This document shows positions 1-64,000 of a stretch of DNA of 64,000 nt, piece after piece. The notes below the pieces were generated by a model, which made no database searches, had not been told where the DNA came from, and saw nothing but the letters and a program-made list of their open reading frames with translations. Position numbers and translations under genes: made by a program. Numbering within the stretch: the first letter of the stretch is position 1; every line of letters starts with the position of its first letter. Source of the DNA: Hypericibacter adhaerens (GTDB taxonomy: Bacteria; Pseudomonadota; Alphaproteobacteria; Dongiales; Dongiaceae); the NCBI RefSeq assembly GCF_008728835.1, contig NZ_CP042582.1:62001-126000 (forward strand). Reading direction: 5' to 3'.

Positions 1-66
1 GGCTTACCGGCAGGGTGGCGGAGGCCGCCCCGGCCTGATCGGGGACGGGACCCAAAAAAGGAGGGG

Positions 67-1560
67 ATGATGGGAACGGGAACGAGGGGCTTGCGGAGGT
101 TCGCACTGCTGGCGCTGGCCATGCTCGCGATGGCTGTCGCGCGGCCGCTCCATGCGGAAGAGCCGGCGATCGATCTGCGCGTCATGACCTTCAACATCTG
201 GTATGGCGGCGCCCAGGTCGATGCTGGGCAGGTGGTGGAGGCGATCCGGGCGGCCAAGGCCGACATCGTCGGGCTGCAGGAGCCGGACGGCACCTCGCGG
301 GCCATCGCCGATGCGCTCGGCTGGCCCTATGCGGATGAGCGGCGCCACATCATCTCGCGCTATCCGCTGTTCGCGCCACCCGGCGATCCGCTGTACACCT
401 GGGTCGAGCCGCTGCCCGGCCGCATCGTCGCGGTCGCCAACCTGCATCTGCCCGCGACACCCTATGGACCCGAGGCGGTGCGCGACGGCGAGGATCTGGC
501 GGCGGTGCTGCAATTGGAGACCGATACGCGCCTGCCGGCGATCCAGCCCTATCTCGAGGCGCTGCCGAAGGTGGCGCAAGGCGGCGTGCCGGTGTTCCTC
601 ACCGGCGACTTCAACTCGCCCTCGCATCTCGACTGGACCGACGCGGTGGCCAAGGCGCGGCCCCAGGTGAAATATGCGGTCGAATGGCCGGTCAGCAAGG
701 CGATCGCCGATGCGGGCCTGCGCGATTCCTATCGCGAGGCCCATCCCGATCCGGTCGCGCGCGCAGGGCTGACCTGGACCGCCGGCTATCCCCATCCCTG
801 GGTCAAGGCGAACGAGACCTTCGACCGCATCGATCTGGTCTGGAGCGCCGGGCCCGCGACCGTGACGGCGAGCGAGGTCGTCGGCGAGGAGGGCGGCCCC
901 GATGTCGACATCGCGGTGACGCCCTGGCCGTCCGACCACCGCGCGGTGGTCTCGACCTTCCATGTCGTCCCCGCCGTGGCGCCCGCGATGGTCGGCGTCG
1001 ACCGCTATGTCGTGAAGCAGGGCGACGATTTCATCCTGCGTTTCGGCATCGGAACCCTCGAGGATGCGCGCATCTCGGTCGTGCCCAAGGGCGGCGATCC
1101 GGCGAAGAACGCGGTCGCGACCATGGCCACGGGCGATGCCAGCGACCGGCCCTCGATCAAGCTCGCCTCGAGCTTCATGAAGGCCGGCGCCTACGACGCC
1201 GTGCTGTCGGACGCGGACGGCAAGGAGCTCGCGCGCACGGGCTTCTGGGTGCAGGCGCGCGACGCAGCGCCCTTGGTCGTGGTGAAGAAGTCCAGCTACA
1301 AGCCCGGCCAGACCGTCGAGGTCTCCTGGCGCAACGCGCCCGCGCTCAAGCTCGACTGGGTCGCGATCTATCACGCGGGCGATCCCGACATCTACAACTA
1401 CATCGCCTATATCTATACGGGCGCCACGGTCGAAGGCTCGGGCGCCCTCGACAAGGACACGATCGGGGCCGATCTCGAGCCGGGCAATTACGAGATCCGC
1501 CTGCTGCGCGACGATTCCTACGTGCTGCTGGCGAAGGCGCCCTTCACGGTGAGGCCCTGA
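67..1560 (+). CDS. Exported endonuclease/exonuclease/phosphatase-fold hydrolase
   Basis: Predicted secreted metal-dependent phosphodiesterase of the EEP (DNase I-like) superfamily, 497 aa. A signal peptide is visible: Arg-rich start, hydrophobic core about residues 12-25, likely cleavage after LHA near 30. The EEP core covers about residues 35-300, with TFNIWYGG on the first strand, GLQEPDG carrying the metal-binding Glu, TGDFN with the Asp/Asn pair and PSDHRAVV with the terminal Asp-His. Residues about 300-497 are an additional beta-rich region that I do not recognise. Relatives cleave DNA, sphingomyelin or inositol phosphates, and the substrate cannot be read here. AAAGGAGGGG abuts tandem ATGs at 67 and 70, so the second ATG may be the one used. 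The gene is followed by an 18-bp inverted repeat. Confidence 0.85.
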   Translation: MMGTGTRGLRRFALLALAMLAMAVARPLHAEEPAIDLRVMTFNIWYGGAQVDAGQVVEAIRAAKADIVGLQEPDGTSRAIADALGWPYADERRHIISRYPLFAPPGDPLYTWVEPLPGRIVAVANLHLPATPYGPEAVRDGEDLAAVLQLETDTRLPAIQPYLEALPKVAQGGVPVFLTGDFNSPSHLDWTDAVAKARPQVKYAVEWPVSKAIADAGLRDSYREAHPDPVARAGLTWTAGYPHPWVKANETFDRIDLVWSAGPATVTASEVVGEEGGPDVDIAVTPWPSDHRAVVSTFHVVPAVAPAMVGVDRYVVKQGDDFILRFGIGTLEDARISVVPKGGDPAKNAVATMATGDASDRPSIKLASSFMKAGAYDAVLSDADGKELARTGFWVQARDAAPLVVVKKSSYKPGQTVEVSWRNAPALKLDWVAIYHAGDPDIYNYIAYIYTGATVEGSGALDKDTIGADLEPGNYEIRLLRDDSYVLLAKAPFTVRP

Positions 1561-1577
1561 CGCGGGCACGGCGAACT

Positions 1578-1642
1578 TCTCTCCCTCTCTCGCTCCGGCA
1601 CGCTTATGCTGGCGCGGCCCCCGCGAGCGAGAGAGGGAGAGA
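1578..1642 (+). promoter_or_regulatory. 18-bp perfect inverted repeat covering the cupin ribosome binding site
   Basis: Arm 1578-1595 (TCTCTCCCTCTCTCGCTC) is the exact reverse complement of 1625-1642, with a 29-nt loop. The right arm holds the purine-rich GAGAGGGAGAGA that would serve as Shine-Dalgarno for the ATG at 1646. In RNA the site would be fully paired. No T-run follows, so it is not a standard intrinsic terminator. It could act as a translational switch for the cupin gene, an operator dyad, or a partial terminator for the upstream gene. Confidence 0.7.
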
Positions 1643-1645
1643 TCC

Positions 1646-2095
1646 ATGAGCAAGATCGATCTGGCGTCGGTGCCGCGTCATGAAGGATCCGGCTATCCGC
1701 CGCCCTATGACGCGCCCTGCCGCCACCGCGTCCGCCAGGCGCTGGGCGACGCGGCGGGCCTGACCCATTTCGGCGTCAACCTGCTGCGGCTGCCGCCGGG
1801 CAGCTGGTCGAGCCTGCGGCACTGGCATTCGGCGGAGGACGAGTTCCTCTGGGTCCTCGAGGGCGAGCTCGTGCTCGTCACCGAGGGGCGCGAGCAGGTC
1901 CTGCGGCCGGGCGATTGCGCGGGCTTCAAGGCGGGCGTCGCCGACGGGCACCACCTGCAGAATCGCTCGGACCGTCCGGCCCTCGTTCTCGAGGTCGGAA
2001 CGCGGCGGCCGGACGAGGATGTCACGGATTATCCCGACGTCGACCTGATCTGGGGCCCGGCCGGCCGCACCCACAAGGATGGGACGCCGTACTGA
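1646..2095 (+). CDS. Cupin domain protein
   Basis: Small single-domain cupin, 149 aa. The motif HWHSAEDEFLWVLEGE (about residues 54-69) fits cupin motif 1, G(X)5HXH(X)3-4E(X)6G, with His and Glu metal ligands. RPGDCAGFKAG followed by HHLQN (about 90-107) fits motif 2. Such proteins are cytoplasmic metal-binding isomerases, dioxygenases or sugar-binding sensors; the sequence does not tell which. The ATG at 1646 is preceded by GAGAGGGAGAG, part of a hairpin described separately. It lies 86 bp after the EEP-family gene on the same strand, so co-transcription is possible. The following gene is convergent. Confidence 0.85.
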   Translation: MSKIDLASVPRHEGSGYPPPYDAPCRHRVRQALGDAAGLTHFGVNLLRLPPGSWSSLRHWHSAEDEFLWVLEGELVLVTEGREQVLRPGDCAGFKAGVADGHHLQNRSDRPALVLEVGTRRPDEDVTDYPDVDLIWGPAGRTHKDGTPY

Positions 2096-2112
2096 AGGCC
2101 GCGAGCGGGGCC

Positions 2113-3057
2113 TTATCGCTTCCGGTGCGGCGGAAACGCGTCGCCGTCCAACGTCTGCATGAAGAGCAGATATTTCGTCTGCGCGATCTGGGCGGTGCGG
2201 TAGAAATTGATGAGCTGGTCCCAGGGATCGGCGATGCGCTGCACGCCGGAGATGAAGACCACCAGCGTGCTCACCTCGGTCTGGCCCTGGATTACGAACC
2301 AGCCGCCGACCACCAGCACGATGAGCGGCCCCATCGCGTCGAGGAAGTTGCCGAGATAGGTCAGGGCGAATTTGCGCCGGTAGATCTTCATCCGCAGCGC
2401 GTAGGCGACATCGACGAGCCCGTTGAAGCGGCGCGTGCCGTGGCGGCGCTTGTTGACGGCCACGAGCTCATGGCCGATCCGGCGCACCACCTTGGCATGG
2501 CCCCGGGCCAGCCGGTTGATCGCCTGCTGGACCGCGCGGACGATGAAGTAGTGCGGCGTATAGATGAGGGCGGCGAGGCTGGCGATCCGCCAATCGACCC
2601 AGGCCAGGTAGCCGAAGGTGAAGAGGATGGTGCCGCCCTGCACCAGCGGCACGGAGATGCTGTCGCCGACGAAACCGGCGATGTCCTCGGATTCGGAGGC
2701 CGCCATCGACACCGCCGTTCCGGGATCGTCGGTGGCGCCGTTCCGGGTCTTGCCGTCCTTCCCGTCGCGGCCATGGATGGCGCGGCGCAGCAGGCGCGTG
2801 ACATCCTCGACGATCCAGCCCCGGCCGAGATTGAGCGCGTATTTGAGGGATTGCTGCGCCAGGATCGCCGCCAGATAGAGCGCGCCCAGCCAGAGCAGCA
2901 GCGTGAGGTTCTTGTCGCCCAGCGCGGTATCGACCATGCGGCGCTGCAGATCGAGCGGCACGGTTCCGACAGGGATCAGCACCGCCGACAGGAGGCAGAT
3001 GAGGATCTGCCCCCGGGCACTGACCTTCCAGATATAGCCATAGATGAAGGCCGGCAT
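2113..3057 (-). CDS. ABC transporter six-helix transmembrane domain protein lacking an ATPase domain (copy 1)
   Basis: 314 aa starting at MPAFIYGYIWK. The ORF is open upstream to 3189, but that part has low-complexity Arg/Ser-rich sequence unlike the paralogue. The protein matches an ABC exporter transmembrane region throughout: IPVGTVPLDLQRRMVDTALG at the start, several hydrophobic helices, an ISGVQRIADPWDQL stretch, and an end at FMQTLDG just where the nucleotide-binding domain should begin. No Walker A, Q-loop or signature motif is present, and no separate ATPase gene is adjacent. It is a close paralogue of the next gene, clearly a tandem duplication. It may need an ATPase encoded elsewhere or act as a non-canonical membrane protein. 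Confidence 0.75.
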   Translation of the reverse strand: MPAFIYGYIWKVSARGQILICLLSAVLIPVGTVPLDLQRRMVDTALGDKNLTLLLWLGALYLAAILAQQSLKYALNLGRGWIVEDVTRLLRRAIHGRDGKDGKTRNGATDDPGTAVSMAASESEDIAGFVGDSISVPLVQGGTILFTFGYLAWVDWRIASLAALIYTPHYFIVRAVQQAINRLARGHAKVVRRIGHELVAVNKRRHGTRRFNGLVDVAYALRMKIYRRKFALTYLGNFLDAMGPLIVLVVGGWFVIQGQTEVSTLVVFISGVQRIADPWDQLINFYRTAQIAQTKYLLFMQTLDGDAFPPHRKR

Positions 3058-3207
3058 CGGCCAACGACTCGTGTGCTTCCCTGCCTCCAGTCGAATGGCT
3101 GATGCCGACCCATGCAAGGGCTTTCGACTGCGACGGGATGATCCAGACCGCCGGGCGGGGCATGGCACGGCCGGCGCGCCGCTCTGCACCGGTTCTCGTG
3201 CCGGTTG

Positions 3208-4245
3208 TCAGTGTCCCAGCGGCTGGTGATGCCCGCTGCCGTCGAGGGTCTGCGCGAAGAGACGGTACTTCGTCTGCGCGATCTGGGCCGTGCGGTAGAA
3301 ATTGATGAGCTGGTCCCAGGGGTCGGCGACACGCTGCACGCCCGAGATGAAGACCACGAGCGTGCTGACCTGGGTCTGGCCGTGGATCACGAACCAGCCG
3401 CCGACCATGAGCACGATGAGCGGGCCCAGCGCGTCGAGGAAATTGCCGAGATAGGTGAGGATGAACTTGCGCCGGTAGATCCTCATGCGCAGCTCATAGG
3501 CGAGATCGACCAGCGTTGCGAAGCGGCCGCCTTCCCGCCGCGTCTCCGCATCGCGTACCAGCGTGTGGCCGAGGCGGCGTACCACCTTGGCCTGGGTGCG
3601 CGCCAGGCGGTTGATGGCCTGCTGGACCGCATGCACGACGAAATAATGCGGCGTGTAGAGCAGGAGCGTGAGGCCGGCGATCCGCCAATCGACCCAGGCC
3701 AGATAGCCGAAGGTGAAGAGGATCGTGCCGCCCTGCACCAGCGGCACGGAGAGCGCGTCGCCGACGAAACCGGCGATGGCCTCGGACTCCGCCGCCGCCA
3801 TCGCGACGGCGGTGCCGGCGTCGGGCTTGGTGCCGGGTTGGGCGGAACCGAGGCTGTCCTTGCGCAGATAGATCGTCTTGCGCAGCCGGCGCGTCACATC
3901 CTCGACCACCCAGCCGCGGGCGATGTTGAGCCCGTATTTCAGGCTCTGCTGCGCCAGGATCGTCACCAGATAGAGGCCGCCCAGCAGGAGGAGGAGCCGC
4001 AGATCCTTGTTGCCGAGCGCGGTGTCGACCATGCGCCGCTGCAGATCGAGCGGCACCGTGCCCAGCGGGATGAGCACCGCCGACAGGGCGCAGATGACGG
4101 CCTGGCCGCGCCGGCTGACCTTCCAGGCATAGCGATAGATCGAGTCCGGCAGCGTCTGCGCCGTCCGTTGGCCGCGATCGGCCGCTTCATCGGGCGGGAG
4201 CGGGCGAGCGGGCTCGGACCGCCCGAGGGGTGGGGCCTGGTTCAT
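3208..4245 (-). CDS. ABC transporter six-helix transmembrane domain protein lacking an ATPase domain (copy 2)
   Basis: 345 aa if started at MNQAPPLGRSE. An upstream in-frame ATG at 4275 would give 355 aa, but its AAAAGGA touches the start codon, which is too close. The sequence is collinear with copy 1: LGTVPLDLQRRMVDTALG, LAQQSLKYGLNIARGWVVED, ESEAIAGFVGDALSVPLVQG and ISGVQRVADPWDQLINFYR are nearly identical in both. It also stops at FAQTLDG without any ATP-binding domain. The two copies are separated by about 150 bp and probably form one transcription unit, copy 2 first, divergent from the TetR gene. A heterodimeric transmembrane pair is the simplest inference. Confidence 0.75.
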   Translation of the reverse strand: MNQAPPLGRSEPARPLPPDEAADRGQRTAQTLPDSIYRYAWKVSRRGQAVICALSAVLIPLGTVPLDLQRRMVDTALGNKDLRLLLLLGGLYLVTILAQQSLKYGLNIARGWVVEDVTRRLRKTIYLRKDSLGSAQPGTKPDAGTAVAMAAAESEAIAGFVGDALSVPLVQGGTILFTFGYLAWVDWRIAGLTLLLYTPHYFVVHAVQQAINRLARTQAKVVRRLGHTLVRDAETRREGGRFATLVDLAYELRMRIYRRKFILTYLGNFLDALGPLIVLMVGGWFVIHGQTQVSTLVVFISGVQRVADPWDQLINFYRTAQIAQTKYRLFAQTLDGSGHHQPLGH

Positions 4246-4354
4246 GAAGCAGAAACGCACGAACCCGCCGGGCATTCCTTTTGCATCACCGGGTTGTGCG
4301 GTTCCGTGCCAAGGCGATGGTGGAGCCGCCCCGCTTCATGTAAGACCTCTTCAC

Positions 4355-5035
4355 ATGAGCTGGTCGAAGGACAAGGGACGGGGCCACGGGCCGGGCGAGG
4401 AGGAAGGCCGGCGCGGCTATCACCACGGCAATCTGCGCGAGACCCTGATCAAGGCGGCGCTCGACCTGATCGGCGAGAAGGGTCCCGGGGGCTTCACCTT
4501 CGCCGATGCCGCGCGCTGGGCGGGCGTGAGCCCGGCCGCCCCTTATCGTCATTTCCGCGACCGCGACGCGCTCATGGCCGATGTGGCGCGCCAGGGCTTC
4601 GAGCGGTTCGAGGCCTTCCTCAAGACCGCCTGGAACGAAGGCCGCCCCGATCCCTTCACCGCCTTCAACAATCTCGGCAAGGCTTATCTCGCCTTCGCCC
4701 GCACCGAGCCCGCCTATTTCGCGGCGATGTTCGAGGCGGGCATTCCGCTCGAGAGCAATCCCGAGCTGCGCCAGGCGGGCGATCGCGCCTTCGGCATCCT
4801 GCGCAGCGCCGCCGAGGCGCTGGCGGAAGGGCTGCCCAAGGAAGGACGCCCGCCGGCCTCGATGATGGCGCTCCATATCTGGTCGATCTCGCATGGGATC
4901 GCCTCGCTCTTCGGGCGCGGCGACGCCGCGAGGCGCAAGCTGCCGATGTCGCCCGAGGAGCTGCTCGAGGCCGCAGTCCTGATCTATCTCCAGGGGCTGG
5001 GGCTGCATCGGCAGGGCGGAACCAAGCCGCGCTGA
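4355..5035 (+). CDS. TetR/AcrR family transcriptional regulator
   Basis: 226 aa. The N-terminal DNA-binding domain is clear at about residues 25-75: YHHGNLRETLIKAALDLIGE, then FTFADAARWAGVSPAAPYRHF with the helix-turn-helix, followed by RDRDALMADVARQGFERF. The remainder is an all-helical ligand-binding domain of the TetR_C_33 (WHG) type by general pattern. I chose the ATG at 4355 because the upstream extension to 4244 is not TetR-like. It is divergent from the paired transmembrane genes and followed on the same strand by the DUF2852 gene. A 23-bp dyad at 5106-5128, between this gene and DUF2852, has the form of a TetR operator. Confidence 0.88.
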   Translation: MSWSKDKGRGHGPGEEEGRRGYHHGNLRETLIKAALDLIGEKGPGGFTFADAARWAGVSPAAPYRHFRDRDALMADVARQGFERFEAFLKTAWNEGRPDPFTAFNNLGKAYLAFARTEPAYFAAMFEAGIPLESNPELRQAGDRAFGILRSAAEALAEGLPKEGRPPASMMALHIWSISHGIASLFGRGDAARRKLPMSPEELLEAAVLIYLQGLGLHRQGGTKPR

Positions 5036-5105
5036 GACGCTCCCCAGGATTTTTCGTGGAAAAGCGGCTTGGCTTCTTGACACCGGGCCGGGCTTCTCTT
5101 ACGTA

Positions 5106-5128
5106 TGTAAATGTCATTAACATTCACA
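5106..5128 (+). promoter_or_regulatory. 23-bp dyad, candidate TetR-family operator
   Basis: TGTAAATGT (5106-5114), 5-bp centre, ACATTCACA (5120-5128); the arms match 8 of 9 as an inverted repeat. It is AT-rich in a GC-rich genome, sits 13 bp upstream of the DUF2852 start and 70 bp after the TetR gene. A TTGACA at 5077-5082 could be a -35 element, which would put the dyad over the -10/+1 region. AcrR-like repressors bind dyads of this size and style; assignment to the neighbouring TetR is inference. Confidence 0.45.
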
Positions 5129-5141
5129 TGGGGCCATCGGC

Positions 5142-5549
5142 ATGGACATAGCCCGCAGACTCGATGACATCGGGAAGCCCGCCTGGATCGGCGTGATGGT
5201 GCTGGGCTTCATCCTTTTCTGGCCGGTAGGACTTGGGATCCTGGCCTATCTCATCTGGAGCGGACGCATGGGCGGTTGGAGACGCGATTTCGAGGATATG
5301 GGCAAGGCGCGCGGCCGCTGGTACGGCATGGGCGGCGGCGGTTGCGGCTGGCGTCGCTCCGCGTCGAGCGGCAACCATGCCTTCGACGAGTACCGCGCGG
5401 AGACCCTGCGCCGCCTCGAGGAGGAGGAGCGCGAGTTCCGCGAGTTCCTCGACCGGCTGCGCCAGGCCAAGGACAAGGCCGAGTTCGACCAGTTCATGGC
5501 CGACCGGGCGCGCCGCGCCCAAGGCCCCGACGCCCAGCCGCAGAGCTGA
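5142..5549 (+). CDS. DUF2852 domain membrane protein
   Basis: 135 aa. The N-terminus IARRLDDIGKPAWIGVMVLG with FWPVGLGILAYLIWSGRMG is the hallmark of DUF2852, a family I know essentially from alphaproteobacteria. There is one hydrophobic hairpin or long helix (about residues 13-40), then a short Gly/Trp-rich linker and a charged C-terminal helix, RRLEEEEREFREFLDRLRQA, probably a coiled coil in the cytoplasm. The function of the family is not established. The gene has its own AT-rich upstream region with a TetR-like dyad, and ends before a strong intrinsic terminator at 5576. Confidence 0.85.
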   Translation: MDIARRLDDIGKPAWIGVMVLGFILFWPVGLGILAYLIWSGRMGGWRRDFEDMGKARGRWYGMGGGGCGWRRSASSGNHAFDEYRAETLRRLEEEEREFREFLDRLRQAKDKAEFDQFMADRARRAQGPDAQPQS

Positions 5550-5575
5550 AGCGCCGTCGCCGTTTCCACGGAAGC

Positions 5576-5614
5576 AACGCACCGGATCCTCCTCGGATCC
5601 GGTGCGTTTCGTTT
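5576..5614 (+). terminator. Intrinsic terminator after the DUF2852 gene
   Basis: AACGCACCGGATCC (5576-5589) pairs perfectly with GGATCCGGTGCGTT (5595-5608) across a 5-nt loop, followed by TTCGTTT. The hairpin lies between two convergent genes, and the left flank carries few A residues, so it works best for the plus-strand DUF2852 transcript. Confidence 0.8.
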
Positions 5615-5628
5615 GGGGTGTCCGCGCT

Positions 5629-6123
5629 CTACTGGACCGTCACTTCGGTCCACATGCCATTGGCGAAATGGCCGGGGACGTTGCAGAAGAGCAGATACTT
5701 GCCGGGCGCCAGATGCAGTCGCAGGGCGCCCGTCTTGCCGGGGTCCAGCTCCGACACCTCGCCCAGATGACCGGCCGCGTCCTCGTCGACGCGATTTTCG
5801 GCATCGATATAAGGCAGCGGGTCTTTCGGATCGCGCACCGGCACCACGATCATCTCGTGGATGGTTTCGCTCGAATTGTTCGTGACCTCGAAGGTGACAT
5901 CACCCGCCTTCACCGCGGCCGGCACCGCGCGAACGCCCATGGTCGCCTTCGACATGTCGTGGCCGCCCATGTTCATGCCGAGATCGGTCGCCATGTCGGC
6001 ACGGGCGCCCTTGTCCCAGAGGCTGACATTGATGGTCGATGCGGCATCCGCCGGACCGCTTACGGTCGCCGCAAGAGCGATCGCACCGAGCGGAAGCAGG
6101 AACGCCATTCTGATGGGTCGCAT
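5629..6123 (-). CDS. Exported cupredoxin (type 1 copper) domain protein
   Basis: 164 aa with a signal peptide (MRPIRMAFLLPLGAIALAAT, cleavage after SGPADA near 27). The cupredoxin fold occupies about residues 60-164. Type 1 copper ligands are visible: a His in SSETIHEM, then the C-terminal cluster CNVPGHFANGM supplying Cys, His and Met. This is the plastocyanin/pseudoazurin-like arrangement, so an electron-transfer or copper-holding role in the periplasm is likely. The region between strands contains GHDMSKATMG, with extra His/Met that might bind metal. Divergent from no gene and convergent with DUF2852. Its partner is unknown. Confidence 0.85.
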   Translation of the reverse strand: MRPIRMAFLLPLGAIALAATVSGPADAASTINVSLWDKGARADMATDLGMNMGGHDMSKATMGVRAVPAAVKAGDVTFEVTNNSSETIHEMIVVPVRDPKDPLPYIDAENRVDEDAAGHLGEVSELDPGKTGALRLHLAPGKYLLFCNVPGHFANGMWTEVTVQ

Positions 6124-6284
6124 TGATCCCTCGTGCTGTTGTTGAATCGGGGTCGTCGCACCGGACTGACCGGGCGCGAGGGATGTATCAGTCCCGGCTG
6201 TCCAGAAACTGTCGGCAGCATGAAAGGGCTTTCACGCGCCTTCCCGAGCGACGGCGAGAGGCATTCGCAGCTACGGTCGGCACG

Positions 6285-7931
6285 CTACTCCGCCGCGTCA
6301 CTGCGCCGCGAGAGGCGCGGGATCGCGGCGATGAGGGCCTTGGTGTAGTCCTCGCGCGGGTGGGTGAGGACCTGCTCGGTCGGGCCGTATTCGACCAGCT
6401 TGCCCTGGCGCAGCACCGCGACCTGCTCGCAGAGATAGCGCACCACCGCGAGGTCGTGCGAGATCAGGATCAAGGTCAATCCCATCTCGCGCCGCAGCCG
6501 TTCGAAAAGGCCCAGGATCTGCGCCTGGATCGTGACGTCGAGCGCCGAGGTGACCTCGTCGGCGATCAGGATCTCGGGCTCGAGAGCAAGCGCGCGGGCG
6601 ATGCCGACACGCTGGCGCTGGCCGCCCGAAAGCTGGGTGGTGCGCCGCTCCAGCAGGTTCGCCGGCAGCTCGACCTTCGCCATCAGCTCCGCCAGCCGCT
6701 CCGGGATCTGGCGGTCGGCGCAGAGCTTGTGCTGGCGCAAGGGTTCAGCCAGCGTCGCCGCCACCGTCATGGCCGGGTTGAGCGACAGGAACGGATCCTG
6801 GAACACCATCTGCATCTTGCGCTGCTCGGCCGGCGGGCGCTCCTGCAGCAGCCGGCCGACGGGCTTGCCGTCGACCAGGATGCGCCCTTCCTGCGCGGCC
6901 ACCAGCCCGATGAGGCTGCGCGCGATGGTGCTCTTGCCCGAGCCCGATTCGCCGACGATGCCGACCGAGCCGCCGCGCGATAGCGTGAAGGACACGTCGT
7001 TCACCGCGTCGACCGCATGGGCCGGCCGGCGGGTCAGCCAGCCGGTCAGGCTCTGGGCCGAGCGGAACCGCACTTTGAGCCCTTCGACCGCGAGGCGCGG
7101 CGGTGTCGCGGCCGCCAGCTCGGCGGACTTGCGCGCGGCCGGCTTCATCAGCGAGGGCTGCGAGGCGATCAGGCGGCGGGTATAGTCGTGGCGCGGCGCC
7201 GTCAGGATCTGGTCGACCGTGCCGGTCTCCATCACGGCACCGTCTTTCATCACCACCACCCGGTCGCACATCTCGGCGATCACGCCCAGATCGTGGGAGA
7301 CCAGGATCAGCGACAATTGCCGCTCGCGGCGGATGCGGCGCAGCAGCGCCAGGATCTGCGCCTGCACCGTGACGTCGAGCGCCGTGGTGGGCTCGTCGGC
7401 GATCAGGAGATCGGGCTCGCAGGCGAGCGCCGCCGCGATCATCACGCGCTGGCGCATCCCGCCCGAGAGCTCGTGCGGATAGGCGCCGGCGCGCCGGGCG
7501 GGATCGGCGATCTGCATGTCGCGCAGGAGTTCGATCGCGCGCGCCTTGGCCTCGCCCCAGCCCACCCCTTGATGCAGCACCATCGCCTCGGCCACCTGGC
7601 GCCAGACCGGCATGATCGGGTCGAGATGGGTCGAGGGATTCTGGAAGATCATCGCGGCCTTCTCGCCGCGGAAATGCTGCAGCGCCGCCGCGTCTATGGC
7701 CAGCACGTCCTGGCCCTCGACCAGGATCCGGCCCGAGCGGACGGTGGCGTTGGCCGCGATCAGCTTCAGGATGGCGCGGCAGGCCACGGTCTTGCCCGAG
7801 CCCGATTCGCCGACGATGCCCAAGGCTTCGCCGCGATGGAGCGCGAAGGAGACGCCCTTGAGCGCCGGCACCGTGCCGAATTGGGTCGCGAACTCGATCG
7901 CCAGATCCTCGACCCTGACCAGCTCTTCCAT
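6285..7931 (-). CDS. Dipeptide/oligopeptide ABC transporter ATPase, fused DppD-DppF type
   Basis: 548 aa with two complete nucleotide-binding domains in one chain. The first (about residues 1-265) has GESGSGKT, signature LSGGMRQRV and [12 protein letters not shown]. The second (about 275-540) has [29 protein letters not shown] and [11 protein letters not shown], where a Val replaces the usual Pro of the Walker B DEP. It energises uptake through the two permeases encoded immediately upstream (3-bp gap to the DppC-like gene). This is the last gene of the RpiR-amidase-transporter operon. Fused ATPases of this kind are common in alphaproteobacterial peptide, nickel and glutathione-type systems. 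Confidence 0.92.
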
Positions 7932-7934
7932 CGG

Positions 7935-8789
7935 TCAGGACCCCGTATGGAGCAGGCGGGCGAGCCCGTCGGCGACGAGCGAGAGCCCCAGCGCCAGCGA
8001 GCAGATGGCGAGGCCGGGCAAGACCGAGATCCACCAGGCGCTGGTGAGGTAGTTGGTGCCCTCGGCGATCATGGCGCCCCATTCCGGCGTGGGCGGCTGC
8101 ACGCCCAGCCCCAGGAAGCCCAGCGAGGAGCCCAGCACGATGGTCAGGACTGCGTCGGTCATGACGAAGACGGCGGGCGGCACCAGCGCGTTGGGCAGCA
8201 CATGGAACAGCATGGTGCGCAGATGGCCGAAGCCCATGCTGCGCGCCGCCAGCACGAAATCGGCGTTGCGCAGCACCAGGGCCTCGCTGCGCACCAGGCG
8301 TGCGTAGCTGACCCAGTTCACCAGCGTGAGCGAGATGAAGTAGCTCTTGAGCCCTGGCCCCAGCACCGCGACGATCGCGATCACCAGCACGAAATAGGGG
8401 AAGGAGACGGTGATCTCGAAGAGGCGCATCAGCACCATGTCGATGCGGCCGCCGAGATAGCCGCCGACCAGGCCGATGAGGGTGCCGAGGATGATGGGGC
8501 CCACCACGCCGAAGAAGGCCATCATCAGATCGGCGCGCGCGCCATAGAGAATGCGGGTGAAGACGTCGCGGCCGAGCGCGTCGGCGCCGAGCCAGTAGGT
8601 CCCGCCCGGCGGCTTCAGCATGTTGAGGACGTCGACCTTGATCGGATTGAACGAGCTCAGCAGCGGGGCCGCGCCCGCCAGGACGATCCAGGCCAGCACG
8701 ATGGCGCCGCCGACCTTGAGCGTCGCCGGCGTGGCGCTCCAGAGCTTCGCCAGGCGGCCGGGCACGGGCGCGGCGGCGAGGGCGCTCAC
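7935..8789 (-). CDS. ABC transporter permease, DppC type
   Basis: 284 aa inner-membrane permease of the BPD_transp_1 family. It has an N-terminal helix (GGAIVLAWIVLAGAAPLLSS), a periplasmic part with GTYWLGADALGRDVFTRILY (the typical DppC/OppC motif), five further helices, and the cytoplasmic EAA-type loop EALVLRNADFVLAARSMGFG that contacts the ATPase. Start is GTG at 8789, inside a GTGA overlap with the stop codon of the DppB-like gene, so translation is probably coupled. It partners the DppB-like permease. Confidence 0.9.
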   Translation of the reverse strand: MSALAAAPVPGRLAKLWSATPATLKVGGAIVLAWIVLAGAAPLLSSFNPIKVDVLNMLKPPGGTYWLGADALGRDVFTRILYGARADLMMAFFGVVGPIILGTLIGLVGGYLGGRIDMVLMRLFEITVSFPYFVLVIAIVAVLGPGLKSYFISLTLVNWVSYARLVRSEALVLRNADFVLAARSMGFGHLRTMLFHVLPNALVPPAVFVMTDAVLTIVLGSSLGFLGLGVQPPTPEWGAMIAEGTNYLTSAWWISVLPGLAICSLALGLSLVADGLARLLHTGS

Positions 8790-9724
8790 AGCTTCACCCT
8801 CGGATCGAGCACCACCGTCACGACATCGACGATGAAGTTGGTGATGACGATGCCGCAGGCCAGCACCAGCGTCACCGCCTGGACCACGAAATAGTCGCGG
8901 GTCAGCACGGCGCGGATGAGCGCCTGCCCCAGCCCCGGGATGTTGAAGACATTCTCGATGACGACGGTGCCGCCGATCAGGAACGACACCACCACGCCCA
9001 TCAGGTTCACGGTCGGCAGCAGCGAGTTCCAGAACACATGGCGGCCGAAGATGTAGCGCTCGGGCAGGCCCTTGGAGCGGCCGGCCGTGGCGTAGTCCGC
9101 GTCCATCTGCTGGAGGAAGGTGGCCCGGAGGTTGCGCGTCAGGATCGGCGTCACGCCGATCGCGATCGTGAGGGCCGGCAGGAACAGATGGTAGAGATTG
9201 TCGATCAGCGTCGGTGCATAGCCCGAAACCGGGAAGAGCTTGAGCTTGAGGCAGAGGCCCAGGATCAGCATCAATCCCATGAAGTAGGAGGGGATGCCGA
9301 CACTGCTGACGCAGACCAGCCGGACGAACTGGTCGACCCAGCGGCCGCGGCTGCGCGCGGCGGCGATGGCGAGCCCCAGCGTGAAGGCGACCGAGAGCGC
9401 CAGCCCGTAGAGGATGAGGAACAGCGTCGGGGCCATGCGGTCGAGAATCACGGGGCCGACCGGGCTGCGATAGATGATCGACTGCCCGAAATCGCCGCGG
9501 ATCGCGTTCAGCAGGAAATAGAAATACTGGACCAGGATCGGCTGATCGAGGCCGTAGCGGGCGCGCACGAAGGCGATGGCGTCCTCGCTCGCTTTCGGGC
9601 CCAGCATGATGCGCACCGGATCGCCCGGCGTGAGCTGGATCAGGACGAAGGTGATCAGGCTGATTCCCAGGAGCACGGGAATCAGCTGGATCGGGCGCTT
9701 GAGCAGAAACGCGAAGCGGTCCAT
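8786..9724 (-). CDS. ABC transporter permease, DppB type
   Basis: 312 aa. It opens with LLKRPIQLIPVLLGISLITF, the conserved first helix of DppB/OppB permeases, followed by LTPGDPVRIMLGPKASEDAI in the periplasmic loop. Six helices and the EAA-like loop QQMDADYATAGRSKGLPE precede the conserved IENVFNIPGLGQAL segment. With the DppC-type partner it forms the transmembrane channel for a peptide-class substrate. It is transcribed after the substrate-binding protein gene, from which it is separated by 98 bp holding a strong hairpin. Confidence 0.9.
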   Translation of the reverse strand: MDRFAFLLKRPIQLIPVLLGISLITFVLIQLTPGDPVRIMLGPKASEDAIAFVRARYGLDQPILVQYFYFLLNAIRGDFGQSIIYRSPVGPVILDRMAPTLFLILYGLALSVAFTLGLAIAAARSRGRWVDQFVRLVCVSSVGIPSYFMGLMLILGLCLKLKLFPVSGYAPTLIDNLYHLFLPALTIAIGVTPILTRNLRATFLQQMDADYATAGRSKGLPERYIFGRHVFWNSLLPTVNLMGVVVSFLIGGTVVIENVFNIPGLGQALIRAVLTRDYFVVQAVTLVLACGIVITNFIVDVVTVVLDPRVKL

Positions 9725-9764
9725 GCGTTATCGGTTCGCCGGCATGGGAAAACGAGAATCCCGC

Positions 9765-9808
9765 GCCCAGGCCCGCACCGGCTCAAGAGAACCGGTGCAG
9801 GCCCGGGC
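9765..9808 (-). promoter_or_regulatory. Intra-operon hairpin after the substrate-binding protein gene
   Basis: 20-bp stem with 17 matches (9765-9784 with 9789-9808) and an AAGA loop, in the 98-bp gap between the binding-protein gene and the DppB-like gene. On the transcribed strand no long T-run follows directly. This fits a processing or attenuation hairpin that leaves the binding protein mRNA more abundant than the downstream permeases, a known arrangement in ABC operons; here it is an inference. Confidence 0.55.
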
Positions 9809-9822
9809 CGCGAGCGAGAAGC

Positions 9823-11352
9823 CTAGACCAGATCGGTCTGATCGATCTCGGAGAATTGCAGGCCGATATTGAGAATCAGGTCCTTGACCTTCGGGCTGTA
9901 GCCGTTCAGCCAGTTCGGGTGGAACATCGCCACCTGGGCCACCTCGTCGACGCAGATCTTCTGGATCTGCGCGTAGAGCGCGCCGCGCTTGGCGTCGTCG
10001 GTCTCGCCCGCCGCCTCGTCGATGAGCTTGTTGACCTCTTCGTTGTTGTAGCGGGTGTAGTAGGACTTGTTGTCGCCCGCACCCCAGGCGCACCAGCGCA
10101 GCGCGTTGTCCGGGTCGCGGGTCTCGTTGTACCACCAGTTGAGCTCGGCCTGGTAATCGCCGTCGATGAGCCGCGTCCAGACGCTGGTGGAATCGATCTT
10201 GGAGACCGTGACCGTGATGCCGATCTCGGCGAGCTGCGCCTGCACCAGCACGGCCGTCTTCTCGTCATCGGCGATGCCGGCGCTGACCAGCAGCTCGAAG
10301 CTCGGGTCGGCAACGCCGGAATCGGCGAGCAGGCCCTTGGCCTTCTCCACGTCCCGCTGGATCAGCGGCAGCGACTTGTCGAAGAAATTGAGCTCCGGGC
10401 TGAAGATCGAGGTGGCGGGCCGCCCGGATCCCAAGGTCACCGCATCCGCGATGGCCTGACGGTCGATGCCGTGGCTGATCGCCTGCCGGAATTTGAGGTT
10501 GTCGAACGGCGCCTTCGAATGGTTGATCAGCATATCGTAGGTGACGCTCGAGATGTCGGCGTCGGCGCGGAAGCCCGCGGCCTTGAGCTCGGGCTGGCGC
10601 GCCACCGGATAGCCGATGCAGACGTCGATCTCGCCCGCCTGCAGCATCGAGACGCGGGTGTTGTCGTCCGCCACATAGCGGAACTCGAGCCCGTCCAGGT
10701 GCGGCAAGCCTTCCTTGTAGTAGTGCTCGTTCCTGGCCAGGACCACGCGGTCGCCCGGCTTCCATTCGACGAACTTGAAGGGACCCGAGGTGACCGGCGC
10801 CTTGGCATAGGCGTCGTCGCCCATCTTCTCGACCGCGGCCTTCGGCACGATGCCGGTGTTCCAGATCTCGGTCAGGGTGAGGAAGGGGGTGAACCGGCGG
10901 TCGAGCGTGAAGACGACCGTCTTGGCGTCCTTGGCCTTGGCTTCCTTCAGCGGCTGGAAGGGCGCGGCATAGGCCGAATCCTTCTGGAAGCGCATGCGGG
11001 TATAGCTGAAGGCGACGTCCTCGGCGGTGATCGGCGAGCCGTCCGAGAATTTCGCGTCGCGCAGATAGAAGGTGTAGGTCTTGCCGTCCTCGGAGATGTC
11101 CCATTTCTCGGCGAGGCCCGGCCCGACCTCGCTGCGGTCGGCATTGGCCTGGAGCAGGCGCGCGAACATCATGCCCTGGATGATGATGTCCGAGCCGTAG
11201 ACGGTCTTGATCGGATCGAGCGTCAGCACGTCCGACCCGTAGCCCATGCGCAGGATCTTGCTGTCGGCGGCGCGGGCGGAGAAGGCGATGCCGGGCAGGG
11301 AGGCCAGGCTCGCGGCATAGGCGGTGGCTTTCAAGAATGAACGGCGATCCAT
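9823..11352 (-). CDS. ABC transporter substrate-binding protein, family 5 (peptide class)
   Basis: 509 aa. The N-terminus MDRRSFLKATAYAASLA carries a twin-arginine motif and an Ala-rich core ending near FSARA (residue 28), so export by Tat is likely. The mature protein is an SBP_bac_5 (DppA/OppA-like) two-lobe binder: LDPIKTVYGSDIIIQGMMF near the start, GLAEKWDISEDGKTYTFYLR, and FRQAISHGIDRQAIADAV in the second lobe. Family members bind peptides, nickel, glutathione or opines. The upstream amidase suggests an amide or peptide-like ligand. The first transporter gene after the amidase in the operon. Confidence 0.9.
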   Translation of the reverse strand: MDRRSFLKATAYAASLASLPGIAFSARAADSKILRMGYGSDVLTLDPIKTVYGSDIIIQGMMFARLLQANADRSEVGPGLAEKWDISEDGKTYTFYLRDAKFSDGSPITAEDVAFSYTRMRFQKDSAYAAPFQPLKEAKAKDAKTVVFTLDRRFTPFLTLTEIWNTGIVPKAAVEKMGDDAYAKAPVTSGPFKFVEWKPGDRVVLARNEHYYKEGLPHLDGLEFRYVADDNTRVSMLQAGEIDVCIGYPVARQPELKAAGFRADADISSVTYDMLINHSKAPFDNLKFRQAISHGIDRQAIADAVTLGSGRPATSIFSPELNFFDKSLPLIQRDVEKAKGLLADSGVADPSFELLVSAGIADDEKTAVLVQAQLAEIGITVTVSKIDSTSVWTRLIDGDYQAELNWWYNETRDPDNALRWCAWGAGDNKSYYTRYNNEEVNKLIDEAAGETDDAKRGALYAQIQKICVDEVAQVAMFHPNWLNGYSPKVKDLILNIGLQFSEIDQTDLV

Positions 11353-11437
11353 GATGTGAGTCCTCCTGTCATCGATTGTTGTTCGTTCGCATCCGTAGGC
11401 GGTTCGGCTCTTTCGGCCTGGCTTCAGGGTTCCGGTT

Positions 11438-12877
11438 CTAGATGGTGGTCACGTGCAGCGCCGGACGCTGCCGGTCCCAGCGGTATTCCTGCTCGAGCTG
11501 ACGCGCGAGCCCGAGCAACAGATCCTCGCGCCCGAAGCCCGCGACGACCTGCACGCCGACCGGCAGGCCCGAAGGGGTATGTCCCAGCGGCAGCGAGATC
11601 GCGGGCGAGCCCGTCCCGTTGAAGAGCGCGGTGAAGGTCTCCTTCGGCGCGAGATCCTCGAACACGCTGTCGACGGTCCGGCCCGGTCGGTCGGGGTCGT
11701 AGGTGCCGACGGGTTCCGGCGTGATGGCGGCGGTCGGCGTGACGAGAACGTCGTGGCGGGCGAGGAACCGCCCGATGATCCGCGTCACCTGGTCGTAGAT
11801 GCCCAGCGCCGTCACCAGCCTCGCCGCCGTCAAGGTCTGGCCGTGGCGATAGACCGCGATGGTGGTGGCCTGCAGCTGGGATTCGTCGATCGGCTTGCCC
11901 AGGGCCGCCGCCAGCTCGTCGAGCGACGGCACCGTGGTCGCGGCCCAGATCACCTTCTGCGCGTCGAGGAAGGCCTCGTAGTCGAAATCCGGGCTCGTCT
12001 CCTCGACAGGGTGGCCCAGCGCCTCGAGCCGCTTTCCCGCCTCCCGCGTCACCCGCACCACCTCGGGATCGAGCGGATGGCCCGACCAGGAGCGGGTGCA
12101 GAGCGCGACACGCAAGGCCTTGGGCGGCGTCTCGATCGCGCGGGCATAGCTCTCGGCGGGCGGCGCGATCTCGAAGCCGTCGCCGGGCACGGCGCCGGAG
12201 GCCAGATCGAGCAGCGTGGCGCAATCGCGCACGGTTCGCGTCAGCATGAAGGAGGTCGCCAGCCCCAGCAGCGGCGCGTTCGCGTCCGGCGCGCCGCTGA
12301 CCCGGCCGCGCGAGGGCTTGAGCCCCACCAGCCCGCAGAAGGAGGCGGGGTTGCGGATCGAGCCGCCGCCATCCCCCCCTTGCGCGAAAGGCACGATCCC
12401 CGCCGCGACCGAAGCGGCCGATCCGCCGCTCGAGCCCGCCACGCCGCGTGCCGGATCCCAGGGATTGCGGGTCGCGCCATAAAGCGAGGATTCGGTCGCG
12501 GCGGCGATGCCGAACTCCGAGGAGGTCGTGCGGCCCAGATTGACGAGGCCGCCCGCGCGCAGCCGCTTCCAATAATCCTGGTCGCAGGGCGCGCGGAATT
12601 CGCGGGCGAAGACGCTGCCGAACTGCGCCGGCCGGCCGGCCTCGATCGGGAAATCCTTGGTCAGGGTGGGAAGGCCGCGATAAGGGCCGGGTCCGGGCTT
12701 GTCGCTCAGGCCCTCGACCGCATCCTCGTACATCTCGATCACCGCCTGGAGCTTCGGGTTGAGCGCGCCGATGGCGGCGATCACCGCGGCGCCCAGCTCG
12801 CGCGGCGTGATCTCGCGCCGCTCGATCAGCGCCGCCAGCCCCAGCCCGTCATAAGCGGCGAGCTCCTGCGGTCTCAC
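11438..12877 (-). CDS. Amidase (amidase signature family)
   Basis: 479 aa amidase-signature enzyme. The catalytic Ser-cisSer-Lys elements are visible: LTKDFPIEAG with the Lys near residue 78, and the Gly/Ser-rich signature VAGSSGGSAASVAAGIVPFA (about 150-170) followed by GGDGGGSIRNPASFCGLVGLKP. It hydrolyses a C-N amide bond in the cytoplasm. The start appears to be GTG at 12877, since no in-frame ATG gives a full N-terminus. It lies 21 bp after the RpiR regulator and 85 bp before the binding-protein gene, so it very likely processes the compound imported by this transporter. Aryl or acyl amide specificity cannot be read. Confidence 0.9.
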   Translation of the reverse strand: MRPQELAAYDGLGLAALIERREITPRELGAAVIAAIGALNPKLQAVIEMYEDAVEGLSDKPGPGPYRGLPTLTKDFPIEAGRPAQFGSVFAREFRAPCDQDYWKRLRAGGLVNLGRTTSSEFGIAAATESSLYGATRNPWDPARGVAGSSGGSAASVAAGIVPFAQGGDGGGSIRNPASFCGLVGLKPSRGRVSGAPDANAPLLGLATSFMLTRTVRDCATLLDLASGAVPGDGFEIAPPAESYARAIETPPKALRVALCTRSWSGHPLDPEVVRVTREAGKRLEALGHPVEETSPDFDYEAFLDAQKVIWAATTVPSLDELAAALGKPIDESQLQATTIAVYRHGQTLTAARLVTALGIYDQVTRIIGRFLARHDVLVTPTAAITPEPVGTYDPDRPGRTVDSVFEDLAPKETFTALFNGTGSPAISLPLGHTPSGLPVGVQVVAGFGREDLLLGLARQLEQEYRWDRQRPALHVTTI

Positions 12878-12898
12878 GGCCCCGTTCCCGCTCCGGCG

Positions 12899-13747
12899 TC
12901 ACATGTCACCGAAATCTCCGAAATAATCCTGCAGCGCCGTCAGATGCTTGATGCGGGCCGGCACCTTGTCGCCCAGCCGCTCGATCACGGATTCGAGCAG
13001 CAGCTCGAGCAACGCCACGGTGCTGACCGTGCTGTCCCAGAACACCTCGCCCTCGCCGGGATCGGTCAGCGACACGTCGGCATCGTCCGCCCAGCCGCAA
13101 TAGATATCGGTGACGGCGATGACCTTGATGCCCGCTTCCTTGGCGCGCTCGGCGAGAGGGGCCGCTTTGCGCGCATAGCGGCGCGATTCGATGATGACGA
13201 GGCAGGTCTTGCGCGGCTCGCCGTCGAAGAGATCGACGAAGGTGCCGTCCTCGCCGTCGAGGAAGCGCACGCCCGGCCGCGCATAGTCGAGCTGCGAGGC
13301 GAAGTAATGGCCGATGCCGCGCAGGTTCTGGAACGAGACCACGAAGATGCGCGGGGCGCCGGCGATGAGCTTGACCGCCTTGCTCCAGGCCGGCGTCGAG
13401 GTCTGGCCGAAGATGCGGGTGAGGTTCTCGATATGGGCCTGGAGCTGGCGGCCCTGGATGCCGCTGCCGTTGCTCTTGCCGGGGGCCGGATCCTTGATCT
13501 GCCAGGCCGAGTTGGGCCCGCGCATGCGCAAATCCTGCGTCAGCTCGCTCAGGCGGCGATAGCCCAGCCGGCGCAGGAAGCGGCCGACCGTGACGGCGCT
13601 GACGCCGACCTTCTTGGCGATCGAGGCCGCGGTCTCGAACGGCAGGTCCTCGAGATGGGCCTGGAAATAGCGCGCCAGCAGCGTCTCGGACTGGGTGCGC
13701 CAGTGCGACTTCGAGCCGAGCTTGCCGAGCACCTGATCCTGGCTCAT
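12899..13747 (-). CDS. MurR/RpiR family transcriptional regulator
   Basis: 282 aa starting at MSQDQVLGKLG. A TTG-initiated extension to 13786 exists but would run into the operator. The N-terminal HTH_6 domain (about 20-90) contains ETAASIAKKVGVSAVTVGRF followed by LRRLGYRRLSELTQDLR. The C-terminal SIS domain (about 125-260) has VVSFQNLRGIGHYFASQLDY and VIIESRRYARKAAPLAERAK, the fold that normally senses phosphosugars. First gene of the amidase/dipeptide-type transporter operon. A 19-bp inverted repeat lies 12-61 bp upstream of the start, consistent with autoregulation of the operon. Confidence 0.88.
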   Translation of the reverse strand: MSQDQVLGKLGSKSHWRTQSETLLARYFQAHLEDLPFETAASIAKKVGVSAVTVGRFLRRLGYRRLSELTQDLRMRGPNSAWQIKDPAPGKSNGSGIQGRQLQAHIENLTRIFGQTSTPAWSKAVKLIAGAPRIFVVSFQNLRGIGHYFASQLDYARPGVRFLDGEDGTFVDLFDGEPRKTCLVIIESRRYARKAAPLAERAKEAGIKVIAVTDIYCGWADDADVSLTDPGEGEVFWDSTVSTVALLELLLESVIERLGDKVPARIKHLTALQDYFGDFGDM

Positions 13748-13758
13748 GCGGGCGACGC

Positions 13759-13808
13759 CGATGTAACAAAGATAACAAACTTTCAAAAATGTTATCGGTG
13801 TTACATCG
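13759..13808 (-). promoter_or_regulatory. 19-bp inverted repeat, candidate RpiR operator
   Basis: CGATGTAACAAAGATAACA (13759-13777) and the reverse complement of 13790-13808 match at 17 of 19 positions, separated by 12 bp. The element is AT-rich and sits directly upstream of the RpiR start codon at 13747. RpiR/HexR-type proteins bind long palindromes of this type. The 12-bp spacer between arm ends puts the arm centres three helical turns apart. It would control the regulator, amidase and transporter genes together. Confidence 0.65.
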
Positions 13809-13975
13809 ACGGAGTCAAGAGCGCCCCCGTGAGGACCGCGGTTGCGTGACGGGCGCTCTCAAGGAACCGGCGTGACGGCCTTGGGAAATGCTAGAATGAA
13901 TGAGCCGGTTCTGACCGGGTGTGACTTTTCCCGCCCGGCGTTTGCGGGCGTGCAGGGGCGTTGTCGAGGAACGAG

Positions 13976-15313
13976 ATGGATTTCGTGAAGCGTCTGTCGC
14001 TTTGGCTGGGTGTGGCGGCGTTGTTCGGCGTGACCGGTTGTGCGCCGGTTAATTCCGTTTCCCAGAGCCCGGTCGCGGCCCCGCCCGGCTTCGCCTTTCC
14101 GCAGCGTACCGGTGAGGCGGCGGTCGCGGGGCAGGCGCTGTGGCACAAGGATGGCGACGATGTCGTCACCTGCGCCGGCAACGAGGTCTATCTCTTCCCG
14201 GTCTCCGATTATGCGCAGAATCAGCTCGAGCGGCTGCAGCAGGGTGCGTCGCTCGATCTTTCCCGCCAGCCCGGTTTTCACAAGCAGCTTTGCGATGCCG
14301 ACGGCCATTTCGCCTTCACCGCGCTCGGTGCCGGCGACTGGTATGTAATGTCGCGATTCGTCTGGTATGCCGGCAGCGAGCCGCGAGGTGGGTGGCTGCT
14401 GACCACCGTCGATCTGGCGTCCGGCGAGCGCAAGGAGGTGCTCGTCACCGAAAGCAACCTCTATCCGCCCTCGGGTTCGCAGGCCTTTCTGGAAGACCGC
14501 CGGCTACCGCCGCCCGACTATCAGAACCCCGATTATCCCTGGCCGGGTGAGGATCAACCGACCGCAAGCGGCGCACCGGAAAAGCCGGCCGAGACTCCGC
14601 CTACCGATACCGCCGTGACGGCCGCGCCCGCCGCCCCCGTCGCGCCGACGGCACCGCCGCCGCAGCCCGCCAACCCGGCGGTGCCCTTGGGCGCCACCGC
14701 GACAATCGAGCCGCCGCCTGCGGATGTCGCCACGACTCCGCCCACGCCGACACCTTTTGAAGCGGCACCCGCGCAACCGGCGACGTTGCCTCCCAGCGGC
14801 GCCATGGAACCCGGCACGCCGCCACCGGCGGCGGCGGCCATGGAAACACCATTGGCCCCGGTGGAGCCGGCCGGAACGGGCGAATCGGTCACGCCTTCCA
14901 CCGTGACGCAGCCGGAGCCGACGAAATCCGAGGCCGTACCGGCCCCATTACCGACAGCTTCGCTCGAGCCGGCGCCGGCGCCCGCTTCGCCGACCGCCAC
15001 TGGGGAACCGGCCAAAACGCAGATCGCGCCGGCCGAAACCGGAGCGCCGGCTGCCAACCTGCCGGCGTCGGAGCCCGTGACCGCCCCTATGAGCGCACCG
15101 CCGTCGGAATCCACGGCCGTGAGCCCGCTGCCAGCGCCGCCGGCGACCGCGTCTCTCGCTGAACCCGCCGCCCCCGAAGCGTCGCCCGCGGCAACGGCGC
15201 AACCCGCGATAAGCCCAGCGGCCACGGCTGCACCGGCCGTACCCGACAATGATCCGCATTCGCTGGGTGCGATCGAAGCGATCCCCAGCACCGATCCGGC
15301 GCCGGCACCCTAG
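13976..15313 (+). CDS. Lipoprotein with long Ala/Pro-rich tail
   Basis: 445 aa from the ATG at 13976, which has CGAGGAACG upstream. A lipoprotein signal is clear: basic start, hydrophobic core LWLGVAALFGV, lipobox VTGC with the Cys at residue 22. Residues about 30-180 look folded (LWHKDGDDVVTCAGNEVYLF, FAFTALGAGDWYVMSRFVWY, then TVDLASGERKEVLVTESNLY) and resemble a carboxypeptidase-regulatory-like beta sandwich. Residues about 185-445 are almost only Ala, Pro, Thr, Glu and Ser, a probable disordered periplasmic spacer. No named family recognised. Monocistronic between an RpiR gene on the other strand and a convergent MttB gene. Confidence 0.75.
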   Translation: MDFVKRLSLWLGVAALFGVTGCAPVNSVSQSPVAAPPGFAFPQRTGEAAVAGQALWHKDGDDVVTCAGNEVYLFPVSDYAQNQLERLQQGASLDLSRQPGFHKQLCDADGHFAFTALGAGDWYVMSRFVWYAGSEPRGGWLLTTVDLASGERKEVLVTESNLYPPSGSQAFLEDRRLPPPDYQNPDYPWPGEDQPTASGAPEKPAETPPTDTAVTAAPAAPVAPTAPPPQPANPAVPLGATATIEPPPADVATTPPTPTPFEAAPAQPATLPPSGAMEPGTPPPAAAAMETPLAPVEPAGTGESVTPSTVTQPEPTKSEAVPAPLPTASLEPAPAPASPTATGEPAKTQIAPAETGAPAANLPASEPVTAPMSAPPSESTAVSPLPAPPATASLAEPAAPEASPAATAQPAISPAATAAPAVPDNDPHSLGAIEAIPSTDPAPAP

Positions 15314-15325
15314 AGCCGCGACCGC

Positions 15326-16879
15326 CTAGGAGACCGGCGGTGCGCCGCCTTCCTGGCGGCGGCGGGCGATGAAACCGTCGAGCGCCTCGGTCACGGCCGG
15401 ATCCTTGGGCGGCGGCTGGAACGCCTGGAGCGTCTTCTTCCAGAGCGCGTTGGCGCGCTCGGTGGCGGTGCGGGCGCCGTCCTCGCTCCAGCTGCCGAAA
15501 TTGCGCCAGTCCGACACCAGCGGCGCATAGAAGGCCTTCTCGTAGCGCCCGAGCGTATGGCCGGTGCCGAAGAAATGCCCGCCCGGTCCGACTTCGGCGA
15601 TGGCCTCGACGCCGATCTCGTCGGCGTCGAAGGCCACGGGCTGGAACAGCTCGGCGAACATCTGCAGCATCTCGATATCGAGGATGAATTTCTCGTAGGA
15701 GGCCGCGAGCCCGCCTTCGAGCCAGCCGGCACCGTGGATGAGGAGGCTGCAGCCGCCCATGATGGCGCCCCAGAGGGACATCTCGGATTCGTAGGCGGCT
15801 TGCGCGTCCGCGACGTTCGAAGCGGTCGCGTTGGAGGAGCGCCAGGGCAGGTTGATATGGCGCGCGAGCTGGCCGGCGCCGAAGGCGGCCTTCACATATT
15901 CGGGCGTGCCGAAGGCGGGCGCGCCCGACTTCATGTCGACATTCGAGGTGAAGCCGCCATAGGCGACGGGAGCGCCCGCCCGCACGATCTGGGCGAGCGT
16001 GATGCCGGCCAGGGCCTCGGCATGGGCCTGAGTCAAGGCGCCCGGCAGCGTGATCGGCGCCATGGCACCGGCCAGCGTGAAGGGCGTGATGATCGAGAGC
16101 TGGCCCGCGGCCGCGAAATCGATGATGCCCTGCGACATCGGGATATCGAGCTGCAGCGGCGAGTTGGTGTTGATCACGGTGTAGCAATGGGCCGCGCTCT
16201 CGAACTGCTCCTCCGACAGTCCCGCATTCAGGCGGACCATCGCGAAGCAGTCGCGGACCTGCGGGTTCCCGCGGCTATAGATGAAAGGCGGCTTGTCGCC
16301 CAGCGTGAGCTGGGCGCGCATCGTCTCCAGATGCCGGAACTCGGGCGCAATGTCCTGCGGCTCGATGCAGGCGCCCAGGCAATGGACCACGTCGAATTGC
16401 TGCGACAGCTTCGTGAAGTCCCGGAAATCCTCGAGCGTGCCGCTGCGCTTGCCGCGGTCGCTGTCGGTCACATGCGGCGGCCCGCCGACCGGGATCACGG
16501 CGAGGTGGCGCTGTGCGATCCGAACCGTGCGATGCGCTGCCGGCGCCACGAGATCGTAGGCGGAGGGTGCGGTGCGCAGCGCCGCCTGTACCAGCCCGCG
16601 ATCGATCCGGACCATGCGGCTTTCCTCGTCGACCGCGGCGCCCGCGGCCCGGAAACGCTGGCAGGCCTCGGGCAGCAGCACGCGCAGGCCGATCTCCTCC
16701 AGGATGCGCAAGGCCGCCTGGTGCATCGCCTCGACCTGATCCTCGGAGAAAAGGCGGATCGGCTCGAACGGATTGACGAGATGGCGATAGCGCTCGCTGC
16801 GCGCCGACGGGCTCGCCGCATTGCCACCGCCGGTCCGGCGGCGCGAGCGCCGGTCGGCGCGGGTCTCGGCGGTGGTCAT
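15326..16879 (-). CDS. Trimethylamine methyltransferase (MttB) family protein, non-pyrrolysine type
   Basis: 517 aa. The core is MttB-like: VNPFEPIRLFSEDQVEAMHQ, ALRILEEIGLRVLLPEA, VIPVGGPPHVTDSDRGKRSG, and SIITPFTLAGAMAPITLPGA. True trimethylamine methyltransferases contain pyrrolysine at an internal amber codon. Here the frame is open throughout with no internal TAG, so this belongs to the non-Pyl branch, some members of which demethylate glycine betaine or related quaternary amines onto a corrinoid protein. No corrinoid protein, reductive activator or methyltransferase partner is encoded nearby. The first 30 residues are an Arg-rich extension. Convergent with the lipoprotein gene. Confidence 0.82.
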   Translation of the reverse strand: MTTAETRADRRSRRRTGGGNAASPSARSERYRHLVNPFEPIRLFSEDQVEAMHQAALRILEEIGLRVLLPEACQRFRAAGAAVDEESRMVRIDRGLVQAALRTAPSAYDLVAPAAHRTVRIAQRHLAVIPVGGPPHVTDSDRGKRSGTLEDFRDFTKLSQQFDVVHCLGACIEPQDIAPEFRHLETMRAQLTLGDKPPFIYSRGNPQVRDCFAMVRLNAGLSEEQFESAAHCYTVINTNSPLQLDIPMSQGIIDFAAAGQLSIITPFTLAGAMAPITLPGALTQAHAEALAGITLAQIVRAGAPVAYGGFTSNVDMKSGAPAFGTPEYVKAAFGAGQLARHINLPWRSSNATASNVADAQAAYESEMSLWGAIMGGCSLLIHGAGWLEGGLAASYEKFILDIEMLQMFAELFQPVAFDADEIGVEAIAEVGPGGHFFGTGHTLGRYEKAFYAPLVSDWRNFGSWSEDGARTATERANALWKKTLQAFQPPPKDPAVTEALDGFIARRRQEGGAPPVS

Positions 16880-16968
16880 CGGGTTTCGCCTCCGGCGCGT
16901 TCGCGTGAAACTCCGGACATGACCGTATCGCGGCGCGGGAACGGTGGAAAGCCGGGTGGGCCCAGCGA

Positions 16969-17000
16969 AAAGGGCCGCGCCTTGTCGGACGCGGCCCTTT
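16969..17000 (-). terminator. Intrinsic terminator of the MAPEG gene
   Basis: AAAGGGCCGCG (16969-16979) pairs with CGCGGCCCTTT (16990-17000) over a 10-nt loop. Read on the minus strand, the stem is followed by a short T-run (TTTTC), 18 bp downstream of the MAPEG stop codon. It also separates that gene from the MttB gene on the same strand. Confidence 0.65.
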
Positions 17001-17018
17001 CGGCCTCCGGCCCGTCGA

Positions 17019-17405
17019 TCAGACGAGCTGCAGGAAGATCAGGACCAGGCCCACGACCGAAACCGCCCAGCTCAGCGTGCGCAGCCAGGGGATCCCCGCG
17101 AGATAGATGACGGCATAGGCGAGGCGGCCCCAGAAGAAGAGCTGCGCCCCCAGCACCGTCAGGCTCGTGCTGATGCCGGCCGCATGGGCCACCAGCACCA
17201 GGCCTGCGAAGAGCGGCAGGTTCTCGATCATGTTGAGATGGGCGCGCTTGGCGCGCCCCGCCCAGCCGGTCGGCGCCGCGATGCCGTCGCGGTTTCCGGC
17301 CAGCGCCGGGACGCCCACCTGCTGGGTATGGCCTGCGACCGCGATCAGCATCTGGACGACGGTCAAGGCAACGGCCCAGACCAGCAACATCAGTTCTGTC
17401 GTCAT
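17019..17405 (-). CDS. MAPEG family membrane protein
   Basis: 128 aa with four predicted helices. The pattern RAKRAHLNMIENLPLFAGLV is the conserved MAPEG motif (helix 2, with the Glu-Asn-Leu-Pro signature), and LFFWGRLAYAVIYLAG precedes helix 4. MAPEG proteins include microsomal glutathione transferases and eicosanoid enzymes; bacterial members are mostly uncharacterised. I chose the ATG at 17405 (MTTELML), as the ORF upstream is Arg/Trp-rich and not membrane-like. Divergent from the membrane protein gene at 17549. Confidence 0.85.
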   Translation of the reverse strand: MTTELMLLVWAVALTVVQMLIAVAGHTQQVGVPALAGNRDGIAAPTGWAGRAKRAHLNMIENLPLFAGLVLVAHAAGISTSLTVLGAQLFFWGRLAYAVIYLAGIPWLRTLSWAVSVVGLVLIFLQLV

Positions 17406-17548
17406 GGTGTTTCCCCCTTGGTTGGGACCGGGGCGTCTGGTGCCCGAATCGGCCCTGGCGCCATCATAGAGGCAATCGCCACCCCTTTGGACCGGGACCC
17501 GGACGGCCCATACTCCTTTCCATCGCCATCGCCGAGGGGGCCTTCGCC

Positions 17549-18244
17549 ATGGCAACGCCGCGCCTGGTTGCTTTCTTCATCAAGGAGTTCAAGGAGGTGA
17601 TCCCGCCGACCTTGTTCTTCCTGGCGGGATTCAACCTGATCGTGCTGACCACCCAGCTCATCCTGGCCGACTATCTGGCGGGATACTGGGCCGGCCTCGG
17701 TAATTTCCTGCTGGCGACCACGGCGGCCCTCGTGGTGGGCAAGGCGGTGCTGGTGACCAACCACATGCCGTTCCTGCGCCGCTACGACAACGCGCCGCTG
17801 ATCCGGCCGGTGCTGTTCAAGACCTTCGTCTATTGGGCCATCGTCTTCCTGGTCCGCTTCCTCGAGCATCTGGTCCGCTACCTGACCGATGGCGGCACGC
17901 TCGCCGGCCTGCCCGACTATGTCGCCCTGCATTTCTCCTGGCAGCGCTTCGCCGCGATCCAGATCTGGATCTTCGTGCTGTTCCTGATCTACACGCTCTT
18001 CAGCGAGCTCAACGAGCTCTTCGGCCAGGGCGAGCTCTACAAGATCCTCTTCACGCGCCGCAGCTCGGAGCTGAAGCTCTCGCGCCGGCAGCGGATCCGC
18101 ACGCTGGTCCGGCTGAACGAGCTGACGGCCGCGCATGGACTGGCCGAGCTGCGCGATCCCGCCAGCGCCGCCCATGCCGAGATGGTCGGGCTGATCCAGG
18201 GGTTGACGACGAAGACTCCCGGCGCCTCGCGTCCCGCCGCCTGA
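17549..18244 (+). CDS. Conserved hypothetical membrane protein
   Basis: 231 aa, family not recognised. The sequence shows about four transmembrane helices: IPPTLFFLAGFNLIVLTTQL (about 18-37), FLLATTAALVVGKAVLVTN (about 53-71), FVYWAIVFLVRFLEHLV (about 93-109) and FAAIQIWIFVLFLIYTLFSE (about 134-153). They are followed by a charged cytoplasmic tail with NELFGQGELYKILFTRRSSE and a helical end containing RIRTLVRLNELTAAHG. There are many His and Arg residues near the helices but no known motif. It is monocistronic, divergent from the MAPEG gene. Confidence 0.7.
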   Translation: MATPRLVAFFIKEFKEVIPPTLFFLAGFNLIVLTTQLILADYLAGYWAGLGNFLLATTAALVVGKAVLVTNHMPFLRRYDNAPLIRPVLFKTFVYWAIVFLVRFLEHLVRYLTDGGTLAGLPDYVALHFSWQRFAAIQIWIFVLFLIYTLFSELNELFGQGELYKILFTRRSSELKLSRRQRIRTLVRLNELTAAHGLAELRDPASAAHAEMVGLIQGLTTKTPGASRPAA

Positions 18245-18262
18245 CTCCGCGAGCTGCCGCGA

Positions 18263-18679
18263 TCAGGATCGGGCGGTATGGTAGGTGAGGGCCAGGCCGA
18301 TGCAGTGCTTGAGCGCCGCCTTCGGCAGCCTTTCGCCGCGCCGGAACAGCAGGGCCCGGTTGCCTTCGAAGGCGAAGAGCCCGGGATAGCGTTGGCGGAA
18401 ATCCTCGATCAGCGTCGTCTGGCAATGGAAATAGGCGGCGTATCGGTCAGGCTCGCCCTTGACGGCATCGATCCGCACCGTGGTGCCGGTGCGCGGCCGG
18501 GCGGGGAGATAGGCGGGCTGTCCTCATTTCAGCGTCTCGATCAAAGCGCCCTTGCCGAGCTCCGCCTCCGCCACCTCGATGATCAGCGCGCGCAGCGCCA
18601 GCAGAGACGGTCGCAGCGCCGCCGGATAGGCGGCGAAGGCCGCGGCCACCGCCGGATCGCCGAAGGATTTTCGTCCCAT
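18263..18679 (-). pseudogene. DUF1801 (YdhG-like) gene interrupted by an in-frame TGA
   Basis: The reading frame from MGRKSFGDPAV (ATG at 18679) runs through AYPAALRPSLLALRALIIEV to LIETLK, then meets TGA at 18524-18526, and continues in the same frame with GQPAYL, GTTVRIDAVKGEPDRYAAYF and LKHCIGLALTYH to a stop at 18263. DUF1801 proteins have Trp at the interrupted position (LKWGQPAYL as I remember the family), so a single TGG to TGA change is the only lesion. The downstream half is intact. An earlier in-frame ATG at 18742 overlaps the preceding stop codon as ATGA. It is either a recent pseudogene or a sequencing error. Confidence 0.8.
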
Positions 18680-18738
18680 GGCGAGCAGATCAGCAGGTTC
18701 GGCACGGTTCCGCAATCGTGGTTCGTGCCATGGCGATG

Positions 18739-19374
18739 TCATGATGGAAAGATGCTGCCGGCCGCCAGGCTCGGATGAAGGACCGGCCGATAGCCGGCGC
18801 CCAGAGCCCGTACCGTCGAAGGTGGCGTGAGCAGCTTTGCATCCCGGGGCAGGTCTTGCGCGGCACCATATCCCGCGGGCGACCACGGATAGGTCTTGCC
18901 GCCGCTGGCGAGGAAAGCAGCACCGCCCGCCGCAAGCATCGTGCCGTCGGGCAGGGTCCCGGCGGCGCCCGGCAGCGGATGCAGCCGCTTGGCCTTGGCG
19001 TCGAGGCGCTCGGCATGGAGCGCCGCATCCATGGCGGGCGCGCTCGGCCGGGCGACACCGTTGCCCTCGGCCCAGCAGGCGCGGAACCGCTCCGCGGCCT
19101 CGCGCCGGCAGAAGAAGCAGGGCCGGTGGCCGGCCGCGAGGGCCGTCGCCTCGTCGAGGAAGAAGAGCTCGGTCCAGCTTCGCGTGGCCATCACCTGGCG
19201 GCGCACGCCCTTGAACTCGCAGAGGCAGATGATCCAGGCCTTGGTCGTCCAGCGCCGCGCCAGCAGCGTCCGGGTCGCCGGGTCGTGGATGATGCCGCGA
19301 TTGCCCATGAGGAGGCCGCGTTCCGGCAGGGCCAGGATCTCGCCGAAGGGCGTCACGCGGTTCTGCAGCGGCAT
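18739..19374 (-). CDS. Conserved hypothetical protein with Cys motifs
   Basis: 211 aa, no named function. Visible features are RVTPFGEILALPERGLLMGN near the start, IICLCEFKG with two Cys, TELFFLDEATALAAGHRPC followed by FFCRR, and a C-terminal DGTMLAAGGAAFL segment. The HRPCFFCRR cluster plus the earlier ICLC pair could bind zinc or iron-sulfur, but this is a guess. I recall similar conserved hypothetical proteins with a GHRPC-x-x-C core in proteobacteria. The stop codon overlaps an upstream candidate start of the broken DUF1801 gene by ATGA, so the two may have been co-translated. Confidence 0.65.
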   Translation of the reverse strand: MPLQNRVTPFGEILALPERGLLMGNRGIIHDPATRTLLARRWTTKAWIICLCEFKGVRRQVMATRSWTELFFLDEATALAAGHRPCFFCRREAAERFRACWAEGNGVARPSAPAMDAALHAERLDAKAKRLHPLPGAAGTLPDGTMLAAGGAAFLASGGKTYPWSPAGYGAAQDLPRDAKLLTPPSTVRALGAGYRPVLHPSLAAGSIFPS

Positions 19375-19401
19375 CGTCAGGCGGGGCGTTCTATGGGCGG
19401 A

Positions 19402-19458
19402 TTCATCAAGCGAGGCGCTCGATGAGCGGCTTCATCAGGTGAGGCGCTCGATGAGCGC
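19402..19458 (+). repeat. Two tandem 29-bp units at the 3-prime end of the DUF72 gene
   Basis: TTCATCAAGCGAGGCGCTCG... (19402-19429) is repeated at 19431-19458 with three differences over 28 bp, period 29. The second unit contains the last codons and stop of the DUF72 gene on the minus strand (LIERLT); the first lies just beyond the stop and would encode LIERLA in another frame. It looks like a local slippage duplication. Confidence 0.8.
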
Positions 19459-20241
19459 CATGGCCGCCGCCGGGTTGCGGATCTTGCCGCCGCTGATGAC
19501 GTAGAGGAAGACGTCGCGCGGTTCGCTCTTCTTCGGGTGCGGCGTCAGCGTCTCCAGATCCTCCGGCGCCCCGCCCGAAGCCCAGGTCTTGGCCCGCTTC
19601 ACCCAAAGGTCGAGGGCCTTGGCCTTGTAGCCGGTCGCTTCCTCCTCGACCGTGCCCATGATCCGGGCATAGACGAAAGGCGCCGTCACGTCGGCGATCA
19701 GGGGATAGGCGGAATCGCCCGCCAGCACGATCGCGATGCCATGCTTGCGCGCCAGCGCCACGGCGTCGGGCGTCTTGAAGCTCTCATGGCGCAGCTCGAC
19801 CACATGGCGCAGCTTGCGGCCTTCGGCGCTGGGCGGCAGGAGCTTGAGGAAAGCCTCGAAATCGGCGGGATCGAACTTCTTGGTCGGCGGGAACTGCCAG
19901 TTGATGGGGCCGAGCTTGTCCTTCAGCTCCAGCACACCGCTGCCGATGAAGCGCTCGACCGATTCGCCGGCCTCGGCCAGCACGCGGCGGTTGGTGGTGA
20001 AGCGCGGCCCCTTGAGCGAGAAGACGAAGCCTTCCGGCGTCTCGTCATGCCATTTGCGGAAGCTCTCGGGCTTCTGCGAGCCGTAATAGGTGCCGTTGAT
20101 CTCGATCGAGGTGAGCTTGCGGCTCGCATATTCGAGCTCGCGCTTCTGCGTGAGCCCGTCGGGATAGAACACGCCGCGCCAGGGTTCGAAGGTCCAGCCG
20201 CCGACGCCGACATAGATGCGCGGTGCCTTGGCAGAGGGCAT
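19435..20241 (-). CDS. DUF72 domain protein (YecE-like)
   Basis: 268 aa TIM-barrel-like protein of the DUF72 family. Diagnostic stretches: IYVGVGGWTFEPWRGVFYP at the start, EYASRKLTSIEINGTYYGS, FVFSLKGPRFTTNRRVLAEA, LGPINWQFPPTKKF, HVVELRHESFK and FVYARIMGT. The biochemical role is not established; the fold resembles xylose isomerase-like barrels. The gene ends within a 29-bp tandem duplication. It is followed on the same strand by the Cys-rich hypothetical gene after 60 bp. Confidence 0.88.
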   Translation of the reverse strand: MPSAKAPRIYVGVGGWTFEPWRGVFYPDGLTQKRELEYASRKLTSIEINGTYYGSQKPESFRKWHDETPEGFVFSLKGPRFTTNRRVLAEAGESVERFIGSGVLELKDKLGPINWQFPPTKKFDPADFEAFLKLLPPSAEGRKLRHVVELRHESFKTPDAVALARKHGIAIVLAGDSAYPLIADVTAPFVYARIMGTVEEEATGYKAKALDLWVKRAKTWASGGAPEDLETLTPHPKKSEPRDVFLYVISGGKIRNPAAAMALIERLT

Positions 20242-20401
20242 GGGTCTTCTCCGGAATTGAAGTGCCTAGGGTCGGGCGAGGGCGCCACTATCCCCCGGCA
20301 CCGCGTTTCCGGCGAGAGGTAAATGACGGGAGAGGCGGGAACCCCGGGCCGTCAGGGATAGGGGAGGCCGGGAGGCGCGCTCCGGGCAACGCCGATTCGC
20401 G

Positions 20402-21097
20402 CTACACCGTCAGATGCTTATGGACATCGGCCGAGCCGAGCTCGGCGCCGGTGCCGGCGAGCACGACCCGGCCGCGATCCAGGATGATGAAGCTGTCGGC
20501 GAGCCGCCGGGCGAAGTCGAGATACTGCTCCACCAGCACGATGGCCATGCCGCCGCGGTTGCGCAGCAGGGCGATGACCCGCTCGATATCCTTGATGATC
20601 GAGGGCTGGATCCCCTCCGTCGGCTCGTCGAGCAGCAGCACGCGCGGGCGCATGACGAGGGCGCGCGCGATCGCGAGCTGCTGCTGCTGCCCGCCCGAGA
20701 GGTCGCCGCCGCGCCGTTTCATCATGGTGCGGAGCACGGGGAAGAGCTCGAAGATCTCGTCCGGCAGGGTCCGCGCCGCGCGCGGCAGGCAGGCGAAGCC
20801 GGTACGCAGATTCTCCTCGACCGTGAGCAGCGGAAAGATCTCGCGGCCCTGGGGCACGATCGCGATGCCGGCGCGGGCGCGCTCGGCCGCGGGTTGCTTC
20901 GCGATGTCCTCGCCTTCGAGCGTGATGCGGCCGGCGCGGATCGGCTGCAGGCCGGCGATGGCGCGCAGCAGGCTCGATTTGCCCACGCCGTTGCGGCCGA
21001 GCACGCAGGTGACCTTGCCGGCCTCGGCCGCGAGCGAGACGCCGAAGAGGGCGTGGCTCGCGCCGTAATAGAGATCGATATCGGCCGCATTCAGCAT
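20402..21097 (-). CDS. urtE: Urea ABC transporter ATPase UrtE
   Basis: 231 aa from MLNAADIDLYYG; the ORF is open further upstream, but that part overlaps urtD. It is a LivF-type ATPase: LGRNGVGKSSLL Walker A, DLSGGQQQQLAIARAL signature, VLLLDEPTEGIQPSII Walker B, and a VEQYLDFAR H-loop region replacing the usual His with Gln-Tyr, which is typical of UrtE/LivF. Last gene of the urtABCDE operon, 4 bp after urtD. Together with UrtD it powers urea uptake. Confidence 0.92.
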   Translation of the reverse strand: MLNAADIDLYYGASHALFGVSLAAEAGKVTCVLGRNGVGKSSLLRAIAGLQPIRAGRITLEGEDIAKQPAAERARAGIAIVPQGREIFPLLTVEENLRTGFACLPRAARTLPDEIFELFPVLRTMMKRRGGDLSGGQQQQLAIARALVMRPRVLLLDEPTEGIQPSIIKDIERVIALLRNRGGMAIVLVEQYLDFARRLADSFIILDRGRVVLAGTGAELGSADVHKHLTV

Positions 21098-21101
21098 GGG
21101 G

Positions 21102-21863
21102 TCACCGCCCGAGATAGACTTCGATGACGCGGGGATCGTTCTGGACCGTCTCGAGGCTGCCCTCCGAGAGGACCGAGCCCTCATGCAGCACCGTCACGCG
21201 CACGCCGAGCGACCGGACGAAGTTCATATCATGCTCGACCACCACCACCGAATGGGAGCGGGCGATATCGCGCAGCAGCAGCGCCGTCTTCTCCGTCTCG
21301 GAATCGGTCATGCCGGCGACGGGCTCGTCCACCAGCAGCAGCTCGGGCTCCTGCATCAGCAGCATGCCGATCTCGAGCCACTGCTTCTGCCCGTGGGAGA
21401 GCGCACCCGCGATGCGCCGGTGATGGGCCTCGAGGCCGATGCGGGCGATCGTGTCGGCGATGCGGTCGCGGTCGGCGGCCGAGAGCCGCCAGAAGAGCGA
21501 GGTCAGGGGGCCCCGCCGCGATTTGAGCGCGAGCTCGAGATTGTCCCAGACCGTGTGGCTCTCGAACACGGTTGGCTTCTGGAACTTGCGGCCGATGCCC
21601 ATGGTGGCGATCGCCGCCTCGTCGTAGCGCGTCAGGTCGGTCAGGTGGAAGGTCACGCGACCGCTGTCGGGCCGGGTCTTGCCGGTGATGACATCCATCA
21701 TCGTGGTCTTGCCGGCGCCGTTGGGCCCGATGATCGCCCGCATCTCGCCGGCCTGGACATCGAGGCTCAGGCCGTTGAGCGCCTTGAAGCCGTCGAAGCT
21801 CACGGTCACGTTGTCCAGGAACAGCAGCGTTCCCGTATCCTTGTAGGAGGCCGCGTCGGTCAT
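21102..21863 (-). CDS. urtD: Urea ABC transporter ATPase UrtD
   Basis: 253 aa LivG-type ATPase. Walker A is GPNGAGKTTMMDVITGKTRP, followed by GIGRKFQKPTVFESHTVWDN (the UrtD-type Q-loop region, with Lys-Phe-Gln-Lys-Pro-Thr), ALSHGQKQWLEIGMLLMQEP as a variant signature, LLLVDEPVAGM as Walker B and VVEHDMNFVRSL as the H-loop. The LSHGQKQWLEIGM form is characteristic of UrtD. Start overlaps the urtC stop by 4 bp, implying coupling. Confidence 0.92.
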   Translation of the reverse strand: MTDAASYKDTGTLLFLDNVTVSFDGFKALNGLSLDVQAGEMRAIIGPNGAGKTTMMDVITGKTRPDSGRVTFHLTDLTRYDEAAIATMGIGRKFQKPTVFESHTVWDNLELALKSRRGPLTSLFWRLSAADRDRIADTIARIGLEAHHRRIAGALSHGQKQWLEIGMLLMQEPELLLVDEPVAGMTDSETEKTALLLRDIARSHSVVVVEHDMNFVRSLGVRVTVLHEGSVLSEGSLETVQNDPRVIEVYLGR

Positions 21864-22999
21864 TCCGCGATCTCCGGCATGAGCTCGGCCGGCTCGTCCG
21901 GCTTCTTGCGGCGGCGCAGCCCGAGCGCGGTCAGGGCGCCGGCGATCCCCTTGGGCAGGAACAGCGTCACCAGGATGAAGAGGCCGCCCAGGACGAACAG
22001 CCAGGCCTCGGGCATGGCGCCGGTGAAGAAGCTCTTGGCGAGATTGACGAGGATGGCACCCAGCGCCGCGCCCCAGAGCGTGCCGCGGCCGCCCAGCGCC
22101 ACCCAGATCACGGCCTCGATCGAGTTGCCGGGCGAGAACTCGCTGGGATTGATGATCCCGACCTGCGGCACATAGAGCGCGCCGGCGATCCCGGCCATGA
22201 CGGCCGAGACCGCGAAGACGAAGAGCTTGTACTGCTCGACCCGGTAACCCAGGAAGCGGATGCGCGATTCGCCGTCGCGGATGGCGGTGACGACGCGGCC
22301 CAGCTTGGAGGCGGTGATCAGGCGGCAGGCCACGAAGCAGAGGCCGAGGAACAGCGCCGACAGGAAGAACAGCGCGGCGCGCGTGCCAGGATCCTGGACC
22401 GGGAAGCCGAGGATGTCCTTGAAGTCGGTCAGCCCGTTATTGCCGCCGAAGCCCATATCGTTGCGGAAGAAGGCCAGGAGCAGCGCGAAGGTCATGGCCT
22501 GGGTGATGATCGAGAGATAGACGCCGGTGACGCGCGCGCGGAAGGCGAACCAGCCGAAGACGAAGGCGAAGAGTCCCGGCACCAGCAGGATCATGAGGAG
22601 CGCGAAAGGGAAGCTCTCGAAGCCGTGCCAGTACCAGGGCAGCGCCTTCCAGTTGAGGAAGACCATGAAATCCGGCAGCTCGGCATTGCCATAGACGCCC
22701 CGCGCGCCGATCTGGCGCATCAGATGCATGCCCATGGCATAGCCGCCGAGCGCGAAGAAGGCGCCATGGCCGAGGCTGAGGATGCCGCAATAGCCCCAGA
22801 CCAGGTCGACCGAGAGCGCCAGCAGGCCGTAGCAGAGATACTTGCCGGCGAGCGTCAGCGCATAGTCGGGGACATGCAGCGCCGAATCCGGCGCCGGCAG
22901 CAGGTTGAGCGCCGGCACCGCGATCGCGACCGCCGCGAGGCAGGCGAGAAAGACCAGGCCGGCGGGTCCGAGCGCCGGACGGGGCGGCGGCGCCATCAT
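21860..22999 (-). CDS. urtC: Urea ABC transporter permease UrtC
   Basis: 379 aa LivM-type permease. The start ATG at 22999 overlaps the urtB stop as ATGA. About nine to ten helices; VWGYCGILSLGHGAFFALGG is the conserved LivM/UrtC segment, and FRARVTGVYLSIITQAMTFA and GRVVTAIRDGESRIRFLGY precede the ATPase-contacting loop. LPDFMVFLNWKALPWYWHGF is a periplasmic loop typical of UrtC. It pairs with UrtB to form the channel. Confidence 0.92.
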   Translation of the reverse strand: MMAPPPRPALGPAGLVFLACLAAVAIAVPALNLLPAPDSALHVPDYALTLAGKYLCYGLLALSVDLVWGYCGILSLGHGAFFALGGYAMGMHLMRQIGARGVYGNAELPDFMVFLNWKALPWYWHGFESFPFALLMILLVPGLFAFVFGWFAFRARVTGVYLSIITQAMTFALLLAFFRNDMGFGGNNGLTDFKDILGFPVQDPGTRAALFFLSALFLGLCFVACRLITASKLGRVVTAIRDGESRIRFLGYRVEQYKLFVFAVSAVMAGIAGALYVPQVGIINPSEFSPGNSIEAVIWVALGGRGTLWGAALGAILVNLAKSFFTGAMPEAWLFVLGGLFILVTLFLPKGIAGALTALGLRRRKKPDEPAELMPEIAE

Positions 23000-24618
23000 G
23001 CGTCGACCCAGCGGCCCTTGAGGGCGAAGAGCCCGCGTGGCCGCTTCTGGATGAAGAGGATCACGGCGACCAGGATGATGATCTTGCCGAGCACCGCGCC
23101 GGCGAAGGGCTCGAGGAACTTGTTGGCGACGCCCAGCGTCAGCGCTCCCACGAGCGTGCCCCAGAGATTGCCGGCCCCGCCGAAGACGACGACCAGGAAG
23201 CTGTCGATGATGTAGTTCTGGCCGAGATTGGGGCTGACATTGTCGATCTGCGACAGGGCCACGCCGGCGATCCCGGCGATGCCGGAGCCCAGCCCGAAGG
23301 TCATGGCGTCCACGAAGCCCGAGCGGATGCCCATGGCATTCGCCATCGGCCGGTTCTGGGTCACGGCCCGCATATAGAGCCCGAAGGGGGTCTTGCGGAT
23401 CGCCAGCATCAGGAGCGCGAAGACCGAGATCGCGAAGATCACGATGACGGCGCGGTTCAGGGTGAGGGAGAGGCCGCCCACCAGCTCGATCGAGCCGCTC
23501 ATCCATTCGGGCGTGCCCACCTCCTTGTTGGAGGCGCCGAAGATCGTGCGCACGGCCTGCTGCAGGATCAGCGAGACGCCCCAGGTCGCGAGCAGGGTCT
23601 CGAGCGGCCGGCCATAGAGGAAGCGGATGACGCTGCGCTCGATCAGGATGCCGACCCCGCCGGCGACGAGAAAGGCCGCGGGCAGCGCCACGGCCAGCGA
23701 AAGCCCGAAGGCGTCGGGCGCATAGGCACGGAACAGGTCCTGCACGACATAGGTCGTGTAGGCGCCGAGCATGACCATCTCGCCATGCGCCATGTTGATG
23801 ACGCCCATCACGCCGAAGGTGATGGCAAGGCCGATGGCGGCGAGCAGCAGGACCGAGCCCAGCGAGATGCCGTACCAGACGTTCTGGATCACGTCCCAGA
23901 AGCGCAGGGCGCGCTCGATCTCCGCGGCCGCGGCCAGGGCCGCCTCCTGCGGCGTGCCCGTGGCGCTCGCCGCGAAGGCGGAGAGGAGGGCGGCCGTGTT
24001 CTGGTCGGCGCGCGCGGAGAGCGTCTCGATGGCGGCGATCTTGTCGGCCTCGGGCCGGTCGCTGCGCAGCGTGGCGGCCGCGACGGCGTCCTTCATGATG
24101 GCGGCGATGGCCGGATCGGGCTCCTTCGCCATCGCCCTCTCGAGGCCGGGCAGTGATGCCGGATCGCCGGATTTGAGCACCTCCAGGGCGGCCTGCCGGC
24201 GGACTTCCGGGGCGGGGCTGAAGAGCGTGAGCCCGCTCAGCACATTGGTGATGGCGCTGCGCAGCGCGTTGTTGACCTTGACCTTCTCGAGCTCGGCCTT
24301 CTGCGCCTCGCCGGCGCTTTCGCCCGTCAAAGGCAGGGTCAAGGCCATCACCGTGCCGGAGGGCTTGGCGATGAAGACCTTCTGGTCGGATTTGCGCGCA
24401 TAGAGATCGCCGTTGGCGAGCGCCTCGAGCACGGGCACCACGGCCGGGTCGCCGGTGGCGGCGAGCGCCGTCACGGCGGCTTCCCGGTCCTTGAAGCTGC
24501 CCGGCGCCAGGGCATCGACCAGCGCGTTCATGTCCTGCGCCCGGGCATTGGGCGCAAGCAGGCTCAGGCCGGCGCAGAGAAGGCAGAGCAGCGCGAGGAG
24601 AGACCGGAACCGTTGCAT
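22996..24618 (-). CDS. urtB: Urea ABC transporter permease UrtB
   Basis: 540 aa. Signal-like N-terminus (LLALLCLLCAGLSLLAPNAR) followed by a periplasmic helical domain of about 200 residues with repeated AVTALAATGDPAVVPVLEAL-like units (HEAT-like), then a LivH-type permease from about residue 240: LAITFGVMGVINMAHGEMVM, AFLVAGGVGILIERSVIRFL and TWGVSLILQQAVRTIFGAS. The long N-terminal domain is normal for proteobacterial UrtB and absent from ordinary LivH. Separated from urtA by 72 bp with a GC-rich hairpin. Confidence 0.92.
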   Translation of the reverse strand: MQRFRSLLALLCLLCAGLSLLAPNARAQDMNALVDALAPGSFKDREAAVTALAATGDPAVVPVLEALANGDLYARKSDQKVFIAKPSGTVMALTLPLTGESAGEAQKAELEKVKVNNALRSAITNVLSGLTLFSPAPEVRRQAALEVLKSGDPASLPGLERAMAKEPDPAIAAIMKDAVAAATLRSDRPEADKIAAIETLSARADQNTAALLSAFAASATGTPQEAALAAAAEIERALRFWDVIQNVWYGISLGSVLLLAAIGLAITFGVMGVINMAHGEMVMLGAYTTYVVQDLFRAYAPDAFGLSLAVALPAAFLVAGGVGILIERSVIRFLYGRPLETLLATWGVSLILQQAVRTIFGASNKEVGTPEWMSGSIELVGGLSLTLNRAVIVIFAISVFALLMLAIRKTPFGLYMRAVTQNRPMANAMGIRSGFVDAMTFGLGSGIAGIAGVALSQIDNVSPNLGQNYIIDSFLVVVFGGAGNLWGTLVGALTLGVANKFLEPFAGAVLGKIIILVAVILFIQKRPRGLFALKGRWVDA

Positions 24619-24654
24619 CGGAACCTCAGGGTCGATGTTCCGGGAAGGCGAGAC

Positions 24655-24680
24655 GGGGGCGGCCGAGGCCGGCCGCCCCC
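24655..24680 (-). promoter_or_regulatory. GC-rich hairpin between urtA and urtB
   Basis: GGGGGCGGCC (24655-24664) pairs perfectly with GGCCGCCCCC (24671-24680) over a 6-nt loop, 11 bp downstream of the urtA stop on the minus strand. No T-run follows, so it is more likely a stabilising or attenuating stem than a full terminator. It would raise UrtA over permease mRNA. Confidence 0.6.
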
Positions 24681-24690
24681 GAAGTCAGGC

Positions 24691-25986
24691 TCAGGCGGCC
24701 CCGCCGCACTTGCCGGTCTTCACGTTGAAGTTCCCGCAGGAGAGCGGCTTGCGCCAATCGGAGATCAAGTCCTTCGAGCCCGGCAGATAGTCCGACCACT
24801 CGTCGCCGGCGACGAGGCCCGGCGTCTGCCAGACCACGTCGAACTGGCCGTCCGCCTGGATCTCGCCGATGAAGACGGGCTTGGTGATGTGGTGGTTCGG
24901 CATCAAGGTCGAATAGCCGCCCGTAAGATTGGGCACCGATACGCCGATGAGGGCGTCGAGCACCGGATCGGTATCGGTCGTTCCCGCCTTGGTGACGGCC
25001 TCGATCCACATGTTGAAGCCGATGAAATGCGCCTCCATCGGGTCGTTGGTGACGCGCTTGTCGCTCTTGATGAAGGTGTGCCAGTCCTTGATGAAGGCGG
25101 CATTGATGGGTGTGTCGATCGACATGAAGTAGTTCCAGGCGGCGAGATGGCCCACCAGCGGCGCGGTATCGATGCCGGCCAGCTCCTCCTCGCCGACTGA
25201 GAAGGCGACCACGGGAATGTCCGTCGCCTTGATGCCCTGGTTCGCCAGCTCCTTGTAGAAGGGCACGTTGGCGTCGCCGTTGATGGTCGAGACCACGGCG
25301 GTTTTCTTGCCGGCCGAGCCGAACTTCTTGATGTCGGCGACGATCGACTGCCAGTCGGAATGGCCGAAGGGCGTGTAGTTGATCATGATGTCGTCGGCCG
25401 AGACGCCCTTGTCGTGCAGGTAGGTCTCGAGGATCTTGTTGGTCGTGCGCGGATAGACATAGTCCGTGCCCGCCAGGACCCAGCGCACCACGCCGTTGTC
25501 GGCGAGGTAGTCGACCGCGGGAATGGCCTGCTGGTTGGGGGCGGCGCCCGTATAGATCACGTTCTTCGAGCTTTCCTCGCCCTCGTACTGCACGGGATAG
25601 AACAGGAGCCCGTTCAGCTCCTCGAACACCGGCAGGACGGACTTGCGCGAGACCGAGGTCCAGCAACCGAAGACCGCCGCGCACTTGTCGGCCGAGATCA
25701 GCTGGCGCGCCTTCTCGGCGAAGAGCGGCCAGTTGGAGGCCGGGTCGACCACCACCGCCTCGAGCTTCTTGCCGAGGACGCCGCCCTTGGCGTTCTGCTG
25801 CTCGATCAGCATGAGCATGACGTCTTTGAGCGTCGTCTCGCTGATCGCCATCGTGCCGGAGAGAGAGTGAAGGATCCCGACCTTGATCGTCTCGCCGGCG
25901 GCGAAGACCGGCTTGGGCAGCATGCTCAGCCCCGCCATCGCGCCCAGCCCCACGCCCGCCTTCAGCAACCCTCGTCTGTTCAACAT
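24691..25986 (-). CDS. urtA: Urea ABC transporter substrate-binding protein UrtA
   Basis: 431 aa. The N-terminus MLNRRGLLKAGVGLGAMAGL has a twin-arginine-like motif and Ala-rich core to VFAA near residue 29. The mature protein is a Peripla_BP_6 binder with UrtA-specific stretches: GILHSLSGTMAISETTLKDV, AVFGCWTSVSRKSVLPVFEE, LFYPVQYEGEESSKNVIYTG, and NHHITKPVFIGEIQADGQFD near the end. It binds urea in the periplasm for UrtBCDE. No urease genes are in the window, so the metabolic end of the pathway lies elsewhere. First gene of the operon. Confidence 0.93.
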   Translation of the reverse strand: MLNRRGLLKAGVGLGAMAGLSMLPKPVFAAGETIKVGILHSLSGTMAISETTLKDVMLMLIEQQNAKGGVLGKKLEAVVVDPASNWPLFAEKARQLISADKCAAVFGCWTSVSRKSVLPVFEELNGLLFYPVQYEGEESSKNVIYTGAAPNQQAIPAVDYLADNGVVRWVLAGTDYVYPRTTNKILETYLHDKGVSADDIMINYTPFGHSDWQSIVADIKKFGSAGKKTAVVSTINGDANVPFYKELANQGIKATDIPVVAFSVGEEELAGIDTAPLVGHLAAWNYFMSIDTPINAAFIKDWHTFIKSDKRVTNDPMEAHFIGFNMWIEAVTKAGTTDTDPVLDALIGVSVPNLTGGYSTLMPNHHITKPVFIGEIQADGQFDVVWQTPGLVAGDEWSDYLPGSKDLISDWRKPLSCGNFNVKTGKCGGAA

Positions 25987-26204
25987 GCGCCATCCCCCTG
26001 CTTTTCTTAGTTGTGCTCATTGCACAACCCACCGGCACTGCAATCGTCATGCCAGTCCCGCGGAGGCGGCGTAAGGTCATGGAATCAGGAATGAGGTCTC
26101 AGCAGCACCGGTCCATTGGAGCGGTGCCCTGCTCAAGAATCTTGCGGTGACGGTTCCGGCTGCTTCGAAAATAGTCAGGCGGGCGGGCGGTCACGGATGC
26201 CTGT

Positions 26205-26249
26205 TCAAAGATCGTCCGTTCAAAGATCGCCCGCTCAAAGATTCTGGGG
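26205..26249 (+). repeat. Three tandem 15-bp units at the 3-prime end of the flavin reductase gene
   Basis: TCAAAGATCGTCCGT (26205-26219), TCAAAGATCGCCCGC (26220-26234) and TCAAAGATTCTGGGG (26235-26249). Each unit begins with TCA, the minus-strand TGA stop. The third unit is the real gene end (codons for PQNL and stop), the other two lie just downstream. It resembles the 3-prime duplication at the DUF72 gene. Confidence 0.8.
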
Positions 26250-26810
26250 CTTGAAATGCTTGCGGTAGCGCCGCGTGTTCTCGCCGGCGATCATGAAGAT
26301 GCCGTCGCCGCGATAATGGATCGTGCGCGGGAATTCCGGCGACCGCGCCACATGCGCCTTCACCACCTCCCAGACGAAGAGCGAGTATTTCCGGATCAGG
26401 CTCGCATCCACGAGCTTGCACTCGAAACTGGCATGGCACTCGGCGATGAGCGGCGCCTTGACCGCCTGGGCCGGGGCCGCGGTCAGGCCGAAATGGGCGA
26501 ACTTGTCGATCTCGCGGCCGCTGCTGTTGCCGATGCCGACGACCTTGGGCGCCAGATCGACGGTCGGGACGTTGATCACGCATTCGCGGGACCGACGGAT
26601 CATCTCGAAGCTGTGGTTCTCGGTCCAGATATAGCAGCCGACCAGCGAGGGCTCGAACTCCATGATCATGTGCCAGCCCATGGTCATGATGTTGGTGCGG
26701 CCCTTCCAGGCCGAGCTCACCAGCACGATCGACCCGGGCTCGAGGAAACGGCGCACGTCCGAGACGGGGAAATCGCGCTTGTCAGGGCGCTTTCGTGTCG
26801 AGGTCTTCAT
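26235..26810 (-). CDS. Flavin reductase family (FMN-binding split barrel) protein
   Basis: 191 aa from MKTSTRKRPDKRDFPVSDVR. The flavin reductase-like pattern is visible: PGSIVLVSSAWKGRTNIMTM near residue 25, SLVGCYIWTENHSFEMIRRS, ECVINVPTVDLAPKVVGIGN, then GLTAAPAQAVKAPLIAECHA. These proteins bind FMN and either reduce free flavin for a monooxygenase or act in stress-related redox chemistry. No monooxygenase is adjacent. Transcribed away from the MFS gene at 27096. The end of the gene is followed by 15-bp repeats. Confidence 0.85.
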   Translation of the reverse strand: MKTSTRKRPDKRDFPVSDVRRFLEPGSIVLVSSAWKGRTNIMTMGWHMIMEFEPSLVGCYIWTENHSFEMIRRSRECVINVPTVDLAPKVVGIGNSSGREIDKFAHFGLTAAPAQAVKAPLIAECHASFECKLVDASLIRKYSLFVWEVVKAHVARSPEFPRTIHYRGDGIFMIAGENTRRYRKHFKPQNL

Positions 26811-27095
26811 GTGACGCACTGTCCTGCCAAACGGCATCGGATGCCAGCACTCATCGCCATGACGCAGAAATGACAGCGGACGCTCGCGCATGGCGGCCAT
26901 GACGATTCTCGATTGGTATCGATGGAATCGGCATTTTTGCACGCGGACCGGTCCGCGGGATTGCCGCAGCCGGCTTCTTCTATCTTCGAGACGGCGCTTC
27001 TCCTGTGATAAGGAGACCGGCCTGCATGCCATGACCCGAGTGCGACCATGCCCGATTGCGGAACGCGACGCGTCGAAGCGTTGACCGACGGAACC

Positions 27096-28271
27096 ATGAA
27101 AACCGAGCAAGGTCCCTCCACCGCGCTCATCATCCTGTTCGCGATCGCGACCGGCGCCCTGGTCGCCAATCTCTACTATGCGCAGCCCCTGATCGCGTCC
27201 ATCGGCCCCGAGCTCCATATCAGCGCCGACCTGGCGGGCTCGGTCGTGAGCATCAGCCAGATCGGCTATGGCATCGGCCTGTTCTTCCTGGTCTCGCTCG
27301 CCGACCTGGTGGAGAACCGCCGGCTGGTGCTGGGGACCTTGACGCTCACCATCGTCGGATCGGTCGCGGCCGCGACCGCCACCAGCGCGCCCGTCTTCTT
27401 CGCCGCCTCTCTGCTGACGGGCCTCTGCTCCACCGGCGCCCAGGTCCTGCTGCCCTTCATCGCCCATCTGGCGCCCGAGGCGCGGCGCGGGCGCGTCGTC
27501 GGTAGCGTCATGGCCGGGGTGCTGACCGGCATCATGCTGGCGCGGCGCGCCTCGCTCTTCATCGCGGCGGCCTTCGGCTGGCGTGCCGTGTTCTGGGCCT
27601 CGGCCGGACTCATGCTGGCGATCGGCGTGATGCTGGCGCGCGTGATGCCCCGCGACAAGCCACGCGGCGGCATGCATTACGGCCAGATCCTGGCCTCGAT
27701 GCTCGCGCTGTTCCTGAGCGCGCCGGCTCTGCGCCGCCGTGCCGCCTACCAGGCGCTGATGTTCGCCGCCTTCAGCATGTTCTGGACGGCAGCGCCGCTG
27801 ATGCTCGCGGACCATTTCGGCCTCTCCCGCTACAGCATCGCGATCTTCGCGCTGGCCGCGGCCGGCGGCGCGCTCGCGGCACCTTTCGTGGGGCGCCTCG
27901 CCGATCGCGGCCTCACGCGGCTGCTGACCGCGGGTGCCATGATCACGCTGGGCGTCACCTTCTATGCGACGGACTGGGCGGTCGCCGCCTCCTCGATGGC
28001 GGCGCTCGTGATCCTGACCGTGCTGCTCGACGCCGCGGTCCAGACCAACCAGATCACCGGCCAGCGCATCATCTATGCGGTGCCGGTCGAGACGCGCGGG
28101 CGGATGAACGCCCTCTATATGACGCTGCTCTTCGCCGGCGGCGCCATCGGTTCGGTGCTGGGCACCATCACCTATGACGGCGGCGGATGGACGGCGACCG
28201 CCGCCGCCGGCGGGGTCATGGGGCTGCTCATGCTGCTGCTGTTCGGCGCGGAGCTGCGCGGCTGGATCTGA
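27096..28271 (+). CDS. MFS transporter (drug/metabolite exporter type)
   Basis: 391 aa, twelve predicted helices. The N-terminus ALIILFAIATGALVANLYYA is the typical opening of DHA1-type exporters; the A-motif-like loop is LADLVENRRLVLGTLTLTI and the second-half equivalent is GRLADRGLTRLLTAGAMITL. The central loop after helix 6 contains MPRDKPRGGMHYGQIL. A small-molecule efflux role is likely but the substrate is unknown. Start is the ATG at 27096 after an upstream out-of-family extension. Divergent from the flavin reductase gene, convergent with the AraC gene. Confidence 0.85.
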   Translation: MKTEQGPSTALIILFAIATGALVANLYYAQPLIASIGPELHISADLAGSVVSISQIGYGIGLFFLVSLADLVENRRLVLGTLTLTIVGSVAAATATSAPVFFAASLLTGLCSTGAQVLLPFIAHLAPEARRGRVVGSVMAGVLTGIMLARRASLFIAAAFGWRAVFWASAGLMLAIGVMLARVMPRDKPRGGMHYGQILASMLALFLSAPALRRRAAYQALMFAAFSMFWTAAPLMLADHFGLSRYSIAIFALAAAGGALAAPFVGRLADRGLTRLLTAGAMITLGVTFYATDWAVAASSMAALVILTVLLDAAVQTNQITGQRIIYAVPVETRGRMNALYMTLLFAGGAIGSVLGTITYDGGGWTATAAAGGVMGLLMLLLFGAELRGWI

Positions 28272-28314
28272 GGGGCCGCCGACCCGCCTCGCCTCGAGGC
28301 CCTGGCGGCAAGCG

Positions 28315-29313
28315 CTAGCGTGCGCCCAGCGTCAAGCGACCCGCGTCGCTCTCGCCTGCGGCTGATCCCGATGGATCGCCGTCGAAGCGCCTCACGGCAT
28401 CGGTTCGCGCCGCGCTGCGATAGCGCTTGGGCGCCTGGCCCATCGCGCGCTTGAAGGCGTTGCTGAAGGCGCTCTCGGAGCCGTAGCCGAGCGACCGGGC
28501 GAGGTTCGCAACCGGCATGCTGCCCTCGCGCAACTCGCGTTCCGCCAGCCGCATCCGCCAGTTCGTCAGATATTCCAGCGGGGCCAGGCCAGCGACCGTC
28601 TTGAAATAGTGGGCGAAGGCGGATCTCGACATGGCCGCCGCCCTCGCCAGCTCGTCGAGCCGCCATGGCCGGCCCGGCTCGCCATGCATCAGGCGGATGG
28701 CGGCGGAGAGCCGGCGATCGGTGACGGCCCGGAGCCATCCCGTCGGCAAAGGTCCCGATTTCTGGAAATAGACGCGCAGAATCTGCAGGAACATGAGCTG
28801 GGCGAGCTGCGTCGAGGCCAGGCTGGCGCCCGGCAGCTCCTCGGCCTGCTCGCGAACGAGTGCCGCGAGCAGCCATTGCAGCGAAGCGGCCCCGGGGGCA
28901 CCGGCACGGATATGGATCAAGGGTGGCAGGAGATCCGCCAGAAGCCCGCCATTGACAGGATCGAGCCGGACATGGCCGCCGATCTGGATGCAGTCCTCGC
29001 TGTCGCCCAGCTTGGCGGTCCTGACGGTGCCGCCGGCGAAGAGCGTCCAGGCGTCGATGGGCATCGCCGTCAGATCGCTGGCGAGGATGAAGCCGCGTTT
29101 GAAGGCGAGGAGGACGATATCCCCCGTTTCGAGGCGAAAGGGATCCTCGCCGTCGATATGCAGCCAGCATCGACCCTTCACCAAGGCGAACAGCTTGATT
29201 TCGTCGGGGGCGGGAAATCGGATCGCCCAGGTCCCGCCCGCCGTGAGGCCGCCTGCCATCACGGATTGGGCCTTCACGAGCCTGATGACATCCGAGAAGG
29301 GATCACCCGTCAT
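28315..29313 (-). CDS. AraC family regulator with N-terminal cupin sensor
   Basis: 332 aa from MTGDPFSDVIRLVKAQSVMA. The N-terminal half is a cupin_6-like ligand domain (IRFPAPDEIKLFALVKGRCW, LETGDIVLLAFKRGFILAS). The C-terminal HTH_18 domain (about 225-310) has WRLDELARAAAMSRSAFAHY in the first helix-turn-helix and VANLARSLGYGSESAFSNAF in the second, with FKRAMGQAPKRYR after it. This type (AraC/cupin_6) often controls a divergently transcribed oxidoreductase, here the SDR gene starting at 29421. The last 30 residues form a disordered tail. Confidence 0.88.
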   Translation of the reverse strand: MTGDPFSDVIRLVKAQSVMAGGLTAGGTWAIRFPAPDEIKLFALVKGRCWLHIDGEDPFRLETGDIVLLAFKRGFILASDLTAMPIDAWTLFAGGTVRTAKLGDSEDCIQIGGHVRLDPVNGGLLADLLPPLIHIRAGAPGAASLQWLLAALVREQAEELPGASLASTQLAQLMFLQILRVYFQKSGPLPTGWLRAVTDRRLSAAIRLMHGEPGRPWRLDELARAAAMSRSAFAHYFKTVAGLAPLEYLTNWRMRLAERELREGSMPVANLARSLGYGSESAFSNAFKRAMGQAPKRYRSAARTDAVRRFDGDPSGSAAGESDAGRLTLGAR

Positions 29314-29420
29314 TCTTGCAATATGGCGCAAGAAATTCGGACTTCCAAGCATTCAAAGTCCTGGGCGAGGCCCATAGATGAGGGGCTCGAGCGAACGAGC
29401 TAACCTCAGGAGATTCCGCC

Positions 29421-30413
29421 ATGCCCACCTCTCAAGCACCGATCGGCTCCGGTTTTAGCGCCGCCTCGACCGCCGCCGAGGTCATCCGCGGCCAGGATCT
29501 GCGCGGCAAGACAGCCATCGTCACCGGCGGCTATTCGGGCCTGGGCCTGGAAGCCGTGCGCGTGCTGCGGTCCGCGGGCGCCAGGGTCATCGTCCCGACG
29601 CGCGATCGCCGCCGGGCCTCGGCCGCGCTCGCCGATATCCCCGGCGTCGAGATCGAGACGATGGATCTGCTTGATCCGGCTTCGATCGACGCATTTGCCG
29701 TCCGGTTTCTGGCTGCCGGCCAGTCGCTGCATCTCCTGATCAATAGCGCCGGTATCATGGCCTGCCCGCTGACACGCGATGCGCGGGGCTACGAGGCACA
29801 GTTCGCGACCAATCATCTGGGCCATTTCCAATTGACCCGGCAGCTGTGGCCCGCCTTGCGGCAGGCGAAGGGCGCGCGCGTGGTGTCGGTCTCCTCCTGG
29901 GGCCATCATTTCTCGCCGGTCGTGTTCGAGGACCCCAATTTCGAACGGCGCGACTACGACCCCTGGCTGGCCTATGGCCAGTCGAAGACGGCGAACATTC
30001 TGTTTGCCGTGGCCCTGGATGCGCGTGGCAAGGACGAGGGCGTGCGCGCCTTCTCGCTTCATCCGGGCGGGATCGTCGGCACGGGTCTCGGCAAGTATCT
30101 GACGCCGGAGATGCTTCGCGCGATCGGCGTGATCGACGAGCAGGGGAATCCGATCGTCAACCCATCGATGAATCTGAAGACGGTCGAGCAGGGTGCCTCC
30201 ACCATTGTCTGGTGCGCGACCAGCCCGCGGCTCGAGGGGCGGGGCGGAGTCTATTGCGAGAACAACGATGTCGCGCCCCTGGGCGCGGAGAAGCCCGGCG
30301 GCTGGAAGGTCGGCGATTCGATGCGTGTCCCCGGCGTGATGCCTTACGCTGTCGATCCGGCCGGGGCCGAGCGGCTCTGGAGCTTGAGCGAAACACTGCT
30401 GGGCCGGGCATAG
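29421..30413 (+). CDS. SDR family NAD(P)-dependent oxidoreductase
   Basis: 330 aa classical-extended SDR. The cofactor motif TGGYSGLGLEAVRVL (about residue 35), LINSAGIMACPL with the NAG-like motif, and a catalytic YGQSK (Tyr-x-x-x-Lys, about residue 186) preceded by VVSVSSWGHH are all present. It resembles retinol dehydrogenase or WW-domain-oxidoreductase-like bacterial SDRs. Good Shine-Dalgarno (CAGGAG) upstream of ATG 29421. It is divergent from the AraC gene (107-bp shared promoter region), which is the probable regulator, and ends before a strong terminator. Confidence 0.9.
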   Translation: MPTSQAPIGSGFSAASTAAEVIRGQDLRGKTAIVTGGYSGLGLEAVRVLRSAGARVIVPTRDRRRASAALADIPGVEIETMDLLDPASIDAFAVRFLAAGQSLHLLINSAGIMACPLTRDARGYEAQFATNHLGHFQLTRQLWPALRQAKGARVVSVSSWGHHFSPVVFEDPNFERRDYDPWLAYGQSKTANILFAVALDARGKDEGVRAFSLHPGGIVGTGLGKYLTPEMLRAIGVIDEQGNPIVNPSMNLKTVEQGASTIVWCATSPRLEGRGGVYCENNDVAPLGAEKPGGWKVGDSMRVPGVMPYAVDPAGAERLWSLSETLLGRA

Positions 30414-30433
30414 GACGCGGCGCCGGCTTGATC

Positions 30434-30487
30434 CGGCCCGGCACCGGCGGCAGCGTGCGCCGCCGGTGCCGGGCCGTGACTTTTTCT
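30434..30487 (+). terminator. Strong intrinsic terminator after the SDR gene
   Basis: CGGCCCGGCACCGGCGGC (30434-30451) pairs perfectly over 18 bp with 30459-30476, loop AGCGTGC, followed by TGAC and TTTTTCTT. It is the clearest intrinsic terminator in the window and ends the SDR transcript before the thioesterase gene. Confidence 0.9.
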
Positions 30488-30557
30488 TGAAGTATCATGG
30501 GACTCTTCAAAGAATGGGCGCCCTGTCCGGCCAAACCTTAGCGTTGATCGATATCCC

Positions 30558-31004
30558 ATGACGCCACCCCGCCCTCCGGCCTTCGAAAAGAAGCTGAGCC
30601 TCGACAAGGAGGCGCTCGCGGCCTTCCTCGACAAGGCCTTCCCGCCCGCCGCGCGTCCCTCCTACGGGCAGATCGAATCCGTAGCACTCGATCATGTGCG
30701 CATGACGCTCGAGCCGCGGCCGGAGATGATCCGACCGGGCGACATCGTCGCCGGCCCCGCTCTCATGGGGCTCGCCGATGTCGCGGCTTACGCGGTCGTG
30801 CTGGCGCATCTGGGCCCGGTCGCAATGGCGGTGACCAACAGCCTCACCATCAATTTCCTGCGCCCCTGCCAGCTCGAAACCATCATGGCGGATGCGCGGC
30901 TGCTGCGGCTCGGCCGTCGTCTCGCCACGGTCGAGGTGCGGCTGTGGCAGGGCCGCGAGGATCGCCTGGTGGCGGTGGCGACGGTGGGCTACGCGCTACC
31001 CTGA
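30558..31004 (+). CDS. PaaI-family hotdog thioesterase
   Basis: 148 aa single hotdog domain. The stretch RPGDIVAGPALMGLADVAAY (about residues 58-77) corresponds to the helix and active-site region of PaaI-type thioesterases (Gly...Asp/Glu), and LGPVAMAVTNSLTINFLRPC is the following conserved strand pair. It probably hydrolyses a short or aromatic acyl-CoA. Monocistronic between a terminator and a convergent SDR gene. Confidence 0.85.
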   Translation: MTPPRPPAFEKKLSLDKEALAAFLDKAFPPAARPSYGQIESVALDHVRMTLEPRPEMIRPGDIVAGPALMGLADVAAYAVVLAHLGPVAMAVTNSLTINFLRPCQLETIMADARLLRLGRRLATVEVRLWQGREDRLVAVATVGYALP

Positions 31005-31023
31005 GAAGCGGGACGCGTTGCGG

Positions 31024-31827
31024 TCACACGGTAGGGATCGTGCCGCCGTCGATGACGTAGTCCGCACCATGGATCGAGGCCGCGCGATCCGAAGCCAGGA
31101 AAGCCACCAGCTCCGCGATCTCCTCCGGCCAGGCGGGCCGGCCGATGGGGATGCCGCCCAGCGCCTCCATGATGCCCTGCCGGGCGGTCTCCTCGTCCGT
31201 GCCGCCGCTTTGCGCGAGGCGCTTCACCATGCGATCGGCAGCGCTCGTCATGATCCAGCCCGGCGAGACGGTGTTCACGCGAACGCCTTTCGGGCCCAGC
31301 TCTTTCGACAGGGACTTGCTGTAGCTGGCGAGCGCCGCCTTGGCCGCGGCATAGGCCATGGTCGATTCATGCAGCGGCAGCCGGTGCTGGATCGAGGATA
31401 TATGCAGGACGACGCCAAAGCCCTGCAGGACCATCGCCGGCACGAGAAGCCGGTCGAGACGCACGGCGGCGAGCAGGTTCCGGTTCAGCTCCTGCTGCCA
31501 GAATTCCTCCGTGGCGGCCGCGAAGCCGCCGCCGGGCGTGCTTGAGCCGCCCAGGCAATGGACCAGGATGTCGACGCCGCCGAACGTCGACTCCACGGCC
31601 GCCGCCAGCCTTTCCACGCCGTCGAGGGTCGCGAGGTCCGCCTGCACGAAGAGATCGGTTCCGGCCCCGGATCGAGGCTCCGAGCGGGCGCTGGTGATCG
31701 TCTTGGCGCCGGCCGCGGCGAAGCGTTGCACGATCGCCGCTCCCGCGCCCTGCGTGCCGCCCGTCACCAGCACGCGCTTGCCGAGAAACTCGGTGGGATC
31801 GGTCTTGAAGCGCGGGACGACAGTCAC
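31024..31827 (-). CDS. SDR family oxidoreductase
   Basis: 267 aa classical SDR. TGGTQGAGAAIVQRFAAAGA is the cofactor motif, LVHCLGGSSTPGGGF replaces the usual NNAG, MAYAAAKAALASYSKSL contains the catalytic Tyr-x-x-x-Lys as YAAAK, and the C-terminus IHGADYVIDGGTIPTV is standard. Start is GTG at 31827 in a GTGA overlap with the SnoaL-like gene, so the two are translationally coupled. The pair is divergent from an HxlR regulator. Confidence 0.88.
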   Translation of the reverse strand: MTVVPRFKTDPTEFLGKRVLVTGGTQGAGAAIVQRFAAAGAKTITSARSEPRSGAGTDLFVQADLATLDGVERLAAAVESTFGGVDILVHCLGGSSTPGGGFAAATEEFWQQELNRNLLAAVRLDRLLVPAMVLQGFGVVLHISSIQHRLPLHESTMAYAAAKAALASYSKSLSKELGPKGVRVNTVSPGWIMTSAADRMVKRLAQSGGTDEETARQGIMEALGGIPIGRPAWPEEIAELVAFLASDRAASIHGADYVIDGGTIPTV

Positions 31828-32156
31828 GACTCGATCTCCAGCCGCGCGATCCGATCGCCCTCGAGCGTGAAGCGGAAGCGGAGCGTGATCGGGCTTCCGG
31901 GAAAGGTTCCCAATATCTGCGCGGTGACCTCGATCTCATCGCCGTTCCTGGCGGCGCGCTTGATCTCCGCCTTGTCGTTGTATCGGGCGCTCGTCTCCTC
32001 CATCCAGGCGCGGATGGCGGCCGGACCTTCGTGGCGGTGGCCTTCATCCTGCACGACGGCCGATTCTGAGAAGCCCGCCAGCCCGGTGCCGAAATCGCCG
32101 GCGTTCTTGCCGGCGAAGTAACGCGCGATCGGCGGCGGCAATGGGTCGCTTGTCAT
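31824..32156 (-). CDS. SnoaL-like (NTF2 fold) protein
   Basis: 110 aa starting at MTSDPLPPPIARYFAGKN. The sequence fits a SnoaL/NTF2-like small domain: IARYFAGKNAGDFGTGLAGF, RHEGPAAIRAWMEETSARYN, then alternating strands to LRFRFTLEGDRIARLEIES. Such proteins act as isomerases, hydrolases or ligand binders and often lie beside an SDR as here. First gene of a two-gene unit with the SDR at 31024, divergent from the HxlR gene 87 bp away, which probably regulates it. Confidence 0.85.
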   Translation of the reverse strand: MTSDPLPPPIARYFAGKNAGDFGTGLAGFSESAVVQDEGHRHEGPAAIRAWMEETSARYNDKAEIKRAARNGDEIEVTAQILGTFPGSPITLRFRFTLEGDRIARLEIES

Positions 32157-32243
32157 CGTCGTTTCCTGGTTCCGGGGGACGGGCGGCCTCGCCATCGGGC
32201 GGGTCGCTTGCTCGGGAAACCAAGCTGGGCGTAGGCTCCGGAA

Positions 32244-32624
32244 ATGACAAGAACCGACGAAAAAGTAAGATACGCACCAAAAAGTGAGGGCCTCTATCCG
32301 ACGCCGGGCGCCGCCGCTGTCGGGGTCGAGAATGTGCTGCGCATCCTCGAAGGCCGCTGGAAGCTGGTGATCCTGTTCCACCTGTTCGGCGGCAAGATCC
32401 TCCGCTTCTCCGAGCTGGAGCGCGCGATCCCCGGGATCTCCCAGAAGATGCTGATCCAGCAATTGCGCCAGATGGAGAAGGACGGGATCGTGCGGCGCAT
32501 CGTGCACCACCAGGTGCCGCCGAAGGTGGAATATGCCCTCACCGAGTGGGGGCAGGCGCTCTGCCCGGCGCTCGACGCCCTGCTGACCTGGGCTTCCGAG
32601 CGGCCGGGCGCAGCGAACGGCTAG
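32244..32624 (+). CDS. HxlR family transcriptional regulator
   Basis: 126 aa winged-helix protein. VLRILEGRWKLVILFHLFGG, RFSELERAIPGISQKMLIQQ, then LRQMEKDGIVRRIVHHQVPP and VEYALTEWGQAL cover the whole HxlR domain. No Cys precedes the recognition domain, unlike redox-sensing YodB/QorR types. Divergent from the SnoaL-SDR pair, its likely target. Its own first codons lie within a direct repeat (32260-32288) that may be its operator. The stop overlaps the convergent qorB gene by 4 bp. Confidence 0.88.
   Translation: MTRTDEKVRYAPKSEGLYPTPGAAAVGVENVLRILEGRWKLVILFHLFGGKILRFSELERAIPGISQKMLIQQLRQMEKDGIVRRIVHHQVPPKVEYALTEWGQALCPALDALLTWASERPGAANG
32260..32288 (+). promoter_or_regulatory. 10-bp direct repeat, candidate HxlR operator
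   Basis: AAAAAGTAAG (32260-32269) and AAAAAGTGAG (32279-32288) match at 9 of 10 positions with a 19-bp period, two helical turns. They overlap the first codons of the HxlR gene and lie about 100-130 bp upstream of the divergent SnoaL start. HxlR proteins bind as dimers to short repeats of this kind. Confidence 0.4.
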
Positions 32625-33490
32625 GCGAGAGCGGCCGCGACCGACTGCGCCATCGTCGTGGTCGGGCGGCCGATGAGCCGGCTCAGCTGCCGGCTTTCGT
32701 CGAAGAGCGCGCCTTTCGCCGCCTTGGCATCGCTGTCCGCGAGAAGTGCGGCGAAGACTTCCGGCAGGCCGACGGATTGCAGCACCGCCTTGTAGTCGGC
32801 TTCCGGCAGATCCTTGTAGACGATCGGCTTGTGGGACTGCTTCGCGATCTCGGCGGCATACTCGCCGAGCGTGAAGCCGGTGTCGCCCGCGAGCTCGTAG
32901 ATCTTGCCGGCCTGGTTCTCGCGGCTCGCGAGCACCGCCGCGGCGGCGGCGGCGAAATCGGCGCGCGCGGCGGCGGCGATGCGCCCGGTGCCGGCCGAGC
33001 CCAGCACGGCGCCGTGCTGCAGGACGGCGGCGATGCTGCCCGTGTAGTTCTCCGTGTACCAGCCGTTGCGAAGGAACGCGAACGGAAGGCCCGAGGCGCG
33101 GATCAGCGCTTCCGTCTCGCGATGCTCCACCGCCAGCCCCAGCGGGCTGCTGTCGGCATGGAGGATGCTCGTATAGGCGAGGAGCTTCACGCCCGCCGCC
33201 TTCGCCGCCTCGATGACGTTGCGATGCTGCCGCGCGCGCTGCCCGACCGCGCTCGAGGAGATGAGCAGCAGCTTGTCGACGCCGGCCAGTGCGGCCTTGA
33301 GGGCGGCGGGGTCCTCGTAATCGCCCGCGCGGAGCTCGACCCCGCGGGCCGCCAGATCCTTCGCGGCGGCCGGGTTGCGGACGATCCCGATCAGATGCGC
33401 CGTCGGCGCGACCCGCAAAAGCGCGGCGATCACCAGGCGCCCCAGCTGTCCGGTGGCACCGGTAACGGCAATTTTCTCTGCAGTAGCCAT
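32621..33490 (-). CDS. qorB: NAD(P)H-binding oxidoreductase, QorB-like
   Basis: 289 aa atypical SDR of the NmrA/QorB group. IAVTGATGQLGRLVIAALLR is the cofactor motif (about 7-26). AAGVKLLAYTSILHADSSPL with LAVEHRETEALIRASGLPFA and FLRNGWYTENYTGSIAAVLQ match E. coli quinone oxidoreductase 2 (QorB) as I know it. It reduces quinones with NADPH. It is divergent from a QorR-like HxlR gene starting at 33569, the same arrangement as in enterobacteria, which supports the assignment. The Trp-Tyr-Thr-Glu-Asn motif after the Asn is intact. Confidence 0.85.
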   Translation of the reverse strand: MATAEKIAVTGATGQLGRLVIAALLRVAPTAHLIGIVRNPAAAKDLAARGVELRAGDYEDPAALKAALAGVDKLLLISSSAVGQRARQHRNVIEAAKAAGVKLLAYTSILHADSSPLGLAVEHRETEALIRASGLPFAFLRNGWYTENYTGSIAAVLQHGAVLGSAGTGRIAAAARADFAAAAAAVLASRENQAGKIYELAGDTGFTLGEYAAEIAKQSHKPIVYKDLPEADYKAVLQSVGLPEVFAALLADSDAKAAKGALFDESRQLSRLIGRPTTTMAQSVAAALA

Positions 33491-33500
33491 TTCCCTGTCT

Positions 33501-33527
33501 CCTGGTCTAGAATTTAGTCCTGGTCTA
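33501..33527 (+). promoter_or_regulatory. 9-bp direct repeat between qorB and its HxlR regulator
   Basis: CCTGGTCTA occurs exactly at 33501-33509 and 33519-33527, period 18 bp, within the 78-bp divergent promoter region. The second copy also forms a TTTAG-N7-CTAAA dyad with the sequence before it. A QorR-type operator controlling both genes is the natural reading. Confidence 0.5.
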
Positions 33528-33568
33528 AATAGGAGACCTTTAGGGCCTGCGGAAGGAGGCAGTTTTTC

Positions 33569-34006
33569 GTGACAGGGTTACGCGCCGATAACCTCCCTTC
33601 GGCCCAGGAAAGCCTGGCCCAGCGCTTCCAGCTCTGGACCAGCGCCGAGTTCGACCTCGCCCATTGCCCGGTGCGGCATATTCTCGATCGCCTCGGCGAC
33701 AAATGGACGACGCTCATCGTGATCGTCCTGGCGCTGCGGCCCCACCGGTTCAGCGAGATCCGGCGGGCCATTCCCGACATCTCCAAGCGCATGCTGACCC
33801 AGACGCTGCGCGATCTCGAGCGCGACGGGCTGATCGCGCGCCGCGTGTTCCCGACCAAGCCGCCCAGCGTGGAATACCGGCTGACGGCGTTCGGGGAATC
33901 GCTGCTGGAACCGCTGGCGACGTTGGTCGTCTGGGCCGAGGAGAACCAGTCCCGGATTGCCAAGGCCCGGGCCGCGTTCGATGCGGCCGAGCTGTCGCCG
34001 GGCTAG
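33569..34006 (+). CDS. HxlR family regulator, QorR-like
   Basis: 145 aa with GTG start at 33569, chosen because AAGGAGG lies 9 nt upstream. [20 protein letters not shown] contains the single conserved Cys (about residue 34) that senses thiol stress or quinones in YodB/QorR-type proteins. [40 protein letters not shown] and [16 protein letters not shown] complete the winged helix. Divergent from qorB, with direct-repeat operator sites between. It likely represses qorB and itself until oxidised. Confidence 0.9.
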
Positions 34007-34419
34007 CGCCGGAAGAATCCGTCGAGGAACGCCGCCGCTTCGTCCGAGATGCCGACGATCTTGTCGGTGGCCTGGCGGTAGAACTTGAAATTGAGCTCGG
34101 TCCCCGGCTTTCCGTCTTTCCAGTCGGCGAGGGACTTGAGCTCCTTGCGGCCCAGCGGCCGTATCGCGAGCGCGGTGCGCTCGATCGAGAGGCTCACGCG
34201 CGGCGTCTGCCGGGCGATGCCTCGTTTCTTCGCGACCGCTTCGACGGCGGTGACGGTGCCGCGCGCGACCAGGCCTTGCCCGCCCTCGTTCTCGCTCGCG
34301 AACAGGAACACCGTGTCGCCTTCGGCGATATGCCTGCCGCCATACATGGTCTTCTGCGCCGTGAAGGCGAAGCGCTTCGCCTTGGGATCGCGAATCTCGG
34401 CCTTGATCGCGAACGGCAT
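34003..34419 (-). CDS. Conserved hypothetical protein, possibly PUA/EVE-like
   Basis: 138 aa from [20 protein letters not shown], with GGAAAGGACAG upstream of ATG 34419. The content is mainly beta: [40 protein letters not shown] and [19 protein letters not shown]. The pattern of strands around a Gly-rich loop and an Arg-rich segment recalls EVE/PUA-like barrels that bind modified bases, but no diagnostic motif is certain. The stop overlaps the convergent HxlR gene by 4 bp. Confidence 0.6.
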
Positions 34420-34505
34420 CTGTCCTTTCCTTTTTCCCTTGAATGGCACGGCCGTCCCGGCCGCCGCCTTCGTCAAGCCCGCCCGGTGAGGCACCGAGCC
34501 GAACC

Positions 34506-35084
34506 ATGCCGATCCCGCATCTCGATCTCGCCTTGTCCGTGGCGCTGGGTATCGCGCTCGCGGCGACCACGGGCTTCCGGCTGTTCCTGCCGCTGCTGAT
34601 CGCGAGCGTGGCAGCTTATACCGGGCATCTGCCGCTGGACGAGAACTTCGCCTGGCTGGGGACGCCGCCGGCGCTCACCACGCTCGCCGTGGCGGCGCTG
34701 ATCGAGATCGTGGCCTATTACGTGCCGGGCATCGACAACCTGCTCGATACCCTGTCGGTGCCGGCCGCTTTCATCGCGGGAACGGTGCTGTCGGCAGCGG
34801 TCATCACCGACCTGCCGCCGGTGGTGAAATGGACGGCGGCCGTCGTCGCGGGCGGCGGTGCCGCCGGCCTCACCAAGGGCGTCACGGCGATGGTCCGGGC
34901 GAAGTCGACGCTCTTCACCGGCGGCGTCGGCAATCATGTCCTTGCCACCGCCGAGCTCGGCGGCGCCATCCTGGTGCCGCTGCTGGCGATCGCGCTGCCC
35001 TTCGCGGCTCTGGTCCTGCTGATCCTGCTGCTATGGGCGGCGTTCCGTCTGTTGCGCGGCCGGCGCCGGCGCGAGACAGGCTAG
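34506..35084 (+). CDS. DUF4126 membrane protein
   Basis: 192 aa. LDLALSVALGIALAATTGFR with LFLPLLIASVAAYTGHLPLD at the start, IEIVAYYVPGIDNLLDTLSV in the middle and AGGGAAGLTKGVTAMVRAKS are the DUF4126 landmarks. About five helices, ending in a long hydrophobic segment and an Arg-rich cytoplasmic tail. The family function is unknown. Stop overlaps the convergent CmcJ/NvfI-like gene by 4 bp. Confidence 0.85.
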   Translation: MPIPHLDLALSVALGIALAATTGFRLFLPLLIASVAAYTGHLPLDENFAWLGTPPALTTLAVAALIEIVAYYVPGIDNLLDTLSVPAAFIAGTVLSAAVITDLPPVVKWTAAVVAGGGAAGLTKGVTAMVRAKSTLFTGGVGNHVLATAELGGAILVPLLAIALPFAALVLLILLLWAAFRLLRGRRRRETG

Positions 35085-35896
35085 GCGGGCGGGAAGAACA
35101 CCAGCGAGCGCACCTCGATGCTTTCCCGCGGCGGTGCTCCCGCCGCGAGCGGATTGTCGAAGGAGGTATGGAAGGACAGCCGGGCGCGGCCGTCCCGGGC
35201 GCTGTCGTGAATCCGGATCAGCAGCGCCTCGTCGGTCTGCATCCCGGAGAAATAGTACCAGCGGTGCGCCGGGCTGTATTCCACGCGCGAGGTCTCGCCG
35301 CGGACATGGGCATAGACGAGGTCGCTGGCGATCAGCTCGCTGTCCGTGAAGCTCCGCGCATCGCACAGCGCCAGCGGCGAATCCAGCACGGGACCGCGCA
35401 CCGGCCGCCACAGATTGACGATGCCGAACCGGTGCTTCAGCAGCTCTTCCGCGTCGGCGCCGAGATGGTCCCGCACCCGGCGCGGCGCCGAGTTCACCGT
35501 GTGATCGTTATGCACCTGCCGCGAGGGCGGGGCCAGGCCCGGCCGCGTGGCGTTGCGGACATTGTGGTCGAAGACGAAGACGCGGCTGGCGCCGAGCTTC
35601 TCGCGCAGCAGCCGCTCGACCTCCGGGTAATAGACGCGGCTGACCTCGTCGGGATCGTAGAAATCGGCGACCGCCGTCGGCGCCTTGATGAGGGCGAAGC
35701 CGTTGCGGTCGAGCGTGAACTCGGACTCGCGGCCGCGCGCATCCTCGATCCGCACTTCCTGCGGATCGTCGATGCCGTTCCAGCGCGGCACACCGGCCGG
35801 CGGATCGACGTTGTAGTAGACGGGCTTTTCCGGCCCGCGCTTGGTGTAGTGAAGCGTCGCGGTGAGATGCTGCGGGGCGATGGCATCGAGGGGCAT
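35081..35896 (-). CDS. CmcJ/NvfI family oxidoreductase
   Basis: 271 aa from MPLDAIAPQHLTATLHYTKR. Recognisable family stretches: GFALIKAPTAVADFYDPDEV, RVFVFDHNVRNATRPG, VHNDHTVNSAPRRVRDHLG, RFGIVNLWRPVRGPVLDSPL and WYYFSGMQTDEALLIRIHDS. CmcJ takes part in cephamycin 7-alpha-methoxylation and NvfI-type enzymes are Fe/2-oxoglutarate-like; the HNDHT and late His/Asp residues could be metal ligands. The upstream 150 bp carries two oppositely oriented TGTATCCA octamers. No secondary-metabolite cluster surrounds it. Confidence 0.8.
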   Translation of the reverse strand: MPLDAIAPQHLTATLHYTKRGPEKPVYYNVDPPAGVPRWNGIDDPQEVRIEDARGRESEFTLDRNGFALIKAPTAVADFYDPDEVSRVYYPEVERLLREKLGASRVFVFDHNVRNATRPGLAPPSRQVHNDHTVNSAPRRVRDHLGADAEELLKHRFGIVNLWRPVRGPVLDSPLALCDARSFTDSELIASDLVYAHVRGETSRVEYSPAHRWYYFSGMQTDEALLIRIHDSARDGRARLSFHTSFDNPLAAGAPPRESIEVRSLVFFPPA

Positions 35897-35915
35897 GACG
35901 GCTGCTTCTCCCGGT

Positions 35916-36004
35916 TGGATACAGGGCCGGCGGCGCCGGCTTTCCGCTTCGTCCGATCGGGGATCGGGGAAGGGCGCGCCATAAACCGGCTTCGGTTGTA
36001 TCCA
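35916..36004 (-). promoter_or_regulatory. Inverted pair of TGTATCCA octamers upstream of the CmcJ/NvfI-like gene
   Basis: TGGATACA at 35916-35923 and TGTATCCA at 35997-36004 are reverse complements 81 bp apart, in the noncoding stretch upstream of the 35896 start. The same octamer occurs at 56570-56577 just before the DMT transporter start. GntR-type regulators favour cores of this style, but no GntR gene is in the window. Confidence 0.3.
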
Positions 36005-36113
36005 GATTGTCGAGATCGCCGCCGCGTTCAATAGAGAGCGCGGGCAGATTTACTTAACGGGTACATAAGCAGATCCTCCTTCGGCAGGCCGACGCCCGTG
36101 CCGAAGAAGGCGA

Positions 36114-36151
36114 AGCGGAAAACCGCACTATCCGCGCAAGGTTTTTCCGCT
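36114..36151 (-). terminator. Weak hairpin after the DUF3597 gene
   Basis: AGCGGAAAACC (36114-36124) and GGTTTTTCCGCT (36140-36151) pair with one bulged base, 30 bp downstream of the DUF3597 stop on the minus strand. It may terminate that transcript before the CmcJ/NvfI-like gene. A second 8-bp hairpin lies at 36079-36106. Confidence 0.35.
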
Positions 36152-36180
36152 GCCGGCCGGTCTCCCGGTGCGGGAGCGCC

Positions 36181-36615
36181 TCAGTGCAGGAGTTCCGGCG
36201 GTACTTTCCCGCCATTTGCCGCCAGCTTCTGGATCACCTGCTTGTGCAGCCAGATGTTCATCGCGGCGGAATCCTCGGTCGAGCCCTTGTAGCCGAGCTC
36301 GGCCGCCAGCTCCTTGCGGGCGGAGAGCGAGCTGTCGACATCGATGGCCTTGAGCAGGTCCACGATCGACTTGCGCCAATCGAGCTTCTGCCCCTTGGCG
36401 GCGACGGCCTTGTCGAGGATGGCCGTGACATCGACGGTCGCCGCGGGAGCGGCCGCGGTCGGGGTTGCGACGGACGGGGCTGCGGCGGAAGCCGTCGCCG
36501 CCGAGGGGAAGGCCGACGGCGCCGCGCCCGGGGGTGGTGCCGCCTTGACGATCGCTTCCTCGGCTTTTGCGGCCGCGCCGAAGATCGCGTTCTTGATGGT
36601 GTCGAACCAGCCCAT
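36181..36615 (-). CDS. DUF3597 domain protein
   Basis: 144 aa. It starts MGWFDTIKNAIFG, followed by an Ala/Pro-rich linker (about residues 25-60), and ends in the DUF3597 domain: LDWRKSIVDLLKAIDVDSSL, ARKELAAELGYKGSTEDSAA and MNIWLHKQVIQKLAANGGKV. The family is widespread in bacteria and has a small helical domain resembling a peptidoglycan- or DNA-binding module, with no proven function. ATG 36615 has AGGAGGACC upstream. Confidence 0.85.
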   Translation of the reverse strand: MGWFDTIKNAIFGAAAKAEEAIVKAAPPPGAAPSAFPSAATASAAAPSVATPTAAAPAATVDVTAILDKAVAAKGQKLDWRKSIVDLLKAIDVDSSLSARKELAAELGYKGSTEDSAAMNIWLHKQVIQKLAANGGKVPPELLH

Positions 36616-36788
36616 GATCGGTCCTCCTGGCAGATGGTGACACCCCACTGACTATGGTCCCCGCTGGCGCCGTAACAAGCGGGCCTCCGTCAGATCACAG
36701 GTGGAGAGGACGAAAGAGGGCGCGCGCGAGGACCGACGGGGCGCTGTGGATCGCACGCCCCGCTGTCATGCGCAGCCCGCGTCGAGCG

Positions 36789-39350
36789 TCAGCTGCGGGG
36801 CTTGAGGTTTTCGGGATCGTAAAGCGGTTTGTAGCCGACGGCCGCGACCTCGACCGGATAGGTCTCGCCGAAATACTCGACATTGAGCTTGCGGCCTTCC
36901 TGGCAATAGGCCCAGGGCAGGTAGGCGAGCGCGATGTTCTTGCCGAGGGTCGGGCCGTAGGCGATCGAGGTGGTGAAGGAGCGCCGGCCGAGCGCGTCCA
37001 CCAGGCCCTCGCCGGTCGCGGGGTCCAGCACCGGCAGGATGCCGACCGGATAGCGGGCGACGCCCTTGGCATCGACGTTGCTGGTCATCACCAGCGTGCA
37101 GAGCATTGCCGGCTGGTGCGGGCGCGCCTTGTATTCGAGATGCTTCGCCTTGCCGCGGAAATCCGCCTCCTTGACCTTGGGGCGGGCGAGGTCGGATTCG
37201 ATCAGGTTGTATTCGGTCAGGAGATCGGCGTTCTGCAGGCGCAGGCTCTTCTCCATGCGCCGGCTGTTGGCGTAGGTCTCGACGCCGAAGGCCATGATGC
37301 CGGTCGAGCGCAGCGCGTCCCAGACGGCGAGCCCGTCCTCGTAGCGCATATGCAGCTCCCAGCCCTGCTCGCCGACATAGGAGATGCGGAAGGCCATGAC
37401 GGTCTTGCCGCCGATCCGGATCGTCTTGATCGCGGCGAAGGGGAAGTTCTCATGGGTGAGGCCGTTGGGGTCCTCGACCACCTTCTGCAGGGTGCTGCGC
37501 GCGTTCGGGCCCCAGATGCCGATGGTCACGAACTTCTCGGTCACGTCGGTGACGGTGACCTTGAAGCCCTTGTCCTCCGCCGTGCGGCGCACATAGTGGA
37601 AATCGCGGGGACCCGCATCGGCGCCGTCGATGACACGGCAGCGATCGGCCATCCGGATCACGGTCAGGTCGGCGCGCACCATGCCCTGGTCGTCGAGGAA
37701 GTGCGTGTAGATGCCCTTGCCGACCATATTGTCGCCGCCGATCTTGGCGGCGCAGAGCCACTCCATCAGCGCAACATGGTCGGGGCCTTCCACGTCGAAC
37801 ATGTAGAAATGCGACAGGTTCACGATGCCGCAATCCTCGCTCATGGCGAGATGCTCGGCATTGGAGACGCGCCAGAAATGGCGGTTGTCCCACTCGTTCT
37901 CCCGCACCGGCACGCGGTTGCCGTATTTCTTCAGGAGAGGCTCGTTGGCGGCATAGCCATGGGCGCGCTCCCAGCCGCCGAGCTCCATGAAATAGCCGCC
38001 GAGCTCCTTCTCGCGCTCGTAGAAGGGCGAGCGGCGGATATTGCGTCCCGTGGCATAGGGCTCGCGCGGATGGACCGCGGGGTTGTAGATCTTCTGCGCC
38101 GCCTCGCCGCAGCGGCCCTCGATGAACTTCTCCTGGAGCTGGTGCGGATAGAAGCGCGCATAGTCGATCTTGGCGTGATCGACGGGCGTGCGCCCGTCGG
38201 TCATCCAGTCGGCCACCAGCTTGGCCATGCCGGGGCCGTCCTTGACCCAGATGGCGACGGCATACCAGAGGCCGCGGACCTTCTGGCTCTCGCCGATGGA
38301 AGGCCCGCCGTCGGCGGTCACCTGGAGCAGGCCGTTGAAGGAGCGCTTCTCCTCATAGCCGAGCTCGCCCAGGATCGGCGTCAGCTCGATGGCGCGCTCG
38401 AGCGGCGTGAGGATCTGCTCCATGTCGAGATCGCGCTGCGAGGGCGAGAGGCGCGCCTGTTCCTTTTCCAGGATGTCGCGCGGATGGCAGAGGCGCGGGT
38501 GGGTCTCCTCGTAATAGCCCCACTCGATCATGCCGCCTTCGGCGGTCTTGGGATCGCCGGTGTCGCGCATATAGGCGGAGTTGCCTTGGTCGCGCAGCAG
38601 CGGCCAGCCGATCTCCTTGCCGGTGCCGGCGAACTCGTTATAGGGCCCGAAGAAGGTGAGCGGATGGTCGACCGGCATCACCGGCAGGTCCTCGCCCGCC
38701 ATGGCCGCGATCAGGCGTCCCCAGAGCCCCGCGCAGACCACGACATGATCGGCGCGGATCGTGCCGCGATCGGTCACGACGCCCTTGATATGCCCGTTCT
38801 CGATGAGGAGCGACTTGGCCGGCGTATGCGCGAAGGCCTGGAGCTTGCCGCTGGCGACCGCCTCGTCGATCAGCTCGCCCGCGACCGTCTGCGAGCGCGG
38901 GACGACGAGGCCGGCATCGGGGTCCCACATCCCGCCCTGCACCAGATGCTCCTCGAGCAGCGGGAACTTCTTCTTGATCTCGGCCGGCCCGATCAGGCGC
39001 GCACGGGTGCCGAAGGCCTTGGCCGAGGCGACCTTGCGCTTGATCTCGTCCATGCGGCCGTCGTCGCCCACCCGCGCGATCTCGAGGCCGCCGACGCGGG
39101 CGTAATGGCCGCGCTTCTCGTAGAAGTCGATCGAGTAGAGGGTCGTCCAGCAGGACAGGAAATCGTGGCTCGTGGTGTAGCAGAAGTCGGAAGCGTGCGC
39201 GGTCGAGCCGATGTCGGTCGGGATGCCGGACTTGTCGATGCCGACGATGTCGTCCCAGCCGCGCTGGATCAGATGATGCGCGACCGACGAGCCGACGATG
39301 CCGCCGAGCCCGATGATGACGACCTTCGCTGTCTCCGGAAACCCTGCCAT
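36789..39350 (-). CDS. GcvT family FAD-dependent oxidoreductase (dimethylglycine/sarcosine dehydrogenase-like)
   Basis: 853 aa. The N-terminal DAO domain (about 1-370) has the dinucleotide motif GLGGIVGSSVAHHLIQRG, and IVGIDKSGIPTDIGSTAHAS is the start region of dimethylglycine/sarcosine dehydrogenases. A linker FAO_M-type domain (about 375-430, with EGRCGEAAQKIYNPAVHPRE) leads to a GcvT folate-binding barrel (about 430-740) and GcvT_C domain (about 750-850). Such enzymes oxidatively demethylate N-methyl amines and pass the C1 unit to tetrahydrofolate. The specific methylamine is unknown. It follows the MHS-type transporter gene by 160 bp on the same strand and may be co-expressed. Confidence 0.9.
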   Translation of the reverse strand: MAGFPETAKVVIIGLGGIVGSSVAHHLIQRGWDDIVGIDKSGIPTDIGSTAHASDFCYTTSHDFLSCWTTLYSIDFYEKRGHYARVGGLEIARVGDDGRMDEIKRKVASAKAFGTRARLIGPAEIKKKFPLLEEHLVQGGMWDPDAGLVVPRSQTVAGELIDEAVASGKLQAFAHTPAKSLLIENGHIKGVVTDRGTIRADHVVVCAGLWGRLIAAMAGEDLPVMPVDHPLTFFGPYNEFAGTGKEIGWPLLRDQGNSAYMRDTGDPKTAEGGMIEWGYYEETHPRLCHPRDILEKEQARLSPSQRDLDMEQILTPLERAIELTPILGELGYEEKRSFNGLLQVTADGGPSIGESQKVRGLWYAVAIWVKDGPGMAKLVADWMTDGRTPVDHAKIDYARFYPHQLQEKFIEGRCGEAAQKIYNPAVHPREPYATGRNIRRSPFYEREKELGGYFMELGGWERAHGYAANEPLLKKYGNRVPVRENEWDNRHFWRVSNAEHLAMSEDCGIVNLSHFYMFDVEGPDHVALMEWLCAAKIGGDNMVGKGIYTHFLDDQGMVRADLTVIRMADRCRVIDGADAGPRDFHYVRRTAEDKGFKVTVTDVTEKFVTIGIWGPNARSTLQKVVEDPNGLTHENFPFAAIKTIRIGGKTVMAFRISYVGEQGWELHMRYEDGLAVWDALRSTGIMAFGVETYANSRRMEKSLRLQNADLLTEYNLIESDLARPKVKEADFRGKAKHLEYKARPHQPAMLCTLVMTSNVDAKGVARYPVGILPVLDPATGEGLVDALGRRSFTTSIAYGPTLGKNIALAYLPWAYCQEGRKLNVEYFGETYPVEVAAVGYKPLYDPENLKPRS

Positions 39351-39510
39351 GGACGCAAGCTCTCAAAGCTGGTTGTGCCGCCCGACAATAGGGCGGTGCC
39401 GCGGCGCCATTAGAGCCTGTTTGCGACATTCCCGAAAGGGCGAGCGACAGGGGCGGGGCTCCGGTCAAAGCCGACGCTGGAGCCTCGGCCCTGGGTGCAG
39501 TTTCCCGCTC

Positions 39511-40863
39511 CTAGGCTTCGATATCGACGTCCTTGGTCTCGCGCCCGATCAGCAGCGCGATCAGGGTGAGGACCGCCATGGCGGAGAGATAGAGGCCGAC
39601 CAGAAAGGGGCTGCCGCCGCCGGCGCTCCAGAGCGCCACCGCGATGAAGGGCGCCACGGCGGCGCCCAGGATCGAGGACACGTTGTAGGAGATGCCGGAG
39701 CCCGTGTAGCGGACGTTCGCGGGGAAGAGCTCGGGCAGCAAGGCGCCCATGGGGCCGAAGGTCATGCCCATGAGGGCGAAACCCAGGATCAGCCACGCCA
39801 TCACGCCGACAAAGCCGGCCGCCAGCATCGGGACCCACAGGAGGCCGAAGACGACGATGGCGATCGTGACCCTGATCAAGGTCCTGCGCCGGCCCCAGCG
39901 ATCGGCCCAGGGGCCGGAGACGAGCGTGAAGATCCCGAAGAAGACCACGCCCGCGATCATCATCAGAACGAAGGTCTTGTAGTCGTAGCCAAGGCCGGGC
40001 AGCGCGCCATCGACCGGCGCGCGTCCGTAGCTCAGCGAGAAGGTGGTCATCAGGTAGAACAGAACATAGGTGGCCAGCATGTAGAAGGTGCCGAGGATCA
40101 GCTCCTTCCAATAGGCCCTGACCACGGCGGCGAGCGGCAGCTTGTGGACTCGGCCCGCGCGCAGGGTCTTCTCGAAGGCGGTGCTTTCCACGAGGCTGAG
40201 GCGCACCCACAAGCCGACGATGACCATCACCGCCGAGAACAGGAACGGGATGCGCCAGCCCCAGGCGAGGAATTCGTCCGACGGCCGCGACGGGTCGGCG
40301 GAGGGCAGGAGCGCCGCGATTACCAGGAACAGGCCGTTGGCGATGATGAATCCGAGCGGCGCGCCGAGCTGGGGGAAGGTCCCGAAGATGGCGCGCTTGC
40401 CCTGCGGCGCATTCTCCGTGGCCACGAGGGCGGCCCCGCTCCACTCCCCACCCAGCGCGAATCCCTGCGCCAGGCGCAGCAGCACCAGGAGCGCAGGCGC
40501 GGTCCAGCCGGCCACGGGATAGGTCGGCAGCAGGCCGATGAGGAAGGTCGCGACGCCCATCGTCAGCAGCGCGCCGACCAGCGTGATCTTGCGGCCCCGC
40601 TTGTCGCCGAGATGGCCGAAGAAGATCGCGCCGAGGGGCCGGGCGATCATCGCGGCGCCGAACACGGCGAACGACGCCAGCAAGGCCGTCTCGTCGTTGC
40701 CCTTCGGAAAGAACAGGTGCGGGAACACCAGAACGGCCGCCGTCGCATAGACGTAGAAATCGTAGAACTCGATGGTCGTGCCGACGAGGCTGGCGAGGAT
40801 CACGCGCGAACGCGGGTTGACCGGTGCGGCGACGGCGGGTGTTTCAGCGGCGACAGACGACAT
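39511..40863 (-). CDS. MHS-family MFS transporter
   Basis: 450 aa metabolite:H+ symporter type. VILASLVGTTIEFYDFYVYA is the hallmark first helix; GHLGDKRGRKITLVGALLTM carries the A-motif loop; LLVLLRLAQGFALGGEWSGA and FGTFPQLGAPLGFIIANGLF are family-typical. Twelve helices. Members import shikimate, proline/betaine, citrate or other organic acids. The downstream GcvT-family dehydrogenase suggests uptake of an N-methylated compound such as a betaine derivative, which is inference. Divergent from the SAM methyltransferase gene. Confidence 0.88.
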   Translation of the reverse strand: MSSVAAETPAVAAPVNPRSRVILASLVGTTIEFYDFYVYATAAVLVFPHLFFPKGNDETALLASFAVFGAAMIARPLGAIFFGHLGDKRGRKITLVGALLTMGVATFLIGLLPTYPVAGWTAPALLVLLRLAQGFALGGEWSGAALVATENAPQGKRAIFGTFPQLGAPLGFIIANGLFLVIAALLPSADPSRPSDEFLAWGWRIPFLFSAVMVIVGLWVRLSLVESTAFEKTLRAGRVHKLPLAAVVRAYWKELILGTFYMLATYVLFYLMTTFSLSYGRAPVDGALPGLGYDYKTFVLMMIAGVVFFGIFTLVSGPWADRWGRRRTLIRVTIAIVVFGLLWVPMLAAGFVGVMAWLILGFALMGMTFGPMGALLPELFPANVRYTGSGISYNVSSILGAAVAPFIAVALWSAGGGSPFLVGLYLSAMAVLTLIALLIGRETKDVDIEA

Positions 40864-40923
40864 TGAACTCGAAAGCTCCTCTTGGATCGCGAGGGACGCC
40901 GGTTCCCGGCGGGCGGCACCCCG

Positions 40924-40966
40924 GGACGGGAACGTCGCGATCCGACCTATTGCGGACATTCGGGAA
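40924..40966 (+). repeat. Fragment of a possible dispersed intergenic repeat
   Basis: The divergent promoter region contains AACGTCGCGATCCGACCTAT and TTGCGGACATTCGGGAA (40950-40966). A related TTGCGACATTCCCGAA lies at 39421-39436 beyond the other end of the transporter gene. From memory, TTGCGGACATT-type sequence with a GGTCG neighbour recurs in intergenic regions of many alphaproteobacterial genomes. Only a genome-wide search could confirm it. Confidence 0.25.
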
Positions 40967-40984
40967 GCACAGCAAGCTAGCACG

Positions 40985-41713
40985 ATGAGCGCGCTCTATG
41001 ACAGCATCGGGATCAACTACGCGGAGCTCCGCAAGCCCGATCCCCGTATCGCGCAGAGGATCGAGCAGGCTCTCGGGGCCGCCCGGGCGATCCTCAATGT
41101 CGGCGCCGGAACCGGCTCCTACGAGCCGATGGGCCGAGAGCTGGTTGCCGTCGAGCCGTCGCGCGAGATGATACGCAAGCGCAGCCCGTCCGCGGCCCGG
41201 GCGATCCAGGCCACCGCCGACAATCTTCCCTTCGGGGACGGCCGCTTCGACGCCTCGATGGCGATCCTGACGCTGCATCACTGGCCCGACAAGGCGGCGG
41301 GCTTGCGTGAGATGCGCCGCGTGACTCGCGGCCCGATCCTGCTGCTGACGTTCGACCCGTCGCACCGGCCCTGGTTGACCGACTATCTTCCGCAGCTCGC
41401 GATGCTGGACGAGGCGCAGATGCCCAAGATGTCCGACTATGCGCGATGGCTGGGCCAGGTGCGGATTTCGCCGTTGTTGGTGCCGTACGATTGCACGGAC
41501 GGTTTCCTCTATGCCTATTGGCGAAGACCCGCGGCCTATCTGGATGCGCGCATCCGCTCGGGCAGCTCTTCCTTCTGGAAGATCGGGGATGCCGAGGCCG
41601 GCTTGAGCAGGCTGGCGCGAGACCTAGAGACGGGCGAATGGCAACGTCGCTATGCCGAACTGCTGGCGCTCGAGGAATATGACGCCGGCTACCGGCTGGT
41701 GATATCGCCCTAG
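40985..41713 (+). CDS. Class I SAM-dependent methyltransferase
   Basis: 242 aa. ILNVGAGTGSYEP (about residues 37-49) is the SAM-binding motif I; VAVEPSREMIRKR supplies the acidic residue of motif II; LPFGDGRFDASMAILTLHHW is motif IV of the Methyltransf_11 group. The acceptor substrate is unknown. Its own promoter is shared divergently with the MHS transporter. The gene is convergent with the PhnB-like gene, and an imperfect inverted repeat spans the 68-bp gap. Confidence 0.87.
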   Translation: MSALYDSIGINYAELRKPDPRIAQRIEQALGAARAILNVGAGTGSYEPMGRELVAVEPSREMIRKRSPSAARAIQATADNLPFGDGRFDASMAILTLHHWPDKAAGLREMRRVTRGPILLLTFDPSHRPWLTDYLPQLAMLDEAQMPKMSDYARWLGQVRISPLLVPYDCTDGFLYAYWRRPAAYLDARIRSGSSSFWKIGDAEAGLSRLARDLETGEWQRRYAELLALEEYDAGYRLVISP

Positions 41714-41781
41714 CCCGAGGCTGCGTCTTCTCGCCCCATGACGGCCTTCCGGTGCAGGAGACGCGGCGGCTTCGGGGCGGG

Positions 41782-42270
41782 CTAGGACCGTCGGCCGCGC
41801 CGGGCCGCCTCGATCGCGGCCACGTCGATTTTCTTCATGTCCATCATCGCGTCGAACGCGCGCTTGGCTTCATCGCCGCCGACGGCCAGCGCCTCCATCA
41901 GCACGCGCGGCGTGATCTGCCAGGAGATGCCCCATTTGTCCTTGCACCAGCCGCAGGCGCTTTCCTGGCCGCTATGGCCGACGATGGCGTTCCAGTAGCG
42001 GTCGGTCTCCTGCTGGTCCTCCGTGGAGATCTGGAAGGAGAAGGCTTCGCTGTGCTTGAAGGTCGGTCCGCCATTGAGGCCGAGGCAGGGAATACCGGCG
42101 ACCGTGAACTCGACCGTCAGCACGTCCCCCGCCTTGCCGGAGGGGTAGTCGCTGGGCGCACGGTGGATGGCGCCCACCGCGCTGTCGGGGAAAGTCTTGG
42201 CATAGAAGCGGGCGGCCGCTTCCGCGTCCTTGTCGTACCACAGGCAGATCGTGTTCTTGGCCATTGTCAT
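41782..42270 (-). CDS. PhnB-like VOC family protein (3-demethylubiquinone-9 3-methyltransferase domain)
   Basis: 162 aa. NTICLWYDKDAEAAARFYAK, TVEFTVAGIPCLGLNGGPTF and GWCKDKWGISWQITPRVLME are the standard PF06983 stretches. Despite the domain name, most members are glyoxalase-fold proteins of unknown substrate. AGGAGGA precedes two possible ATGs at 42270 and 42264. Located between the convergent methyltransferase gene and the upstream acyl-CoA dehydrogenase gene. Confidence 0.88.
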   Translation of the reverse strand: MTMAKNTICLWYDKDAEAAARFYAKTFPDSAVGAIHRAPSDYPSGKAGDVLTVEFTVAGIPCLGLNGGPTFKHSEAFSFQISTEDQQETDRYWNAIVGHSGQESACGWCKDKWGISWQITPRVLMEALAVGGDEAKRAFDAMMDMKKIDVAAIEAARRGRRS

Positions 42271-42439
42271 GGCTCCTCCTTTCGCTGCTGAAGCCGATCC
42301 CGGCCGGCTTCCCACGCACCCGGGGGCGGTTCATGGTCCAGCGCAACGGTGCACCACGAGCATGGAATACGCTCGTGGCATTTAGCGTCCCGCCGGCAGG
42401 AGCCTGACGAGGCGTTTCGCTCGCGAGTGCCGGCGATCC

Positions 42440-44209
42440 CTAGAGCCAGGCGGCGTCGGTCTCGGCAGCCACCGGATCGCAGCGTTCCACCAGGGCCAGC
42501 AGCGGCGCCACGCGCGGCAGCTCCACCGCGGCGAACCATTTCAGGGCCTGACGGCGGCCCCGCGCGGCGGCGGAGTCCTTCCCGCTCCGCTCGGCCGCAT
42601 GGGCCTGGACCGCCAGCCGCCAGGCGATCACCGCGAGCCCGAACGCGTCCAGAAAGGCGCTGGCATTGGCGAGGCAGTCCGCGGCGCGCCCGGCGCTGAA
42701 CGAGACGAGCAGAACGGTCATGGCGTCGTCGATACGCCTCCAGGCCCGGATCAGCTCGTCGATTTCAGGTTCGGATCGTCCGTCGAGATCGGCGTGGATC
42801 GTCGCGCGGAGGGCCCGATAAGCGTCCCCTCCGTCGCGCGTGAGCTTGCGCCCCAGGAGGTCGAGCGCCTGGATTCCGTTGGTCCCCTCATGGATCGGAT
42901 TCAGACGATTGTCGCGGTAATATTGCTCGACAGGAAAATCGCGCGTGTAGCCGTAGCCGCCGAGACATTGGATCGCGAGGTCGTTGGCCTTGGGCCCGTA
43001 GGCCGACGGGAACGACTTGGCGACCGGCGTCAGGAGATCGAGCAGCACGCCGCTCCGCTGCCGGGTTGCGGGGTCGGGATGACGCTGCTGCCGGTCGACC
43101 AGCGTTGCGCAATAGAGGCAGAGCCCCAGCGAGCCTTCGGCATAGGCCTTCTGGGCGAGCAGCATGTGCTTGACGTCGGGATGCTGGTCGATGGGCACCG
43201 GCGGCTGGTCCGGATTGCGGTCGCCGAGCGGGCGGCCCTGGCGGCGCGTGGCGCAGTAGTCGAGCGCGCAATGGAAGCCGGCCAGGGCGAGCATCGCGGC
43301 GCCCAGCCCCACGCCGATGCGCGCCTCGTTCATCATCTTGAACATGTAGTCGAGGCCGCGATGGGCCTCGCCCATCAGGAAGCCGCGGCACAGCCCGGCC
43401 TCGCCCAGGTTGAGGATCGTCGAGGTCGTTCCTCGGTAGCCCATCTTATGGAGCAGGCTCACCAGGGCCACGTTGTTGAAGGCGCCGAGGCTGCCATCCG
43501 CCTCGACCCAATCGCGCGGGACGATGAACAGCGAGATGCCCTTGACCCCGGCCGGCGCGCCCTCGATGCGGGCGAGCACGAAATGGACGATGGTGTCCGA
43601 CAGCGCGTGCGCACCGCCCGATATCCATTGCTTGGTGCCGGTGAGCGCGTAGCTGCCGTCCTCGAGCGGCCGGGCCCGGGTGCGGATGTCAGCCAGCCCC
43701 GAGCCGGCCTGGGGCTCCGACAGCGCCATGGTGGCGAGAAACCGGCCGGATCCCAGATGCGGCAGGAAGCGCACCTTCTGCGCCTCGGTCCCGAAGGCGG
43801 ACAGCATGTTCGCGGCCGCGATCGTCAGGAAGGGATAGGCCGCCGTGGCGATGTTGGCCGCCTGGAACAGGGCGAAGGCCCCTTGCACGACGGTCCAGGG
43901 AAGGCCGAGCCCGCCTTCGTCGACGGGCCGGTGCGCGTTCATGAAGCCCGCCTCTGCGAAGGCGGCGATCGCCTCCTTGACGCCGTCGACGGTGCGGACC
44001 TTGCCGTTCTCGATCCAGGGCTCGCGGTGGTCGGCCTCGCGGTTGTGAGGCGCGAAATGGGACAGGGCCAGCTGCTCGGCGGTATCGATTACGCTCCGCC
44101 ACGCCGTGCCGTCCTGGCCATCGAAAGCGGGCCAGCGCGAGACTTCGTCGATTCCGAGAACGTCGAACAGATGGAATTCGATCTCGGCCCGCCGCCGGGC
44201 AATCGTCAT
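42440..44209 (-). CDS. Acyl-CoA dehydrogenase with C-terminal extension (DmdC-like)
   Basis: 589 aa, longer than a standard 380-residue acyl-CoA dehydrogenase. It has the N-terminal AcdN-type extension and the C-terminal domain typical of the DmdC/AidB-like branch. TMALSEPQAGSGLADIRTRA, TKQWISGGAHALSDTIVHFV, MMNEARIGVGLGAAMLALAG and CLGGYGYTRDFPVEQYYRDN, with IHEGTNGIQALDLLGRKL, cover the FAD and acyl-CoA sites. 3-Methylmercaptopropionyl-CoA dehydrogenase is one member, so the substrate cannot be fixed. It starts 106 bp after the sugar-type ABC ATPase gene on the same strand and may end that operon. Confidence 0.88.
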   Translation of the reverse strand: MTIARRRAEIEFHLFDVLGIDEVSRWPAFDGQDGTAWRSVIDTAEQLALSHFAPHNREADHREPWIENGKVRTVDGVKEAIAAFAEAGFMNAHRPVDEGGLGLPWTVVQGAFALFQAANIATAAYPFLTIAAANMLSAFGTEAQKVRFLPHLGSGRFLATMALSEPQAGSGLADIRTRARPLEDGSYALTGTKQWISGGAHALSDTIVHFVLARIEGAPAGVKGISLFIVPRDWVEADGSLGAFNNVALVSLLHKMGYRGTTSTILNLGEAGLCRGFLMGEAHRGLDYMFKMMNEARIGVGLGAAMLALAGFHCALDYCATRRQGRPLGDRNPDQPPVPIDQHPDVKHMLLAQKAYAEGSLGLCLYCATLVDRQQRHPDPATRQRSGVLLDLLTPVAKSFPSAYGPKANDLAIQCLGGYGYTRDFPVEQYYRDNRLNPIHEGTNGIQALDLLGRKLTRDGGDAYRALRATIHADLDGRSEPEIDELIRAWRRIDDAMTVLLVSFSAGRAADCLANASAFLDAFGLAVIAWRLAVQAHAAERSGKDSAAARGRRQALKWFAAVELPRVAPLLALVERCDPVAAETDAAWL

Positions 44210-44315
44210 GACACCAGCCTCGTTAGCACATCCCGGGGACGACTATGGTTCAACCCGTTCGTTTCGGACAGATTCCGGCTTTCCGCAACGAAGCCGGCCG
44301 CGACCGGTGCGGGCC

Positions 44316-45821
44316 TCAGTAAACCGCCGCATACATCACCGCCTCCGAGGTCGCCTCTGCCGGCGACAGCTCCTCGACGATCCGGCCCAGCCGCGAAACC
44401 AGAATACGGTCGGACAAGCGCAGGATCTCCGGCAGGTAGGAGGAGATGACGATCACGGCGAGCCCCTCGTCGGCCAGGGCCCCGATCAGGTGATGGATTT
44501 CGGCGATGGCGCCGACATCCACGCCGCGCGTCGGCTCGTCGAAAATGACCAGCTTGGGCTTCTGGACCAGTCCCTTCGCGATGACCACCTTCTGCTGATT
44601 GCCGCCGGACAGCTCGACGACCCGCGCGTCGGCGTTCAATGTCCTGATGTTGAGCTTCTCCGTCCAGCTGGCGGCAAGCGCGCGCATCTCGCTCATGCTC
44701 AGCGCGAGTCCATGCGACTCGCGGCTCGATATCCGCCCGATATAGATATTCTCCGCGACGGACATCGTCTCGAAGTAGCCGTCGCCCTTGCGATCCTCGG
44801 TGACGTAGACGACTCCGTCATTGACCGCCTGGCGGGGCGTCCGGTAGCGCACCGAATGCCCGTCGAAATGCACCTCGCCGCCATGGAAGAAATCCCGCTT
44901 GGCGACGCCGGCGATGATCCTGGCCGTCTCGGTGCGGCCCGAGCCCACGAGGCCGAAAATGCCCGTGACCTGCCCCGCGAAGATCGAGAAGGAGCAGTTC
45001 CGCACGATGTTCTGCATGGAGAGATTCTGCACGGTCAGCACCCGTTCCCCGGGGCGGCGCACCGCGCGGGGATCGGTCACCTGGCCGTAGAGCTCGTCGG
45101 TGAGGGACCGGCCGACCATGTGACGGATGATCGTCTCGCGCGACAGCGTGCTGGCGTCGGCGGTGACGATATGGGCGCCGTCCCTGAGGATCGTGATCCG
45201 GTCGGAGATCTCGAGCGCCTCTTCCAGCGCGTGGCTGATGAAGATGACCGAGACCTGCTCCTTGCGCAGGCGGTCGATCAGGGCGAAGAGATGATGCTTC
45301 TCCTCGGGCGTGAGCGTCGCGGTCGGCTCGTCGAAGATGATGATCTTCGCCTGGAGCCGAACGGCGCGCGCGATCTCGACCATCTGCCGCTTGGCGGTGC
45401 CGAGCGACTGAAGGATCGCCGACGGATCCACGGGAAAGTTCAGCGACTGGAGAAGCTGCTGCGCCTCGATATAGGTGCCCCGCAGGCGGTTGTAGAACTT
45501 CTCATCGCCCAGATAGAGATTCTGGGCGACGGTCAGCGCGGGGACGAGGCTGGTCTCCTGATAGACCATCGCGATCCCGTAGCGCCGCGCGTCCGTCGGG
45601 CCGGCGATATGGATGTGCTCGCCGTTGATGCGGAGTTCGCCTTTGGTGGGAGTGACCGCGCCCGACAGGATCTTGACCAGGGTCGACTTGCCGGCCCCGT
45701 TCTCGCCCAGAAGCGCATGCACCTCGCCGCGCCGCAGATCGAAGTCGATGTTCTTCAGGGCGGCGACGCCGCGATAATCCTTGGCGATGCCCTTCATCTC
45801 CAGGAGCGGCGGGGCGGTCAT
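44316..45821 (-). CDS. Ribose-type ABC transporter ATPase (two-domain RbsA/MglA family)
   Basis: 501 aa, two nucleotide-binding domains. The N-terminal domain has Walker A GENGAGKST and Walker B IIIFDEPTATLTPEE, but the signature reads SLGTAKRQ (residues 139-146) where family members have LSxGQ/LSxxQ. The C-terminal domain has the family's degenerate Walker A GLVGSGRTE, EDRKGDGYFETMSVAENIYI and an intact signature LSGGNQQKV with VIFDEPTRGVDVGA. It pairs with the two permeases of the same operon. Start overlaps the propeller gene stop by 4 bp (ATGA). Confidence 0.9.
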   Translation of the reverse strand: MTAPPLLEMKGIAKDYRGVAALKNIDFDLRRGEVHALLGENGAGKSTLVKILSGAVTPTKGELRINGEHIHIAGPTDARRYGIAMVYQETSLVPALTVAQNLYLGDEKFYNRLRGTYIEAQQLLQSLNFPVDPSAILQSLGTAKRQMVEIARAVRLQAKIIIFDEPTATLTPEEKHHLFALIDRLRKEQVSVIFISHALEEALEISDRITILRDGAHIVTADASTLSRETIIRHMVGRSLTDELYGQVTDPRAVRRPGERVLTVQNLSMQNIVRNCSFSIFAGQVTGIFGLVGSGRTETARIIAGVAKRDFFHGGEVHFDGHSVRYRTPRQAVNDGVVYVTEDRKGDGYFETMSVAENIYIGRISSRESHGLALSMSEMRALAASWTEKLNIRTLNADARVVELSGGNQQKVVIAKGLVQKPKLVIFDEPTRGVDVGAIAEIHHLIGALADEGLAVIVISSYLPEILRLSDRILVSRLGRIVEELSPAEATSEAVMYAAVY

Positions 45822-46900
45822 GATGCCAATCCCTCATAGGCGCAGGAGGCGACGACGCCGTCGCCCTTGGCTGAAAACAGAAGTTGTCCGCCGACCGCCA
45901 GGCAGCTGGTGACGCCGTGCCGCCTTCCATTCGCCCGGCTGTGAAGGCTGGCGATCGGACGGTAGGCGCGATCGAGCAGCGCCACCAGCCCGTAGGACTG
46001 GCTGGGCGACCAGGGCTTCAGCAGCCCGAGCTGCCTCATGCCGCCCTGCTGCATCGGCTCCTTGGGCGACCGCCCGGCGCGAAGGCAGGGCGCCACCCAA
46101 TGATCGGCGCCGATCTCGCTGATCATGCGCCGGCGATAGCGGTCCTCGCTCAGCACGAATTCGACGATCTGGCTCCGTGGCGCAAACAGGGCGAGCCAGA
46201 TCCTGTCATCGGCACCCCGCGACAGGCGGCTGGGATAGGCGGGAAGGTGTGCCAGTATCCGCTCGCTTCTGCCGGCCGCGCCGGGCGCAATTCGTGTCAG
46301 CGAGCTGCGCCAGCTTTCCGAGACGACGATCGAACCGGGTTCCGCGATGAGGCCGTAAGGGTACGCCAGGTTTCCCGCCAGCTGCTGCGGGTTGCCGCCG
46401 GCGGGTTCGATCCGCCACACGGAGCCGGTGGCATTCTTCTCCATCAGGTCGCGCTTCCACGCGGCCGGTCCGTTCGATGCCGACCCATTGGCGACGAACA
46501 GAGATCCATCCGGCGCGGAGGCGAGCGCGGTGATGCACCGCACGCCGGGACCGATCCCGATCGTCTTTCCGTCATGCCGGCCGCCGACGAAGGCGATCCT
46601 GCCGTCGCTCAAGCCGACCGCGGCACCGCCATCCGGCAATCCCGCCAACGCGCTGATCTCGGCATCGAAGAAGGCGACCGGCGCTCCGCCGGGCTTGCCG
46701 ATGCCGAACAGCGAATGACCCGACGAGACGACGACGCCGTGCGACGTGATGGCCAGGCAGTCGGGCGCCGGCAGTTCCGCGACCGCCGAGGCCGAATCGA
46801 GAAGATCGTTGGGTCGGAAGGCGCCGTCCATCGGCGGCGTCGTGATGGAGGCTTCGCCGCGACCGAGCCACCGGTCCAGGGGCTTCTTGAGCGGATTCAT
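45818..46900 (-). CDS. SMP-30/gluconolactonase-like beta-propeller protein
   Basis: 360 aa, no signal peptide. Repeated blade-like units, each Gly/Asp-rich with a strand pattern, are visible: VVVSSGHSLFGI, ALAGLPDGGAAVGLSDGRIA, ITALASAPDGSLFVANGSAS, GLIAEPGSIVVSESWRSSLT and RADDRIWLA-like. Candidate metal ligands are Asp/Asn at PDCL, FVANG and the SES region. It is more diverged from SMP-30 than the propeller fused to the preceding permease. The gene overlaps both neighbours by 4 bp (ATGA), so it is a coupled member of the transporter operon. A lactone or ester hydrolase in the cytoplasm is inferred. Confidence 0.7.
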   Translation of the reverse strand: MNPLKKPLDRWLGRGEASITTPPMDGAFRPNDLLDSASAVAELPAPDCLAITSHGVVVSSGHSLFGIGKPGGAPVAFFDAEISALAGLPDGGAAVGLSDGRIAFVGGRHDGKTIGIGPGVRCITALASAPDGSLFVANGSASNGPAAWKRDLMEKNATGSVWRIEPAGGNPQQLAGNLAYPYGLIAEPGSIVVSESWRSSLTRIAPGAAGRSERILAHLPAYPSRLSRGADDRIWLALFAPRSQIVEFVLSEDRYRRRMISEIGADHWVAPCLRAGRSPKEPMQQGGMRQLGLLKPWSPSQSYGLVALLDRAYRPIASLHSRANGRRHGVTSCLAVGGQLLFSAKGDGVVASCAYEGLAS

Positions 46901-49017
46901 GGGCGCTTCGCCCAATAGGAGGCCGGGCCGGTCCATTCCGGATCGGCGTCGGGGAGCTTGATCCGCCCCACCCGGTTGTTGGTGACGCCGCCGATATAGA
47001 GATAGCCGCGATGCTCCCGCATCGAGGTGATCGTCGGGTGGTTTTCGCCGGCCGAATCCCAGAGCGATTCGAGAACGCGGCCCGTGGCGTCGAAACGCAC
47101 CAGGCAGCCGACATTGACGTTCGGAAACAGCCATTCGACGCTGGCGACGCGCCGTGCCATGCGCCGCCGGAAGGCCGGCATCGTCATTGCCAGGTCGTAG
47201 GACGGCGTCCGCGTGCCGGCGAGCGCCACCCAATAGGTCCCGCGCGACCCCCGGTTGATGTTGTCGGGATATCCGGGAAGCCCCTCGAGCACGATCTCGG
47301 TCGTGCCCTGCTTGGGCCCCTCCAGCCAGTAGCGGCTGATGCGGCAGCCCCACGTCTCGGCGAACAGGACCGACTTGCTGTCGTGCGCGATGCACATGCC
47401 GTTTGCGAAGAGAAGGCCGCGCTTGATGGTCCGCGTGGTGTCCGTCGCGGGATCGTACCGGATGAGCCGCCCGTTGCCGCGCCCTTCCAGGGCGTCGGCG
47501 ACCCACTCCTCGATCCCGTAGCGGATCGTGGCCTCGCTGAAATAGATCTTTCCGTCGGGCGCGATATCGAGATCGTCGGCGAGCCGCATGCGGGAATCGT
47601 CGATCACCGACAAGCGCGACCGGTTCGTCTCCGCGGTCAGTTTCCGGATGTTGCGCCCCTTGTCCACGCGGTAGAGGCCCATGCCGGCGATGCACACGAC
47701 GAGGCTCTCGTCCTTGTCGATGGCCATGCCGAGCGGCCGGCCGCCCACATGGACATAGACCTCGCGTCGCCGGTAGTCGGGCGCCAGGAAACGGACGATG
47801 TCGCCCTGACGCACGCTGCAATAGATGTTGTCGTCCGCGTCGAGGATGACGTCCTCGGGCCCGTCGACCTCGCCGAGGCCGATGACCTCGACGTCGTGGA
47901 GACGGTCGTTCATCGCGTAAGGCGAAGGCGAGTTCGGGTCGATGTCCGGGTCGGGGGGCAGGGCCAGATAGGCGGGCGACATGTAGACCTTCGACTGGAT
48001 CTTATGCCGCCATTTGCTCCAGCGTACGTTGATGCTGATCGCCAGCAGCAGCACGATGCCGACCGCCATCTGCGACGAGCCGTTCCCGAGCCCGAGCCTG
48101 ACCAGCCCGTTGGTCAGGAGCGAGACGATGATCGCCCCCATCAGCGCCTTGGCGACCGACCCGTGCCCGCCGCCGATGCTGTTGCCCCCGAGGAGCGCCG
48201 CCGTCACAACGGCGAGCTCGAGGCCGAGCCCGGTGTCGGGGCCGGCGCCGGAGAGCCTCGACGCATAGAGCGCCCCCGCGCAACCGGTGAGCAACCCGGA
48301 CACGACATAGGTCATGCACACCGTGAAGCGAACCGGGATGCCCGCGTTGTAGGCCGAGCGGCGCGATCCGCCGACCGCCATGATGCGCCAGCCGACGCGG
48401 AGCCGGCTCATGACGATATGCGCCGACACCGCCACGACGATCAGCACCACGACGCTGAAAGGCAGGCCCAGAACCGATCCCGTGCCGATGAACTCCCACG
48501 AATCGGATTCGACGAAGCTCGCGGCGATGTCCACCTGATACATCTGAAGAAGAAGGGTGACGACCGCGCGCACGAGCGTCAGCATCACGAGCGTGGTCAG
48601 GAACGCCCGCAGCCGGAGATAGCCGATCAGCAGGCCGTTGATCAGGCCGACCAGGGCGCCGACGCCCATCGTTCCGGCGATGACCGCCGGTGTGGGCCAC
48701 TGGGCCAGGTTGAACAAGGCCAGGGCCGTGATGTTCGCGAGGGCGAATGTCGAGCCGACGCTGAGATCGATACCGCCGCCCAGCATGACGATCGTCATGC
48801 CGATGACGATCAGTCCGAATTCGCCGATCTGGCGCGAGGTGTCGGAGAGGTTCCCGTACGAGACGAAATTGGGGATCGTCGCCACGAAATAGGACAGGAT
48901 CGCGACGAGAAGGAGGACGGGGATCGTGTTGTCCATCCACCTCTTGCCGAGCACCTCGCCGACCATGTGGTCGGGGAAATATCGATAGCGCAGCCTGGTG
49001 ATCAAGTCGGCGATCAT
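46897..49017 (-). CDS. Fusion: ribose-type ABC permease with strictosidine-synthase/SMP-30-like beta-propeller
   Basis: 706 aa, one uninterrupted frame. Residues about 30-335 are an RbsC-type permease of about ten helices (LIVIGMTIVMLGGGIDLSVG, LLGGNSIGGGHGSVAKALMG). After a 35-residue Pro/Asp-rich linker, residues about 380-706 are a six-bladed propeller of the strictosidine-synthase-like/SMP-30 superfamily: VDGPEDVILD with the metal Glu, GLLFANGMCI with Asn, LFAETWGCRISRYWLEGPK, and LPGYPDNINRG with Asp. RbsC proteins end in the cytoplasm, so the propeller should face the cytoplasm. Start is the ATG at 49017; a TTG at 49038 is possible. Co-operonic with a second propeller, ATPase, binding protein and second permease. 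Function inferred as import coupled to lactone or ester hydrolysis. Confidence 0.88.
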   Translation of the reverse strand: MIADLITRLRYRYFPDHMVGEVLGKRWMDNTIPVLLLVAILSYFVATIPNFVSYGNLSDTSRQIGEFGLIVIGMTIVMLGGGIDLSVGSTFALANITALALFNLAQWPTPAVIAGTMGVGALVGLINGLLIGYLRLRAFLTTLVMLTLVRAVVTLLLQMYQVDIAASFVESDSWEFIGTGSVLGLPFSVVVLIVVAVSAHIVMSRLRVGWRIMAVGGSRRSAYNAGIPVRFTVCMTYVVSGLLTGCAGALYASRLSGAGPDTGLGLELAVVTAALLGGNSIGGGHGSVAKALMGAIIVSLLTNGLVRLGLGNGSSQMAVGIVLLLAISINVRWSKWRHKIQSKVYMSPAYLALPPDPDIDPNSPSPYAMNDRLHDVEVIGLGEVDGPEDVILDADDNIYCSVRQGDIVRFLAPDYRRREVYVHVGGRPLGMAIDKDESLVVCIAGMGLYRVDKGRNIRKLTAETNRSRLSVIDDSRMRLADDLDIAPDGKIYFSEATIRYGIEEWVADALEGRGNGRLIRYDPATDTTRTIKRGLLFANGMCIAHDSKSVLFAETWGCRISRYWLEGPKQGTTEIVLEGLPGYPDNINRGSRGTYWVALAGTRTPSYDLAMTMPAFRRRMARRVASVEWLFPNVNVGCLVRFDATGRVLESLWDSAGENHPTITSMREHRGYLYIGGVTNNRVGRIKLPDADPEWTGPASYWAKRP

Positions 49018-49036
49018 CTCGATGCGTTCCCGTCGC

Positions 49037-49075
49037 AAAAAGAAGGCGCTGAGCCGATCCCGCAGCTCAGCGCCT
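49037..49075 (-). terminator. Intra-operon terminator-like hairpin after the binding-protein gene
   Basis: AGGCGCTGAGC (49044-49054) pairs perfectly with GCTCAGCGCCT (49065-49075), 10-nt loop. Read on the minus strand, the stem is followed by TCTTTTTG and lies 25 bp after the binding-protein stop, 20 bp before the fused permease start. It should attenuate transcription into the permease, propeller and ATPase genes. Confidence 0.75.
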
Positions 49076-49099
49076 CACGGAAGATGTCTCGCGGAGCCG

Positions 49100-50104
49100 T
49101 CAATTCTTCTTGATGCTTGCGGCGCTCCAGCACATGCCGGGATGGAGGGTCTCCTTCGTGATCCTGAGCGCGGGCGTGTAGATGACGAACTTGTTCTTGC
49201 CGGCCGGTTCCCCGGACTGCAGAACGGTCTGGACCATGACGGCCAGGGCGTGCCCCTGATCCAGGACCGGGTAGGCGATCTCCTCGTCGAACACGCCTTT
49301 CTCCACGTTGTCGCAGGCCATCTGCTCGCCGCCGCCGGAGGTGACCAGCGCGATCTTCTTGCCGGACTCCTTGATCGCCGCCGCCGCGCCCAGATCCATC
49401 ACGTCCCAGAACCCGACGACGCCGCACAGATCCGGGTTCTGCTGAATGACGGTCGCGATGATCGTGCGCGCCTTGGTCGCGTCCCAATCCGCGCCCTGGT
49501 TGGCGACGACCTTGATCTCGGGATGCTTGGCCAGGATGTTCTCGGCGCCCTTCATCATGCCGCTATCGGATCCGGAGGTCGGCTGGCCTTGCAGGATGGC
49601 GATCTTCTGGCTCGTCCCCGCCCCGCACCTGTCGACGATCGCCTGCGTTTCCGCCTCGCCGATGCCGATCCAGTCCGCGCCGACATAGGCGTCCGAATTG
49701 TAGTTCGACCGCATGTTGACCTGGATGACGTGGATGCCGGCCTCTTCGGCGCGCTTGAGCAGCTTCGCGTAGGATTGGATGTCCGGATTGTGGACGATGA
49801 GAACGTCCGGCTTCTCCGAGATCAGGGCGGTGATGGCCTGGGCTCCGGCGTCGGCGCTGAAATGAGGGTCGCGGATCACGAAATTCATGCCGAGATCCTT
49901 GGCCTGGGCCTCCAGGACCGATGCCCAGCCGTCGGTCAGATCGATACCCATCGTGACCGGCACGAAGGCGACCGTCTTGCCTTCGAAGGTCTTGAAGTAA
50001 TCGGCGCGTCTCGGATCGTCGATGCCGGCGCCGATGGATAGGCCCGCAATTCCCAGCGCCGACACCATCGCCGCCGCCGCGATAAGAATGTTTCTCGTTT
50101 TCAT
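49100..50104 (-). CDS. Ribose-type ABC transporter substrate-binding protein
   Basis: 334 aa. Signal peptide MKTRNILIAAAAMVSALGIA to about residue 26. Peripla_BP_4-type fold: FVPVTMGIDLTDGWASVLEA, ISEKPDVLIVHNPDIQSYAK, KRAEEAGIHVIQVNMRSNYN, KIAILQGQPTSGSDSGMMKG and VVGFWDVMDLGAAAAIKESG. Ligand unknown; ribose-family binders recognise pentoses, polyols or autoinducer-like sugars. Between the two permease genes of the operon. Confidence 0.9.
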   Translation of the reverse strand: MKTRNILIAAAAMVSALGIAGLSIGAGIDDPRRADYFKTFEGKTVAFVPVTMGIDLTDGWASVLEAQAKDLGMNFVIRDPHFSADAGAQAITALISEKPDVLIVHNPDIQSYAKLLKRAEEAGIHVIQVNMRSNYNSDAYVGADWIGIGEAETQAIVDRCGAGTSQKIAILQGQPTSGSDSGMMKGAENILAKHPEIKVVANQGADWDATKARTIIATVIQQNPDLCGVVGFWDVMDLGAAAAIKESGKKIALVTSGGGEQMACDNVEKGVFDEEIAYPVLDQGHALAVMVQTVLQSGEPAGKNKFVIYTPALRITKETLHPGMCWSAASIKKN

Positions 50105-50135
50105 GCTTCGTCCTCCCTAGTGAGCCGGGCGAGTT

Positions 50136-51158
50136 CTATATGTCGCCCTGTTGCGCGGTCTGTTCATCGCGGGGATTGACGATGCTGTCGATCACGATCG
50201 CGATGAGCAGGACGAGACTTCGGATCACGTCCTGCAACGTGTATTGGATATCCATGATGGTCATCCCGTTGAGCAGGATGCCGATCAGCAGGGTGCCGAC
50301 GACGACGTTGCGGACGCCGCCGCGCCCTCCCGAAAGGCCGATGCCGCCGAGAACGACGACCAGGATGACGTCGTAGATCATCGAGGAACTTGCGATATTG
50401 GTGTTCATGCTGGCGACGGCCGTCGCCGTGACCAGGCCGGCCAGGTAGGCGATCGTCGCCGAAATCGCGTATTGCAGGATGATCATGGGACGCACCGGCG
50501 CGCCCGACATGCGCGCAGCGGCAAAATTGTCGCCCATCGCGTAGATGAACCGCCCGGGTTTGGTGAAGCGCAGGAACGCGAACCCGAGCAGGGAGACGAG
50601 GGCGAAGAGGAGAATCGGAACCGGCACGCCGAACGCGAAACCGCTGCCGATCCAGGCAATGCCGGACGCCGACTCGGGCATGTAGACCACGTAGAGCGGC
50701 ACGAGGGCATAACGGGCAAAGCCATAGACGAACGAAGCCATGCCCAGGGTGGCGAAGAGGGCCGGGACTTCGACATAGGCGATGAGGACGCCGTTGACCA
50801 CGCCGGCCGACAGCGCGAACAGATAGCCGATGAGCATGGCGAGCGGTACGGAGATGCCGCCATTGGCGAGATGGAGCGTCCACCCGACCGACATCGCGTA
50901 GATCGCGACGATCGCCAGGTCGATCCCGCGGCCGATGATGAGAATCGCCATCCCGACGCCGAGGATGCCCAAGGTGGAGACGCCGCGTACGAGCGTCAGG
51001 AGGTTGCCGGCGCTGGTGAATCCGTTGAGGAACAGCGAAAAGGCGCAGAAGAGAAGGATCGCGATCAAGAACACGATCTTCTCTTGGTTCAACGATATGC
51101 GTCCTGTCCGTCTGAGCATGGATTCCCCGTGTCGCGATTCTTCGTCGCGAGCACTCAT
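50136..51158 (-). CDS. Ribose-type ABC transporter permease
   Basis: 340 aa, stand-alone RbsC-type permease. ILGVGMAILIIGRGIDLAIV is the conserved segment, VILVVVLGGIGLSGGRGGVR the second. About ten helices. N-terminal cytoplasmic segment MSARDEESRHGESMLRRTG is charged. It is probably the non-fused partner of the permease-propeller protein in a heterodimeric channel. First transporter gene of the operon, 279 bp downstream of the AraC gene. Confidence 0.9.
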   Translation of the reverse strand: MSARDEESRHGESMLRRTGRISLNQEKIVFLIAILLFCAFSLFLNGFTSAGNLLTLVRGVSTLGILGVGMAILIIGRGIDLAIVAIYAMSVGWTLHLANGGISVPLAMLIGYLFALSAGVVNGVLIAYVEVPALFATLGMASFVYGFARYALVPLYVVYMPESASGIAWIGSGFAFGVPVPILLFALVSLLGFAFLRFTKPGRFIYAMGDNFAAARMSGAPVRPMIILQYAISATIAYLAGLVTATAVASMNTNIASSSMIYDVILVVVLGGIGLSGGRGGVRNVVVGTLLIGILLNGMTIMDIQYTLQDVIRSLVLLIAIVIDSIVNPRDEQTAQQGDI

Positions 51159-51437
51159 CAGCCGGTAAGCCCTTTCGTTCTTTGTCGAATCGTATCAGGC
51201 CGGCAATGTGACGGCTTGCATGACAGCGCACACCGCTTGCTCCGCCGTGCAGTGACCGAAGGGGGATATGATCGGAGCGCGGACTCGCTGGGGAGCGCGG
51301 TCTCGGCCTCGCGCCTCGGGGACGTCGACAAGCGGCTTCGCGCGGCGGGGCGTTCGAATTTCGCGACTGCAAAGGGGGCTTGGCGCGCGCCGGCTACGGC
51401 GCGGACGAAAATCCGGCCTAACGTCGCCGGTCAGCGG

Positions 51438-52436
51438 CTATGCCGTGCCATCCGCGAAGGGCGGCGTCTTCTTCGAAGGGCCCGGCAGGAACGTCGCTCT
51501 CCGTATGTCCGACGGCCGCACGCCGAATTCCGCGCGGAACAGATTGCTGAAATGGGAGGAGCTGCTGAAACCCATCGAATAGGCGATCTCGGTGATCGAT
51601 CGTGCCGCGTGCCGCGGCGAGGCCAGCAGTTCGTAGCAGCGCTGCAATCGCCGCAGCCGCAGCCATTCGGTGACCGACATGTTCATGGGTCGGAAAAGCT
51701 GATGGAGGTAGCGCAGCGAGATGCCGTTCTGAGCCGCGATCTTGCTCAGGGTCAGGTCGGGGTCGCTCAAATGGGCTTCGATATAGCTCTTCACCGACCA
51801 CAAGCGGGCGCGCTTCAGGCTCAATTCGTCCGCCGATTGCCGCTCGGGCTCCGCGCTGACGGCAAGGGCGAGGATATCCATCAACTGCTCGCCCAGCCGT
51901 TCCTGCGTCTGCAGATCGAGATCGGCCGTTTCGGCAGCCAGGGCGGCGCAAAATTCGACGGCGATCCGGCCCAGGCCGCGGCCTGAATTGAGATGCGTGA
52001 TGACCGGCGCCTGCGCCGAATCGAAGCGGTCGGCGAAGACCTGGCGCGGCAGCTCGATCCAGAACGAGTGATTTTTCTCTTCGCATCCCAGCTCGTACGG
52101 CTCGCTCGCGCAGTAGAGCACGCCGCAGCTCGGATGCAGGGTCAGCACGGAGCCGGCCTGCCGGACGAACCCGGTGCCGCGCTGCACCAGGCCCACGTAG
52201 TAGCAATCCTTGCCGATGCGGGCGATATGCTGCTTCTGACGCTGCACCGTCTGGGGCGAGCAGAGCGCATCCGTCAGGATGACCTCGCCCAACCGCGTCT
52301 CGCGGACAAAGCCGTCATAGTCCGTTTCCGGCTCGATCGCGCAATCCACCCGCAGATAGATGTCGCAGATGGCGTCCCGCCAGGCTTCCCGGCGCTTGGC
52401 CGCGGGCAGAGCTTTGCTGTCGAAAACAGTTTGCAT
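51438..52436 (-). CDS. AraC family regulator (AraC_binding_2 type)
   Basis: 332 aa from MQTVFDSKALPAAKRREAWR, with GGGGAGG upstream of ATG 52436. The N-terminal AraC_binding_2-like domain (about 20-190) has YYVGLVQRGTGFVRQAGSVL and CASEPYELGCEEKNHSFWIE. The HTH region has LTLSKIAAQNGISLRYLHQL and ITEIAYSMGFSSSSHFSNLF, with FRAEFGVRPSDIRR after. It lies upstream of the transporter operon on the same strand, and its probable target is that operon. Cys-rich ligand domain is unusual. Confidence 0.88.
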   Translation of the reverse strand: MQTVFDSKALPAAKRREAWRDAICDIYLRVDCAIEPETDYDGFVRETRLGEVILTDALCSPQTVQRQKQHIARIGKDCYYVGLVQRGTGFVRQAGSVLTLHPSCGVLYCASEPYELGCEEKNHSFWIELPRQVFADRFDSAQAPVITHLNSGRGLGRIAVEFCAALAAETADLDLQTQERLGEQLMDILALAVSAEPERQSADELSLKRARLWSVKSYIEAHLSDPDLTLSKIAAQNGISLRYLHQLFRPMNMSVTEWLRLRRLQRCYELLASPRHAARSITEIAYSMGFSSSSHFSNLFRAEFGVRPSDIRRATFLPGPSKKTPPFADGTA

Positions 52437-52894
52437 GGCCACCTCCCCAAAGCGCCATTCAGGCAACCCTCCGACGCTTCAGCGCCTTGTCATTTCGGCC
52501 CTGCAGAAGGACTGCGGGAAGAGGGACCGGGGGCCCTTCGCCCGCGGCGCCGCTACCCCAGATTGAGCCGATTGGGACTTGAGTCCGTTCTTTATTTTGA
52601 GCCTACCGGACAGAGTAAAGCAACGGGGCGGGGCGCTAAGCCCTTCGGGAGCGCAGCGCTTCGCTGCATTGCAGCATGAGGGCGTTCGCGGTTGCGAGAA
52701 CCGCGAGCGTCCGATGGGCCGTCCGCGTTGTGCGGTCGGCCGGTGTCATTTGATAGGCTCTGTTCGCCGGGCGCGATGATCGCTATTGCCCGCCAGGAAG
52801 AACGCGGCATACCCCGCCCGCGCAGCGGGCCGTTGCACTGACAATGCCGTTCGCCGTAACCGTTCCGACCGCTTGATTTCAGAGGAGACGCAGC
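52437..52894. other. 458-bp region without a gene
   Basis: No ORF here has recognisable protein content. The stretch begins as the promoter side of the AraC gene, with an AT-rich part around 52580-52620 (GTTCTTTATTTTGAGCCTAC). A hairpin CGCGGTT-GCGAG-AACCGCG lies near 52690-52712, and a second near 52720-52742. The last 30 bp hold the promoter and Shine-Dalgarno (AGAGGAGACGC) of the GFA gene. It may be partly scar sequence, given the SDR remnant beyond the GFA gene. Confidence 0.5.
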
Positions 52895-53287
52895 ATGGAG
52901 CGATTCACCGGTGGCTGCTTGTGCGGCAACGTCCGAATTGTGGCGTCGGGGCGCCCCTACCGGGTCGGCCTTTGTCACTGCCTCGACTGCCGCAAGCATC
53001 ACGGGGCCCTCTTTCACGCCTCCGCGATATTTCCTCAGGACGCGGTGACGATCGAAGGCGAAACACGCGACTATGCCGGACGGTTCTTCTGTCCCCGCTG
53101 CGGCTCCTCCGTTTTCTCGCGCAGCGCGGACGAGATCGAAGTGAACCTCGGATCCCTGGATGCCCCCGACCAGCTGAAGCCGACCTACGAGCTCTGGACC
53201 GTCCGTCGCGAGTCCTGGCTGCCGCCGTTTCCGCTCGAGAGACGATACGAGCGCGATCGCGACACCACGGATCGCTTGGAGGCGTAA
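52895..53287 (+). CDS. GFA (CENP-V/Gfa-like) family protein
   Basis: 130 aa zinc protein of the GFA family. The Cys motifs are all present: CLCGNVRI, CHCLDCRKHHG and CPRCGSSVFS, giving two zinc sites. Named after glutathione-dependent formaldehyde-activating enzyme, though most members have unproven activity. It stands alone, with noncoding sequence on the left and an SDR remnant on the right. Confidence 0.9.
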   Translation: MERFTGGCLCGNVRIVASGRPYRVGLCHCLDCRKHHGALFHASAIFPQDAVTIEGETRDYAGRFFCPRCGSSVFSRSADEIEVNLGSLDAPDQLKPTYELWTVRRESWLPPFPLERRYERDRDTTDRLEA

Positions 53288-53364
53288 GGATCGACGACGG
53301 CACCCGGTTTCAGGTCAGGGATGCCGCCGCCTCCGCCACCAGGGACCGCAGCCAGCGATGGGCC

Positions 53365-53478
53365 GGGGGCGGGACGCCGGTCGAGGTCGCCTATGGCGTT
53401 CTTTACCTCGCTTCCGACGAGTCGAGCTGCGTCACCGGCGCTGAGCTGGTGATCGACGGCGGTTACCTCGCGCAATAG
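53365..53478 (+). pseudogene. 3-prime remnant of an SDR gene
   Basis: The frame reads GGTPVEVAYGVLYLASDESS followed by CVTGAELVIDGGYLAQ and stop, which is the standard C-terminus of classical SDRs (GTPEEVAYGVLYLASDESSFVTG... in relatives). The rest of the SDR, including cofactor and catalytic motifs, is absent upstream. The GFA gene precedes it directly, so an SDR was probably truncated by recombination or deletion. Confidence 0.7.
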
Positions 53479-53863
53479 CCGGCGAGCTTGGGCGCGTCCG
53501 TGCGGGCGCGCCCCAAGGCGTTCGGCTTCCGGGAACGTGCGACGGGCTTCTTATCAGGGGCTTCGGAACGCACCATGACCGGTTTGGATGGGACCGGCTC
53601 GGATGGCCGCGGGCGATCTTCGTTTTGAATGCCGAACGCATGCCATTGCCCCCGGAACCGTCCGGGGGTCCTTGGCTGAAATCGGATCGCGTCCGTGGGA
53701 TTGACCGGGTTTGGCCTGCTCTCGCCAGCAACCGGCCGGCTTGGCGCACCGGCCTGGATGAAAATGGGCACTGGAGAATCAAGGGGTTAATTGCGTACCG
53801 CAACTCCGCCGCAGCTCCATAGGCGCAACGATCCTACGTCAGGCGAGATAATCCCCGAGAGGG
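53479..53863. other. 385-bp region without a gene
   Basis: No convincing coding sequence on either strand. A perfect hairpin CCCCCGGA-ACCG-TCCGGGGG (53649-53668) lies about 195 bp downstream of the ccr stop on the minus strand but lacks a T-run. It continues the scar-like character of the SDR remnant next to it. Confidence 0.5.
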
Positions 53864-55111
53864 CTAACGCACTGACCCAAGCCCTTTCTGCGCCGCCCCG
53901 ACCAGGAAGGTCGTATTTCCAAGGGCCAGCTTGCCGTTCATCATGTCTTGATGGGCTTGGCCGATCTGATCGAAGCTCCTCACCTCGCCGACACAGGGAT
54001 CGATGCGCTTCGCACGGACCAGCTCGTTGTACGCAACCGACTGTTCGCGGTTGGACCCGTGTGAACCCTGCAGGCGCTTCTGCCTCACCCAGTGGTAGCG
54101 AAGATCAACCACTGCGGAGTATCCCGTCGTCCCCGCGCAGATCACGACCATTCCCCCCGTATCGCAGCAGAAGATCGATGTAGGGATGGTGTCTTCGCCC
54201 GGATGCTCGACGATGATGCGCGGGCTCCTTCGCTCGCCGAGAATGTCCCAGATCTTCTTGCCGAAGTTCCGGGCCTGGGCGGTCCATGCCTTCTGTCCGG
54301 CATTGTCCGTCCAGTGCGGCGGCTGACCCCAATGCGTGAACTCGCGCCGATCGATATAGCCGGCGGCGCCGAGCGACTTGCAGTATTCTCCCTTGTCCGG
54401 CCCGGAGACGACGGCAATTGGCACCGCGCACGCTTCCCGGGCGATCTGGATGGCCTGCGAGCCGACGCCACCCGATCCGCCCCAGACCAGCACCACGTCG
54501 CCCTTCTCGACAGCGTGCTCTTTCCATCCATGCAGCATGCGATAGGCGGTTGCGCCAACCAGCGTCGGTGCCGCCGCCTGCTCCCAGGTCAGATGCTTGG
54601 CCTTCGGCAGCACCTGGTGATCGTAAGCGATGCAAAATTGGCCGAACGAGCCGAAGTTGGTGTTGTATCCCCAAATCTGCGCGTTCGGCGAAAGCATCGG
54701 GTCTCTGCTTGATTTCACCTGCGCATCGTCAGGATCCCAGCTCCCGGGAGCGACGACGACCTCGTCGCCAACCCTGATTCCGCTGACCTCTGGACCCACA
54801 GCGTAGACGATTCCCGATGCATCGCTGCCGCCGATATGAAAATCATGCGGCGAGCCCTGAGCCTTGCGAACGGCAATGACGTCGATCGGCACCCCGCGCG
54901 CCGCCCAGACATTGTTGAAGTTCAGGCCGGCGGCCATCACGGCGATCAGCACCTCGCGCTTGCAGGGCGCCGGAACCTCGATCTCCTCGATCTTGAAGGC
55001 GTCGACCGGATCGCCCAGTCGATTCGACCGTACGGTTTGGGCGAACATGCGCTTCGGAACCTCCCCAACAGGAGGCAGCGATCCAATCGGAACCGTCTCG
55101 ACCATGGCCAT
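53864..55111 (-). CDS. ccr: Crotonyl-CoA carboxylase/reductase family protein
   Basis: 415 aa medium-chain reductase of the Ccr branch. The core stretches are AGLNFNNVWAARGVPIDVIA, IWGYNTNFGSFGQF, HLTWEQAAAPTLVGATAYRM, VLVWGGSGGVGSQAIQIARE as NADPH motif, and QGSHGSNREQ with the His implicated in CO2 binding in characterised Ccr. The Asn in NFNNVW matches another CO2-site residue of that family. It reductively carboxylates crotonyl-CoA or acrylyl-CoA in the ethylmalonyl-CoA type route. Whether it carboxylates or only reduces cannot be settled. Start ATG 55111 has TTGGAG upstream; a GTG lies one codon before. Third gene after a thioesterase and gamma-carbonic anhydrase. Confidence 0.85.
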   Translation of the reverse strand: MAMVETVPIGSLPPVGEVPKRMFAQTVRSNRLGDPVDAFKIEEIEVPAPCKREVLIAVMAAGLNFNNVWAARGVPIDVIAVRKAQGSPHDFHIGGSDASGIVYAVGPEVSGIRVGDEVVVAPGSWDPDDAQVKSSRDPMLSPNAQIWGYNTNFGSFGQFCIAYDHQVLPKAKHLTWEQAAAPTLVGATAYRMLHGWKEHAVEKGDVVLVWGGSGGVGSQAIQIAREACAVPIAVVSGPDKGEYCKSLGAAGYIDRREFTHWGQPPHWTDNAGQKAWTAQARNFGKKIWDILGERRSPRIIVEHPGEDTIPTSIFCCDTGGMVVICAGTTGYSAVVDLRYHWVRQKRLQGSHGSNREQSVAYNELVRAKRIDPCVGEVRSFDQIGQAHQDMMNGKLALGNTTFLVGAAQKGLGSVR

Positions 55112-55142
55112 CACACTCCAAAATGCTCTGGGTTCGCAGACA

Positions 55143-55754
55143 TCAGGGGCGATTCCCCGAAGGTTTCCCTCTCTCAGCGATGTTCTCGAGGGCGAATGTC
55201 GTCCTGCCCCGCTCGCGGCCTCGGGCTGCGAGCAGAAGGTAGACGCCCGCCTCTTCGCGCTTCTGCCGAAGCTCGGCGTCGGTCAGGCCGCGCTTCAACC
55301 GGCCCGGCAATCCGACGAACAGGCTGTTCGGTGGGATCGTCATGCCGGCTTTCACCAAAGTAAGCGCGCCGACCACGGAATTTTCGCCGACAACCGCGCC
55401 ATCCATGACGACGGCGTTCATCCCGATCAAGGCATTGGGGCCGATCCTGCAGCCATGCAGGATGGCGCCATGCCCGACGCTCGCGCCCTCCCCAACGACG
55501 GCTTCAACCTCCGGGAAGGAATGGATCACGCAGGTATCCTGGAGGTTTGAGCCCTGCCTCAGCAGGATCGGCCCGAGGTCGCCGCGCAGAACCGCGCCGG
55601 GTCCCACATAGCAATCGGCTTCAACGACGACATTGCCGACGAGAACGGCGGTCTCGTGCAAATACGCCGCAGGATGCACGACCGGGGCGATTCCCTCATA
55701 TTCCCAAACGACGGCGCGTCTTCTGTCCCCCGTTGTCTCGGCCATGATCAACAT
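55143..55754 (-). CDS. Gamma-carbonic anhydrase-like (PaaY/CaiE type) hexapeptide protein
   Basis: 203 aa left-handed beta-helix. NVVVEADCYVGPGAVLRGDL and the imperfect hexapeptides AVVGEGASVGHGAILHGCRI, GPNALIGMNAVVMDGAVVGE show the repeat. The three zinc His of gamma-carbonic anhydrases are present: DTCVIH, VGHG and LHG. PaaY-type members are carbonic anhydrases or acyl-CoA thioesterases in aromatic-acid pathways. Here the gene lies 31 bp before ccr, so CO2 supply for carboxylation is an attractive role. GAGGAGCGCC precedes ATG 55754. Confidence 0.87.
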   Translation of the reverse strand: MLIMAETTGDRRRAVVWEYEGIAPVVHPAAYLHETAVLVGNVVVEADCYVGPGAVLRGDLGPILLRQGSNLQDTCVIHSFPEVEAVVGEGASVGHGAILHGCRIGPNALIGMNAVVMDGAVVGENSVVGALTLVKAGMTIPPNSLFVGLPGRLKRGLTDAELRQKREEAGVYLLLAARGRERGRTTFALENIAERGKPSGNRP

Positions 55755-55773
55755 GGCGCTCCTCGAGCGCGGA

Positions 55774-56277
55774 TCATCGGCGCCCCTGAGAACGCATGGC
55801 GATATGCCTGCCTGTCTCCGCCGGCGCCGGGATGTGCCTGTGGGCAGCCAGCACCCGGTCGAGCGTGCGCGATGCCGCCTCCGGCATCTCGGCGGCGCGT
55901 CGCTGCTTTATATCGACGAAAAGCATCAGGTGCTCGCATGTGCTGGAGAGATAGCCCTCGCGCGCATGGAACATGGCCTGAATCCATTGGCAACTCTTGC
56001 CGCCGAAATCGATCAGTTGAGTCGTGATCCGCAGGGGATCGCCCGAGAAGACCTCGCGTTTGAACGTCAGATGCTGCTCGGCGGTAAAGAGCGAGATGCC
56101 TGTCGCGGCGATCATTTCGCGGCCCAAGGCGAGCTCTTCATAGATGGGGGAGAACGCATGCTCGAATGCCTGCGGATAGTAAATGAGGCTCATATGGCCG
56201 TTATAGTCGATCCAGCCTGGAGGAACCTGCTGGCTTTCATCGACGAATAGCCCGTTGCCTCGACGCGGGTTGTTCAT
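55774..56277 (-). CDS. 4HBT-type hotdog thioesterase
   Basis: 167 aa from MNNPRRGNGLFVDESQQVPP; ATG 56307 or GTG 56328 would add 10 or 17 residues. VPPGWIDYNGHMSLIYYPQA contains the catalytic Asp of YbgC-like 4-hydroxybenzoyl-CoA thioesterases; EHLTFKREVFSGDPLRITTQ and LSSTCEHLMLFVDIKQRRAA follow the fold. It probably releases a free acid from a CoA thioester. First gene of the operon with the gamma-carbonic anhydrase and ccr. Confidence 0.85.
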   Translation of the reverse strand: MNNPRRGNGLFVDESQQVPPGWIDYNGHMSLIYYPQAFEHAFSPIYEELALGREMIAATGISLFTAEQHLTFKREVFSGDPLRITTQLIDFGGKSCQWIQAMFHAREGYLSSTCEHLMLFVDIKQRRAAEMPEAASRTLDRVLAAHRHIPAPAETGRHIAMRSQGRR

Positions 56278-56586
56278 ATCGCCGCCGAGATTCTTTCCCT
56301 TCTGCATGGGCAGAGTGTTCTGCCGCACTGCATTCCCTGCGTTACCTAATCCCCTACCTCACGCGACCATCAAATGAAAAAAATTGGCGCGGGATGAATG
56401 CGATTTGCAGGCCGGGGATAGGTGCCGGGGAAGCGCCCTGCTGGTGGTCTGCATCCACGGGCGGCTCCGCGCGGCAAATATTATGTGCGGCGGATAAATA
56501 TTTATCATGTGATCGCGCTCCCCCTCTCAGAGCATCCTGCCGATCGTCTGAGGCCGCAGGGGGCGCCGTTGTATCCAGCCGAACGA
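56278..56586. promoter_or_regulatory. Divergent control region with a 14-bp palindrome
   Basis: 309-bp divergent promoter region between the thioesterase-gamma-CA-ccr operon and the DMT transporter. GATAAATATTTATC at 56493-56506 is a perfect palindrome, strikingly AT-rich in this genome, with AAATATTATG about 10 bp to its left. A TGTATCCA octamer lies at 56570-56577 just before the transporter start. An A-run (AAATGAAAAAAATTGG) at about 56370 may hold the promoter of the operon to the left. Regulator not in the window. Confidence 0.55.
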
Positions 56587-57474
56587 GTGAAGGCGCGCTT
56601 CGCAGGTTCGCATACCTATCTTTACGGCAGTGTGCTGGTGCTGCTGGGCTCGGCGAGCTGGAGCATCACGAGCGTCCTCATCCGCCTGACGGAAGGCGGA
56701 ACCTGGACGATCACCTTCTGGCGGTCTTTCTTTCAGATCACGGTGCTGTTCTGCTGGCTCGCCTGGAGCATGCGGCGCCAGCTGGCGAGCCTGGCCCGTC
56801 CGATTCATTGGTCCGAGATACTCTCGGGCCTGTTGGTCGGCGGAATGCTCGTCCTATGGGTGCCGGCGTTGCGCAACACGACGGTCGCCGGCGCCCTGGT
56901 GCTCCAAGGCACGGCACCCATCTTCTCCGCTCTTCTTGGCGCGATCTTCCTGGGCGAGCAGATCGGGCGCCGGACAGTGGCGGTGATCGCGGCCGCCATT
57001 GCCGGCGTCGCCATCATGTTCGGAAGCGATATCATCGGGGGCGGCGTGATCGGCGACCTCCTCGCCCTGACGACAGCGGTCTTCTTCGGAGCGAATGTCG
57101 TGCTGCTCAGATCGGGCGCGGGAACCGGCTGCGATTTCACACGGTCGATTCTCGTCTCCGGGTTGGTGGCGGTGGCGCCCGGGATCGTCACGGCCTCGGT
57201 CACGCCCATCGGCGCTCACGATCTCGTGCTCTGCTTCTTCATGGGCTGCACGCAGACCGTGGGCTTCATCCTCTTCAATAGCGGCGCCAAGATGATTCCC
57301 GCGGCCGATACCGGGCTGGTCATCCCGATGGAAGCGGTTCTCGGCAGCATCCTCACCGCGATCGTCATCGGGGAAATCCCCTCGAGCATGGCCATCGTCG
57401 GAGCCGTTCTGGTACTCACCGCCATCGTGGTGAACATCGTCGGCAGTGTCGCGGAATCGCGTGCCACGCGGTGA
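56587..57474 (+). CDS. DMT superfamily (EamA) transporter
   Basis: 295 aa if started at the GTG at 56587; further in-frame GTG starts at 56509 and 56422 exist, with no in-frame ATG. This start leaves a normal short N-terminus before helix 1 (LYGSVLVLLGSASWSITSVL). Two EamA halves are seen, with WTITFWRSFFQITVLFCWLA, LQGTAPIFSALLGAIFLGEQ in the first and IPAADTGLVIPMEAVLGSIL in the second. Likely exporter or importer of a metabolite linked to the neighbouring CoA pathway. Confidence 0.8.
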   Translation: MKARFAGSHTYLYGSVLVLLGSASWSITSVLIRLTEGGTWTITFWRSFFQITVLFCWLAWSMRRQLASLARPIHWSEILSGLLVGGMLVLWVPALRNTTVAGALVLQGTAPIFSALLGAIFLGEQIGRRTVAVIAAAIAGVAIMFGSDIIGGGVIGDLLALTTAVFFGANVVLLRSGAGTGCDFTRSILVSGLVAVAPGIVTASVTPIGAHDLVLCFFMGCTQTVGFILFNSGAKMIPAADTGLVIPMEAVLGSILTAIVIGEIPSSMAIVGAVLVLTAIVVNIVGSVAESRATR

Positions 57475-57765
57475 TCGAAGGCACGCTGCGAGCCCCGCCG
57501 TCTTGTTCGCAGACGCAGCATTCTTCAGGCTGTGCCTGATGCAAAAGAGCGTGCGTTCGACATGGGAAGCCTGCATCACCCCTTATGAATTTTTGCAGAG
57601 CAGTGAAAATACATTTCATTTTGCCGCAGACATCGGTGAGTGCAGAAAAATAGGAAGCCGGCATGAGCAAGCCGGGCGCAGGGAGATGACAGCGCGGAGC
57701 AAATCGAGCTCGGCGCAAATAAGAGCACGCCTTTAAGGGGGCAATCAGCACTGTCGGAGTGAGGC

Positions 57766-58182
57766 ATGACGAACGAGCTCATGGGACTCAAGGCGCATTT
57801 CAGCAAGACGGTCACCGAGACCGATGTGGTGATGTTCTCAGGGATCACCGGCGATCTCGATCCGCTTCATCTGGACGAGGAGTATGCGAAGAAGACCGTG
57901 TACGGGCGCCGACTGGTCCATGGCGCGCTGATCACGAGCTTCATGATGACGGCGGCATCGATCGCGGCGCAGGGGGCGCCTCAATTCGTCCTGCCGTCCG
58001 TCGGCCTCGATCGGCTGCGCCATACCGGTCCGGTGTTCATCGGCGACACCATGAACGTTAACTATGTCGTCACGGCAAGCGATCCTTCCCGGAGCCGCTA
58101 CATGGCCGATGTGACGGTCAAGAACCAGCGTGGTGAGACCGTCGGCATCGCGACCCACATCTTCAAGGCCATCTCGCTTTGA
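57766..58182 (+). CDS. MaoC-like (R)-specific enoyl-CoA hydratase
   Basis: 138 aa hotdog hydratase. MFSGITGDLDPLHLDEEYAK contains the Asp...His dyad of the MaoC hydratase motif. GRRLVHGALITSFMMTAASI and VFIGDTMNVNYVVTAS are also typical. It hydrates an enoyl-CoA to a 3-hydroxyacyl-CoA, or the reverse. CGGAGTGAGG precedes ATG 57766. It precedes the ABC operon by 83 bp on the same strand. AT-rich region at 57580-57620, with TGAAA-N5-TTTCA at 57604-57618, may hold its promoter. Confidence 0.88.
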   Translation: MTNELMGLKAHFSKTVTETDVVMFSGITGDLDPLHLDEEYAKKTVYGRRLVHGALITSFMMTAASIAAQGAPQFVLPSVGLDRLRHTGPVFIGDTMNVNYVVTASDPSRSRYMADVTVKNQRGETVGIATHIFKAISL

Positions 58183-58264
58183 TCAAGACTTGAATTCCGC
58201 CCCATCAGCAGATCCGCGTCCGAGAAGACTTCAACTTCAAATTACAAACTGGGAGAGTGACGAC

Positions 58265-59608
58265 ATGTGTAGGCAGACACGCACTTCGGTGCGCAGACTT
58301 TGGTCGATAGGGCTTGCCGCGGTCGGATTCGCCTGTTCGGCGCTACTCGCCGGCGGCACGATGGCGCAGGATCATCCCACCACCGCGCTCAAGATCGGAA
58401 TGGTCGGCGACTTCACCGGTCAGGCCGGGGCATATGGACAGCCATCCAAGAACGCCGCTCAGCTCGCCATCGAAGACGTGAACGCCGCGGGTGGGCTTTG
58501 GGGGAAGCCGGTCGAGCTTCTGTTCGGCGAAGCAAGCTCGAACCCGCAGCAGGCGCTTTCGGAAGCGCAGCGCCTGGTTACCATTGAGAAGGTATCGGCG
58601 CTCATTCCCACGATCGGAAGCAGCGGCTCACTTGCCATCAAGCAGGGCGTGACCGTTCCCGATCAGATACTGACCATGTGTACGGCCTGCGTGTCGCCGG
58701 TACACACCCTCGACCAGAAGGACTTTCAGGGCTATTTCGTTCGGCTTCGGTCGCCGATGCAGGCGATGATGGGCCCACTGGCCAAAGTCGTATCGTCGTC
58801 CGGCGCCACCAAAGTCTGCGTCATGTATGTCAACAATGCCTACGGCCAAGGCGCGCTCGCGGCATTCTCTGAGACATTCAAGCAGCTCGTGCCGAATGCC
58901 AGCATCCAGTCTGCCGGAATTCCGGACGCGACGGCCACGACCTACCTTTCCGAGCTGAAGCAGTGCACGGCGAACGGTCATGATGTGGTGGTTGCCGCTG
59001 CCTATGGCGAGGGCCAGGCGGATGTCTACATGAAAGAGGGCATCGAATACAACCTCGTGAAGACCTTCTACTTCGACGAAGATCAGGAGGCGCCAGACAT
59101 CTTTGAACGCCTCGGCTGGTCGTCCTTCGACGGTATGATCGGTCTCAGCGGATCTGCCATTCCTGGCTCGGGCCTCGACTACTATCTCGATGCTTACGCC
59201 AAGAAGTACGGCGCTCCGCCCAGCATCCCGCTCTCTGAAATGGCATATGACGGCGTGGTCCTCACTGTGCTGGCTGCGGCAAAGGCGAATTCCGCCAACA
59301 GCGCCGACATCCGCAACGCCTTCTTTGATGTGGCCAATGCTCCTGGGGAGAAGATCGGGACTGGCGTCGAAGAGATCAAGAGGGCGCTGGCACTCATCGC
59401 TGCCGGGAAAGACATCGACTATGTCGGTGTGACCGGAATGAACGAATACGACCAGCGGGGCGAAAACCTGGTCGGTGGCGCCAAGTTCTGGCACGTCGAC
59501 GCCGCCGACAGCAAGCTTCTGACGGACGGCTTCGTCCGCTACGACGCGGCGTCCCAGACCTTCGAGTTCATCCCGAGCAAGGATTGCGTGAATTGCAAGC
59601 CCTTCTAA
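58265..59608 (+). CDS. Branched-chain amino acid-type ABC substrate-binding protein
   Basis: 447 aa from MCRQTRTSVRRLWSIGLAAV, with GGGAGAG 10 nt upstream. Signal peptide to about residue 34 (GGTMAQ). Peripla_BP_6 binder: IGMVGDFTGQAGAYGQPSKN, LIPTIGSSGSLAIKQGVTVP, VCVMYVNNAYGQGALAAFSE, and a C-terminal pair of Cys in SKDCVNCKPF that may form a disulfide. The ligand is not leucine by necessity; this class also binds aromatic acids, amides and short organic acids. First gene of the livGHM-like operon. Confidence 0.9.
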   Translation: MCRQTRTSVRRLWSIGLAAVGFACSALLAGGTMAQDHPTTALKIGMVGDFTGQAGAYGQPSKNAAQLAIEDVNAAGGLWGKPVELLFGEASSNPQQALSEAQRLVTIEKVSALIPTIGSSGSLAIKQGVTVPDQILTMCTACVSPVHTLDQKDFQGYFVRLRSPMQAMMGPLAKVVSSSGATKVCVMYVNNAYGQGALAAFSETFKQLVPNASIQSAGIPDATATTYLSELKQCTANGHDVVVAAAYGEGQADVYMKEGIEYNLVKTFYFDEDQEAPDIFERLGWSSFDGMIGLSGSAIPGSGLDYYLDAYAKKYGAPPSIPLSEMAYDGVVLTVLAAAKANSANSADIRNAFFDVANAPGEKIGTGVEEIKRALALIAAGKDIDYVGVTGMNEYDQRGENLVGGAKFWHVDAADSKLLTDGFVRYDAASQTFEFIPSKDCVNCKPF

Positions 59609-59639
59609 TTCGGGGAAGCGTAAAACCGGGCCTGGCGGC

Positions 59640-60470
59640 ATGAGCGAACCCGGCAACTTGCCACAGAAACCTGCTGTTTCCGATCATCGCCTGACGTCGC
59701 CGATTCTTCGGGTTGAACGACTGAACCGAAGCTTCGGCGGTGTCAGCGCGGTGAGGGACTGCAGTTTCGAGCTGGAACCGGCAACGATCACCGCCCTGAT
59801 CGGGCCGAACGGCGCGGGCAAGACGACGGTCTTCAACCTCATCAGCGGGTTCATTGCGCCGTCCTCAGGTTCTATCGTCTTCAGGGGTCAGCGTATCGAC
59901 GGTCTGGCGCCGCACCGGATCTTCGACAGAGGGCTGATCAGAACCTTCCAGATTCCTCGGCAGTTCCAGAGCATGTCAGTCATCGAGAACCTCATGATCG
60001 TGCCTTCCAATCCGGGGGGAGAGAACTTCTGGTCCGCATGGCTCTTTCCGAAGCGCATCGCCGCCAAGGAAGAAGCCACCTTCCGCCGGGCCGAAGAGCT
60101 TCTCGATTTCGTCAAGCTGTCTCATCTGCGCGACCAGCCGGCCAGCGACCTTTCGGGCGGCCAGAAGAAGCTCCTCGAGCTTGCGCGAACGCTGCTGGCC
60201 GACCCCCAGATGGTCATGCTCGACGAGCCGGGCGCCGGCATCAATCCGGCGCTGATGCACGAGCTCATGGGGCATGTGGAATCGCTCCGGCGCGAGCGCG
60301 GCATCACATTTCTGCTGGTCGAGCACAACATGGAGCTCGTCACGGAGAGCTGCGATCGGGCCATCGTCATGAATGAGGGGATGGTGCTGGTCGATGGCCG
60401 GCCGGCCGACGTGGTCTCTCGGCCCGAGGTTCTCGACGCGTATCTCGGATCCAAGCGAGTGGCCGACTGA
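59640..60470 (+). CDS. ABC transporter ATPase, LivG type
   Basis: 276 aa. GPNGAGKTTVFNLISGFIAP Walker A, GLIRTFQIPRQFQSMSVIEN with the LivG-type Q-loop, DLSGGQKKLLELARTLLADP signature, VMLDEPGAGINPALMHELMG Walker B and LLVEHNMELVTESCDRAIVM H-loop. 31 bp after the binding protein; its TGA shares one base with the next ATG (TGATG), so translation is coupled. Confidence 0.92.
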   Translation: MSEPGNLPQKPAVSDHRLTSPILRVERLNRSFGGVSAVRDCSFELEPATITALIGPNGAGKTTVFNLISGFIAPSSGSIVFRGQRIDGLAPHRIFDRGLIRTFQIPRQFQSMSVIENLMIVPSNPGGENFWSAWLFPKRIAAKEEATFRRAEELLDFVKLSHLRDQPASDLSGGQKKLLELARTLLADPQMVMLDEPGAGINPALMHELMGHVESLRRERGITFLLVEHNMELVTESCDRAIVMNEGMVLVDGRPADVVSRPEVLDAYLGSKRVAD

Positions 60471-61570
60471 TGGCCGAGACCACGGGAAGCCCAGCGACAG
60501 CGCCCAGCGCGCCTGCCGCGTCCGCGCAAAGGCCAATCATCCGCCCGTTCCCCACGGCGGGCATATTGTCTGTTGCGTTCCTGCTCTTCGTCGCCTGGGC
60601 CGCGGTCGTTCACACGCAATTGCTGGTGGCCGGCATCGTCACCGGATCGATCTATGCAATCGGTGCCGTCGGGCTCTCCATCGTCTATGGCGTCCTGCGC
60701 TTCCCGAATATGGCGCACGGCCTTGGCATGATGCTGGCCGGGTATCTCACTTTCTTCTTCTACACCGGCAGGTTGCGCCGATCGGCATTGGTCATCGGCG
60801 ACGTGCGATTGCCGTTCAATTTCGGCAAGCTGCCCGGCGCGAGCGAGAAGTTCCTCGGCCTCAGCTTCGGCTACGGCATGTTTTTCGCGATGATCGCCTC
60901 CGCGGCCGTCATTTCACTCGTCCTCATCCTGATCGATCGCTGGGTCTACCGCCCGGCCCGGCGCCGGCGCAGCCACGTCTCGTTGATGCTGACCACGCTG
61001 TCATTCGGAACCGCCTATGTCCTCTTCGGAATGATCGCGATCGGCTGGGGCACTTTGCCGCGAAGCCTGACGGAGGGCATACACCGTGCCATCGAGTATC
61101 CGTTCGGCATCCAGATAAAGGCGGATCAGCAATTCGTCATCGTCGGGGCAATCGTTTCGGCGATTGCCGCCTATCTCGTTCTTTATGGAACGAAGCTGGG
61201 CCGGGCGATGCGGGCAGTCACCGACAATCCGGATCTCGCGCGCCTTTCCGGCGTCAATATCGAACGCGTCATCATATTTATGTGGGTTCTCGTCGGTTGC
61301 CTGACAACGGCCGCGGGTACGCTGGCCGGCCTCCAGGCCCAGCTCACGCCTCAGCTCGGTCTTTCCCTGGTGCTGCCGCTGTTCACCGCTGCCGCGCTCG
61401 GCGGGATCGGGAGTCCGATCGGAGCGTTACTGGGCGGGCTTGCGGTCGGAATCCTGCAGGAGGTCTCGGTTGCCTTCGTCGCTCCCGGATACAAGCTCAG
61501 CGTGGCCTTTGCCGTGCTGATCGTCGTCCTGGTCTTGAAACCGTTCGGCGGCGGCCGGAGGGCGGTCTGA
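60470..61570 (+). CDS. ABC transporter permease, LivH type
   Basis: 366 aa. GIVTGSIYAIGAVGLSIVYG and VLRFPNMAHGLGMMLAGYLT are the conserved first segments of LivH; LGRAMRAVTDNPDLARLSGV is the ATPase-contacting loop; and AALGGIGSPIGALLGGLAVG the end segment. About eight helices, with a Pro/Ala-rich N-terminal tail of 30 residues. Overlaps livG by one base and is followed by the LivM-type gene after 1 bp. Confidence 0.92.
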   Translation: MAETTGSPATAPSAPAASAQRPIIRPFPTAGILSVAFLLFVAWAAVVHTQLLVAGIVTGSIYAIGAVGLSIVYGVLRFPNMAHGLGMMLAGYLTFFFYTGRLRRSALVIGDVRLPFNFGKLPGASEKFLGLSFGYGMFFAMIASAAVISLVLILIDRWVYRPARRRRSHVSLMLTTLSFGTAYVLFGMIAIGWGTLPRSLTEGIHRAIEYPFGIQIKADQQFVIVGAIVSAIAAYLVLYGTKLGRAMRAVTDNPDLARLSGVNIERVIIFMWVLVGCLTTAAGTLAGLQAQLTPQLGLSLVLPLFTAAALGGIGSPIGALLGGLAVGILQEVSVAFVAPGYKLSVAFAVLIVVLVLKPFGGGRRAV

Positions 61571-61571
61571 C

Positions 61572-62750
61572 ATGCGGGTGAACGGGCTCACGCTCTCGAT
61601 TGCACTGATCGCAACCGGTATTCTGATAGGTTTCCCGCTTTGGCGTTCCGGAGGCGATATTGGTGCGGTCGCGACCTATCTCCTCCAGACTGGCGATATC
61701 GTCTTGATCTTCGCCATCATCACGATAGGTCTCAATGTCCAGCTCGGATATGCGGGCATCGACAATTTCGGCGTCGGTGGATTTTTGATGGTCGGCGCGT
61801 ATATTGCCGGATTGTTTGTCCTGCCGCCACCTTCGAGCGAGTTCGTTCGATACATCTTCGGTCTTGGCCCCAATTTCGATATCTTTCCCGCGCTCCATAC
61901 CGAGGAATGGCTGCCGCAGCTGCTGGGCGTCGTCGCGGCGGCGCTCTTCTGCTCGCTGCTCGCCATCGTCCTCGCCTTTCTGACACCGCGCCTCAGGCAC
62001 GATTACCTCGCCATCGCGACGATCGGCTTGGCAGAGCTGATCAGGGCCGTCGGGACCGTCCAGGACGACCTGGTCAATGGCGACCGGGGGCTTGCTGGTA
62101 TCATCGGCCCGTTCGAACCGTCTTTCACAACCGCGCAGTATCAGATCTTTTTCTTCTGCCTGCTGCTCGCCATCCTCCTGGGCGTGTACTGGGCGGCGCA
62201 AAGCTCGGTCCGCTCGCCGTGGGGCAGGGTGCTTCGCGCGCTCCGAGAAGATGAAATTGCGGTCGCTGCCATCGGCCGGAGCGCATTCCGCTTCAAATTG
62301 CAAAGCTTCGTCCTCGGCGCTGCGATCATGGGCGTCGGCGCCGCCATGTTCGCCTACTATCGCCGCGGCCTGACGCCCCAGGACTTCGAACCCCTCCAAG
62401 GTACATTCCTGTTCTGGGTGATGCTGATCGTCGGGGGTACCGGCAACAATCGCGGCGCGATCCTCGGGGCTTACATCGTCTGGGCTCTCTGGATCTCAAC
62501 CCTCCAGCTCGCCACGCTTCCGCTGCCCGACGAGCTTGTCAGCCGCATTCCGTTCCTCCGCTATGTCCTGCTCGGGGTGTTTTTCATCGCTATGCTGAAT
62601 CTCAAGCCGGCTGGCCTCCTGCCGGAGGAGCGCCGCGTGTCGCGCTGGGTCGAGAGGCTGGCCGCGAGATCCCAGCGAGCGGGCGCACCGGCCACGTCGG
62701 GGCAGAAACAGCCTGCCGGCGGGCCCCGTAGAAACGCAGTCTCCTCCTAA
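61572..62750 (+). CDS. ABC transporter permease, LivM type
   Basis: 392 aa. FAIITIGLNVQLGYAGIDNF corresponds to the LivM motif (usually GxxGLxSLGH), but here the SLGH is replaced by NFGV; LRHDYLAIATIGLAELIRAV and GRVLRALREDEIAVAAIGRS complete the family pattern. C-terminal tail of about 35 residues is basic and disordered. Between livH and the amidohydrolase, same strand. Confidence 0.9.
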   Translation: MRVNGLTLSIALIATGILIGFPLWRSGGDIGAVATYLLQTGDIVLIFAIITIGLNVQLGYAGIDNFGVGGFLMVGAYIAGLFVLPPPSSEFVRYIFGLGPNFDIFPALHTEEWLPQLLGVVAAALFCSLLAIVLAFLTPRLRHDYLAIATIGLAELIRAVGTVQDDLVNGDRGLAGIIGPFEPSFTTAQYQIFFFCLLLAILLGVYWAAQSSVRSPWGRVLRALREDEIAVAAIGRSAFRFKLQSFVLGAAIMGVGAAMFAYYRRGLTPQDFEPLQGTFLFWVMLIVGGTGNNRGAILGAYIVWALWISTLQLATLPLPDELVSRIPFLRYVLLGVFFIAMLNLKPAGLLPEERRVSRWVERLAARSQRAGAPATSGQKQPAGGPRRNAVSS

Positions 62751-62774
62751 CCAGTCAACAGTGGAGCGACTACC

Positions 62775-63626
62775 ATGGGCCGACCCATCGACATTCTCGG
62801 GCATCTTTTCACCCCTGACTCCTTGCGGAAGCACTTTCTTGAGGACGAGGAGGAATCCAAGGTATTCGACAATGTCGGGCGGCTTCGCGATCTGAAGGGC
62901 TACACGCCCAAGGAATTCCTCGCCTACGCAGACAACGCCGGCCTCGGCAAAGTACACGTCGCCGCTTTCTACGGCTGGAGCTTCCGGCGCCAGAAGCCCA
63001 TGCTTCATGTCACGCCGGAAGAGGTCCACGAGGTCGCACGGCAGCTACCCGGGCGCGTGTACGGCCTCTACGGCGTGAATCCCTTCGAGGGGCTGGCAGG
63101 GGTCCGGCGTCTCGAGAAGAGCGTCAAAGAATACAGCTTCGTCGGCATTCACGTTCACCCACATGGCTTCGACCTGGGGCCAGAACATGCATTCTACTTC
63201 CCATATTACGCCAAATGCGTGGAGCTGGGCGTCCCCGCTGTCTTTTCGATGGGCCACACCCTCGATTTCATGCCCATCGACAACGGGCGGCCAGCGCGCC
63301 TCGATCGCATCGCGCTCTATTTTCCCGAGCTGACGATCGTCTGCACGCACACCGGATGGCCGTGGGTCGAGGAGGCGATCGCGATCGCCTCGAAGCATCC
63401 CAACGTCTATCTCGGCACCTCCGCCTACGCGCCGAAATATTGGAAGCCGGAGATGGTCAAGTTCATCAACTCGTGGGGCCAAGACAAAGTGCTCTGGGGG
63501 TCGGACTTCCCGCTGATCAAGCATCCCGAAGCTCTGAAGCAGGTGGAAGAGCTCGGGCTTCGCGAGGGGGCCAAAGAAAAGCTTCTCTGGAAGAACGCGG
63601 AGAAGGTCTTCCCGTATGACCGCTAA
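62775..63626 (+). CDS. Amidohydrolase family (Amidohydro_2) protein
   Basis: 283 aa metal-dependent TIM barrel. It starts MGRPIDILGHLFTPDSLRKH; the usual HxH at strand 1 is GHLF (a single His). FVGIHVHPHGFDLGPEHAFY, VFSMGHTLDFMPIDNGRPAR, LTIVCTHTGWPWVEEAIAIA and VLWGSDFPLIKHPEALKQVE are strand ends with metal or catalytic His and Asp, as in the ACMSD/gamma-resorcylate decarboxylase/4-oxalomesaconate hydratase branch. Likely acts on the compound imported by the flanking transporter. Overlaps the LivF start by 10 bp. Confidence 0.88.
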   Translation: MGRPIDILGHLFTPDSLRKHFLEDEEESKVFDNVGRLRDLKGYTPKEFLAYADNAGLGKVHVAAFYGWSFRRQKPMLHVTPEEVHEVARQLPGRVYGLYGVNPFEGLAGVRRLEKSVKEYSFVGIHVHPHGFDLGPEHAFYFPYYAKCVELGVPAVFSMGHTLDFMPIDNGRPARLDRIALYFPELTIVCTHTGWPWVEEAIAIASKHPNVYLGTSAYAPKYWKPEMVKFINSWGQDKVLWGSDFPLIKHPEALKQVEELGLREGAKEKLLWKNAEKVFPYDR

Positions 63627-64000
63627 AGGGCTGGCGGCCGCTCAGCAAGCTTCAACAGCGGCCGCAAAGGACTTGGTCGTCGAGGCACTGGCCGCTGGCT
63701 ATACGGGCGTCGAAATCGTGCGCGGCGTGTCGATGTCGGTGCAGCCGGGCGAGCTGGTCACCATCATCGGACCAAACGGCTCGGGAAAGTCGACACTCCT
63801 CAAGTCGATATTCGGGCTCGTCTCTATCTACGCCGGATCCATCCGCTTCGGCGGCACGGACATCACCGGAAATCCACCGGAGAAGAACGTGCGCCTTGGC
63901 CTCGGTTTTACGCCGCAGACCGACAACGTCTTCCCAAGCCTGACGATCGAAGAGAATTTGAGGATGGGCGGCTATTCCGTCGCCGGAGATCTGCAAGAGC
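63617..64000 (+). CDS. ABC transporter ATPase, LivF type (partial, runs off the window)
   Basis: Frame opens at ATG 63617, 10 bp inside the amidohydrolase gene, and stays open to the window end (128 codons). Walker A is IIGPNGSGKSTLLKSIFGLV; the Q-loop region reads LGFTPQTDNVFPSLTIEENL, as in LivF. The signature and Walker B lie beyond the window. N-terminal extension MTAKGLAAAQQASTAAAKDL is unusual but may be a start choice effect. Completes the ABC system. Confidence 0.88.

Follow-up and report, generated by a model that had tools for sequence, protein, structure and literature searches.

What does a beta-propeller of an enzyme family do on the permease of an ABC importer? The question arises from one gene in the window, by which we mean the whole stretch of 64,000 nucleotides of the Hypericibacter adhaerens genome that was analysed. 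A sequence-only reading of this DNA had seen a permease and a propeller in one open frame, and this is what we find: a single gene of 706 codons runs on the minus strand from an ATG at 49017 to a TGA at 46899-46897 without internal stops. Pfam agrees with that reading, which did not name the strand, about the domains and the residue ranges of both halves. A frameshift that splits the gene was looked for and none was found, as the same single frame is present in all 42 of the distinct modules in our local comparison, which covers 27 genomes or plasmid records. The gene and its halves are:

46897..49017, minus strand: fusion gene, 706 amino acids, RbsC-type permease plus strictosidine-synthase-like (SSL) propeller (frame and Pfam)
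47983..49017, minus strand: permease half, residues 1-345, with ten assigned hydrophobic segments, GGIDLSVGS and a basic loop at residues 204-232
46900..47922, minus strand: fused propeller half, residues 366-706 (Pfam and profile match to solved relatives)

All of the Pfam matches exceed the gathering cut-offs. The permease half matches BPD_transp_2 (residues 59-326, E = 6.6e-34, 117.7 bits vs 26.8) and includes GGIDLSVGS, which we take to be the family motif. The propeller half matches SSL_N (residues 366-410, E = 1.7e-14, 53.8 bits vs a gathering score of 18.9), Str_synth (residues 481-567, E = 1.3e-21, 76.9 bits vs 25), and SGL (residues 416-602, E = 8.9e-13), and its family motifs are GPED (386-389), FANG (537-540), and YPDN (583-586). 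A long plus-strand frame overlaps the gene and is taken as a by-product of high G+C.

The fusion is the third gene of a five-gene importer cassette, which comprises permease A, a binding protein, the fusion, a free second propeller that we will term PROP2, and an ATPase. The surroundings of the fusion, from upstream to downstream, are:

51438..52466, minus strand: FeaR-like AraC-family regulator, upstream, start codon uncertain (profile matches)
50136..51158, minus strand: permease A, RbsC-type, without a propeller (BPD_transp_2, 94.6 bits vs 26.8)
49100..50104, minus strand: periplasmic substrate-binding protein (Peripla_BP_4, E = 2.6e-44)
49036..49076, minus strand: GC-rich hairpin with a T-rich run after it, in the gap between the binding-protein gene and the fusion
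45818..46900, minus strand: PROP2, 360 amino acids, pocket residues lost (ATGA overlap with the fusion's stop)
44316..45821, minus strand: RbsA/AraG-like ABC ATPase with two nucleotide-binding domains, overlapping the end of PROP2 (ABC_tran in two stretches)
42440..44209, minus strand: acyl-CoA dehydrogenase-like gene, downstream, on the same strand as the cassette

The same-strand order is thus AraC-family regulator, permease A, binding protein, fusion, PROP2, ATPase, and acyl-CoA dehydrogenase-like gene. The last of these is a candidate pathway gene outside the cassette core. Relatives of the regulator lie near seven other modules. The hairpin is perhaps an attenuator; each of the five modules in the nearest group (that of the window and L009-L012) has a similar one.

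We predict that the cassette is an ABC importer of the RbsABC (CUT2) type, with an SSL propeller on one of its two permease subunits. Like the RbsABC and AraFGH sugar importers, it has BPD_transp_2 permeases, a Peripla_BP_4 binding protein, and a double-domain RbsA/AraG-like ATPase (with full-length matches to AraG/RbsA profiles). Unlike them, it has two different permease genes, one of them with a propeller of about 340 residues, and an extra gene for a free propeller. We give it no substrate name because the NCBIfam transporter matches listed were all below cut-off: no equivalog cut-off was reached among them, and the best match for the fusion was the RbsC model (157.6 bits vs 398).

The sequence-only reading had suggested a search for the same fusion and its operon partners, and that search showed a recurrent fusion inside the five-gene cassette. 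(PROP2, the cassette, and the seven genome copies were not part of that reading.) The host genome has seven full-length copies, and the six others are 51-62 % identical to the fusion in the window. Matches at E = 1e-100 or better are found in 11 of 398 genomes of a phylum sample, host included, and 9 of 17 genomes of the host's family have a match. At E = 1e-60, a plasmid collection gave 16 matching records, 15 of which match along 80 % or more of the query, including Shinella, Rhizobium, Salipiger, Paraburkholderia, and Pantoea, and the gene order is the same in the six of these records that were examined (the Salipiger pPABY1 record starts before the cassette end). A pattern scan gave 64 matches on genome contigs, 4 of which are relatives; its 19 matches on viral contigs included no relative.

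The fusion, PROP2, and the ATPase (one cut) are in 42 of 42 modules, and the binding protein and permease A are each in 41 of 42, both being missing from L106, which ends at a contig end. One module (L012) has an additional gene between permease A and binding protein, and the ATGA overlap marks the start of PROP2 exactly in 33 of 42. For the 40 complete modules, the distances between modules agree for all six parts (Mantel r of 0.71-0.92; the largest shuffled values were 0.18-0.33), which means that the parts are inherited together. A tree was built from 31 fused propellers, 31 PROP2 proteins, and 15 standalone propellers (a quick method, with no bootstrap); in it, the fused propellers and the PROP2 proteins are each split off from the rest by one branch (SH-aLRT 99 and 100), and therefore a single origin of the fusion is enough. 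The standalone group has an SH-aLRT of 64. The standalone propellers come from a search of 385 genomes of the class, with at most 5 candidates scored in each: the 20 matches of at least 49 % identity were all in the fused frame, the next 16 matches were at 34-40 % (E of 5e-59 to 3e-46, frames of 358-507 amino acids), and 11 weaker rows followed. At 18 of the lower-scoring loci (the 15 standalone SSLs and 3 weaker ones), the flanks, searched to about 1.5 kb at most, showed no relative of the permeases, the binding protein, or the ATPase.

On which side of the membrane is the propeller? Across 31 sequences, the loops assigned to the inside have 4.9, 0, 2.0, 6.2, 1.0, and 5.5 K+R per sequence (sum 19.6), vs 1.1, 0.1, 0.6, 1.0, and 0.8 (sum 3.6) for those assigned to the outside. 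The placement of the ten segments was aided by a low-confidence model, and by hydropathy alone some segments are weak or split (around 240-247, 272, and 292-305). This AlphaFold2 model of the fusion, from five sequences, had a pLDDT of 35.5; only its helix boundaries were used, to guide the loop count beside hydropathy. The charge bias, and not the model, supports a cytoplasmic propeller, as the sequence-only reading had it for the C-terminus, and we dropped the periplasmic placement. By a simple hydropathy test, a signal-like N-terminal hydrophobic stretch is present in 38 of 41 binding proteins, 1 of 42 PROP2 proteins, and 1 of 41 ATPases. A hydrophobic segment is present at the N-terminus of several standalone SSLs, which may be periplasmic, and this counts against easy certainty about the side.

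If the propeller faces the cytoplasm, does it look like an enzyme? The residues of its pocket are encoded at:

47854..47856, minus strand: codon of pocket residue E388 (E in 42 of 42 modules)
47575..47577, minus strand: codon of pocket residue D481 (D in 34 of 42, N in 8 of 42)
47401..47403, minus strand: codon of pocket residue N539 (N in 42 of 42)
47260..47265, minus strand: codons of pocket residues D585 and N586 (both in 42 of 42)

By alignment, the catalytic-site ligand set of SMP-30, gluconolactonase, and DFPase (E, N/D, N, D/N) is present in all 42 fused propellers, and the earlier claim that the family metal residues in GPED, FANG, and YPDN are intact is supported. In 34 of the 42, both 388 and 481 carry an acidic residue. 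Presumably, given the spacing, D585 could equally be the SMP-30/DFPase aspartate. The 15 standalone SSLs have E at the equivalent of E388 in 15, D or N at 481 in 15, and the equivalents of N539, D585, and N586 in 14, 15, and 13.

By sequence, the best solved relative of the fused propeller is rice TGW6 (8kg3, profile E = 1.4e-31), followed by strictosidine synthases. Distant matches are DFPase (E = 4e-4 and weaker) and a putative gluconolactonase (E = 0.008). Of the label "strictosidine-synthase/SMP-30-like" that this propeller had been given, the first part is the nearer one, as the nearest solved relatives are SSLs rather than SMP-30. TGW6 is an IAA-glucose hydrolase, and its E59, N167, N226, and N272 sit where its relatives have their Ca site (PMC10958001). 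These four residues align with E388, D481, N539, and N586 (HMMER; the numbering offset was counted by hand). The same paper states that the Ca sites known from such proteins contain two or more acidic residues and that TGW6 has a single one, and it reports no Ca in the TGW6 crystal, yet TGW6 hydrolyses (PMC10958001). The ligands are therefore no proof of a metal enzyme. The fused propeller resembles TGW6 in its SSL_N and Str_synth domains and in the aligned pocket positions; unlike TGW6, it sits behind a permease, is cytoplasmic by charge bias, and has a candidate for a second acidic ligand.

Strictosidine synthase (2fp8 and others) is similar to the fused propeller over residues 488-598 and keeps N586, but it has G at the positions of both N539 and D585. 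Its catalytic residue, which we take to be Glu309, aligns with T664 of the fusion, which is T in 42 of 42 modules (again with an offset counted by hand). Because of T664 at the catalytic position and the enzyme's G at two pocket positions, we rejected strictosidine synthesis as the propeller's activity. The likeness to SMP-30, gluconolactonase, and DFPase consists of the SGL domain and the weak matches to the latter two, but the fused propeller is nearer to the SSLs and a lactonase role here is putative. There is a precedent for fusing such a propeller: in Deinococcus, a Cu/Zn-SOD fused to a beta-propeller lactonase has Ca-dependent lactonase activity on 2-coumaranone, and this architecture is reported only in the genus Deinococcus (PMC12362111). 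That protein is likewise a natural fusion of an SGL propeller, but with another partner.

PROP2 provides a comparison within the cassette. Although it has no Pfam match at E = 0.01, a comparison of PROP2 and fused-propeller profiles (31 sequences each, hhalign) covers 310 columns with a probability of 99.95 %, E = 7.1e-38, and 20 % identity. Also, for a PROP2 model of moderate quality (pLDDT 62.9), the best Foldseek matches among solved structures are strictosidine synthases (6s5u, TMq 0.61). The homology and the model match together mean that the cassette has a free propeller in addition to the fused one. By its sequence, PROP2 is distantly related to the fused propeller but no longer has the pocket residues. 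At the position of E388 it has D in 35 of 42 modules and E in 4, at 481 it has T in 35 of 42, position 539 is variable (N in 6 of 42), position 585 is S, G, or A in all 42, and position 586 is R in 39 of 42. As a rule, then, PROP2 in these 42 modules does not keep the metal ligands of an active SSL/SMP-30 enzyme. Its conserved Asp and Arg could form a salt bridge that replaces the metal. As PROP2 is encoded in the same operons and has other residues, it is an in-cassette control, and it suggests that selection keeps the fused pocket.

Our preferred explanation, held tentatively and at slightly less than even confidence, is that the fused propeller is a metal-dependent hydrolase of lactones or esters at the cytoplasmic exit of the importer, with PROP2 as a pseudoenzyme partner. 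The binding protein would deliver a hydroxy or phenolic acid in the form of a lactone or ester, and the channel of permease A and the fused permease would pass it inward. At the exit, the compound would be hydrolysed by the fused propeller, whose E388/D481/N539/D585-N586 pocket would hold a Ca-type metal, and would so be trapped as the free acid for enzymes encoded nearby. PROP2 would dock as a degenerate partner, perhaps matching the second permease subunit, and would serve assembly or control. We are more doubtful of the wider scheme of an ABC importer with exit chemistry, in which the permease-borne propeller hydrolyses the emerging substrate, an inactive propeller sits in the same complex, and uptake is pulled by trapping as well as ATP. 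To our knowledge, group translocation of such a kind is known for no ABC importer.

The genes near the modules bear on the substrate. We scanned 59 hand-picked neighbours from 20 modules and then searched for a few of them against all modules. They include a thiolase, an SDR, and a beta-lactamase-fold hydrolase; a CoA-transferase III and an enoyl-CoA hydratase; an FMN-dependent dehydrogenase, an isocitrate/isopropylmalate-type dehydrogenase, and an FGGY kinase; and an AMP-ligase, an acyl-CoA dehydrogenase, and an APH-family kinase. To us this last set resembles levulinate or 4-hydroxy-acid catabolism, and its acyl-CoA dehydrogenase and APH-family kinase lie near 3 modules. A carboxymuconolactone-decarboxylase-family gene follows the ATPase in seven modules, of which five group in the propeller tree (the other two are outside the tree); the host's own copy, a further member of that group, is without the gene. 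The cassette of Roseiarcus fermentans (L012) itself contains a gene of the tannase/feruloyl-esterase family, whose product has a signal-like N-terminus as judged by eye, and in L011 a tannase-family gene that is 79 % identical to it adjoins the module, so that 2 of the 4 nearest relatives have such an esterase gene inside or beside the module.

CoA-thioester genes are near 19 of 42 distinct modules (23 of 42 are without such matches) vs 1 of 8 scored controls, but the queries were themselves from module neighbourhoods and one of the 19 is a 24 % match. The controls were 13 loci, all from the host genome, 5 of which were dropped for lack of a usable permease match. The first module place of L104 duplicated one in L103 and was removed, and some stretches are too short to cover the whole search range. 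SDR genes were about equally frequent at the controls (3 of 8) and near the modules (15 of 43 rows). We do not find the excess of CoA genes convincing. Several neighbours are consistent with hydroxy or phenolic acids, compounds that are found as lactones and esters, but this is a pattern from varied loci, and the scanned neighbours are too varied for us to name a substrate.

The main alternative is that the fused propeller is a metal-binding regulatory or gating domain and not an enzyme. It would sense a metal or the imported product in the cytoplasm and slow the transporter (trans-inhibition), and PROP2 would be its partner in an asymmetric propeller pair. We consider this possible though rather unlikely. 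Regulatory C-terminal domains exist on ABC importers of other families (MetN, ModC, and OpuA), and the conservation of the parts favors such a role. Among the 40 complete modules, mean pairwise identity is 0.636 for the ATPase and 0.616 for the fused propeller, 0.510 for both permease A and the fused permease, and 0.429 and 0.405 for the binding protein and PROP2; among the host's seven copies, too, the fused propeller ranks above the permease (0.628 vs 0.540). The fused propeller behaves like core machinery, and PROP2 like a fast-changing partner. A propeller whose conservation is close to that of the ATPase and exceeds that of its own permease half, while binding proteins diverge and pathway neighbours differ (among those selected), fits shared machinery as well as it fits an enzyme, and the presence of PROP2 in every module fits a paired regulator. 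On the other hand, what is kept is a catalytic-type pocket, common to the standalone SSLs. Also, the papers listed when we searched open-licence literature for this type of fusion and propeller showed no such regulatory domain, which weighs little.

Another alternative, which seems improbable, is a scaffold: the two propellers would bring cytoplasmic enzymes to the exit of the channel or lend the complex stability, with pocket residues that are only structural. Propellers are common scaffolds, and PROP2 persists in 42 of 42 modules despite the loss of its pocket residues. But PROP2 also shows that these residues can drift if they are not needed, and in the fused propeller E388, N539, D585, and N586 are invariant in 42. 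Finally, annotated plasmid records call the product an SMP-30/gluconolactonase/LRE family protein or an ABC transporter permease and never a fusion, as if two neighbouring genes had been read as one, but there is next to no chance of such an annotation or sequencing artefact, and we dropped the idea of two genes or a frameshift, as the single frame recurs in all 42 distinct modules and holds all 20 close propeller matches (one cut by a contig end). The recurrence of the fusion in the host's copies, phylum genomes, plasmids, and modules excludes chance or artefact.

Because the plasmid copies, where annotated, are called a lactonase-like enzyme or a plain permease, a subfamily of importers that is present seven times in one genome can easily be missed. 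The RbsABC importer and the SSL propeller were each known already; what is new is the architecture with one intact and one degenerate propeller. Among the papers listed in our searches of open-licence literature, we found no description of the fusion or its function. PROP2, having lost the pocket residues, offers a natural control with which the function can be tested. If the propeller is a hydrolase, then ABC import and the first catabolic step would be one machine, and if it is regulatory, it would be a new control domain for sugar-type importers.

A terminator-like hairpin lies within the operon, in the gap between the genes for the binding protein and the permease-propeller fusion:
49036-49076, minus strand, terminator-like hairpin
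Each of the five modules that make up the nearest group (the window's own and L009-L012) has a similar hairpin, and a simple search found a hairpin of similar kind in 12 of 41 modules. Taken by itself, the window's hairpin has an ordinary fold energy (z = −1.42; 18 of 200 shuffles were equally good).

Elsewhere in the window, a GFA-family gene is closely followed by a possible gene remnant at about 53379-53478, which by eye resembles a short-chain dehydrogenase lacking all but its C-terminal end:
52895-53478, plus strand, GFA-family gene (PF04828) and short-chain dehydrogenase end

The host genome has seven copies of the fusion gene. Two of them are on opposite strands with about 8.6 kb between them, a stretch that includes a Peptidase_S58-family gene and an epimerase-like gene:
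C1 298581-300683, fusion gene L034
C1 309311-311410, fusion gene L036

In seven modules (L093, L070, L106, L097, L096, L090, and L032), the ATPase gene is followed by a carboxymuconolactone-decarboxylase-family gene. The Roseiarcus fermentans module (L012) carries an extra gene between permease A and the binding protein:
L012:5185-6789, tannase/feruloyl-esterase-family gene
We consider this gene a lead as to the importer's substrate.
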